In this document: piece after piece, positions 1 to 22,158 of the stretch | Numbering within the stretch: the stretch's first letter is position 1 | Layout of the letters: the number at the start of each line of letters is the position of its first letter | Source: a virus | Strand: one strand, 5' to 3' | Length of the DNA: 22,158 bases | Virus record (IMG/VR): IMGVR_UViG_3300025141_000862 | Span: 1 to 22,158 of that record | Position numbers and translations under genes: made by a program | Notes under the pieces: model-generated | What the model was told of the DNA's origin: nothing | The model's input: only the letters and a program-made list of their open reading frames with translations | Database searches by the model: none

Positions 1-2
1 GA

Positions 3-497
3 GCTAGCCATAATAAGATTTTTGGTGGCCTCACGGTCGATGGCTCTTGGTCTGCCGGCTACTTGGGAAATGATGAATATATTCCAGTGTTTGGTTCTGA
101 TTTCAATGTTCGTGAGTATGACAAAACTGGTCGCCCTCAATCAACAGCTATCGAAGGTCAATTCACAAATGGGACAGGAGGCGCTATCCGAATTCCTGCT
201 GGTGCCAGCATGGGGCCCTCATACGCTATGAAGATTATTCCTAAGGCTTACGAAGCATTTGCTTTTATTGTGCATGGTACTATATCTCCTACTTACAATG
301 TCAGAGCTTTTAGTTCTACACTCGATAGCAACACCGTGACGAATCTTCAAGCTGCCCCCGGCGCGCAAAATACAACACATACTTTTACTAGTGTAGTTCC
401 CGGAGATGGTTCCAATTATGTTGCTATATATTTCGAGCCAGCAAATATCAACTCTGAGGTGTTTGGTGGTAAAATTTTTATAAGAAAGAAAACATGA
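3..497 (+). CDS. Putative virion protein, 5'-truncated (tandem paralog 1)
   Basis: The reading frame is open to the left edge of the window, so the true start lies outside it; 164 residues are visible. A TTG inside the frame at 63 is unlikely to be the start, because the residues before it (TVDGSWSAGY) match the next gene. The two proteins share most residues from TVD through the final GGKIFIRKKT, including NVREY, RPQSTAIEGQ, AIRIPAG, SYAMKIIP, RAFSS and PGDGSNYV. The composition is beta-rich with no signal peptide or membrane segment. I do not recognise the family. Its place at the head of a phage structural block suggests a capsid decoration or tail-appendage protein, which is inference. 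The next gene begins 13 bases downstream. Confidence 0.75.
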   Translation, partial: ASHNKIFGGLTVDGSWSAGYLGNDEYIPVFGSDFNVREYDKTGRPQSTAIEGQFTNGTGGAIRIPAGASMGPSYAMKIIPKAYEAFAFIVHGTISPTYNVRAFSSTLDSNTVTNLQAAPGAQNTTHTFTSVVPGDGSNYVAIYFEPANINSEVFGGKIFIRKKT

Positions 498-510
498 GGG
501 GGATTAATTA

Positions 511-1023
511 ATGTCAAGATTTAGACCAAGCCCAAATTATATTTCTGATTCCATCACAGTCGATGATGGCTGGTCTGCTGGTTACTTGGGAAATAGTGAG
601 TATATCCCGTTATTGGGGACTGATTTTAATGTTCGCGAGTATGCATCAACTAGTCGCCCTCAATCAACAGCTATCGAAGGTCAATATACAGCTACAGTTG
701 GCGCGGGTGCTATCCGAATTCCTGCTGGCACTTCCGCTGGTGCTTCGTATGCTATGAAGATTATTCCCAGAGCCTATGAGGCATACGCCTTCATCATCCG
801 TGGGACCGTAACCCCTCTTTATAGCCTCAGAGCTTTTAGTTCCGCACTTGATAGCACGGCTGTGACGGATCTTCAGCTTTTCTTCGGCGCTCAAAATGTA
901 ATACATACTTTTACTAGTGCTGTTCCCGGAGACGGATCAAATTATGTTATTATAAGTTTCCAGCCGACGAATTCCAGCGATGAGGTGTTTGGTGGTAAAA
1001 TCTTTATAAGAAAGAAGACATAA
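511..1023 (+). CDS. Putative virion protein (tandem paralog 2)
   Basis: A 170-residue protein with an ATG start preceded by a GA-rich Shine-Dalgarno (gaggggg, about 8 bases upstream). It is a complete copy of the family seen in the truncated gene to its left. Residues from about 16 to the end align throughout with small indels (near residues 60 and 115) and the same C-terminus, GGKIFIRKKT. The first 15 residues (MSRFRPSPNYISDS) are unlike the visible part of the neighbour. Predicted beta-rich, soluble, no signal peptide. No recognised family. The methyltransferase gene starts 9 bases downstream, so the three genes are probably co-transcribed. A structural role is inferred from context only. 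Confidence 0.8.
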   Translation: MSRFRPSPNYISDSITVDDGWSAGYLGNSEYIPLLGTDFNVREYASTSRPQSTAIEGQYTATVGAGAIRIPAGTSAGASYAMKIIPRAYEAYAFIIRGTVTPLYSLRAFSSALDSTAVTDLQLFFGAQNVIHTFTSAVPGDGSNYVIISFQPTNSSDEVFGGKIFIRKKT

Positions 1024-1032
1024 GGGGCGCGA

Positions 1033-1683
1033 ATGTTAGAACAAGAATTTATTTTAGATGAAAACCAAAAAGAGCTTTTACTTAAAGATTCAAAACACCA
1101 AGTGATGATGGAATGGGAAAAACCCTATATGGAGGCGATTATTGATGAAATAAAGCCTACTGGTAATGTTCTTGAAATTGGATTTGGGTGTGGCTATTCG
1201 GCAACACGAATTCAGCACTATAATCCAAAAAGTCATACAATAATTGAATGCGACACTACAGTAATCCAGAGGTGCAAAAACTGGTCAGAAAAATATAAGA
1301 ATATTAACATTATTCATAATACTTGGCAAAAAGCTTTATCTTCTGTGGGAGAGTTTGATTTTATATTTTTTGATGACTATCCTCTCGAAACATTTGAAGA
1401 GGTTACAAAAGAAAATTTATTACAATTCAGAGCAGATCAGGAAAGGCTCTATATGTTTATTGATATTTGTTTAGATTGGCATATGAAGCCTGAATCGATC
1501 TTGTCGTGTTATTTAAATTCTTCTGAAAGCAAATTCAATAATTCGCGCTGGAAGGACCTAATTATAGAGAACCCGAGAATTTTATATAAAGAAAAGATAA
1601 TAGATATAGAAATCCCAAAAAATTGTAATTATTTTAAAGGAAACAACAAGGTTGTTATTCCGATAATTAAAAAAGTTGGATAA
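1033..1683 (+). CDS. GAMT-like SAM-dependent methyltransferase
   Basis: A 216-residue class I SAM-dependent methyltransferase resembling guanidinoacetate N-methyltransferase (GAMT; about 236 residues in animals) and the related arginine methyltransferase RMT2. Visible signatures in order: WEKPYM at 28-33 (GAMT has WETPYM, whose Glu contacts the guanidino group); SAM motif I, LEIGFGCGYSA, at 47-57; IIEC at 70-73, with the ribose-binding acidic residue E72; TW at 97-98; FDDYPL at 113-118 (GAMT YDTYPL, whose Asp is the second guanidino ligand; D114 here); a post-motif KPESILSCYLNSS near 152-164; and a C-terminal NCNYF strand like GAMT DCRYY. Both guanidino-binding acids appear retained. The substrate is unknown; a small guanidino compound or a protein arginine is possible. 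It lies 9 bases after a structural gene and 14 bases before bS21. The start has a Shine-Dalgarno (aagggg). Confidence 0.8.
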   Translation: MLEQEFILDENQKELLLKDSKHQVMMEWEKPYMEAIIDEIKPTGNVLEIGFGCGYSATRIQHYNPKSHTIIECDTTVIQRCKNWSEKYKNINIIHNTWQKALSSVGEFDFIFFDDYPLETFEEVTKENLLQFRADQERLYMFIDICLDWHMKPESILSCYLNSSESKFNNSRWKDLIIENPRILYKEKIIDIEIPKNCNYFKGNNKVVIPIIKKVG

Positions 1684-1697
1684 ATTATGGAGATAAA

Positions 1698-1919
1698 ATG
1701 TCAAAAAAACCAGTGAATATATCAGTCAAGCCCAGAGGCCGGAATGATACTCCGCAGAGAATGATAAAAAGATTTATAAAGAAGGTCAAAAAAGAAAAAA
1801 TCTTAGAAACTTATCGTGAAACCTTGCGATATGAAAAGCCTTCTGAGAAAAGAAGGGAAAAAAAGAAAAGAAGAAAGCAAGTTCTTAAAAAACTTGCTGA
1901 GGAAAATAAAATAAAATAA
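1698..1919 (+). CDS. rpsU: Ribosomal protein bS21 homolog
   Basis: A 73-residue, very basic protein (bacterial bS21 is about 71). The order of features matches bS21: a short N-terminal strand (NISVKPRG), then NDTPQRMIKRFIKKVKKEKIL like the bacterial helix 1 region, then ETLRYEKPSEKRREKKKRRKQ like the REFYEKPTxERKRAK segment, and a Lys-rich C-terminal helix. bS21 binds the 30S platform near the anti-Shine-Dalgarno end of 16S rRNA and helps initiation. Phage-encoded bS21 is known from uncultivated and marine phages, where it is proposed to replace or supplement the host protein on ribosomes late in infection. The start has ggag 7 bases upstream. It follows the methyltransferase by 14 bases; a 50-base gap with an AT-rich inverted repeat follows. 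Confidence 0.9.
   Translation: MSKKPVNISVKPRGRNDTPQRMIKRFIKKVKKEKILETYRETLRYEKPSEKRREKKKRRKQVLKKLAEENKIK
1876..1898 (+). repeat. Hairpin in the 3' end of the bS21 gene
   Basis: Perfect 8-bp inverted repeat (agcaagtt / aacttgct) with a 7-base loop inside the bS21 coding region. It is not followed by a T run, so it is not a standard terminator. It could be chance or a weak RNA structure. Confidence 0.3.
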
Positions 1920-1922
1920 AAG

Positions 1923-1948
1923 ATAATTAAGTTTTCAAAACTAATTAT
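1923..1948 (+). repeat. AT-rich inverted repeat between bS21 and the next gene
   Basis: The arms 1923-1935 and 1937-1948 are complementary over 12 bp apart from one bulged A. No T tract follows and the stem has almost no G/C pairs, so terminator function is doubtful. Its 3' arm contains the intergenic motif ACTAATTAT (1940-1948). Confidence 0.4.
1940..1948 (+). promoter_or_regulatory. Intergenic motif ACTAWTTAW, copy 1
   Basis: Sequence ACTAATTAT, 21 bases before the ATG at 1970. One of six copies, one in each long intergenic gap. Candidate late promoter element or mRNA signal; function not proven. Confidence 0.45.
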
Positions 1949-1969
1949 AGAATGTTAGGAGTTTAATAA

Positions 1970-2377
1970 ATGCCAATTTATGAGTACAGAGCAGGATTAC
2001 AAAATGTCGGATCCTATCAAGTCGGCGGGACACCATATTTAACTGGAGCCGTCGTCGATCCTGCAAACCCAAATTTGGGTGAAGTTAAGATTTCTTTTCC
2101 GAATGTAACAAAAAATATTCTTGTTGTCAACGCGACGGCGAGTGTTCCAATCCGAGTTCATTTTAATTCTGCTGTAGATGGAAATGTTATTGGGGGGCAT
2201 CACTATTTTACGTTGGAAGATAAAAAAGACAGTATAACTTTTAATCAAAAGTGTAAAGAAATTTATATTTCACTGGAAACAACCACCTCGACGGGATCCT
2301 TTGAATTGGTTGCTGACTTAACTGGAATTAAAGACAATGAGATGTTCGCCTTAACTGGGTCGGGCCTTACAGATTAA
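1970..2377 (+). CDS. Small putative virion structural protein
   Basis: A 135-residue protein with a strong Shine-Dalgarno (taggag) 9 bases before the ATG. It is beta-rich and soluble, with alternating hydrophobic strands (NILVVNA, IRVHF, EIYISLETT, FELVADL) and no membrane or signal segment. I do not recognise a named family. It sits directly upstream of the scaffold and capsid genes, has its own upstream intergenic motif copy, and has a compact beta-sandwich-like pattern. A head decoration or other virion surface protein is a plausible inference. It shows no clear sequence relation to the paralog pair at 3-1023. Confidence 0.75.
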   Translation: MPIYEYRAGLQNVGSYQVGGTPYLTGAVVDPANPNLGEVKISFPNVTKNILVVNATASVPIRVHFNSAVDGNVIGGHHYFTLEDKKDSITFNQKCKEIYISLETTTSTGSFELVADLTGIKDNEMFALTGSGLTD

Positions 2378-2415
2378 TTCCTTATAATAAAAACGGTCAT
2401 TTTGTATTTCGAAAG

Positions 2416-2424
2416 ACTATTTAT
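2416..2424 (+). promoter_or_regulatory. Intergenic motif ACTAWTTAW, copy 2
   Basis: Sequence ACTATTTAT in the 77-base gap before the scaffold gene, ending 30 bases before its ATG. Same element as at 1940, 5258, 7998, 10907 and 12554. Confidence 0.5.
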
Positions 2425-2454
2425 TTGTGAGTAAATCTATAAGGGAATATATCT

Positions 2455-3453
2455 ATGTCTTCATTACTAGAACAAGCGATAATTGATGCAGCCGCTTTAA
2501 AAGAGGCAGCCATTAAAAATGCTGAATCTGCAATTTTGAATAAATATTCAACCGACATTAAAGAGGCGGTGGAAAGCTTGTTAGAGCAAGACGATGAGCT
2601 TGCCCTTGGTGCTGAGGATGGAATGGAATTATCTACTTCCTTGGAAGATAGTATTCCTCTTGCTGGTGCACCACCAGAATCAATCGATGAGCAAGAAATT
2701 GTATTAAGTATGGAAGAGCTTAAAGATATGGCCGAAGCTCTTGCTGATACAGAAGAAAATTTGATTGGTGAACCATCACCACACGAAAATCTTGTTGATG
2801 GTGTGCCGGGCACCGAGCCACCCTCGTCCCAAGAAGCGGAGACTTCATCTGTCCCTGTTGATGTAACCTTGGAAGAGGAAATAGATTTAGAAGATCTTGA
2901 TGAGATCTTGGAAGAACTCATCGTCGATATCGTTCCTGAAAAAAGCGGATGGGCTGGCACCCCCGGAACTATTATGGATTATAAAGAAGAATTGGCCTTG
3001 GCCCATCGCTCTGGAACAGAGGCACTAGCACAGGCAAAAGCATTGACACAGGCTGGAGAAAGACTTAGAGAGGCAAATAGAGACCTCAAATCAAAAAATA
3101 CAAAAATGATAAAAGCACTCCAGATCTTAAAAGAAAGTTTTAATAAAGTTAATCTCTCAAATGCGAGATTAGTTTACACGAATCAGGTATTAACAGACAA
3201 CTCCTTGAATGAGCGGCAAAAAAAGAAAATTGTCGAGGCTCTGTCAAAATCAGATTCTATTGAAGAAGCAAAGGTAATATTCGAAACTCTAAAAAGCGCG
3301 GTGGGAAGTGTATCAGGTAAAGCACGTCCACAATCACTACGCGAGACCATCGAAAGACCCTCTGCCACTTTACCTAGAAGAGCAGCCAGAACTGTTGAAT
3401 CTCCGGAAGCGGACAGGATGCAAATACTGGCTGGAATAAAGACAAACAAATAA
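2455..3453 (+). CDS. Prohead core scaffold protein (gp22-like)
   Basis: A 332-residue protein immediately upstream of the major capsid gene, the position of T4 gene 22. Residues 1-45 form an amphipathic helix rich in Ala and Glu (MSSLLEQAIIDAAALKEAAI). Residues 45-165 are very acidic and Pro/Ser-containing. Residues 175-285 are helical with coiled-coil character (GERLREANRDLKSKNTKM, then LNERQKKKIVEALS). The C-terminal tail is basic and Arg-rich. This acidic, helical make-up is typical of phage scaffolds. In T4 the core protein is degraded by the gp21 protease during maturation; several L-x-E tripeptides here could be cleavage sites. The ATG follows an agggaa Shine-Dalgarno and an intergenic motif copy. 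The capsid gene follows by 17 bases, and the two probably share a transcript ending at the terminator at 5219-5253. Confidence 0.75.
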   Translation: MSSLLEQAIIDAAALKEAAIKNAESAILNKYSTDIKEAVESLLEQDDELALGAEDGMELSTSLEDSIPLAGAPPESIDEQEIVLSMEELKDMAEALADTEENLIGEPSPHENLVDGVPGTEPPSSQEAETSSVPVDVTLEEEIDLEDLDEILEELIVDIVPEKSGWAGTPGTIMDYKEELALAHRSGTEALAQAKALTQAGERLREANRDLKSKNTKMIKALQILKESFNKVNLSNARLVYTNQVLTDNSLNERQKKKIVEALSKSDSIEEAKVIFETLKSAVGSVSGKARPQSLRETIERPSATLPRRAARTVESPEADRMQILAGIKTNK

Positions 3454-3470
3454 AGGAGATTTTTAAAATC

Positions 3471-5186
3471 ATGTCTATACTTAAAAAATTAACTGAAGGT
3501 ATTGTTCGTCGCGATCTATCTAAAGAAGGATCTGCTCTTCTCTCCAAGTGGGAAAAGACTGGACTTTTAGAGGGACTCGGGAACGAACGTGCTAAATATG
3601 GGATGGCAGCATTGCTAGAAAACCAAGCGAAGGAACTACTTCGTGAGGCTTCTACTATGGCCGGCACACCCTCTGGAGACGTTGAAGGTTTTGCTTCCGT
3701 CGCCTTTCCTATTGTCCGTCGAGTATTCGGCGGCCTAATCGCTAACGATCTTGTTAGCGTTCAACCAATGAGCCTTCCTTCGGGACTCATTTTCTTCCTG
3801 GATTTCACCTACGATCGTAATCGTCTTGATACCCTTAGTGGTTCTTCGATATACGGTGGTGGTGTTGTTGCATCGCAGATTACTGGTGGTGTTTCACTTG
3901 CTGGCGATCTCGCTGAACAAAGCTATTATGCTTTGAACAATGGGTATTCAAGTCCAACAGGATCCGCCAACTTCACATTGGCCGATTTTGCATCAGGTAC
4001 AGTCGGCTCTGGAGTTCCAGGCGACTGGACAGGCAACACAGCCACCGGCATCGCTCTCGCATTGCACGGTGATCGCCTAGTCCGCTTCGATCCAGACTTG
4101 GAATCAGGCTCTTTTGCTTGTGTTTCAACTTTGCCTCTGGCAACCCTCACCGCCGGCCAGTTTAACATTAAAGATCTCGTCACTGTGACTCTTAACGATG
4201 CAGCCGGTGTTGTCGATGTTAATCAAGTCAGACGCCTGACTCGTGATGACCCCGATACTGCTGGTTCTGTCTTACTGGTTAACGCAGGGCTCGCATCTGC
4301 CAACGCCTGCGCAACCGACCTTGTTTTACAGAATACAGCATCATTTGTTATTGATGACAACTTCGCCGCCATTGGCGCGGTTGGTTCTGTATCTGGTCTA
4401 GATACATGGGGATTGGAAAACAATGCGGCAATTCCAGAAATTGACATCAAGGTTGATTCTGTGGCTGTCACTGCGAAGACCAAGAAACTCAAAGCGAAAT
4501 GGACACCAGAATTGGCTCAAGACTTGAACGCATACCATAACTTGGATGCCGAAGTCGAATTGACCTCAATTCTGTCCGAGCACATCGCTCTTGAAATCGA
4601 CCAAGAAATCTTGGAAGATCTCGTGAAGGGTGCTACTGCTGAAACCTTGTTCTGGTCACGACTTCCTGGTAAATTTGTAAATCGGACAACTGGTGCACCA
4701 CTAATTCCAACTAGTGGGTTTCCTGACTTCACGGGTAATGTATCCGAGTGGTATGAAACCTTGATTGAGACCATCAATGATGTCTCGGCCCAAATTCACC
4801 GCAAGACCCTTCGAGGCGGCGCTAACTTCATCGTGTGTTCACCTGAAGTTGCTAACCTCCTTGAGTTTACCGCTGGATTCCGTGGTGCCGTGACTCACGA
4901 TGATGATCGTGGTCAAGTTGGTGCTGTTAAAGTCGGCTCTTTGAGCAAGAAGTTTGACGTTTACGTCGATCCTTACTTCCCACGGAACGTTGTTCTCGCA
5001 GGACGTAAAGGTTCTTCTTTCCTTGAAAGCGGATATGTGTACGCACCGTATGTACCTCTCCAGATGACTCCAACAATCTTCGGTACCGAGGACTTCGTGC
5101 CGCGCAAAGGCGTCATGACTCGATATGCCAAGAAGATGGTCCGCCCGGATATGTACGGCTTGGTCGTCGTTCAAGATTTGTCATAG
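3471..5186 (+). CDS. gp23: Major capsid protein (T4 gp23-like)
   Basis: A 571-residue protein (T4 gp23 is 521) forming the head lattice. The N-terminal LLSKWEKTGLLEGL and ALLENQAKELL align with T4 LLNKWKPLLEG and IFENQEKDF. They are followed by AFPIVRRVFGGLIANDLVSV, like the gp23 region VRRAIPNLIAFDICGVQPM. T4 gp23 is cut by the prohead protease after FLTE; here the equivalent is L57-R58-E59 before A60, so mature protein probably starts at A60. An aaggag Shine-Dalgarno precedes the ATG. Codon use differs from the neighbours: arginine is almost always CGN rather than AGA/AGG and C-ending codons are common, as expected for the most abundant product. It follows the scaffold gene and ends just before a strong terminator. 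No separate vertex (gp24-like) gene is visible here. Confidence 0.93.
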   Translation: MSILKKLTEGIVRRDLSKEGSALLSKWEKTGLLEGLGNERAKYGMAALLENQAKELLREASTMAGTPSGDVEGFASVAFPIVRRVFGGLIANDLVSVQPMSLPSGLIFFLDFTYDRNRLDTLSGSSIYGGGVVASQITGGVSLAGDLAEQSYYALNNGYSSPTGSANFTLADFASGTVGSGVPGDWTGNTATGIALALHGDRLVRFDPDLESGSFACVSTLPLATLTAGQFNIKDLVTVTLNDAAGVVDVNQVRRLTRDDPDTAGSVLLVNAGLASANACATDLVLQNTASFVIDDNFAAIGAVGSVSGLDTWGLENNAAIPEIDIKVDSVAVTAKTKKLKAKWTPELAQDLNAYHNLDAEVELTSILSEHIALEIDQEILEDLVKGATAETLFWSRLPGKFVNRTTGAPLIPTSGFPDFTGNVSEWYETLIETINDVSAQIHRKTLRGGANFIVCSPEVANLLEFTAGFRGAVTHDDDRGQVGAVKVGSLSKKFDVYVDPYFPRNVVLAGRKGSSFLESGYVYAPYVPLQMTPTIFGTEDFVPRKGVMTRYAKKMVRPDMYGLVVVQDLS

Positions 5187-5218
5187 TATAATCTAGGACA
5201 CATTAACACAAAAAATGC

Positions 5219-5253
5219 CCCCCCTCCGTTTTCGGAGGGGGGTTTGTTTATTT
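5219..5253 (+). terminator. Intrinsic terminator after the capsid gene
   Basis: A perfect 10-bp G/C-rich stem (cccccctccg / cggagggggg) with a TTTT loop, followed by tttgtttattt. It is preceded by an A-rich stretch. It lies 32 bases after the capsid stop codon and is the only strong rho-independent terminator I see in the window. Confidence 0.92.
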
Positions 5254-5257
5254 GGAA

Positions 5258-5266
5258 ACTAATTAA
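5258..5266 (+). promoter_or_regulatory. Intergenic motif ACTAWTTAW, copy 3
   Basis: Sequence ACTAATTAA directly after the terminator and 16 bases before the ATG at 5283. A gene just past a strong terminator needs its own promoter, which supports a promoter reading of this element. Confidence 0.5.
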
Positions 5267-5282
5267 TGCGGAGGGATCATAA

Positions 5283-6548
5283 ATGGCATTGCCAACACTA
5301 ACACCAGCCAGCCAAATGAGCAAGGCGATATTGCCCACAACCGGTGCGGCCGCCGATGTCGCTGCAACACTTCCGCTTGGTATATATACATCTAATGCTT
5401 TTCTTTCTGGTGCCGCTGATCAAGTTGCTTATACATATAAGAAATTGGGTGGAGATGTCTTAGACATTGAAATGCTGGCCGGAAATGTTTATGCAAACTA
5501 TGAAGAAGCTGTTTTAGAATATAGTTATTTGGTCAATTTGCATCAATCAAAAAATATTCTCTCCAACGTTCTTGGACAAACAACGGGAACATTTGATCAG
5601 GATGGAAATGTTGTAACTGGGCCGACTAATGTTAATTTAAAATTCCCCCGTGTTACTTTCGAATATGAAAGAAGGGTGGCTGATAATTTTTCTTTCAATG
5701 CTGATGTCGGAGGAACAATTCCAATTTATTCGGCATCTTTCGAGATTACAGAGCAAGAGCAAGATTATGATTTACAAGCAATTATATCAGGATCGTCCGC
5801 TAGCGGCTTGCAGCCCAACGGCGACCCTGCCCCATTCGCAGGTATTGTTGGAAATAAGAGGGTTATAATCAAAAAAGTCTTCTTTAAGACACCTGCTGCA
5901 ATGTGGAGGTTCTTCGGATATTACGGAGGATTGAATGTTGTCGGAAACCTTTTGTATTATGGACAATATACTGATGATTCCTCTTTCGAGGTAATCCCTG
6001 TATGGCAGAATAAGTTACAGGCGAAGGCCTACGAAGACCACTTGTTCACACGCCTATCTCACTATTCATATGAATTAAAGGACAATAAATTAAGAATATT
6101 TCCTCAGCCACAACTGGTAGGCATATATAGGTTTATGTGGGTTGAATTTTCAGTTATACCTGATAGCTGGGATGAGGCTTCCGATGTGGATACTGGAATA
6201 GGTGGGGTTAATAATATTAATACTATTCCTTTCGATAATCTTCCCTATGAAAATATTAATGCGATAGGAAAACAATGGATCCGAAGATTTGCTTTGGCCC
6301 TATCGAAAGAGACTCTTGGTCAAATTCGAGGAAAATTCAATCCCATTCCAATTCCAGGATCGGATATTACCTTAAATGCATCCGATCTCTTAAGTCAAGC
6401 CCAGAATGAACAAGAAAAATTACGAGAAGAATTAAAGACAATTTTGGATGAGTTAACCTATGCAGAATTGGCCAAGAGAGATGCAGAAACAACGGAGGCG
6501 GTCAATACGATACAAACAAAAGTGCCAATGTTGATTTTCCAAGGATAA
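5283..6548 (+). CDS. gp13: Neck protein (T4 gp13-like)
   Basis: A 421-residue protein (T4 gp13 is about 309). Near the N-terminus, KLGGDVLDIEM (54-64), followed by an acidic helix VYANYEEAVLEYSYLV, matches the gp13-family pattern LG-x-P-V-x-x-I/V-E at the start of a helical domain. The middle part carries strands around 190-295. The C-terminal KQWIRRFALALSKETLGQIR, then KFNPIPIPGSDITLNAS (330-367) and a long helix, match the gp13-family ending: aromatic/basic helix, LALxKxxxGxxxxKF, PGG-x-TLNG, long helix. In T4, gp13 and gp14 close the DNA-filled head and receive the tail. A gcggaggga Shine-Dalgarno precedes the ATG. Extra length is mostly around residues 100-190. The next gene starts 8 bases later with GTG. 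Confidence 0.72.
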   Translation: MALPTLTPASQMSKAILPTTGAAADVAATLPLGIYTSNAFLSGAADQVAYTYKKLGGDVLDIEMLAGNVYANYEEAVLEYSYLVNLHQSKNILSNVLGQTTGTFDQDGNVVTGPTNVNLKFPRVTFEYERRVADNFSFNADVGGTIPIYSASFEITEQEQDYDLQAIISGSSASGLQPNGDPAPFAGIVGNKRVIIKKVFFKTPAAMWRFFGYYGGLNVVGNLLYYGQYTDDSSFEVIPVWQNKLQAKAYEDHLFTRLSHYSYELKDNKLRIFPQPQLVGIYRFMWVEFSVIPDSWDEASDVDTGIGGVNNINTIPFDNLPYENINAIGKQWIRRFALALSKETLGQIRGKFNPIPIPGSDITLNASDLLSQAQNEQEKLREELKTILDELTYAELAKRDAETTEAVNTIQTKVPMLIFQG

Positions 6549-6556
6549 ATATATAA

Positions 6557-7429
6557 GTGAGCAGCAAAAAAGACCAATTTGATGATGGTTTCAGACCTTA
6601 TTTTCCCGAGGAAAAAAAGGCCACTGTCCCTGCACTGAAAGAAATTACCTTCATGCCCTCTACCATCGAGACAATCGATTACGCCCTGCACAATTGGATA
6701 AACGAAGAATTGGATATTTTTTGTTCGACCAACCAAGGGTGGAAGAAGGTGCCAATTATTTGGGTGTTGCCGGAAAGGGCATACCAGATAAAAGACAATA
6801 AGGATTTAAGAAATAAAGATAATATTTTTACCCTTCCCGTCCTAACAATAGAGAGAGATTCAGTAATAAAAGACCCGAATATGAAAGGGGTCGTGCAAGC
6901 CCACATTCCCAGCATAAATGATGCAAAGGGCGGAGCGATTACGGTTGCCAGAAGGATTCAACAAGAGAAAAGTGCAAATTTCGCCAATGCAGACGCATAT
7001 CGTCTTTACGGCCAAAATACTTATCGTAGAAAAAATAAAAAGGTTGTTTACGAAACAATGACAATGCCAATTCCAGTTTATGTCGTGGCAAATTATAAAA
7101 TAACGATTAAAACAGAATACCAACAACAAATGAATGAAATTTTCACTCCGTTTATTGTAAAGACTGGTCAAATTAATGATTTTTTTATTAAGAAAGACGG
7201 CCATAAATTTGAAGGCTTCATTCAGGGAGATTTTGGCTTAGCGAACAATGTTTCTAATTTAGGAGAAGAGGAAAGAAAATTTGAAACTACCATTAATTTA
7301 AAAATATTGGGTCATTTAATCGGATCAGATAAAAATGATGAACAACCAAAAATTACCATTCGTGAATCAGCGGCCGAAATTAGAATTACACGAGAAAGGG
7401 TGATGCTTGGCGACAAAAAGGAATATTAA
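6557..7429 (+). CDS. gp15: Tail completion / sheath stabiliser (T4 gp15-like)
   Basis: A 290-residue protein (T4 gp15 is 272). It starts with GTG, with a weak aagga about 11 bases upstream. Similarities to gp15 in order: WKKVPIIWVLPERAY (65-79) matching the FIRVPITYASKEHF region; a Leu-rich LPVLTIERDSVIKDP segment matching LPRINLHLVDFSYNAP; PIPVYVVANYKITIKTEYQQ followed by MNEIFTPFIV, matching SPIKMIYELSIFTRYEDD; and ERKFETTINLKILGHLI near 237-253 matching RRRIEWSLTFEVNGWM. gp15 forms a hexameric ring on top of the completed tail that stabilises the sheath and meets the neck. The flanking gp13-like and sheath genes agree with this. The family match is by eye; a search could shift it to a related terminator family. 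Confidence 0.68.
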   Translation: MSSKKDQFDDGFRPYFPEEKKATVPALKEITFMPSTIETIDYALHNWINEELDIFCSTNQGWKKVPIIWVLPERAYQIKDNKDLRNKDNIFTLPVLTIERDSVIKDPNMKGVVQAHIPSINDAKGGAITVARRIQQEKSANFANADAYRLYGQNTYRRKNKKVVYETMTMPIPVYVVANYKITIKTEYQQQMNEIFTPFIVKTGQINDFFIKKDGHKFEGFIQGDFGLANNVSNLGEEERKFETTINLKILGHLIGSDKNDEQPKITIRESAAEIRITRERVMLGDKKEY

Positions 7430-7434
7430 TAATC

Positions 7435-7932
7435 ATGGCTGATAATGAGTGGAAAAAGCCTTCAAATCCGCCACCTCCGCTTTTTTTAGGAGAAAAAGAA
7501 AGAGACCTAGTAAAACAGGTTAATGATGAGCTTATGGAGCGCGTCATCGGACAGGCCATAACATATTTCCCACTTTCCATGGAGAGAACTAATTTTCATC
7601 CACTTTACGGAGAGGCAATAGAAAAGTGTTTTCTTCCCCCCGTTAGGGTATATGTTCTTGTAGAATTTGACGGCATAGGGACAATCACAGAAAATTATGG
7701 GTTAGATAAGACTTATTCTTTGACGGTCAGGTTCCATGAAAGAAGATTATATGAAGATCAAGACCTTTATGTGAGAGAGGGAGACTATATACAGTATGGG
7801 TCTTCATTCTTTGAGATTGTAACACTCACAGAAGAGAGAGAAATATTTGGTCAAGTTGAGGCAAGATTTCAGTTATCGGCCAAGTGTATTAAATCGAGAA
7901 AGGGGTTGATGGAATTCAAGGTTGTTTCTTAA
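7435..7932 (+). CDS. Head-closure/neck protein candidate (gp14-like)
   Basis: A 165-residue protein whose ATG is only 5 bases after the previous stop. The N-terminal 45 residues are helical and charged after a Pro-rich start (NPPPPLFLGEKERD). The rest is a beta-rich domain: FHPLYGEA, PPVRVYVLVEFDG, YSLTVRFHERRLYE, and the signature REGDYIQYGSSFFEIVTL. The E-G-D-x-I/Y ... F-E-I pattern is common in head-closure and neck proteins, including gp14 of T4-type phages, but this protein is much shorter than T4 gp14 (256). Together with the gp13-like and gp15-like genes upstream it would complete the neck set. Family assignment is tentative. Confidence 0.55.
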   Translation: MADNEWKKPSNPPPPLFLGEKERDLVKQVNDELMERVIGQAITYFPLSMERTNFHPLYGEAIEKCFLPPVRVYVLVEFDGIGTITENYGLDKTYSLTVRFHERRLYEDQDLYVREGDYIQYGSSFFEIVTLTEEREIFGQVEARFQLSAKCIKSRKGLMEFKVVS

Positions 7933-7953
7933 ATTTAAAGAAAGCTGGGATGA

Positions 7954-7996
7954 TTGTAGAGAGCCTATAATTATTGTAGACTTTGAAATTTGTAGA
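7954..7996 (+). repeat. Three direct TTGTAGA repeats in the sheath leader
   Basis: TTGTAGA occurs at 7954-7960, 7974-7980 and 7990-7996, with start-to-start spacing of 20 and 16 bases. The third copy is followed immediately by motif copy 4. They lie in the longest gap between genes here (122 bases) and could be operator or activator half-sites, or chance in AT-rich DNA. Confidence 0.5.
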
Positions 7997-7997
7997 G

Positions 7998-8006
7998 ACT
8001 ATTTAT
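7998..8006 (+). promoter_or_regulatory. Intergenic motif ACTAWTTAW, copy 4
   Basis: Sequence ACTATTTAT, ending 48 bases before the sheath ATG; this is the longest spacing of the six copies. A 16-base perfect AT palindrome (8024-8039) lies between it and the aggaga Shine-Dalgarno. Confidence 0.5.
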
Positions 8007-8023
8007 TAAAGAAAGAGCAATCT

Positions 8024-8039
8024 AATTTTAATTAAAATT
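8024..8039. repeat. 16-base AT palindrome before the sheath RBS
   Basis: The sequence aattttaattaaaatt is its own reverse complement and touches the aggaga ribosome-binding site at 8041. With no G/C pairs, any hairpin would be weak; a dimeric protein site is equally possible. Confidence 0.4.
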
Positions 8040-8054
8040 TAGGAGAAGCATTAG

Positions 8055-10892
8055 ATGTCAGTAAGAAAATTTAAGTTTGTTTCGCCGGGAGTTTTTGTCA
8101 AAGAAATTGACAATTCCCAACTTCCAGCCGTAGACACACCAGCCGGTCCTATAATTTTCGGGCGGCTCCCGCAAGGTCCGGGAATGCGACCTGTTAAGAT
8201 CGACTCGTTTTCGGATTTTGTCCAGACATTCGGAAATCCTATTCCTGGGAAGGCCACTGGAGATGTCTGGAGAGATGGAAACCACCAGGGGACCACTTAT
8301 GCTTCATATGCTGCTCAGGCTTACCTAAGAGCGGATGTTGGATCTATTACGGTTATGAGGCTTCTTGGTGAAGCAAACGCCGATGCTGTGAATCCAGATG
8401 GGTATGCTGGGTGGCAAACAGTCCAGTCGCCCGCAACAGCGGTTTCAGATAACGGAGGGGCATATGGGATCTTTATATGTCAATCTGGCTCTGGAGCTAC
8501 CAAATCAGGTCATTTGGGTGCAATTTTTTATATGGATTCTGGCTCTGCCCTTATTCTTACCGGAACCGTGGCCCATACGGGAACCGCAATTGTCTCTGGT
8601 GGCGCCGCAGGACTATTCGAGGCCGCATCTGATACCCCCGAATGGACAGCCGCAATTTCTAATAGCACTGGGGAAATTTATAAAAGTTCCTTCAATTTTG
8701 ACAGAAATAGTTCAAGATTTATTAGAAATGTTTTTAATACTAATCCACAAACAGTTAATTCTGCTGTCGTTCCCTCTGGCGGCTTCTCTAACGGTGAAAC
8801 TGAATATTGGCTTGGTGAAAGTTTCGAATCTTATATCGCAGAAAAGATGGGCGATGGTACTTTGGGCACCTCCTCTTACGCAGTAGTTTTGGCTGTAAAA
8901 GAGAAAGATGATCAACGCCAGGATTCCCAACTAGCTCATACTGGATGGTTTTTCTCACAAGATTTGTCAAGTAATACTGGCTCTTATGAGGCCAGCAAGA
9001 TGAAAGATTTATTCCGGTTGCATGCGAGAGATGCAGGTTCGTGGCTACAAAATAATTTAAAAGTATCAATTCAAGATTTAAAATATTCAAGAAATGCAGC
9101 AGGAATCAATCCTTTTGGAAGCTTCACGGTTCTCTTGAGGAAGGCAGATGATACAGATAACGTTGTAGAGGTTATCGAAAGATATTCCAATTGTAACCTA
9201 AACCCCAATTCAGATAATTATATCGCGCGCAAGATCGGCGACAGAGTTGTGAATTGGAATACAACAACAAAGGTTCTTCAAGAGCTGGGGACATATGCCA
9301 ACATTTCTAAATATATCAGAGTGGAAGTACATCCCGATGTAGAAAATGGCCAAATCGATCCACGATTGTTGCCATTTGGAGTTTATGGGCCCGAAAAGCT
9401 CATTGATATAGCTGCGCAGCCCACAGCGATGAGCCCTACAAGTGTTTTATATAACGGTGACGACATCGCGTTGAGCATGTGCACCAGTCCAGCTCCAAAT
9501 TTATTCAGCGGCACACTCCCGACCTATGGCTTAACTTGTTCTTTCCCTGATACACAAGTTCGTATCTCTGCGTCGGCCGGCGCCCTCACAAATCCCCAAG
9601 ATGCTTATTTTGGTCTAAATGTTTCTTCTTATCTCGAAATTACGGGTGAAGGAAGCAACAGGCCAGATGAAGGATATGGTGATTATCTTTATTCCATTCC
9701 GCCAAATTTCCGGGATTCCACTAACTTGACTTATCAGTGGATTGTAAGCCTCGATGATTTGATTTTAACCGGCTCGAATGTTGTTTACTGGCAATCGGGA
9801 TCGAGATCTGACGGAGACTCAATCACAGCGGGCGGAACTTATCAAACTCTGGTTGATACAGGATACACGAGATTCACATCTCCATTTTATGATGGTTTCG
9901 ACGGCCTGGATATTATAGAAATTGAGCCATTTAGGAACACCCTTTTAAGTGAGGGGAGTACCTTAACTAACTATGCTCAAAATACTATCCGACGAGCAAT
10001 TGACACGGTTGCCGATTCTGAGTTTATAGAGTGTAATATGATGAGCATGCCGGGATTGACAGATGCAACACTTACCGAACATATGATTCAGGTTTGTGAA
10101 GACCGGGGAGATGCCCTGGCTATTATCGACATCCCAGGCGCCTATACCCCGTTTTCGGAGGGAACTGCATATTATAGCAATGCTGCCAATAGAGTTGGAA
10201 CTGTTTCGAGCACGGTCTCAACCTTGGAATCGAGACAAATTAATAGCTCCTATGGTTGCACCTATTACCCATGGGTTCAGATTAAAGATACCATTAACGG
10301 GAATCTTGTATGGGTACCCCCAAGTATTATAGCATTGGGTACATTTGCAAGCTCTGAGGCTGTATCGGAACTGTGGTTTGCTCCCGCAGGATTTAATCGC
10401 GGTGGACTTACCGAAGGCTCAGCCGGGATTCCGGTCTTGAATGTGACCTACAGATTGACCTCTAAAGACAGAGATGATTTGTACGAAGCAAGTATTAATC
10501 CTATAGCCTCTTTCCCGAATGAGGGATTGGTAATCTTTGGTCAGAAAACGCTACAATCGGTACCCTCTGCACTTGATAGAATCAATGTTCGAAGAATGTT
10601 GATTTATGTTAAAAAACAAATTTCACTGATGGCGTCTAGCATTCTTTTCGACCCCAATGTACAAGTTACTTGGAATAGATTCAAATCGCAAGCAGAGCCA
10701 TTCCTTTCAAGTGTCCAGACAAGACTGGGAATAAGCGAATACAAATTAGTTCTAGATAAGAGTACAACTACTCCAGATTTAGTTGACCAGAATATTGTAT
10801 ATGCTAAAATCTTCTTGAAACCCACTAGAGCAATTGAATTCATCGCAATTGATTTCATAATTACGAACACTGGAGCGGGTTTTGAAGATTAA
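8055..10892 (+). CDS. gp18: Tail sheath protein (T4 gp18-like)
   Basis: A 945-residue contractile sheath subunit, far longer than T4 gp18 (659). The N-terminus, FVSPGVFVKEIDNSQ followed by PAGPIIFGRLPQGPG and later SITVMRLLG, is the standard sheath start. The C-terminal domain is also typical: YEASINPIASFPNEGLVIFG, QKTLQSVPSALDRINVRRML, YVKKQISLMASSILFDPN and a final strand EFIAIDFIIT. These ends form the inner, sheath-to-sheath and sheath-to-tube contacts. The extra length lies in the middle, from about residue 110 to 560, and includes Gly/Ser/Thr-rich beta stretches, so it probably makes protruding outer domains. Strong aggaga Shine-Dalgarno. Preceded by the 122-base leader with motif copy 4 and followed by the tube gene after 44 bases. 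Confidence 0.93.
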   Translation: MSVRKFKFVSPGVFVKEIDNSQLPAVDTPAGPIIFGRLPQGPGMRPVKIDSFSDFVQTFGNPIPGKATGDVWRDGNHQGTTYASYAAQAYLRADVGSITVMRLLGEANADAVNPDGYAGWQTVQSPATAVSDNGGAYGIFICQSGSGATKSGHLGAIFYMDSGSALILTGTVAHTGTAIVSGGAAGLFEAASDTPEWTAAISNSTGEIYKSSFNFDRNSSRFIRNVFNTNPQTVNSAVVPSGGFSNGETEYWLGESFESYIAEKMGDGTLGTSSYAVVLAVKEKDDQRQDSQLAHTGWFFSQDLSSNTGSYEASKMKDLFRLHARDAGSWLQNNLKVSIQDLKYSRNAAGINPFGSFTVLLRKADDTDNVVEVIERYSNCNLNPNSDNYIARKIGDRVVNWNTTTKVLQELGTYANISKYIRVEVHPDVENGQIDPRLLPFGVYGPEKLIDIAAQPTAMSPTSVLYNGDDIALSMCTSPAPNLFSGTLPTYGLTCSFPDTQVRISASAGALTNPQDAYFGLNVSSYLEITGEGSNRPDEGYGDYLYSIPPNFRDSTNLTYQWIVSLDDLILTGSNVVYWQSGSRSDGDSITAGGTYQTLVDTGYTRFTSPFYDGFDGLDIIEIEPFRNTLLSEGSTLTNYAQNTIRRAIDTVADSEFIECNMMSMPGLTDATLTEHMIQVCEDRGDALAIIDIPGAYTPFSEGTAYYSNAANRVGTVSSTVSTLESRQINSSYGCTYYPWVQIKDTINGNLVWVPPSIIALGTFASSEAVSELWFAPAGFNRGGLTEGSAGIPVLNVTYRLTSKDRDDLYEASINPIASFPNEGLVIFGQKTLQSVPSALDRINVRRMLIYVKKQISLMASSILFDPNVQVTWNRFKSQAEPFLSSVQTRLGISEYKLVLDKSTTTPDLVDQNIVYAKIFLKPTRAIEFIAIDFIITNTGAGFED

Positions 10893-10906
10893 AAATAAAT
10901 TTATCA

Positions 10907-10915
10907 ACTATTTAA
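10907..10915 (+). promoter_or_regulatory. Intergenic motif ACTAWTTAW, copy 5
   Basis: Sequence ACTATTTAA in the 44-base gap between sheath and tube genes, ending 21 bases before the tube ATG. Confidence 0.45.
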
Positions 10916-10936
10916 AGATACAGGAGAAACAATATT

Positions 10937-11488
10937 ATGGCTGGTAGTGATTTTTGGACGAGTGCCAATGTAGAACCAAAAAGAAAATATAGATTTTTAG
11001 TGCAATTCGCTGGGGGCGGATCTGATATTGGACAGATGTGGTTTGCAAAAACTGTTAAAAAGCCAGAAATTTCAGTAAACGCCCAAGAACATGCTTATCT
11101 TAACCACAAATTTTATTTTCCCGGCACGGTAGAATGGGCCTTGGTCACAATGACCTTGGTGGACCCAGTTTCCCCCGATGCCGCCCAACAGATGGCGCAG
11201 ATTTTAGACAGGTCTGGATATCCAGGCCCTAAAGAGTTGAATGATCCCAACCCGGAAACCATATCAAAGTTTAAATCTGTAGCTTCCTTGGGACAAGTTA
11301 AAATAACACAAATCGATTCAGAGGGAAATTCCATTGAGGAATGGACACTGAACAACGCTTTTATTACAAAGGTCGCTTATGGTGAGTTATCTTACGGTGA
11401 TGACGCTCTAACGGAGATCTCTTTAGATATCCGATACGATTGGGCCACACTGAATACTTCCACAGGCGCCCAATTCTGGCAGACATAA
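10937..11488 (+). CDS. gp19: Tail tube protein (T4 gp19-like)
   Basis: A 183-residue protein (T4 gp19 is 163). The start SDFWTSANVEPKRKYRFLVQ, then MWFAKTVKKPEISV, WALVTMTLVDP and the C-terminal LNNAFITKVAYGELSYGDD with DIRYDWATL are the hallmarks of the gp19 tube fold. Hexamer rings stack to form the tail lumen inside the sheath. It lies directly after the sheath as in T4 18-19. A caggaga Shine-Dalgarno precedes the ATG. A second, longer paralog is encoded at 12585. Confidence 0.92.
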   Translation: MAGSDFWTSANVEPKRKYRFLVQFAGGGSDIGQMWFAKTVKKPEISVNAQEHAYLNHKFYFPGTVEWALVTMTLVDPVSPDAAQQMAQILDRSGYPGPKELNDPNPETISKFKSVASLGQVKITQIDSEGNSIEEWTLNNAFITKVAYGELSYGDDALTEISLDIRYDWATLNTSTGAQFWQT

Positions 11489-11509
11489 TTTATACAATTG
11501 AGGTGATAT

Positions 11510-12364
11510 TTGTCTAGAAATAGCAAGAGAACGAATGCTGGGCTTGAGCCCACGCGCCCTGATGTGGCCGATCCAGCAATACAAAACGCAAGTCATAATT
11601 TAACCTTTTCAGCCCCAACAGAACATGTAGACCTTCCCTCCAGGGGGAGATACTATTCCGAGGGTCATCCTTTGCACAATAAGGATACTATTGAAATCAA
11701 ATATATGACAGCAAAAGAGGAAGACATTTTGACTTCCAGAAATCTTTTGAAAAAGGGCCTAGCAATTGAGAGGCTATTATCAAGCATTATTATTGATAAA
11801 ACAATTGATCCGGGCTCTCTCCTTATTGGAGATAGGAACGCCCTTATCGTTGCCGCAAGAATTACAGGATTTGGCGAGGAGTATGAAACAAAAGTACAAT
11901 GCCCCGCTTGTGCGGCAAATGTTGATCATACCTTTGATTTAACAAATGTATCTGTAAATTATGCGGAAGAGGTTCCCGAGGAAGTTCAGGCGACGGATGG
12001 GAATACTTTTATTGTTTCTCTTCCAATAATGAAAATTGATATTGAACTTAAATTATTGGAAGGTCACGATGAAAGGCGTATTATACAGCTACAAGAAAAC
12101 AAAAGAAAGAAGAAGTTGCCGGAAACTCCTCTCACCGACCAGCTAAGTGCCATTATCCAGTCCGTAAACGGAAGTGGAGACAGAAGCTCTATTAATTCTC
12201 TGGTTAATATGATGCCAGCTAAAGACACAAGATATCTTCGACGCCTTTATGATCGAGTTATCCCTAATGTCGATATGTCGCACAATTTTGAATGCACCGA
12301 ATGTGGGTATTTGACAGATTTGGAGGTTCCGTTTACGACGGACTTTTTTTGGCCTAAGCGATGA
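11510..12364 (+). CDS. Zinc-ribbon baseplate hub protein (T4 gp26-like)
   Basis: A 284-residue protein starting with TTG, supported by gaggtga 3-9 bases upstream. Family signatures: LPSRGRYYSEG (42-52), IEIKYMTAKEEDIL (61-74), a KKGLAIERLLSSII helix, and GDRNALIVAARITGFGEEY (107-125). Two CxxC pairs (C131-x-x-C134 and C262-x-x-C265) form a split zinc ribbon. T4 gp26 (208 residues) is a baseplate hub component needed for hub assembly. The C-terminus reads FTTDFFWPKR and its codons contain a T7 run (12344-12350); the +1 frame continues past the stop into a conserved-looking 57-residue sequence, suggesting a frameshifted longer product. In position (after the tube, before the tape measure) it matches the tape-measure chaperone genes of other phages. 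Confidence 0.75.
   Translation: MSRNSKRTNAGLEPTRPDVADPAIQNASHNLTFSAPTEHVDLPSRGRYYSEGHPLHNKDTIEIKYMTAKEEDILTSRNLLKKGLAIERLLSSIIIDKTIDPGSLLIGDRNALIVAARITGFGEEYETKVQCPACAANVDHTFDLTNVSVNYAEEVPEEVQATDGNTFIVSLPIMKIDIELKLLEGHDERRIIQLQENKRKKKLPETPLTDQLSAIIQSVNGSGDRSSINSLVNMMPAKDTRYLRRLYDRVIPNVDMSHNFECTECGYLTDLEVPFTTDFFWPKR
12344..12364 (+). other. Candidate programmed frameshift site
   Basis: A run of seven T (12344-12350) at the codons FF-W, four codons before the gp26-like TGA at 12362. In the +1 (equivalently -2) frame there is no stop from 12315 to 12536 and no ATG, GTG or TTG start before 12396. A -1 shift would meet TAA at 12355. A GGAGG at 12322-12326, 17 bases upstream of the run, could act as an internal ribosome-pausing site. 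Tail assembly chaperones use such shifts in lambda (-1), P2 (-1, T-run) and Mu (-2). Confidence 0.5.
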
Positions 12365-12398
12365 ATATATAAAGAACGTTTATGAAGAGTTCTTTTTG

Positions 12399-12536
12399 AT
12401 GAAATACCATGGCGGCTGGAGCTTCATTGAAGCATATAACCTGCCCATTCGCATTAGGCGGTGGTTTCTTGAGAGAATGGTTCAGCAAATAGAGAAAGAA
12501 GCTGAGCAAATGAATAAGTCCAACAAATCAATGTGA
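12399..12536 (+). CDS. Small chaperone-like protein or frameshift extension of the gp26-like gene
   Basis: A 45-residue reading frame from the first ATG (12399), with only a weak gaagag upstream. Coding character starts earlier: the frame reads DEYIKNVYEEFFL from 12360, before any start codon, then KYHGGWSFIEAYNLPIRIRR, WFLERMVQQIEKEAEQ and a polar tail. The aromatic/LP-x-x-x-RRWF helix pattern followed by a charged helix looks like a real small phage protein found next to gp26-type genes (possibly gp51-like), though I cannot confirm the family. The lack of a start upstream of the coding-like residues suggests translation mainly by frameshift from the gp26-like gene, giving a fused product of about 341 residues. 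A separate 45-residue product is the alternative. Confidence 0.6.
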   Translation: MKYHGGWSFIEAYNLPIRIRRWFLERMVQQIEKEAEQMNKSNKSM

Positions 12537-12553
12537 TAATTAATTCTTCAATA

Positions 12554-12562
12554 ACTATTTAT
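12554..12562 (+). promoter_or_regulatory. Intergenic motif ACTAWTTAW, copy 6
   Basis: Sequence ACTATTTAT, ending 22 bases before the ATG at 12585, in the 48-base gap after the gp26-like/small-frame unit. The surrounding actatttataaaag is the closest in the window, read in reverse, to the T4 late promoter TATAAATA. Confidence 0.5.
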
Positions 12563-12584
12563 AAAAGAAGGGAGATATCTTATC

Positions 12585-13313
12585 ATGCCAAATGGTTTTT
12601 GGACAGACGCTGAGTGGTCACCGAGATCAAAAAATAGATTTATTGTTGAACTGTATGCACCATATGCCGCCAATATCAATGGGTTGCATTGGTATGCAAA
12701 ATCTGTAACTCTTCCATCTTTCGAAATTGGGAAGGAAGAAATTAAAAATAACATCGGCGCCGCACAACGTCATGTCTTCGCTCGCAAAATGTCCTGGAAG
12801 CCAGTAACTCTGGTATTGGTAGATCCGATAGATCTCAAAACCCCCAACGATGCGAAGCGCAGCGATATCGGCCGCCCCGGCGTTGGATCGCTTGACCACG
12901 CCGCCGCCGGAATCACCGCCGCTTCGGCCGCCGCCGCCGCTGTAGCCACCGCCACCGCCACCACTAAAAAAAATATAGTTAATTCATTTATCTCTGCACT
13001 TAATCAGATCTTTAGAGGTGACAGCCGCATATATAAAGGCGCCACAAATGTAAGCAAGGAAAAGATGAACGCGGGGTTCAGATCTGTTATAATAAAATCT
13101 TTAAATAATTATGGACAAATAATTGATCAGTGGAAATTAAATAATATAATATTAACCGGAATGGATATGGGCACTCTTTCATATACAGACGACGCACCCT
13201 TTGAGTTAACTCTAACATTTGAATATGAGTGGGCTGACTATGAGCTAGATCCGGAAAATGAGTCGAATGAAAATAAAAAAGTTTTTACGGGAGAAAATAA
13301 TCCATGCGGATAA
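12585..13313 (+). CDS. Second tail-tube-like protein with Ala/Thr-rich insert
   Basis: A 242-residue paralog of the tube protein at 10937. Shared features: NGFWTDAEWSPRSKNRFIVE at the start, LHWYAKSVTLPSFEI, SWKPVTLVLVDPIDL, and LNNIILTGMDMGTLSYTDD with TFEYEWADY near the end. Between the tube strands, residues about 100-126 (HAAAGITAASAAAAAVATATA) form a low-complexity Ala/Thr linker absent from the first copy, encoded by a tract of about 74% GC (12841-12960) in an otherwise AT-rich region. A gaaggga/ggagat Shine-Dalgarno precedes the ATG. It may form a specialised ring at one tube end or near the baseplate; the role is inferred. The stop overlaps nothing if the next gene starts at 13330. 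Confidence 0.8.
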   Translation: MPNGFWTDAEWSPRSKNRFIVELYAPYAANINGLHWYAKSVTLPSFEIGKEEIKNNIGAAQRHVFARKMSWKPVTLVLVDPIDLKTPNDAKRSDIGRPGVGSLDHAAAGITAASAAAAAVATATATTKKNIVNSFISALNQIFRGDSRIYKGATNVSKEKMNAGFRSVIIKSLNNYGQIIDQWKLNNIILTGMDMGTLSYTDDAPFELTLTFEYEWADYELDPENESNENKKVFTGENNPCG

Positions 13314-13329
13314 TAGTAGGAGAAAACAG

Positions 13330-13659
13330 ATGCCAGCAGATGATTTAGTAAAAATAGAAATTGATTTAGAAGAACTTAAAAAGAATGAGCTAAACGAAAG
13401 TTTCCTCATGATGTTCGGAACAATCTTAAAGGGCGTCGTTAAAAGAATGTTTGACCTTCCAGCCATCGATGGATATATCAAGGGAAAACCAGAAGATGTT
13501 AAAGCATTCGCCAAGGCAATTGGCAATGAAAAGAAATATATTGAAGTTGCAAAGAAGCACGGGTTAAATGATCCTAAAACTTACAGACAAAAATCAGTAC
13601 TTCAAAAAGCGACAAAAGCGTTTGAAAAAGCAACAGGCATCAAGTGGCCGTTTAAGTAA
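13330..13659 (+). CDS. Small protein upstream of the tape measure, unknown function
   Basis: A 109-residue protein. I choose the ATG at 13330 because a perfect aggaga sits 6 bases upstream (13318-13323). The in-frame ATG at 13258 would overlap the previous gene by 56 bases and lacks a good ribosome site. The N-terminal half is acidic (KIEIDLEELKKNELNESF) and is followed by a hydrophobic helix FLMMFGTILKGVVKRMFDLP. The C-terminal half is basic and helical (RQKSVLQKATKAFEKATGI). No recognised family. Its place between a tube paralog and the tape measure suggests a tail assembly or tape-measure-associated role, by position only. Confidence 0.75.
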   Translation: MPADDLVKIEIDLEELKKNELNESFLMMFGTILKGVVKRMFDLPAIDGYIKGKPEDVKAFAKAIGNEKKYIEVAKKHGLNDPKTYRQKSVLQKATKAFEKATGIKWPFK

Positions 13660-13678
13660 AAGAGGAGTGATTTAAGAA

Positions 13679-15949
13679 ATGGCAGATCCCAGAAAACCAA
13701 CCTTAGCCCCCGGAACTCCCGATTCAGACGAGCTAAGGGAGTATACTGAACAATACAAGAAGTGGGCCGAGAGTGTCGAGGCCACGAAAGATGGTATTGA
13801 GGATTTGGGTGACGCCCAAGAAGAATTAGCCGCCAAAATAAAATATTTTAGGGAAATGCAGGCCGCCGGAAAACCCCTCAAGGACGCAGAACTGGACCAG
13901 CTAAAGGCGTACAGGAGAAGCCTCAGAGAAGTAAAAGATGCCCTAGATGAGTTAAACGAATCATATACAAGCGCTGGGTCACACGCGAAGGGTCTCGCTG
14001 GACAATTTAAAAATCTTCTTGGAATAACATCTGATTATAATAAGACGCTCTCTTCTCAAATATCAACGGTTATGAGTAGCAAAAAGGGCATGAAGAAGTT
14101 CTTCGAAGAAATGAAAAAGGGACAACCTGTCGCCAGTGCGATTCATAGTCTTTATGCCAAAGTCCAGGAATCAACCTTGCAGTTAATTGTAGCCCAGGAC
14201 TCCGCCCTCGTATCTTTTAATAGGGCGACTGGCGCTGGAAGAAAATACAGCGACGAAATAGTTCAGTTGGAGCAAAGTATGTATCACGCGGGGATTACTA
14301 TAGAAGATTCCGCTGCGTCTTTTCAAGCGCTTCAACAAAATTTTTATGGCCTTAGAAATACATCGGAATCAACAAGAGGAGACATGACAAAAACAGTTGC
14401 AATCTTGGGCGAGATGGGTGTCAACATGGAGACATCAGCCAAGAATATACAAATTATGACAGCAGCTTTGGGATTCAGCAGAAAAGAAGCCGCCGCAACC
14501 CAAAGAGAGCTATTTGCTTTAGCACAAACCATAGATATGCCTCCCGATCAAATGGCCCAAGCGTTTGGCGAAGCGATGCCCAAACTGGCAGCGTTTGGAA
14601 GGGAAAGCACGGAGGTTTTCAAAAAGCTCCAAGTCAATGCTCGTGCAGCAGGAATGGAAGTTTCACAAATATTGAGTGTCGTCGAACAATTTGATAAATT
14701 TGACACAGCAGCAGCAGCCGTGGGAAGACTAAACGCTCTTCTTGGTGGCCCATTTTTAAATTCTCTTGAAATGGTTACGGTGACAGACCCAACCGAAAGA
14801 ATGAGAATGCTTTCTGAGGCCGTTGCCAATGCCGGCCAGTCTTTTGACACGATGACCCATTATCAACGAAAGGCCATCGCGAGTGCAATGGGACTTCAAG
14901 ATGTAAATCAACTGGCGCTTGTCATGAAGGGGCGATTTAAATTAGCTGGTGTAGGCGTTCAAAAATCGGCAGCAGAGATTGAAAAGCTGGCCGAACAAAC
15001 TCAAGAGTTTAATACAATAGCAGAAGAGTTTACCGAAGTAATTCGCATGTTTGCAGTACAGATGGCTCCATTGATTGATATTTTGAAAGATTTCATCAAC
15101 GGCATCACTTGGCTAAACAAAACTGCTCCGGGTTTGATTAAGCATTTTCCCTTTCTTATACTGGGCCTTAAGGGAGTATCAATGGCGATGAAGATGGTCA
15201 ATCTTGAAACGAAGAAAATGGGCGGCTTCGGCGGCTTTGTGGGCCTCGCCCTTTTATTGTGGTATATTATTGCAATCACCGACTGGAGCCCTGGACTGAA
15301 AGCGGTTCTCATCTCGGTCGCCACCGCGTTAACGCTTGTCTCCGTTGCTATATGGCTGGTAAATAGTAGTCTCGTGGCCTTTAATGTATTGACAGGAGGA
15401 ATAGTACCACTCTTAGGTTTACTATTTTCCGCCCTCGCCGGCGTGGCATATTTCATCTATCACAGTGCCGGTTCCCCTTCTTTTATCGCCATGATAGGGT
15501 TACTTGGTATGGCATTGGTCGCACTGGTTCCGGCATTAATTCCAGTAGCCATCGCTATCGCTGGTATTGCAGGATCTATTTGGCTATTGTCGCAAGCATG
15601 GCACGCGTTCATGGATGACGGTGATAAGTCTGTCGGTGTGGATGCAAAGATTAATAGAACTGAGACGACCACATCTAAGAAGATTGAAGCGAAATCAAAA
15701 TCTCAAAAATCAGGCGCGATGACAGAAGAAAGGATAGACAAGGCCAATGAGAGTTCTATTGCGGCTCAGAAAAACGCAGCGGCAATGAAGAAAGAAACAC
15801 TGGATGTTAATTTGAAACTAGAATTGGATAATACCGAGAACGTTAAGATGGCTATCAAGGCCGCACAAGCTGTAGTTGCCCGAGATGGTGAATTAAAGAA
15901 AATAAATGTAAATGTTATTGCAAACAATGTAAGGGCTGGAGTCGTCTAA
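13679..15949 (+). CDS. Tail tape measure protein
   Basis: A 756-residue protein. Residues 20-95 form a charged coiled coil (AAKIKYFREMQ, LDQLKAYRRSLREVKDALDE). Residues 100-470 are mainly helical. Residues about 515-645 contain several very hydrophobic segments (GFVGLALLLWYIIAITDW, LISVATALTLVSVAIWLV, LLGLLFSALAGVAYFIY, ALVPALIPVAIAIAGIAG). The C-terminus is basic and Ala-rich with a KIEAKSKSQKSG stretch. Long helical body plus a hydrophobic patch is the usual tape measure architecture: it sets tail length, fills the tube, and may help DNA pass the host membrane. A gaggagtga Shine-Dalgarno precedes the ATG at 13679. If one residue spans about 0.15 nm, the tail would be about 110 nm. Confidence 0.88.
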   Translation: MADPRKPTLAPGTPDSDELREYTEQYKKWAESVEATKDGIEDLGDAQEELAAKIKYFREMQAAGKPLKDAELDQLKAYRRSLREVKDALDELNESYTSAGSHAKGLAGQFKNLLGITSDYNKTLSSQISTVMSSKKGMKKFFEEMKKGQPVASAIHSLYAKVQESTLQLIVAQDSALVSFNRATGAGRKYSDEIVQLEQSMYHAGITIEDSAASFQALQQNFYGLRNTSESTRGDMTKTVAILGEMGVNMETSAKNIQIMTAALGFSRKEAAATQRELFALAQTIDMPPDQMAQAFGEAMPKLAAFGRESTEVFKKLQVNARAAGMEVSQILSVVEQFDKFDTAAAAVGRLNALLGGPFLNSLEMVTVTDPTERMRMLSEAVANAGQSFDTMTHYQRKAIASAMGLQDVNQLALVMKGRFKLAGVGVQKSAAEIEKLAEQTQEFNTIAEEFTEVIRMFAVQMAPLIDILKDFINGITWLNKTAPGLIKHFPFLILGLKGVSMAMKMVNLETKKMGGFGGFVGLALLLWYIIAITDWSPGLKAVLISVATALTLVSVAIWLVNSSLVAFNVLTGGIVPLLGLLFSALAGVAYFIYHSAGSPSFIAMIGLLGMALVALVPALIPVAIAIAGIAGSIWLLSQAWHAFMDDGDKSVGVDAKINRTETTTSKKIEAKSKSQKSGAMTEERIDKANESSIAAQKNAAAMKKETLDVNLKLELDNTENVKMAIKAAQAVVARDGELKKINVNVIANNVRAGVV

Positions 15950-15966
15950 TGAGGAGAAATAAATAA

Positions 15967-16812
15967 ATGGCATGTTCATCAAACTTAATTTTTTATCGAG
16001 TCGCAGGAGCCAACAAGGCTACCAGTGATGGACATGCCGGCACCTTTAATGAGAGGGTCGTATTTGATCAAGGCATCTTAAACCTCAATGAGAGCTTTAC
16101 TTCCAATTGGACATCTGAGTCTGTTTATGGAAGAGCAGATCCAATAATGACTTTTCAAAATACACAAAGAGAGATGTCATTTACTTTTACAATTATCAAT
16201 AGTTCCGACTCAAAAGCGGCTCAAAATATTGCAAACTTAAATAAGCTCGTAAGAATGCTGTATCCGACTTATGAAAAGCCTTATAGCGCCAGTACAATAA
16301 AAGAGGCGCCCTTGTTTAGAATCAAATTTTCAAACTTTATTTTGCGTGGATTTGGTGACGAAGTTAAAGAAAGCGGTCTTTTGTGTGCAATTACAAATTT
16401 GGGGATTGATATAGGAGAACAGGTTTATTCCCCATCCACTTCCGTATATGGATCCGGTGAGCCAATCACAGAATTGGTACCAGAACAAATCAAAATTAGC
16501 GTCTCCTTGACTCCTCTCCATGAGATTCCCCTTGGCTGGAACAAGTCCGGAGTATTCGGTGCCGGCTCTCCAAAGCATAAATTTATCGCCACCGACGCAG
16601 CAGCAGGGTTTTTCGACGTTGTGCCTGGACAAGAATTAAATAGCCAACAAAGGGCCCTGTTCGAGAAGAAGGAGAAGGAGTTGTTGACCGATGGCAACGA
16701 AACAAAGCTAGTTCAAAAAATTAATTATGTTTTCCCATCTGTAACAGAAGAGTGGATCCAGGAGCGGGCCTCTCAATCTTTGCTGACAAATAAATCGAAA
16801 ATTACGGAATAA
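15967..16812 (+). CDS. Baseplate/tube-end protein (gp48/gp54-type candidate)
   Basis: A 281-residue protein directly after the tape measure, start supported by gaggagaaa. The central signature is NLNESFTSNWTSESVYGRAD followed by PIMTFQNTQREMSFTFTI (39-76): an N-W-x-S/E-E-x-V-Y-G-R-x-D-P-I pattern common in tube-initiator and tube-cap proteins of contractile phages. It continues with a helix ANLNKLVRMLYPTY and APLFRIKFSNFIL. The C-terminal third is helical and charged. Such proteins join the hub to the first tube ring, as gp48 and gp54 do in T4. The specific T4 counterpart cannot be decided by eye. Confidence 0.65.
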   Translation: MACSSNLIFYRVAGANKATSDGHAGTFNERVVFDQGILNLNESFTSNWTSESVYGRADPIMTFQNTQREMSFTFTIINSSDSKAAQNIANLNKLVRMLYPTYEKPYSASTIKEAPLFRIKFSNFILRGFGDEVKESGLLCAITNLGIDIGEQVYSPSTSVYGSGEPITELVPEQIKISVSLTPLHEIPLGWNKSGVFGAGSPKHKFIATDAAAGFFDVVPGQELNSQQRALFEKKEKELLTDGNETKLVQKINYVFPSVTEEWIQERASQSLLTNKSKITE

Positions 16813-16837
16813 TAATCCGAAGGATAATAATAAAAAA

Positions 16838-17179
16838 ATGGCAACAAATAGATACGATAGCACAAGAATCTTTTTTAATAATGAAAATTTATATGATGAA
16901 ATCTTTGACAAGAAGGGCGTCATAGGAATCAACCAATACGTTACTCCTCGAATACGGGATATAAACTTAAATGATCGTTTGAATATAGATGAAACTTATC
17001 ACACATGGAAAGTGGGAGATCGTTTTTATAAATTAGCATACGAGCATTATGGGGATTCGAGGTACTGGTGGGTCATCGCCTATTATAACAAAAAACCAAC
17101 AGAAGCCAGTGTTTCCTTGGGAGATGTCATTATAGTCCCATTTCCAATTGAAGATATGCTTAATTTGTATGGAGTATAA
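16838..17179 (+). CDS. LysM-type baseplate wedge protein (gp53-like)
   Basis: A 113-residue protein with a gaagga ribosome site. Residues 54-102 read YHTWKVGDRFYKLAYEHYGD, SRYWWVIAYYN, KPTEASVSLGDVIIVPFP: a LysM-like fold with the characteristic GDxxxxLAxxxYGDxRYWWxIA and final GDxIxxP. The same module occurs in T4 gp53, in P2 gpX-like and in other contractile-tail baseplate proteins, where it packs inside the wedge or hub rather than binding peptidoglycan. The N-terminal 50 residues, rich in Asn/Asp, may bind the wedge. The next gene starts 3 bases after the stop, so translation is probably coupled. Confidence 0.8.
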   Translation: MATNRYDSTRIFFNNENLYDEIFDKKGVIGINQYVTPRIRDINLNDRLNIDETYHTWKVGDRFYKLAYEHYGDSRYWWVIAYYNKKPTEASVSLGDVIIVPFPIEDMLNLYGV

Positions 17180-17182
17180 TAA

Positions 17183-20100
17183 ATGAGTGAAAAAGTAGCC
17201 ATTGAGGTCCTGTCCGAAAAGCCCTATGCAACGCCCACCTCAGAAAGATTATTGAAAATGGTTAAAGAGACCCCTCAGCCTGAGAATAATATATATTTTA
17301 GAAATGTGGGAAAGCGGGGCCCCCGCCCACCCGACCTTGAAAATAGTAAAGTTCGAAAAGCGTGGGAGGAAAATTCTTCTGTCACCTGGACAATGTGGTT
17401 TGGCATCACGGGGTGGTGGGGCGACTTGAGAAAAACCGGCACCTATAGTAGTGAGGGGGGCGGTGAGGCGGCCTGGAAAGAGGGCGACAGTTTTTTCTTT
17501 GATTCATATAAATATATTTCTGATTTACAATCCCGCGTAGAAAGTACACAAGCGGACTTATTAAAAATATTAACAGAGTCTATCGAAGATTGGGGCCTCA
17601 AACTAAAAAAACACATAATAGCTTACAATGTAAACCTCATTAAAAACTCGCCTGTCACGGATGATGAACTATTACAACTTCATGAGGATTTTTCTGCTTC
17701 AGACCTCGATTTAAGGGGGATTTTAAACGACGACGACGAGTATACAGCTTATCTTCAAAAACGATTTGAAAGACCGTTTGTAAGAGAAGTAAGTGAACAA
17801 ATTACTAAGACATTCGGCCAGTCAAACCCGCCCAAACACCCGCGATCGATCAATAGTGCCATAGATGGGATCTGGCAAGATAAATATCTTAGAATGACCG
17901 AAAGGGAAAAGGCACTTGTTATTCTCATCAGAAGAGAAATAAAGATCGCAGAACTAGCCGAGGCCGTCGCGCAGGATAAAGAATTGAAAGAACTCGCAAA
18001 AGAAGATCCCTTTTTTAACAGTAACAGAGAAGCATTTCTTCGAGACCATATAAGATCTGCAATAGAACTTGATCCTGATGTTTTGGATGAGGATCTTCGT
18101 AAAATTGCAGCCGATGAGGCTAAAAAAGAATTAAAATTTACTCCTCAATGTTTTCTGCTTTATCACATGAAAGTGCTTCGAAAATTAAATAGGTTGCGCA
18201 CGAAGGGCCTGGGAGTCCCATATGAGAAAACATTTATTCTCGATACGGAGGAAGGTCATAGCATTATGAATCGTCTTACAAAAATGTCGGATCCTTCTGA
18301 GATGTTAGATTTACCAACGTGGGAAATGGCGAAGCTTGTACCAAATTTGCGTCTTTATAAAATATTATATGAAAAAGACTCTCAGCAAATAGTGGATGAA
18401 GTTGAATTTAAGTTTCCAAATTTTACTTATGTTAAAAATAATCCAAATAAATTATTGGAAGCAACTGAAAGTTCCTTAGTTAAAACCAAACAAGAATATG
18501 GAATAAAATCTTTTGATTGGAAATATATTGGCACTGATCCTTTCACTTACAAAAATGATGTGGAGGCAACATTGGTGTTGTATCTTCAAGATTTTGAACA
18601 ATTAAAAATAAAACGAACTTCCAAGGGTCACGAATATCGTCTTTTAGACCTTCTTGTGCCATCAGGCCCCCCTACTGCGAAAATGACAACTCCAGGCACA
18701 ACAACTGCCATCGCTCGACCCAGCCATCAGGGGGGATCCGGAAAGTCAGCATCGGCGCACAAACGATTACAAGCAACGAAAAATAAAGTAGAGTTAGCTA
18801 AAACGTTTACTATAAAAGATAAATATTATTATGATATTAAGGCCCAAGTAGGGTGGGCCAACAAAGAAGATACCAAGAAAAATCTTTTTTTAACAATGGT
18901 CGACTATGATATTCAGTTTAGCCAAGAAGGGGTTTTCGAACTTACTATTAATTACCGTGCAAGACTTGAAGGAACCCTTTACGATAAAAGAGCAAATGTT
19001 CTACGGGGATCCCCGTCTTTTGAAAAAGGTATGATCAGTCGCAGTAATCAGATTAAGCGTATGAGAGAACAGGGCGCCGATAATAAAAGAATTGCAAAGC
19101 TAACAGATGAGATGAGTGAACTAAGGAGGGCGAACAAAGAAAAGGTTTTTAGTGAATTTATGTTAAAATTAAAACGTCATAATTCTATTTATTTTGAGGA
19201 TTTTACGACGGCTGAAATTTTATCATTTCAGTCCGGAGGGAGATCATCCATCGTACAAGGCGGCCGCGTCGGGAGACAATATAAACCAGGAGGCCCAAAA
19301 TCTGCCGACTTTGACATTTTCATGGATGCGATAAAACCCTATAAGAAACCACCGGACCCCGAGGATGGAACGGAAGCGGAGGAAAAGTGGAGGCCATTTT
19401 TAAAAAAAATCAACCAAACCGCCGGGAAGCCTGATGAATATCGGATTCATTATTTTTTCTTGGGAGATCTTATAGAGTTAATGGCCCAAAATGCAATCAG
19501 AAAAGACAATTTTGACAATTCTACTTTTGTTGATCAGACAAGCTTACTATTATCTGGTTTTGAGCTTTTAAACCCTCAAAAATTAGGAGAACGGTTAAAT
19601 CCAAGACTTACTGCTGCCGATATTCCAATTAGTGTTGAAACATTTAATAGATTCTTTTTTGAAAAAGTTATCTCATATGACGTTACCGTGTATCCTCTTA
19701 TGAAAATGATAAGGGATATCATGTCTCATTTGGTTATAAATATATTTGACGATTGTTTTGGGAAAATAAATATACGAAATTCATTTAGGCTAGGATTCTT
19801 TTCTTTAGACCCCAAAGAAGGGCAAAATCCGATGGAAGTAATTGCGAAGGATCAGAGACTTGCTTTTTTAAAAAAGCAGATCACTGCAACAGGGGTCCCG
19901 AGTGCAACACAAGAAAATCATCTACATTATAGAATTATAAATATGGATAAAAAAGCAGAAACAGATCCAACCGGAACATATGGTTTATCCAAAAAGGAAA
20001 AAACCAAAGACGCATATCATTTTTTTATTGTTTATGGTGAAGCCGCCGATCCGGCCAGTCTTCGACTCAAAATCATAGACGGAAAACCGGATTATAAAGA

Positions 20101-20614
20101 AACATACAAGAGGGATTTGGATGCTGGCATATATCATTTATATTTGGGGAGAGATAGAGGGTTAGTAAAGAATATTTCTTTTGCAAAGACCGATCAGGAA
20201 TATTTAAGAGAGCAAAGATTTACACAAGAGTCCGAAGTCAACCCTTATGCGATTTTATCCAACGTTTTTGATGTCACTATCCAGATGTACGGAAATACTT
20301 TGTTTTATCCAGGTCAGAGAGTATTTATTTATCCGAGCGGGGGCTTTACAAGCCTCGGAAGGCCCTGGATCGAGGGTTCTAATGCCAACACTCTTGGCCT
20401 GGGAGGATATCATATAGTGACAGAGGTTTCTTCAAAAATAGAAAGTGGAAAATTTGAAACAACACTTAAGGCACGCTGGGAAACTTCGGGCGATGGGATT
20501 TCACAAGATCCGTCCGTGAATCAGAGTCGAGGAACAGGAACTGTAGATGCATCTAGAGTCGCCGGAAGCGGAAATCCGCTGTACTCTCCGCAACCTGTAG
20601 AACCGGCAACATAA
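17183..20614 (+). CDS. Large baseplate hub-type structural protein
   Basis: A 1143-residue protein, the largest in the window, starting 3 bases after the LysM gene. The N-terminal 100 residues include a Trp-rich stretch (WTMWFGITGWWGDL). Residues 100-400 are charged and helical. Around 540-615 is a strand region, FLTMVDYDIQFSQEGVFELT followed by INYRARLEGTLYDKRANVL, of the kind seen in gp27-like hub proteins. A coiled coil follows (IKRMREQGADNKRIAKLTDE). The last 130 residues hold NPYAILSNVFDVTIQMYGN, TLFYPGQRVFIYP and GLGGYHIVTEVSSKIESGKF with ETTLKARWE, a closing beta domain typical of hub/spike-associated proteins. I infer a hub role; no lysozyme or peptidase active site is visible. The role of the N-terminal half is unknown. 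Confidence 0.55.
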   Translation: MSEKVAIEVLSEKPYATPTSERLLKMVKETPQPENNIYFRNVGKRGPRPPDLENSKVRKAWEENSSVTWTMWFGITGWWGDLRKTGTYSSEGGGEAAWKEGDSFFFDSYKYISDLQSRVESTQADLLKILTESIEDWGLKLKKHIIAYNVNLIKNSPVTDDELLQLHEDFSASDLDLRGILNDDDEYTAYLQKRFERPFVREVSEQITKTFGQSNPPKHPRSINSAIDGIWQDKYLRMTEREKALVILIRREIKIAELAEAVAQDKELKELAKEDPFFNSNREAFLRDHIRSAIELDPDVLDEDLRKIAADEAKKELKFTPQCFLLYHMKVLRKLNRLRTKGLGVPYEKTFILDTEEGHSIMNRLTKMSDPSEMLDLPTWEMAKLVPNLRLYKILYEKDSQQIVDEVEFKFPNFTYVKNNPNKLLEATESSLVKTKQEYGIKSFDWKYIGTDPFTYKNDVEATLVLYLQDFEQLKIKRTSKGHEYRLLDLLVPSGPPTAKMTTPGTTTAIARPSHQGGSGKSASAHKRLQATKNKVELAKTFTIKDKYYYDIKAQVGWANKEDTKKNLFLTMVDYDIQFSQEGVFELTINYRARLEGTLYDKRANVLRGSPSFEKGMISRSNQIKRMREQGADNKRIAKLTDEMSELRRANKEKVFSEFMLKLKRHNSIYFEDFTTAEILSFQSGGRSSIVQGGRVGRQYKPGGPKSADFDIFMDAIKPYKKPPDPEDGTEAEEKWRPFLKKINQTAGKPDEYRIHYFFLGDLIELMAQNAIRKDNFDNSTFVDQTSLLLSGFELLNPQKLGERLNPRLTAADIPISVETFNRFFFEKVISYDVTVYPLMKMIRDIMSHLVINIFDDCFGKINIRNSFRLGFFSLDPKEGQNPMEVIAKDQRLAFLKKQITATGVPSATQENHLHYRIINMDKKAETDPTGTYGLSKKEKTKDAYHFFIVYGEAADPASLRLKIIDGKPDYKETYKRDLDAGIYHLYLGRDRGLVKNISFAKTDQEYLREQRFTQESEVNPYAILSNVFDVTIQMYGNTLFYPGQRVFIYPSGGFTSLGRPWIEGSNANTLGLGGYHIVTEVSSKIESGKFETTLKARWETSGDGISQDPSVNQSRGTGTVDASRVAGSGNPLYSPQPVEPAT

Positions 20615-20628
20615 GGGGTGAAAATAAG

Positions 20629-21891
20629 ATGCCAATAGAAATGAACGCGACCAATGAGATGGATTCTTTTCAACTTTTTTTAAGGCGACTATTATACGAT
20701 CTTGGTGCCTACCCCTCCCAAGTGGCGCCGGCTCTTCCTACGGGGATAAAAAATTATTGGTTTCTAGAAAACACTCTATATGGTAAAGTGGATCCTAATT
20801 TTGTTGGAGTAGAACCGCTGGTACAAGGAATGATTCAGCTAGAGGGACAAGAGACTTCTGTATATGTTTTAAATTTTGTTGCAGAAGCTTTTGATAAATT
20901 TAAGCAATTTTTCGTTATACCGCTTAGAACGGGAAGACTGGAGGAAGGAACGCCTCTTAGTAAGCCTCTTCCATTTAGGGGCTTCCAGAATGCCGATGAA
21001 ATTTATAATAATTATTTAAATAAGATGATGTTGAATTTTAATTCAGAGTTTTTGTCTTATTTTAATAGAAGGGATAAAATTTATAACATCAAAGATTATT
21101 GTAAATTGTTTTTTGATTTTTTCTTAAATCGCGGAAAGCAAACCTTATTAAGCAAGAGTTCTTTCCTTTTATCTTCGAGGGTCTCTACCTTGTCTTCGGG
21201 CTTATCGATAGAAATTGCCGACCTGGATCCCTCCAACGATAAAGATAAAATAGAATTTATAAATTTAACTAATTTTTCTTTTTACAGGGAGGCGGCCATA
21301 AATGCAGGATTCTTAATTGACAAGAACATTCCCTGGAGAATGAATATAGACTTATCATCACCAGTTATTGAACAACGGCTTCAATATTCAAAACAAAATA
21401 ATTTTGGAACTCCGTCAAATGTATTTTCTGATTATTTTAGAACGTCTTCCACCCAGGATTTGGAGTATATAAAATCAGCAATTTTATCTGGCTATAATAG
21501 TTTTGCCAATTCAAGGCCCGTGTTTTATACATCCAAGAATTGCAAAAACATCCGACAGCCAATAGCCATGGAAGACTTAGAAAATTCATTGGGCCCCAGA
21601 TATTGGATTAAAAAATATATTTTAGTTAAGAATAAGGAAAAAAAATATCCCTATACTAAACAAGAAATTGAAAGAATCATAACTAATTCCAACGAGCGCC
21701 TCCAGATAGGCGGAGTGAACTCGACCGTAATATACATCAATCGAAAATTTAAGTTACCCTGGATACAGCCAGGATCGCTTGTCTATGAAAGATTAAAAAA
21801 AGAATTTCGCGAAACAGGTGATTTTTCCCTTGACAATTTCTCCGAGTATGTTATAATGTTAGTAAAGAAACAACTTAACATGATCTATTAA
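20629..21891 (+). CDS. Tail/baseplate-region protein of unknown function
   Basis: A 420-residue protein, start supported by aggggtga. It begins MPIEMNATNEMDSFQLFLRR and continues with a mixed helical and aromatic-rich sequence: YWFLENTLYGKVDPNFVGVE, FVAEAFDKFKQFFVIPLRT, and Phe/Tyr/Asn-rich helices around residues 125-185. The C-terminal half has basic Tyr-rich helices (WIKKYILVKNKEKKYPYTKQ) and ends with FSEYVIMLVKKQLNMIY. No signal peptide or membrane span. I do not recognise a family. It follows the hub-type gene by 14 bases in the same unit, so a virion or baseplate-assembly role is a positional inference. Confidence 0.72.
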   Translation: MPIEMNATNEMDSFQLFLRRLLYDLGAYPSQVAPALPTGIKNYWFLENTLYGKVDPNFVGVEPLVQGMIQLEGQETSVYVLNFVAEAFDKFKQFFVIPLRTGRLEEGTPLSKPLPFRGFQNADEIYNNYLNKMMLNFNSEFLSYFNRRDKIYNIKDYCKLFFDFFLNRGKQTLLSKSSFLLSSRVSTLSSGLSIEIADLDPSNDKDKIEFINLTNFSFYREAAINAGFLIDKNIPWRMNIDLSSPVIEQRLQYSKQNNFGTPSNVFSDYFRTSSTQDLEYIKSAILSGYNSFANSRPVFYTSKNCKNIRQPIAMEDLENSLGPRYWIKKYILVKNKEKKYPYTKQEIERIITNSNERLQIGGVNSTVIYINRKFKLPWIQPGSLVYERLKKEFRETGDFSLDNFSEYVIMLVKKQLNMIY

Positions 21892-21905
21892 GCTTTAGGG
21901 GATAA

Positions 21906-22158
21906 ATGCTTTTTCAGACACTTGACGACAAAAAAGATTGCGTCGGAATCTATTATGGTGAACTGCTCTTCGATCAGGAGCTACCAGATGACCTGACTCA
22001 CACATGGTCATACTCGGGATTTCTCAAGGGAAAGGAGATTGAGTATGCAAAACTCTATTGTGGAGGAAAAACCCTCGATATGGTATGTCCAGAGGCCCTG
22101 AAAGACCGCTACAAGAGATCCAGTGACAAACTCAGGGCTTTCGTCAAATCTTTTATGA
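21906..22158 (+). CDS. Conserved-looking phage protein, 3'-truncated
   Basis: The frame opens with ATG at 21906, 14 bases after the previous stop, with taggggat as ribosome site, and runs off the right edge without a stop; 84 residues are visible. It begins MLFQTLDDKKDCVGIYYGEL and continues with LTHTWSYSGFLKGKEIEYAK, LYCGGKTLDMVCPEALKDRY and SSDKLRAFVKSFM. The composition is that of a soluble, mixed alpha/beta protein with three cysteines. It resembles small conserved proteins of unknown function in marine T4-type phages by general impression only. No function assigned. Confidence 0.72.
   Translation, partial: MLFQTLDDKKDCVGIYYGELLFDQELPDDLTHTWSYSGFLKGKEIEYAKLYCGGKTLDMVCPEALKDRYKRSSDKLRAFVKSFM

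Follow-up and report, generated by a model that had tools for sequence, protein, structure and literature searches.

A GAMT-family methyltransferase gene in a T4-like phage structural gene run, its linkage to an upstream beta-domain protein, and a proposed role in virion-protein arginine methylation

The window, meaning the whole stretch of DNA analysed, is an entire virus record of 22,158 bp. It carries a T4-like run of head and tail genes, with a Gp23-type capsid protein, sheath, tube and baseplate genes, which bears out the phage late-operon setting that the initial annotation had given to a GAMT-like methyltransferase gene. The features used in this study are as follows.

3..497, plus strand: second copy of the beta-domain protein, cut by the window edge
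511..1023, plus strand: beta-domain protein, 170 aa, directly upstream of the methyltransferase; likely virion surface or decoration protein and proposed substrate
1033..1683, plus strand: GAMT-like SAM-dependent methyltransferase, 216 aa, with an ATG start, stop included
1698..1919, plus strand: phage homologue of ribosomal protein bS21, 73 aa, within a head gene cluster; a neighbour, probably outside the system
3471..5186, plus strand: Gp23-type major capsid protein, head gene cluster context
8055..11488, plus strand: tail sheath (8055-10892) and tail tube (10937-11488), late-gene context

ORF 1033-1683 begins 9 bp past the stop of ORF 511-1023, and the bS21 gene starts 14 bp further on. The tail sheath protein (8055-10892) is 945 aa, which is long for its family, and the PHROG profile spans it with a large insertion.

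We compared the protein of ORF 1033-1683 with PDB chains by phmmer. The results showed matches to the GAMT entries 1xcj, 1p1b, 1khh and 3orh at E 5e-16 to 1.7e-14 (5e-16 for rat GAMT), with the best non-GAMT family at E 2e-4. With a 57-sequence family profile, GAMT was reached at E about 2e-36 and the runner-up family at 7.6e-8. The AF2 model of the 216-aa protein (pLDDT 92.1, pTM 0.89) was aligned by VIA-align to human GAMT (3orh_D) with Z 23.9 and an rmsd of 2.2 A over 198 residues, and to 1xcj with Z 23.4; GAMT covered the protein end to end, and the top non-GAMT structural match was spermine synthase (Z 16.5). Structure prediction and comparison with GAMT had been proposed as a check on the initial annotation, and a better match to another methyltransferase family had been named as grounds for rejecting it. 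By sequence, profile and fold alike, GAMT outscored the other class I methyltransferases, in the structural comparison by a wide margin. The GAMT signatures claimed earlier were all found, namely W28-E29-K-P-Y-M, L47-E-I-G-F-G, I70-I-E-C, D114-D-Y-P-L and N-C-N-Y200-F. ORF 1033-1683 encodes a complete methyltransferase of the GAMT family, and its membership in this fold family is close to certain. PHROGs and NCBIfam assigned no specific family to the protein. The sole Pfam match above cut-off, RrnaAD (27.9 bits), covered residues 30-96 and was set aside as a generic SAM-domain match. The gene differs from its nearest relative, L002, by 7 synonymous and 7 nonsynonymous changes (dS 0.062, dN 0.013), and these few changes suggest purifying selection.

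In the alignment, E29 corresponded to rat GAMT E45 and D114 to rat D134, ungapped around both, so the claim that the protein retains both acids that hold the guanidino group in animal GAMT stands. From this alignment and the overall fold match, E29 and D114 would be placed in the substrate pocket. Both residues were present in 73/73 viral and 20/21 cellular sequences, and Y200 was kept in all 73 viral ones; the conservation of E29 among the viral sequences is partly built in, because E29 was part of some search patterns of the viral-contig profile scans, while D114, D115 and Y200 were part of none. The invariance of E29 and D114 points to a guanidinium-type group as the target. The position right after the catalytic Asp, D115, was Asp in 71/73 viral sequences. 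Rat GAMT (Thr135) and the cyanobacterial protein L193 have Thr there; the window protein, with D115 in its place, lacks the Thr135 expected of the creatine enzyme (K00542).

Relatives were collected by two profile scans of viral contigs, which found 100 and 121 relatives, and by a genome scan, which found 11. The cluster counts below are samples, since 80 relatives were retained from each viral scan. Clustering of these and the other loci at 90% identity gave 84 clusters, 74 viral (the phage record LR745206 included) and 10 cellular; L097 fell under the family cut-off and was dropped. L005, short and out of frame at its contig end, was excluded from the tree; its GAMT-like gene (L005:2-435) is broken across two frames, through either a sequencing error or a broken gene. 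With the window protein as query, phage records and plasmid records each gave one relative at E < 0.01; a Streptomyces match in those searches had E 4e-3, and a Vibrio phage matched the L007 protein at E 9e-4. Among cellular genomes, relatives were found in 2/274 genomes of the class of Planctobacterium (one being the query genome), in 1/194 genomes from the phylum to which the cyanobacterial MAG belongs (only the query genome itself), and in 27/151 genomes of the phylum of the chlamydial MAG. In the 95-row tree, rat GAMT grouped with the single cyanobacterial protein L193 (100/99). The window protein did not group with animal GAMT and lay in a five-row viral clade with fibre-linked proteins (99/92). 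L193, from a cyanobacterial MAG, keeps the GAMT-specific residues and is a candidate bacterial creatine enzyme. The GAMT-like proteins of chlamydial MAGs (L088-L090, L194-L203) are about 285-343 aa, carry an insertion and lie near the window branch.

We then examined the gene directly 5' of the methyltransferase. The beta domain formed the final ~160 residues of the protein encoded there in 11 of the 84 sampled clusters, including that of the window, and the gaps between the domain gene and the methyltransferase gene ran from -4 to +13 bp at the loci listed. In the window lineage, the domain makes up a whole protein, present as two to three copies in tandem (three in L002) between the head maturation protease gene (seen in L002) and the capsid gene. 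Outside this lineage, it forms the C-terminal part of long fibre-like proteins of up to 1328 aa (L114). L014 and L015, although left out of model building, were recovered by the domain model at E about 5e-5. In the reverse direction, with the domain as query, 11 distinct contigs were reached and the methyltransferase immediately followed the domain in 11/11; L103 and L205 were found in this way before any methyltransferase query had reached either. All domain queries came from copies adjacent to a methyltransferase, and their reach is limited to close relatives. Linkage to the candidate substrate gene was consistent in both directions. The domain-linked methyltransferases comprised two supported clades (99/92 and 100/100) and L127. 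In L007, a 634-kb phage, the methyltransferase gene lies 15 bp after an ORF for a 762-aa fibre-like protein that does not match the domain model. The 73/84 clusters without an upstream domain mean that one substrate cannot fit the whole family.

The upstream protein itself gave limited structural information. Its best PDB matches, none better than E 1e-3, were to carbohydrate-binding modules and other beta-sandwich proteins, and its viral-library matches were mostly unnamed or tail-type proteins; with a weak fold model (pLDDT 64), we treat its predicted fold only as a beta sandwich. A search of phage records with the beta domain gave no matches. Among domain-bearing proteins, the PHROG tail fibre match had E 3e-11 in L011 and only E 0.006 in L004, and a PHROG search of those of L012 and L064 gave no match. 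From its gene position and from the fibre-like proteins that bear the domain, the beta-domain protein would be a virion protein.

Within the domain, an arginine lies in a loop 8-10 residues past a core D/E/Q-F, usually behind Ser or Thr, in 8/10 domain lineages, and the stretch around it is otherwise variable. None of 5000 shuffles reached eight lineages, in a control that ignores shared ancestry. The exceptions are L004, with the arginine at +13, and L015, whose loop has no arginine. In the weak model, the loop stretch is of low confidence and lacks any long strand. On this sequence pattern, R49 of ORF 511-1023 is a candidate methylation site. The loop arginine could also be structural, because among the 11 contigs reached by domain queries no domain copy without a methyltransferase was found.

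Elsewhere in the family, the neighbourhood is different. Among the first 64 clusters, 2OG-Fe(II)-oxygenase-type genes were found no more than four genes away in 31, adjacent in 21 and on both sides in 13, with group membership defined by single-linkage clustering and confirmed in part by Pfam. Pfam assigned 2OG_3 to 13 and 2OG_5 to 12 of 68 upstream neighbours, and to 13 and 8, respectively, of 58 downstream neighbours, with possible overlap between the two in each set. In two viral contigs (L055:94-1461 and L071:117-1406), the GAMT-like domain is fused to a C-terminal oxygenase-like domain in which HxD and H...R motifs were read by eye; that of L055 matched DUF6445 (E 1e-6), and NCBIfam gave no family for the fused part of L071. 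Trp_halogenase proteins directly follow the gene in two further viral contigs (L059:2395-3960, E 4e-102; L065:6629-7777, E 6e-38). Two other families occurred within four genes: one that includes a PHROG virion structural protein (phrog_3287 in L051), in 16/64 clusters, and a Gly-rich one (a PHROG of unknown function), in 11/64. Glycosyltransferase, carbamoyltransferase or sulfotransferase genes lie beside some clusters. PF13640 oxygenases were found in 0/8 fibre-linked virus records, the window record included, and we therefore assign the oxygenase context to other branches that do not overlap with the fibre-linked one.

Bacterial relatives occur in a further context. In Halomonas L096, a relative shares its cluster with a YhhA precursor and with YhhB, a radical SAM enzyme that here carries a fused aKG-HExxH hydroxylase domain; the cluster also encodes proteins that NCBIfam did not match. 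L095 and L098 have neighbours homologous to those of L096, the three loci covering Halomonas, Salinicola and Planctobacterium. Arginine methylation of a RiPP is possible in these YhhA/YhhB cyclophane-RiPP-type clusters. In L191, the GAMT-like gene adjoins an ORF read by eye as an NRPS-like adenylation domain.

Taken as a whole, we favour the reading that the GAMT-fold enzyme methylates an arginine of the adjacent virion protein, with R49 of ORF 511-1023 as the candidate, and we give this reading a probability of about 0.5. E29 and D114, probably together with D115, would hold the guanidinium group, and D114 would be the base that enables nucleophilic attack of the nitrogen on the SAM methyl group. 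In the viral branch, the guanidinium would most likely be part of a protein arginine rather than of guanidinoacetate; for the window lineage, the likeliest substrate would be the upstream beta-domain protein (511-1023 and its copies) at the conserved loop arginine. Methylation before assembly would give this arginine a different charge and hydrogen-bonding pattern on the surface of the virion, which may modulate binding to receptors, stability or accessibility to host enzymes. Other branches appear to act beside 2OG-Fe(II) oxygenases and flavin halogenases in protein- or peptide-tailoring sets. We tentatively extend this to ocean phages, which may possess a dedicated arginine-methylating GAMT branch for virion adhesin or decoration proteins, with a cognate beta domain in each lineage, as well as sister branches that work with 2OG hydroxylases and halogenases in sets that tailor virion proteins or peptides.

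The initial annotation had left the target open between a host metabolite and a protein arginine. The genomic context argues for a guanidinium carried by a protein or peptide and against creatine synthesis, so the protein-arginine branch has gained support and the metabolite branch has lost ground. As a creatine-type auxiliary metabolic gene, the enzyme would methylate free guanidinoacetate or another small guanidine, for example arginine, inside the infected cell. Its nearest solved relatives are GAMT, which itself uses a small molecule, a point that also weighs against the virion-protein reading; both guanidino-binding acids are kept, and nine ocean virus populations have been assigned GAMT K00542 in PMC11360552. 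However, the gene is wedged among structural genes and tracks either the beta domain or oxygenase genes and fusions, and the catalytic Asp is followed by Asp in nearly all viral sequences, as opposed to the Thr of rat GAMT and L193. Amidinotransferase PF02274 was likewise found in 0/8 virus records, the 634-kb one included, although a record may be only part of a genome and the substrate could come from the host. We consider creatine-type metabolism unlikely. We regard as distinctly unlikely that a small molecule or a short phage-made peptide is tailored together with 2OG oxygenases and halogenases, the fibre linkage then reflecting shared late expression. Such a role fits the oxygenase and halogenase neighbours, the fusions, and the bacterial homologues, which occur within a RiPP cluster and next to an NRPS-like adenylation domain; the glycosyltransferase, carbamoyltransferase and sulfotransferase neighbours would suit small-molecule or glycan work, which counts against a virion-protein substrate. 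Yet no precursor peptide or synthetase was noticed beside the viral genes in a non-systematic look, the beta-domain linkage holds across diverse viruses with tight gene spacing, and the window record is one of those in which PF13640 oxygenases were not found.

A target on the translation machinery, suggested earlier from the adjacent bS21 gene, fared poorly. Yeast RMT2, an arginine N-delta methyltransferase of ribosomal protein L12, is an example of a GAMT relative whose target is an arginine within a protein. In the same manner, the window enzyme could modify a ribosomal protein, either a host protein of the L12 type or the neighbouring phage bS21, which is basic but is not known to be a target of RMT2. 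A bS21 gene was present in 4/8 GAMT-carrying virus records searched. It adjoins the methyltransferase, however, in only 2/84 sampled clusters, the window lineage and its relative L005 (bS21 at L005:436-684), and lies about 18 kb away in G013 and about 51 kb away in W01, two of the four records that hold it; bS21 was ruled out as a general partner, and modification of a ribosomal protein is the least probable of the readings considered. That the target is an unrelated protein or another kind of group, and the adjacent virion gene not the substrate, appears very unlikely to us. The other neighbours seen in 73/84 clusters allow for it, as does the indirect nature of the case for a virion-protein substrate, but the invariant E29/D114 pair favours a guanidinium-type group and the linkage with the beta domain is reciprocal.

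GAMT homologues in ocean viruses were already known, and the earlier remark that such enzymes are not usual phage cargo needs qualification in this respect. According to PMC11360552 (2024), nine ocean virus populations carry GAMT, enriched 85.4-fold over microbial homologues; it was the most virus-enriched metabolic gene of that survey and was read as creatine synthesis, with a creatine/hypoxia hypothesis. A literature search on phage GAMT, RMT2, RiPP GAMT and tail-fibre hydroxylation or methylation gave nothing beyond PMC11360552, PMC13288928, PMC3037559 and PMC11002830, and in the literature searched we found no paper that links a GAMT-like enzyme to virion proteins. Nor did this search turn up any published account of the beta-domain linkage, of the oxygenase or halogenase neighbours, of the fusion proteins, of the RiPP-cluster relatives or of the new functional reading. 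If the virion-protein reading is true, the survey's creatine conclusion on viral GAMT falls, and the "creatine" gene that it ranked highest for virus enrichment would belong to protein modification and not to metabolism. It would also add a new layer to phage biology, in which enzymes chemically tailor the contact surface of the particle. Mass spectrometry in PMC13288928 (2026) detected methylated Lys and Arg on structural proteins of phages, among them a putative tail fibre; its authors state that these phages are not known to encode methyltransferases. The enzyme described here is a phage-encoded candidate for arginine methylation of such proteins.

Compared with known systems, the window protein resembles animal GAMT (3orh, 1xcj, 1khh) in its whole-chain fold (23% identity over the 198 aligned residues), the WE-x-PYM and SAM motifs, the E45/D134 pair and the C-terminal C-x-Y motif. 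It differs in having Asp for Thr at the D115 position, M26 for Glu and Y55 for Ile, and in being viral, inside structural gene runs and on a separate branch of the tree. Yeast RMT2 has an extra N-terminal region, and the 216-aa window protein has none. The ocean-virus GAMT (K00542) is probably of the same family, a match not based on sequence comparison; it was read as creatine biosynthesis in PMC11360552, whereas the context described here favours protein or peptide tailoring. Some YhhA/YhhB cyclophane RiPP clusters (NF041705, NF041707) hold a GAMT-like gene, suggesting a peptide substrate, and YhhB acts at Arg, coupling Tyr or His to its beta carbon according to PMC11002830; these clusters differ in being bacterial, on a distant branch and directed at a short peptide, with a putative role for the GAMT-like gene. 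T4-like cyanophages encode 2OG-Fe(II) oxygenases and PrnA tryptophan halogenases (PMC3037559), for which that paper's main text, where the word "methyltransferase" is absent, proposes a role of the oxygenases in 2OG/nitrogen signalling; in many of the viral contigs studied here, such enzymes adjoin a GAMT-like gene.

Follow-up and report, generated by a model that had tools for sequence, protein, structure and literature searches.

The nine-base word ACTAWTTAW that recurs in the long intergenic gaps of this phage DNA very probably carries the on-switch for late genes. We consider it highly probable that its copies belong to two-part late promoters read by a two-domain relative of the T4 sigma factor gp55, alongside a promoter class that has no upstream part. 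An eight-base box, a second element at fixed spacing, a tie to the starts of virion genes and co-occurrence with a sigma gene were all found by computation. The box would be the downstream part (-13 to -6) of late promoters in a large branch of the T4 superfamily, most of it uncultured, to which the named relatives Flavobacterium phage immuto and Microcystis phage Mel-JY01 belong. The complete promoter is predicted to read GTCWTTT (-33 to -27), 13 bases, ACTAWTTA (-13 to -6), 5 bases and a purine start. Working with host RNA polymerase, a gp55-family sigma encoded by the phage would read the box through its sigma-2 domain, an extra C-terminal sigma-4-like domain of the same protein would probably read the upstream element, and shared starts would produce late units, for example scaffold-capsid and connector-neck. 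This would provide a recognisable promoter for a large phage group (at least 600 stretches in a capsid search) that is known almost only from metagenomes.

Within the window, meaning the whole 22,158-base stretch that was analysed, an exact search located six copies of the 9-mer, all on the + strand and exactly where the initial annotation had placed them (Table 1), with none elsewhere on either strand; 100 shuffles of the window gave a mean of 1.22 copies and 4 at most. The gene junctions numbered 21, taken from the ORF list with the starts 12360, 13330 and 21903 set by hand. Each of the six gaps of at least 40 bases (50, 77, 96, 122, 44 and 48) held one copy, and the 15 junctions of 25 bases or less held none, not even the looser word WCTANTTA. 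Were the small ORF at 12360-12536 not a true gene, this would only lengthen the last gap. An order-1 Markov model of the six gaps, simulated 20,000 times, left every gap empty in 18,930 runs; one gap was filled in 1,045 runs and two in 25. Copies with one mismatch to the 9-mer were near chance (42 versus 35.1 expected, with at least 42 in 15 of 100 shuffles), and this looser definition of the motif was dropped for want of clear enrichment. The distances to the start codons likewise agreed with the annotation, as did the terminator before the copy at 5258, which has perfect 10-bp arms at 5219-5228 and 5233-5242. The G-run and T-run of this terminator lie approximately at the upstream-element site of that box, with a TTT at 5243-5245, one base off. 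Of the six window copies, three have no upstream TTT and a fourth has it one base out of place.

Table 1 Predicted late promoter elements and terminator in the window. Distance is from the last base of the 9-mer to the start codon, in bases.
Feature	Sequence (ninth base)	Position	Strand	Context	Distance	Predicted +1	Remarks
-10-like late box	ACTAATTA(T)	1940..1948	+	before 135-aa gene at 1970	21		no upstream TTT; position +13 is T1953, next base G1954
Upstream element (-33 to -27)	GTCATTT	2396..2402	+	13 bases before scaffold box			based on sequence, consensus and scans
-10-like late box	ACTATTTA(T)	2416..2424	+	before putative scaffold gene at 2455	30	G2429
Intrinsic terminator		5219..5252	+	follows capsid gene, precedes 5258 box
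-10-like late box	ACTAATTA(A)	5258..5266	+	before head-tail connector gene at 5283	16	G5271
Partial upstream element	AGACTTT	7978..7984	+	sheath box			TTT at expected place
-10-like late box	ACTATTTA(T)	7998..8006	+	before tail sheath gene at 8055	48	G8011
-10-like late box	ACTATTTA(A)	10907..10915	+	before tail tube gene at 10937	21	A10920	upstream TTT absent
-10-like late box	ACTATTTA(T)	12554..12562	+	before second tail tube gene at 12585	22	G12567	upstream TTT absent

Strong enrichment of the motif in long intergenic gaps extended to 81 related contigs. The top word of their long gaps was ACTATTTA, present in 185 of 378 gaps versus 3.1 expected, although these gap counts are not independent because the contigs share ancestry. 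Called ORFs contained 10 of the 25 box copies on one long contig and 9 of the 19 on another. The nine-base form of the motif was upheld for an eight-base core, and its ninth base proved loose, with only G rare (T.48, C.25, A.23 and G.03 in 246 copies from relatives). A better core, obtained from a single-substitution table, was [A/T]CTA[T>A>C>G]TTA, in which six of the eight positions tolerate almost no change. Position -13 accepts A or T, -9 accepts any base, -8 is weakly A and the others are nearly invariant; variants such as ACTACTTA occur in long gaps. The box in the 378 long gaps was WCTANTTA and not the T4-type consensus NATAAATA or CTAAATA, and the T4 word TATAAATA (4 versus 3.5 expected) and CTAAATA (7 versus 7.9) stayed at background. 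The strand was also fixed, ACTAWTTAW occurring 170 times forward and once in reverse in these gaps. The suggestion of a T4 late box in inverted orientation, made for three copies, draws on ACTATTTAT, which reads ATAAATAGT when reversed. We regard it as hardly credible: the reversed word is nearly missing from long gaps, the copies reading ACTAATTA and ACTACTTA do not fit a flipped box, and the forward register accounts for four of the eight letters of the T4 box and for the C of Aeromonas phage Aeh1, going by the accessible part of the literature on those phages.

Ahead of the box, a TTT stood at -16 to -14 relative to it in 102 of 175 flank-filtered copies, compared with an average of 7.4 and a maximum of 20 at offsets outside -19 to +10. 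The two-part consensus in the relatives was GTCWTTT-N13-ACTAWTTA-N5-purine. A purine occupied the predicted +1 in 85% of copies and the next base in 79%, with a G peak of.50; among separately scanned copies with distinct spacers, 79% had a purine at the predicted +1 (controls, 46-52%). This peak lies at the distance expected for an 8-bp box at -13 to -6, from which we infer the start site. A bare-DNA scan of IMG/VR for GTCATTT-N13-box led to a scaffold gene at 70 of 117 matches, as against 3 of 120 with N12, 0 of 120 with N14 and 0 of 120 with the reversed box. Some homologue of the window was found at 76 loci for N13, 23 for N12, 7 for N14 and 7 for the reversed box. Matches outside called genes numbered 89 of 117 for N13, 90 of 120 for N12, a count partly due to repeated sequences (54 distinct spacers), 53 of 120 for N14 and 58 of 120 for the reversed box.

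Such a fixed spacing bears on a rival explanation, which we judge possible though unlikely. The box alone might be the sigma site, the T-run near -30 reflecting bent DNA, polymerase contact or leftover overlap with terminators, and the C-terminal domain of the sigma might have another job, for example binding the flap or a phage protein. T-runs and terminators are indeed common before these boxes, most tube and all 135-aa promoters are without the upstream element, and the assignment of the sigma-4 domain rests on Z scores of at most 7.7. However, the pattern of G, G/T and C before the T-run persisted in 95 copies that had no detected terminator in the gap (T at -14 in 93%), allowing that the terminator finder could overlook some hairpins, and GTCATTT led to the scaffold gene at N13 and hardly at all one base to either side.

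The two-part late promoter would also account for where the box is placed. As in the window, the box in relatives preceded the starts of virion genes: scaffold in 52 of 55 orthologs (upstream TTT in 52 of 52), sheath in 54 of 56 (TTT in 40 of 54), connector in 47 of 73 (TTT in 41 of 47), tail tube in 25 of 38 (TTT in 4 of those) and the 135-aa gene in 13 of 23 (TTT in 0 of those 13). The scaffold, sheath and connector promoters carry a fixed upstream TTT, where T4-type late promoters have no -35 element, and the tail tube and 135-aa genes form the second class, without the upstream part. No box preceded the orthologs of capsid (0 of 75), second neck (0 of 65), tail completion (0 of 48) or hub (0 of 30). 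The box occurred in 210 of 359 long gaps of virion loci versus 2 of 129 of sigma-gene loci, the latter being the neighbourhood of the sigma gene and not a proven early region; this is the placement seen for T4-type late promoters. Host promoters have the consensus TATAAT and TTGACA. A promoter for host sigma-70 or a host alternative sigma, used early or throughout infection, would share the typical layout of two elements and a spacer. Nevertheless, the box resembles TATAAT poorly, the upstream part differs from TTGACA, and few copies of the box occur among the non-virion genes surrounding the sigma gene, which makes a host promoter quite improbable.

Where a gap had a detected terminator, 67 boxes lay after it and 3 before, where uniform placing would give 32 of 69. 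We had expected such gaps to carry the box more often; the opposite was seen, ACTAWTTA being rarer in gaps with a terminator (69 of 130) than in those without (162 of 248, p 0.026), with the proviso that box variants such as ACTACTTA also occur. The box always lies on the sense strand near the ribosome site, as would a signal acting in late mRNA leaders through processing, stability or translation with no promoter involved. This explanation is very improbable: in relatives the start codon stands at no set distance from the box (mostly 15 to 65 bases) whereas the spacing of the upstream element and the purine is fixed, the boxes lie downstream of terminators, and their register and letters resemble the late boxes of T4 and Aeh1, to the extent that the available source text describes these.

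A candidate reader of the predicted late promoter is encoded in relatives. The gp55-like sigma that the initial annotation proposed to look for was present in long relatives by profile search, with no sigma gene within the 22,158-base window, which makes up the whole record, and of 12 long contigs 9 carried both the sigma and the capsid gene. At an E cutoff of 0.01, nearly all members of the sigma family (46 of 48) matched phrog_234, the late-sigma family (best E 4.4e-9), a profile that at E 1 also matches in 7 of 14 control genomes. The immuto relative was marginal against it (0.008) and was not matched in another search, and phrog_12791 matched T4 alone among eight records. Identity to T4 gp55 was 15%, hhalign of the family against the single T4 protein gave a probability of 1.2, and searching solved structures with the family's sequences returned no match. 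The top structural match of the sigma model (pTM of the whole 0.45) was T4 gp55 in the open complex, 7d7c (7d7c_F; Z 11.1, 119 residues, 3.7 A), tied with SigB (Z 10.8); helical bundles can reach such scores through their arrangement alone. With that caution the model has a sigma-2 fold. Matches over two domains had an rmsd of at least 14 A, and Foldseek with the model gave no E below 0.001. The C-terminal 96 residues are modelled as four helices (pLDDT 89.3). The first seven VIA matches of this domain, with Z falling from 7.7 to 5.5, were sigma region 4 or sigma factors, and Foldseek returned no sigma region 4 match for it; the domain models as sigma region 4, and the relatives' sigma would then depart from the gp55-family trait of having no domain 4. 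The annotated sigma of RM378 was rejected as a counterpart, being an ordinary region 2 plus 4 protein; among 30 upstream regions in the RM378 stretch examined, one had the box.

T4 late transcription is the classic coupling of gene expression to DNA replication, in which a 'split sigma' made of gp55 and the sigma-4 mimic gp33 is driven by the replication clamp gp45. The T4 late box lies at -13 to -6, and Aeh1 has the late box CTAAATA conserved before late gene orthologs, according to the available part of the source (PMC1524935). The box described here shares T-11, A-10, T-7 and A-6 with the T4 box, its predicted position, its use before virion genes and a gp55-family sigma with a similar modelled sigma-2 fold. 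The claim of a late promoter unlike that of T4 held for its behaviour and its letters, while place and use agree with T4. Its C at -12, free -9 and T at -8 fall on the three bases that T4 gp55 flips into pockets, as the accessible text on that structure has it. Aeh1 shares the C at -12 and keeps A-9 A-8. T4 late promoters are without an upstream element in the sources as available, and the part of the Aeh1 account at hand mentions none. The relatives' sigma is about 50 to 70 residues longer than that of T4, with a sigma-4-like end in the model. Furthermore, profiles of gp33 and gp45 recovered the T4 control and matched nothing at E 1 in any of 10 relatives, though diverged proteins may escape such profiles and contigs may be incomplete. 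A family A DNA polymerase was present in 8 of 8 IMG/VR relatives, with no family B match there.

Taken further, late transcription may be clamp-free across the branch, a two-domain gp55 homologue reading a two-part promoter and the T4 split sigma being one of two solutions; we offer this tentatively, as about an even chance. The same reading would have the box letters change at bases read by T4 gp55, with matching changes in its pockets at N13 and T99. Changes at these two residues track the box letters in 12 aligned sequences. H95 does not, because it is F in the group and also F in cyanophage Syn1. With box and sigma changing in pairs, the specificity of sigma-2 can be put to the test. If clamp-free reading is true, the branch represents the state before the T4 split or a later fusion, and the origin of the T4 system becomes directly testable.

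Both named relatives have a relative of the same sigma and the word TATTTAT in gaps of their virion-gene stretches (17 of 29 in immuto and 11 of 18 in Mel-JY01; reverse word, 4 and 2). They differ in that A is often at -12 and ACTAWTTA is found in 5 of 29 and 0 of 18 of those gaps. Exact copies were less one-stranded there (24 versus 9 in immuto, 17 versus 7 in Mel-JY01). An EM motif search recovered a TTC-TATATTT-like motif in immuto and a weaker one in Mel-JY01. On the T4 control it returned a purine-rich, ribosome-site-like motif and missed the late box, and given this failure we relied on word counts. Upstream regions with TATTTAT and ATAAATA numbered 25 and 10 of 72 in immuto, 18 and 10 of 84 in Mel-JY01, and 7 and 13 of 22 in the T4 late stretch. 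Among the matches listed from the open-access PMC literature, no title or abstract opening dealt with a -35-bearing gp55 promoter or with this box. The letters ACTATTTA do occur, within a terminator table in the available part of a Felix O1 paper and within a primer in that of a T4 protein paper.

Every copy of ACTAWTTAW reported in the initial annotation was found at exactly the position given, and neither strand of the window holds a further one. Each of the six gaps of at least 40 bases contains one copy, as had been claimed, and the other 15 of the 21 gene junctions contain none; in 20,000 simulations of the six gaps, at most two were filled in any run. The label of scaffold, given there to the gene at 2455, fits its position ahead of the capsid gene but is not supported by PHROG profiles.

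Positions of features in the window and the basis of their assignment
Feature	Position	Basis or remark
Putative late promoter box (six copies)	1940, 2416, 5258, 7998, 10907, 12554 (starts)	ACTAWTTAW
Neighbouring ORFs, tandem duplicate	3-497, 511-1023	70% identity across 164 residues
Small gene like phage ribosomal protein S21	1698-1919	phrog_21469, E 0.0005
Major head protein	3471	PHROG profile phrog_138
Head-tail adaptor	5283	PHROG profile, match spans 64 residues
Sheath	8055	PHROG profile
Tube (two genes)	10937-11488, 12585-13313	same PHROG profile (phrog_4542), own box each
Baseplate hub	11510	PHROG profile
Baseplate wedge	16838	PHROG profile

As the genome record consists of the window alone, wider tests were made on relatives. 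A capsid protein search of IMG/VR matched at least 600 stretches, of which 80 loci were retained; the best matches among named phages were Microcystis phage Mel-JY01, in which RpsU is annotated a short way ahead of the capsid gene, and Flavobacterium phage immuto, followed by an uncultured phage and Rhodothermus phage RM378. The set analyzed comprised 81 contigs (window included) with 378 gaps of at least 40 bases, whose counts are not independent because the contigs are mutually related. In our ranking, the most enriched 8-mer of these gaps was ACTATTTA, present in 185 (3.1 expected), against 36 copies in the 927 kb called as coding. ACTAWTTAW was forward in 170 cases and reversed in one, T4-type words stayed at background level in the 378 gaps, and ACTANTTA was present in 259 and absent from 119. 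Single-base changes counted in the same gaps defined the tolerated letters: A (185) or T (29) at -13; C, T and A, and nothing else, at -12, -11 and -10; T (185), A (47), C (22) or G (8) at -9; T at -8, with A in 8 (1.4 expected); and T, then A, at -7 and -6. Whole-contig copies were strongly one-stranded (25 vs 0, 19 vs 0, and 35 vs 4), with a weaker bias in immuto (24 vs 9) and Mel-JY01 (17 vs 7). Some copies also sat a long way from the virion module, and in two contigs 10 of 25 and 9 of 19 lay within called ORFs, so that exact matches taken by themselves predict too many sites. The box is very probably a late promoter element.

When junctions were sorted by the ortholog of the following gene, the box preceded scaffold (52/55), sheath (54/56), connector, i.e., head-tail adaptor (47/73), tube (25/38), 135-aa (13/23), and 109-aa (13/19) genes, less often the 756-aa (4/18) and S21-like (1/26) genes, and 36 of 282 genes lacking a window counterpart. 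It was found before no capsid (0/75), second neck (0/65), tail completion (0/48), or hub (0/30) gene; all remaining classes had one to six members. In G008, whose capsid is the closest among 12 long contigs (80%), the box lies ahead of the scaffold, sheath, S21-like, 135-aa, and 109-aa orthologs; ahead of the connector and tube orthologs stands the variant ACTACTTA instead. Long gaps carried the box in 210 of 359 cases at virion loci versus 2 of 129 at sigma-gene loci, and copies over all DNA numbered 326 forward and 11 reverse versus 37 and 19, respectively.

A position table of 246 copies revealed conserved letters 14 to 20 bases 5' of the box and, at box position 13, a purine. Because terminators occupy the upstream region in many gaps, copies were split by terminator presence. 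The letters persisted in the 95 copies from gaps without a detected terminator (G.53, then G.55 or T.38, C.48, one free base, and T.80,.85,.93). After copies with similar flanks were thinned to 175, TTT occurred at -16 to -14, counted from the first box base, in 102 (mean 7.4 and maximum 20 at offsets away from the box), and 16 of the 29 occurrences of GTCWTTT across all offsets began at -20. This upstream element would cover -33 to -27 from the inferred start. Within one base, TTT was present in 52/52 scaffold, 40/54 sheath, and 41/47 connector predicted promoters, but in 4/25 for the tube and 0/13 for the 135-aa gene, which sets two classes of predicted promoter apart. In the window, GTCATTT accompanies the 2416 copy only, TTT is in place at 7998 and one base off at 5258, and the copies at 1940, 10907, and 12554 are without it.

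We then scanned IMG/VR DNA for GTCATTT-N13-ACTATTTA, with N12, N14, and reversed-box N13 patterns as controls; each pattern had at least 119 or 120 matches, so that the contents of the listed matches are comparable and the totals are not. Among the N13 matches listed, 117 were examined (93 distinct spacers), and 78 lay outside called genes and at most 120 bases 5' of a same-strand gene, which was a scaffold ortholog in 70 cases and sheath in 2. Of the 120 listed for each control, 20 (N12; scaffold 3), 16 (N14; scaffold 0, sheath 1), and 15 (reversed; scaffold 0) were suitably placed. A purine stood at the predicted +1 in 79% of listed distinct-spacer copies for N13, and in 52, 51, and 46% for the controls. 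Scaffold promoters of this group had contributed to the pattern, so what the scan validates is its spacing and orientation, not a new set of genes.

The gp55-like sigma anticipated in the initial annotation was found in relatives: the T4 gp55 profile (phrog_234) matched in three of seven searched (G002, 1.6e-10; G001, 2e-5; immuto, 0.008), although at E 1 it also matched in 7 of 14 control genomes. With the G002 protein as query, 149 relatives were recovered in IMG/VR. Further matches were to immuto (2e-13), Mel-JY01 (6e-7), and an uncultured phage (1e-12), plus two weak ones (1e-4 and 3e-3) to records whose annotation is late sigma; 46 of 48 aligned members matched phrog_234 at E 0.01 or better. 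Of 12 long contigs, 11 carried the sigma family, 10 the capsid, and 9 both. These proteins are longer than T4 gp55 (232 to 256 residues in four examples versus 185) and, by eye, lack its clamp-binding C-terminal tail; a C-terminal stretch, IEIFNKKAIYLYxREITGLNTKQVV, is among their best-conserved parts. For the AlphaFold model (mean pLDDT 81.6, pTM 0.45), the top alignment was to T4 gp55 in 7d7c (Z 11.1), with SigB (10.8) close behind, along with other two-domain sigmas, whose rmsd was large. The last 96 residues modelled alone (pLDDT 89.3, pTM 0.76) gave its best alignments to sigma-H (Z 7.7), region 4 of SigA (6.2), and region 4 of sigma-E on its -35 DNA (5.9), all below the level that excludes a chance arrangement, with signal recognition particle domains next (5.5). 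In Foldseek, neither model had a hit with E below 0.001. The sigma seems to possess a domain able to read the upstream element, and we consider it slightly better than an even chance that its domain 4 does so.

In a passage of PMC7892883, T4 gp55 flips non-template A-12, A-9, and A-8 into pockets with Y97, N13/H95, and T99. In that register, the present box has -12 and -8 changed, -9 freed, and A or T at -13, a position described as loose in T4 relatives also (passage in PMC1524935). In a remote alignment of four T4-type gp55s and eight relatives' sigmas, N13 and T99 are retained in all four of the former; in the latter, the N13 position carries T in seven and D in one, the T99 position carries S in seven and Q in one, and Y97 is unchanged. 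Box letters and these residues appear to go together, as a correlation. TATTTAT occurred in 17/29 virion-stretch gaps of immuto and 11/18 of Mel-JY01, and its reverse in 4/29 and 2/18. Of the initial description of a late promoter unlike the T4 box, the letters do differ and an upstream element is added, while place and use are probably T4-like.

Profiles of gp45 and gp33 at E 1, with T4 as positive control, had no match in eight IMG/VR relatives, immuto, or Mel-JY01. Family A DNA polymerase is encoded by immuto and by all eight (G001, G002, G006-G011); the eight gave no family B match, and T4 and Mel-JY01 have family B. A clamp-independent late mechanism is plausible, and we give the entire clamp-free reading just short of an even chance.

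Terminators are often placed with their G-run and T-run at or near the upstream element (window 5219-5252 and terminator gaps of relatives), and one stretch may act as both; the end of the stem most often lay 12-15 bases from the box. Inspection by eye shows a hairpin, G/C-rich and with a T-rich loop, that ends right at the box 5' of the tube gene in four virion loci of relatives (L007, L008, L017, and L038; e.g., GTGGGAGG...CTCCCAC-ACTATTTA), unlike a normal terminator, in which the T-run comes after the stem.

Follow-up and report, generated by a model that had tools for sequence, protein, structure and literature searches.

A probable programmed +1 frameshift in the T4 gp26-like tail-assembly chaperone genes of environmental and isolated myophages

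In phage lambda the tail-assembly chaperones gpG and gpGT are two products with a single start, encoded near the tape measure gene; a ribosomal shift a few codons before the stop adds to the longer product a small second domain that has no start of its own. This G-T shift is conserved widely, though not in T4, and the T4-type phages were long described as the exception to the tail-chaperone frameshifting rule; tailed phages use shifts of -1, -2 or +1 (PMC5009743). T4 has two separate genes of the PF12322 family, those of gp26 and gp51, and in gp51 a gp26-like protein and a C-terminal domain are fused in frame. The title of Vladimirov, Gautam and Davidson (2022, Virology 566:9) ascribes a different mechanism to T4-like phages, and in PMC12846349 Vladimirov et al. 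2022 is given as the source for poly-T -1 signals in the TAC-N genes of these phages. A preliminary description of the DNA studied here knew of no shift established for T4-type gp26; on the account given in PMC12846349 this needs qualification for the -1 direction. For the +1 direction, our literature search, with most subscription papers outside its coverage, brought up no case in the gp26 family.

A UUU codon followed by a pyrimidine (UUU-Y) is reportedly a +1 error-prone context in E. coli, as Fu and Parker in 1994 and Schwartz and Curran in 1997 are said to have found. At such sites (argI; Curran), as at the prfB site CUU UGA C, the tRNA in the P site moves onto a U-rich codon that overlaps the first. 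In the prfB context, with the slip codon ahead of a stop, CUU is followed in slipperiness by a group of codons that includes UUU (PMC10885494); PMC5009743 cites Fu and Parker 1994. Among phages, +1 shifts in tail-assembly chaperone genes are described for Halorubrum virus HSTV-2 and for actinophages (PMC5009743, PMC10885494), at sites that are different from UUU-Y or only predicted, and the comparison with gp26 is one of shift and function. The Listeria phages PSA and A118 extend structural proteins at the C-terminus by +1 shifting at CCC UGA (PMC5009743), but the genes are those of the tail shaft and capsid, the slip codon is a proline codon, and a pseudoknot or stop is involved.

The window, that is, the whole stretch of 22,158 nucleotides analyzed here (IMG/VR virus record IMGVR_UViG_3300025141_000862), comes from a contractile-tailed phage. 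Its gene order is capsid (phrog_138), sheath, tube, gp26-like gene, small frame, second tube-like gene, putative tape measure and baseplate-like genes, and includes the following:

Sheath gene, 945 aa, phrog_23
10937..11488, + strand, tail tube gene upstream of the chaperone pair, phrog_4542
11500..11503, + strand, Shine-Dalgarno core GAGG of the gp26-like gene
11510..12364, + strand, gp26-like gene with TTG start at 11510, 284 aa, putative short tail-assembly chaperone (TAC-N), PF12322, phrog_150
12585..13313, + strand, second tube-like gene downstream of the pair, phrog_4542 and phrog_45
13679..15949, + strand, putative tape measure gene, 756 aa, with a sub-threshold match to PF20155 only

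The gp26-like protein matches PF12322 (T4_baseplate) with 52.6 bits, against a curated cut-off of 24.5 (E 6.6e-14), and phrog_150 ('baseplate hub'), and by these matches is assigned to the T4 gp26/gp51 family. The chaperone pair is situated between the tube and the putative tape measure gene, as the preliminary description had it, but does not directly adjoin the latter, because the second tube-like gene and one small ORF intervene. In this, and in having a gp26/PF12322 protein as its N part, the locus differs from lambda. The second tube-like gene carries a low-complexity Ala/Thr insert (AAAGITAASAAAAAVATATATT).

The gp26-like ORF ends ...ACG GAC TTT TTT TGG CCT AAG CGA TGA, and its end is overlapped by a second open frame:

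12315..12536, + strand, open +1 frame overlapping the end of the gp26-like gene
12344-12350, + strand, run of seven Ts (T7)
12344..12355, + strand, putative shift site TTT TTT TGG CCT in frame 0, with UUU-U at 12344 and again at 12347; read as F F G L after a +1 shift
12351..12536, + strand, +1 frame after the presumed shift, predicted C-terminal domain GLSDEYIKNVYEEFF..., 61 aa, three helices, stop TGA at 12534-12536
12362..12364, + strand, stop TGA of frame 0; in all relatives, too, the stop follows shortly after the site
12399..12401, + strand, first in-frame ATG of the small frame, with no Shine-Dalgarno core upstream and not conserved

After the T run the +1 frame reads F-G-L-S-D-E-Y-I-K-N-V-Y-E-E-F-F-L-M-K-Y-H-G-G-W-S-F-I-E-A-Y-N-L-P-I-R-I-R-R-W-F and onward. 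The earliest ATG, GTG or TTG in this frame is the TTG at 12396, followed by the ATG at 12399, and the -1 frame stops at once (F-L-A-stop). The preliminary description had reported a T7 run in the last codons of the gp26-like gene, a +1/-2 frame open from 12315 to 12536 with no start codon before 12396, and an immediate stop after a -1 shift; the sequence confirms each of them.

We consider it highly probable, from the comparative data below, that a programmed +1 ribosomal frameshift at this site yields a short and a long tail-assembly chaperone (TAC-N and TAC-NC) in the manner of G and GT. Most ribosomes would terminate at 12362 and release the 284-aa short chaperone. In a minority, the P-site tRNA-Phe would slide one base forward on UUU-U, from UUU onto the overlapping UUU or UUC, leaving the next codon unread; the slip would usually occur at the second UUU (or else the first), and slow decoding of the next codon, mostly UGG, would help it. 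The shifted ribosomes would go on to read GGC CTA AGC GAT GAA... and produce a 341-aa protein (...TDFFGLSDEYIKNV...), presumably at a rate that is useful to the phage. The locus is thus probably a +1 variant of the lambda G/GT-type shift within the T4-type (gp26-like) chaperone family, using UUU-Y where lambda uses a -1 heptamer. The short and long forms may act jointly, as gpG and gpGT do in lambda; by that analogy (PMC5009743), coating of the tape measure protein would fall to the N part, and recruitment of tube subunits to the helical C-terminal domain.

IMG/VR was scanned twice, with the gp26-like protein and then with the small frame, which gave 160 loci. The small frame had the +1 offset in all 138 loci in which both parts were matched, and in 106 of the 108 scorable non-redundant loci of the window type. 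Loci fetched with the gp26-like protein only were counted apart, which avoids bias from selection by the small frame: of 65 non-redundant loci 61 were +1, two were -1 and two were cut by the contig end, so that 61 of 63 scorable loci were +1. Further scans with the gp26-like genes of isolates as queries yielded Flavobacterium-phage-like, huge-phage, Listeria-phage LIS04, cyanophage and small own-start groups, and the Flavobacterium-phage-like group had the +1 offset in all 40 scorable non-redundant loci. Isolates with the +1 arrangement include Microcystis phage Mel-JY01, Flavobacterium phage immuto, Rhodothermus phage RM378, Streptococcus phage SagM-GXN1, Listeria phage LIS04 and Streptomyces phage pSt2308. 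A scan of bacterial genomes with gp26 returned only phage-like contigs, mostly in Bacteroidota MAGs, likewise with +1 sites. The comparison of related phages that the preliminary description had proposed, for the T run, the frame offset and the absence of a start, was therefore positive, in about 200 non-redundant loci, except that the T run itself is broken in relatives and that what persists is the UUU-Y.

An in-frame UUU followed by a pyrimidine is found at the site in all 158 non-redundant +1 loci and isolates. Nearly all sites of the window clade read TTT TTT TGG CCT; the variants are TTT CTT TGG, TTT CTA TGG, TTC TTT TGG, TTT TTT TAC and TTT TTT TTT CCT, and sites outside this clade include TTC TTT CGT, TTT CTA TTC, TTT TTT followed by AGT, CAC or CGT, and CTG TTT CGC. 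Because TTC TTT TGG, TTT CTT TGG, TTT CTA TGG and TTT TTT TGG all occur, the essential feature appears to be the UUU codon with its pyrimidine rather than the T run. A stricter definition, with the slip at YUU UGG, was tried and widened to UUU-Y in view of the TTT CTA TGG sites. The two Phe codons of the site are TTT in 99 of 101 and 103 of 108 cases, far more often than elsewhere in the genes, where the ratio is 621:200 (p values of about 1e-9 and 1e-7, which ignore shared ancestry). The strict conservation of TTTTTTTGGCCT may be due in part to coding in two frames (W-P in frame 0 and G-L in +1) as well as to slipperiness; the TTT bias and the swaps between TTT CTT and TTC TTT favor slipperiness, although the two are not fully separable.

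Alternatively, the small frame might be an independent gene, translated from the ATG at 12399 or a nearer non-AUG codon by re-initiation or coupling after the gp26-like stop. That ATG could give some separate product, and 79 of 151 loci have an ATG, GTG or TTG within 18 codons of the site. However, 72 of the 151 have none within this distance and three have none in the whole frame. Only 7 of the 79 early candidate starts are preceded by a Shine-Dalgarno core, compared with 19 of 20 other gene starts tested in the window (the sole exception, at 13258, is probably mis-called), and the ATG at 12399 is unlikely to be the main start since it lacks such a core and is not conserved. The 12 codons just past the site, before the usual first start, were compared in 72 locus pairs, each used once; the +1 frame gave a dN/dS of 0.14 (95% 0.11-0.18), and the two remaining frames gave 2.2 and 1.2. 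The +1 frame is under strong purifying selection ahead of any usual start codon, which bears out the earlier remark that it reads as protein before the ATG. Relatives in which the second domain does have its own ATG were found, as natural split genes: L192 and L196, which have lost UUU-Y, and likewise L166, L364 and L365. In these own-start relatives the small frame sits in another frame, not +1. Homologs with a clear start of their own had been named in advance as evidence that would count against a frameshift; since the shift site is lost in L192, L196 and L166, we regard these as controls rather than refutations, and we judge an independent gene to be unlikely in the window. Programmed frameshifting from the gp26-like gene into the small frame, as first suggested, is supported by the offset, the site, the missing starts and dN/dS.

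Loss of the site is also accompanied by a change of frame. In L046 and L049, TTC TTC replaces UUU and the second domain lies in the -1 frame, with a canonical -1 heptamer, A AAU UUC, in phase at the site; L046 has no start codon before the domain core and L049 only a GTG at +47. The stretch concerned is L046:3400-3700 in the first and lies around the gp26 stop in L049. In a quick tree with long branches, L046 and L049 nest within the +1 clade and L192 and L196 within the Flavobacterium-like +1 group, and five changes among +1, -1 and own-start are required. UUU-Y is lost in these relatives, which have a changed frame or start, and this supports the frameshift reading.

The cyanophage gp26 genes, 33 of them non-redundant, all have an in-phase T TTT TTC and a -1 frame, as do those of the jumbo phages RaK2, BF, PA5oct, Vibrio 2.275, Hallingskeid, Phosso and Atu_ph07. 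It is likely that these cyanophage and jumbo genes use -1 programmed shifts, at U UUU UUC, unlike the +1 of the window. In some of them an ATG is found close to the stop as well, and a separate start is possible there. Within this set (L169, L170, L171, L172, L173-L175, L177, L179 and L180, with T TTT TTC or T TTT TTT) the -1 frame enters a small domain of the 'baseplate hub assembly catalyst' type that is annotated separately or missed. T4 gp26 also terminates at this FF. We count the -1 arrangement of the cyanophage and jumbo genes and the in-frame fusion in T4 gp51 in favor of the frameshift reading.

A -2 slip on the T7 run, giving FFFGLSDEY, seems quite unlikely to us. It would lead into a frame identical to that of +1, tRNA-Phe could re-pair two bases back on T7, and Mu uses such a slip in the same gene pair (PMC5009743). 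However, 41 of the 158 sites (TTC TTT TGG, TTT CTT TGG, TTT CTA TGG, TTC TTT CGT and others) do not permit re-pairing with a Phe codon two bases back, whereas all permit it one base forward, which argues for +1. Of the +1/-2 shift originally proposed, the frame offset is retained and the -2 option is given up.

RNA polymerase slippage on the T7 homopolymer, producing a mixed mRNA population, is very unlikely: seven Ts are short for efficient slippage, and many relatives with the arrangement intact have a run broken to T3-T4 (L118, L037, L039, L181 and the immuto group). Transcriptional slippage is nevertheless a known route to products of this kind (PMC5009743). An assembly error or decayed gene, conceivable as a homopolymer indel in a single contig, has a negligible chance and is refuted by the comparative data, with the arrangement recurring in over 150 non-redundant loci as well as in genomes of isolates, and the shifted frame under purifying selection.

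A search for a classical stimulator was negative, which counts against a programmed shift; such elements are common at +1 shifts but not a requirement. In contrast to prfB and argI, no Shine-Dalgarno sequence was found at a prfB-like distance from the shift site, no stop codon occupies the A site, and the A-site codon is usually UGG. The preliminary description had noted a GGAGG 17 bases upstream of the T run. It is there, at 12322-12326 (+ strand), but it encodes part of a conserved [L/M]-E-V peptide, is kept only where that peptide is, and occurs at -23 from UGG in only 64 of 151 sites; for these reasons it is probably not part of the shift signal. As a Shine-Dalgarno-like stimulator it was rejected, being explained by the peptide and absent from most of the family. 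A search for strong downstream RNA structure was likewise negative, with mean folding z of -0.3 to -0.8 and similar values upstream. With no Shine-Dalgarno sequence or strong fold, either the site suffices for a low yield of the G/GT type or a nascent-peptide or other signal has been missed.

The N and C parts were folded apart, with input rows from the window and IMG/VR only. The model of the N part (pLDDT 88.8) had as its highest-probability Foldseek match the HK97 tail assembly chaperone 2ob9, a weak match that is not significant (E 0.97, probability 0.41, TM by target 0.50), and a PDB sequence search found no relative. The C part was modeled as a three-helix domain (pLDDT 92), and a fold search with this small domain gave nothing useful. 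DUF6760 (PF20546) matched the C-domain with 22 bits, below its curated cut-off of 27 (E 1.7e-4), and 8 of 25 C-domain homologs at E<0.01; the domain was therefore not assigned to this family, on which our literature search found no paper. The profile-profile comparison with the C-terminus of cyanophage and T4 gp51 (phrog_634) aligned the whole domain (E 7e-5, probability only 63%) and is suggestive of homology with the gp51 C-terminal domain. Taken together, the gene position, the protein family and the shift suggest tail-assembly chaperones. The small frame had been called chaperone-like in the preliminary description; it is better seen as the C-terminal domain of the long form, and so as part of a chaperone, than as a separate one.

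If this is correct, a conserved +1 site returns much of the gp26 family to the frameshifting rule, and does so across environmental myophages and isolates that infect Flavobacterium, Microcystis, Rhodothermus, Streptococcus, Listeria and Streptomyces. On balance we lean slightly towards a broader view, that the gp26 chaperone family needs only a short and a long form from one gene. The Phe-Phe position before the stop would then be used for +1 (UUU-Y, apparently stimulator-free) or for -1 (U UUU UUC or A AAU UUC), or be replaced by an own start, with switches within a single clade, and UUU-Y/UGG would be a minimal, stimulator-free +1 site widespread in marine and other myophages. Switching of direction is visible here in nature, and the +1 site is a simple one for study. 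In deposited annotations the C-domain is truncated or given as a separate hypothetical protein, as in immuto (L163:3333-3443) and Mel-JY01 (L162:4776-5012). Annotations in which it is a separate hypothetical gene, truncated or missed would change.

Several other features of the window were observed. In the baseplate region, 17183-20614 encodes a 1143-aa protein with no Pfam or PHROG match. The adjacent ORFs 3-497 and 511-1023 are clearly similar and form a tandem duplicate, probably of fiber or decoration proteins, the second having no PHROG match. The ORF called as 13258-13659, the longest version, begins within the preceding gene and has no Shine-Dalgarno sequence; the likelier start is an ATG near 13330 with AGGAG ahead of it, and the overlap is then an artefact of ORF calling.
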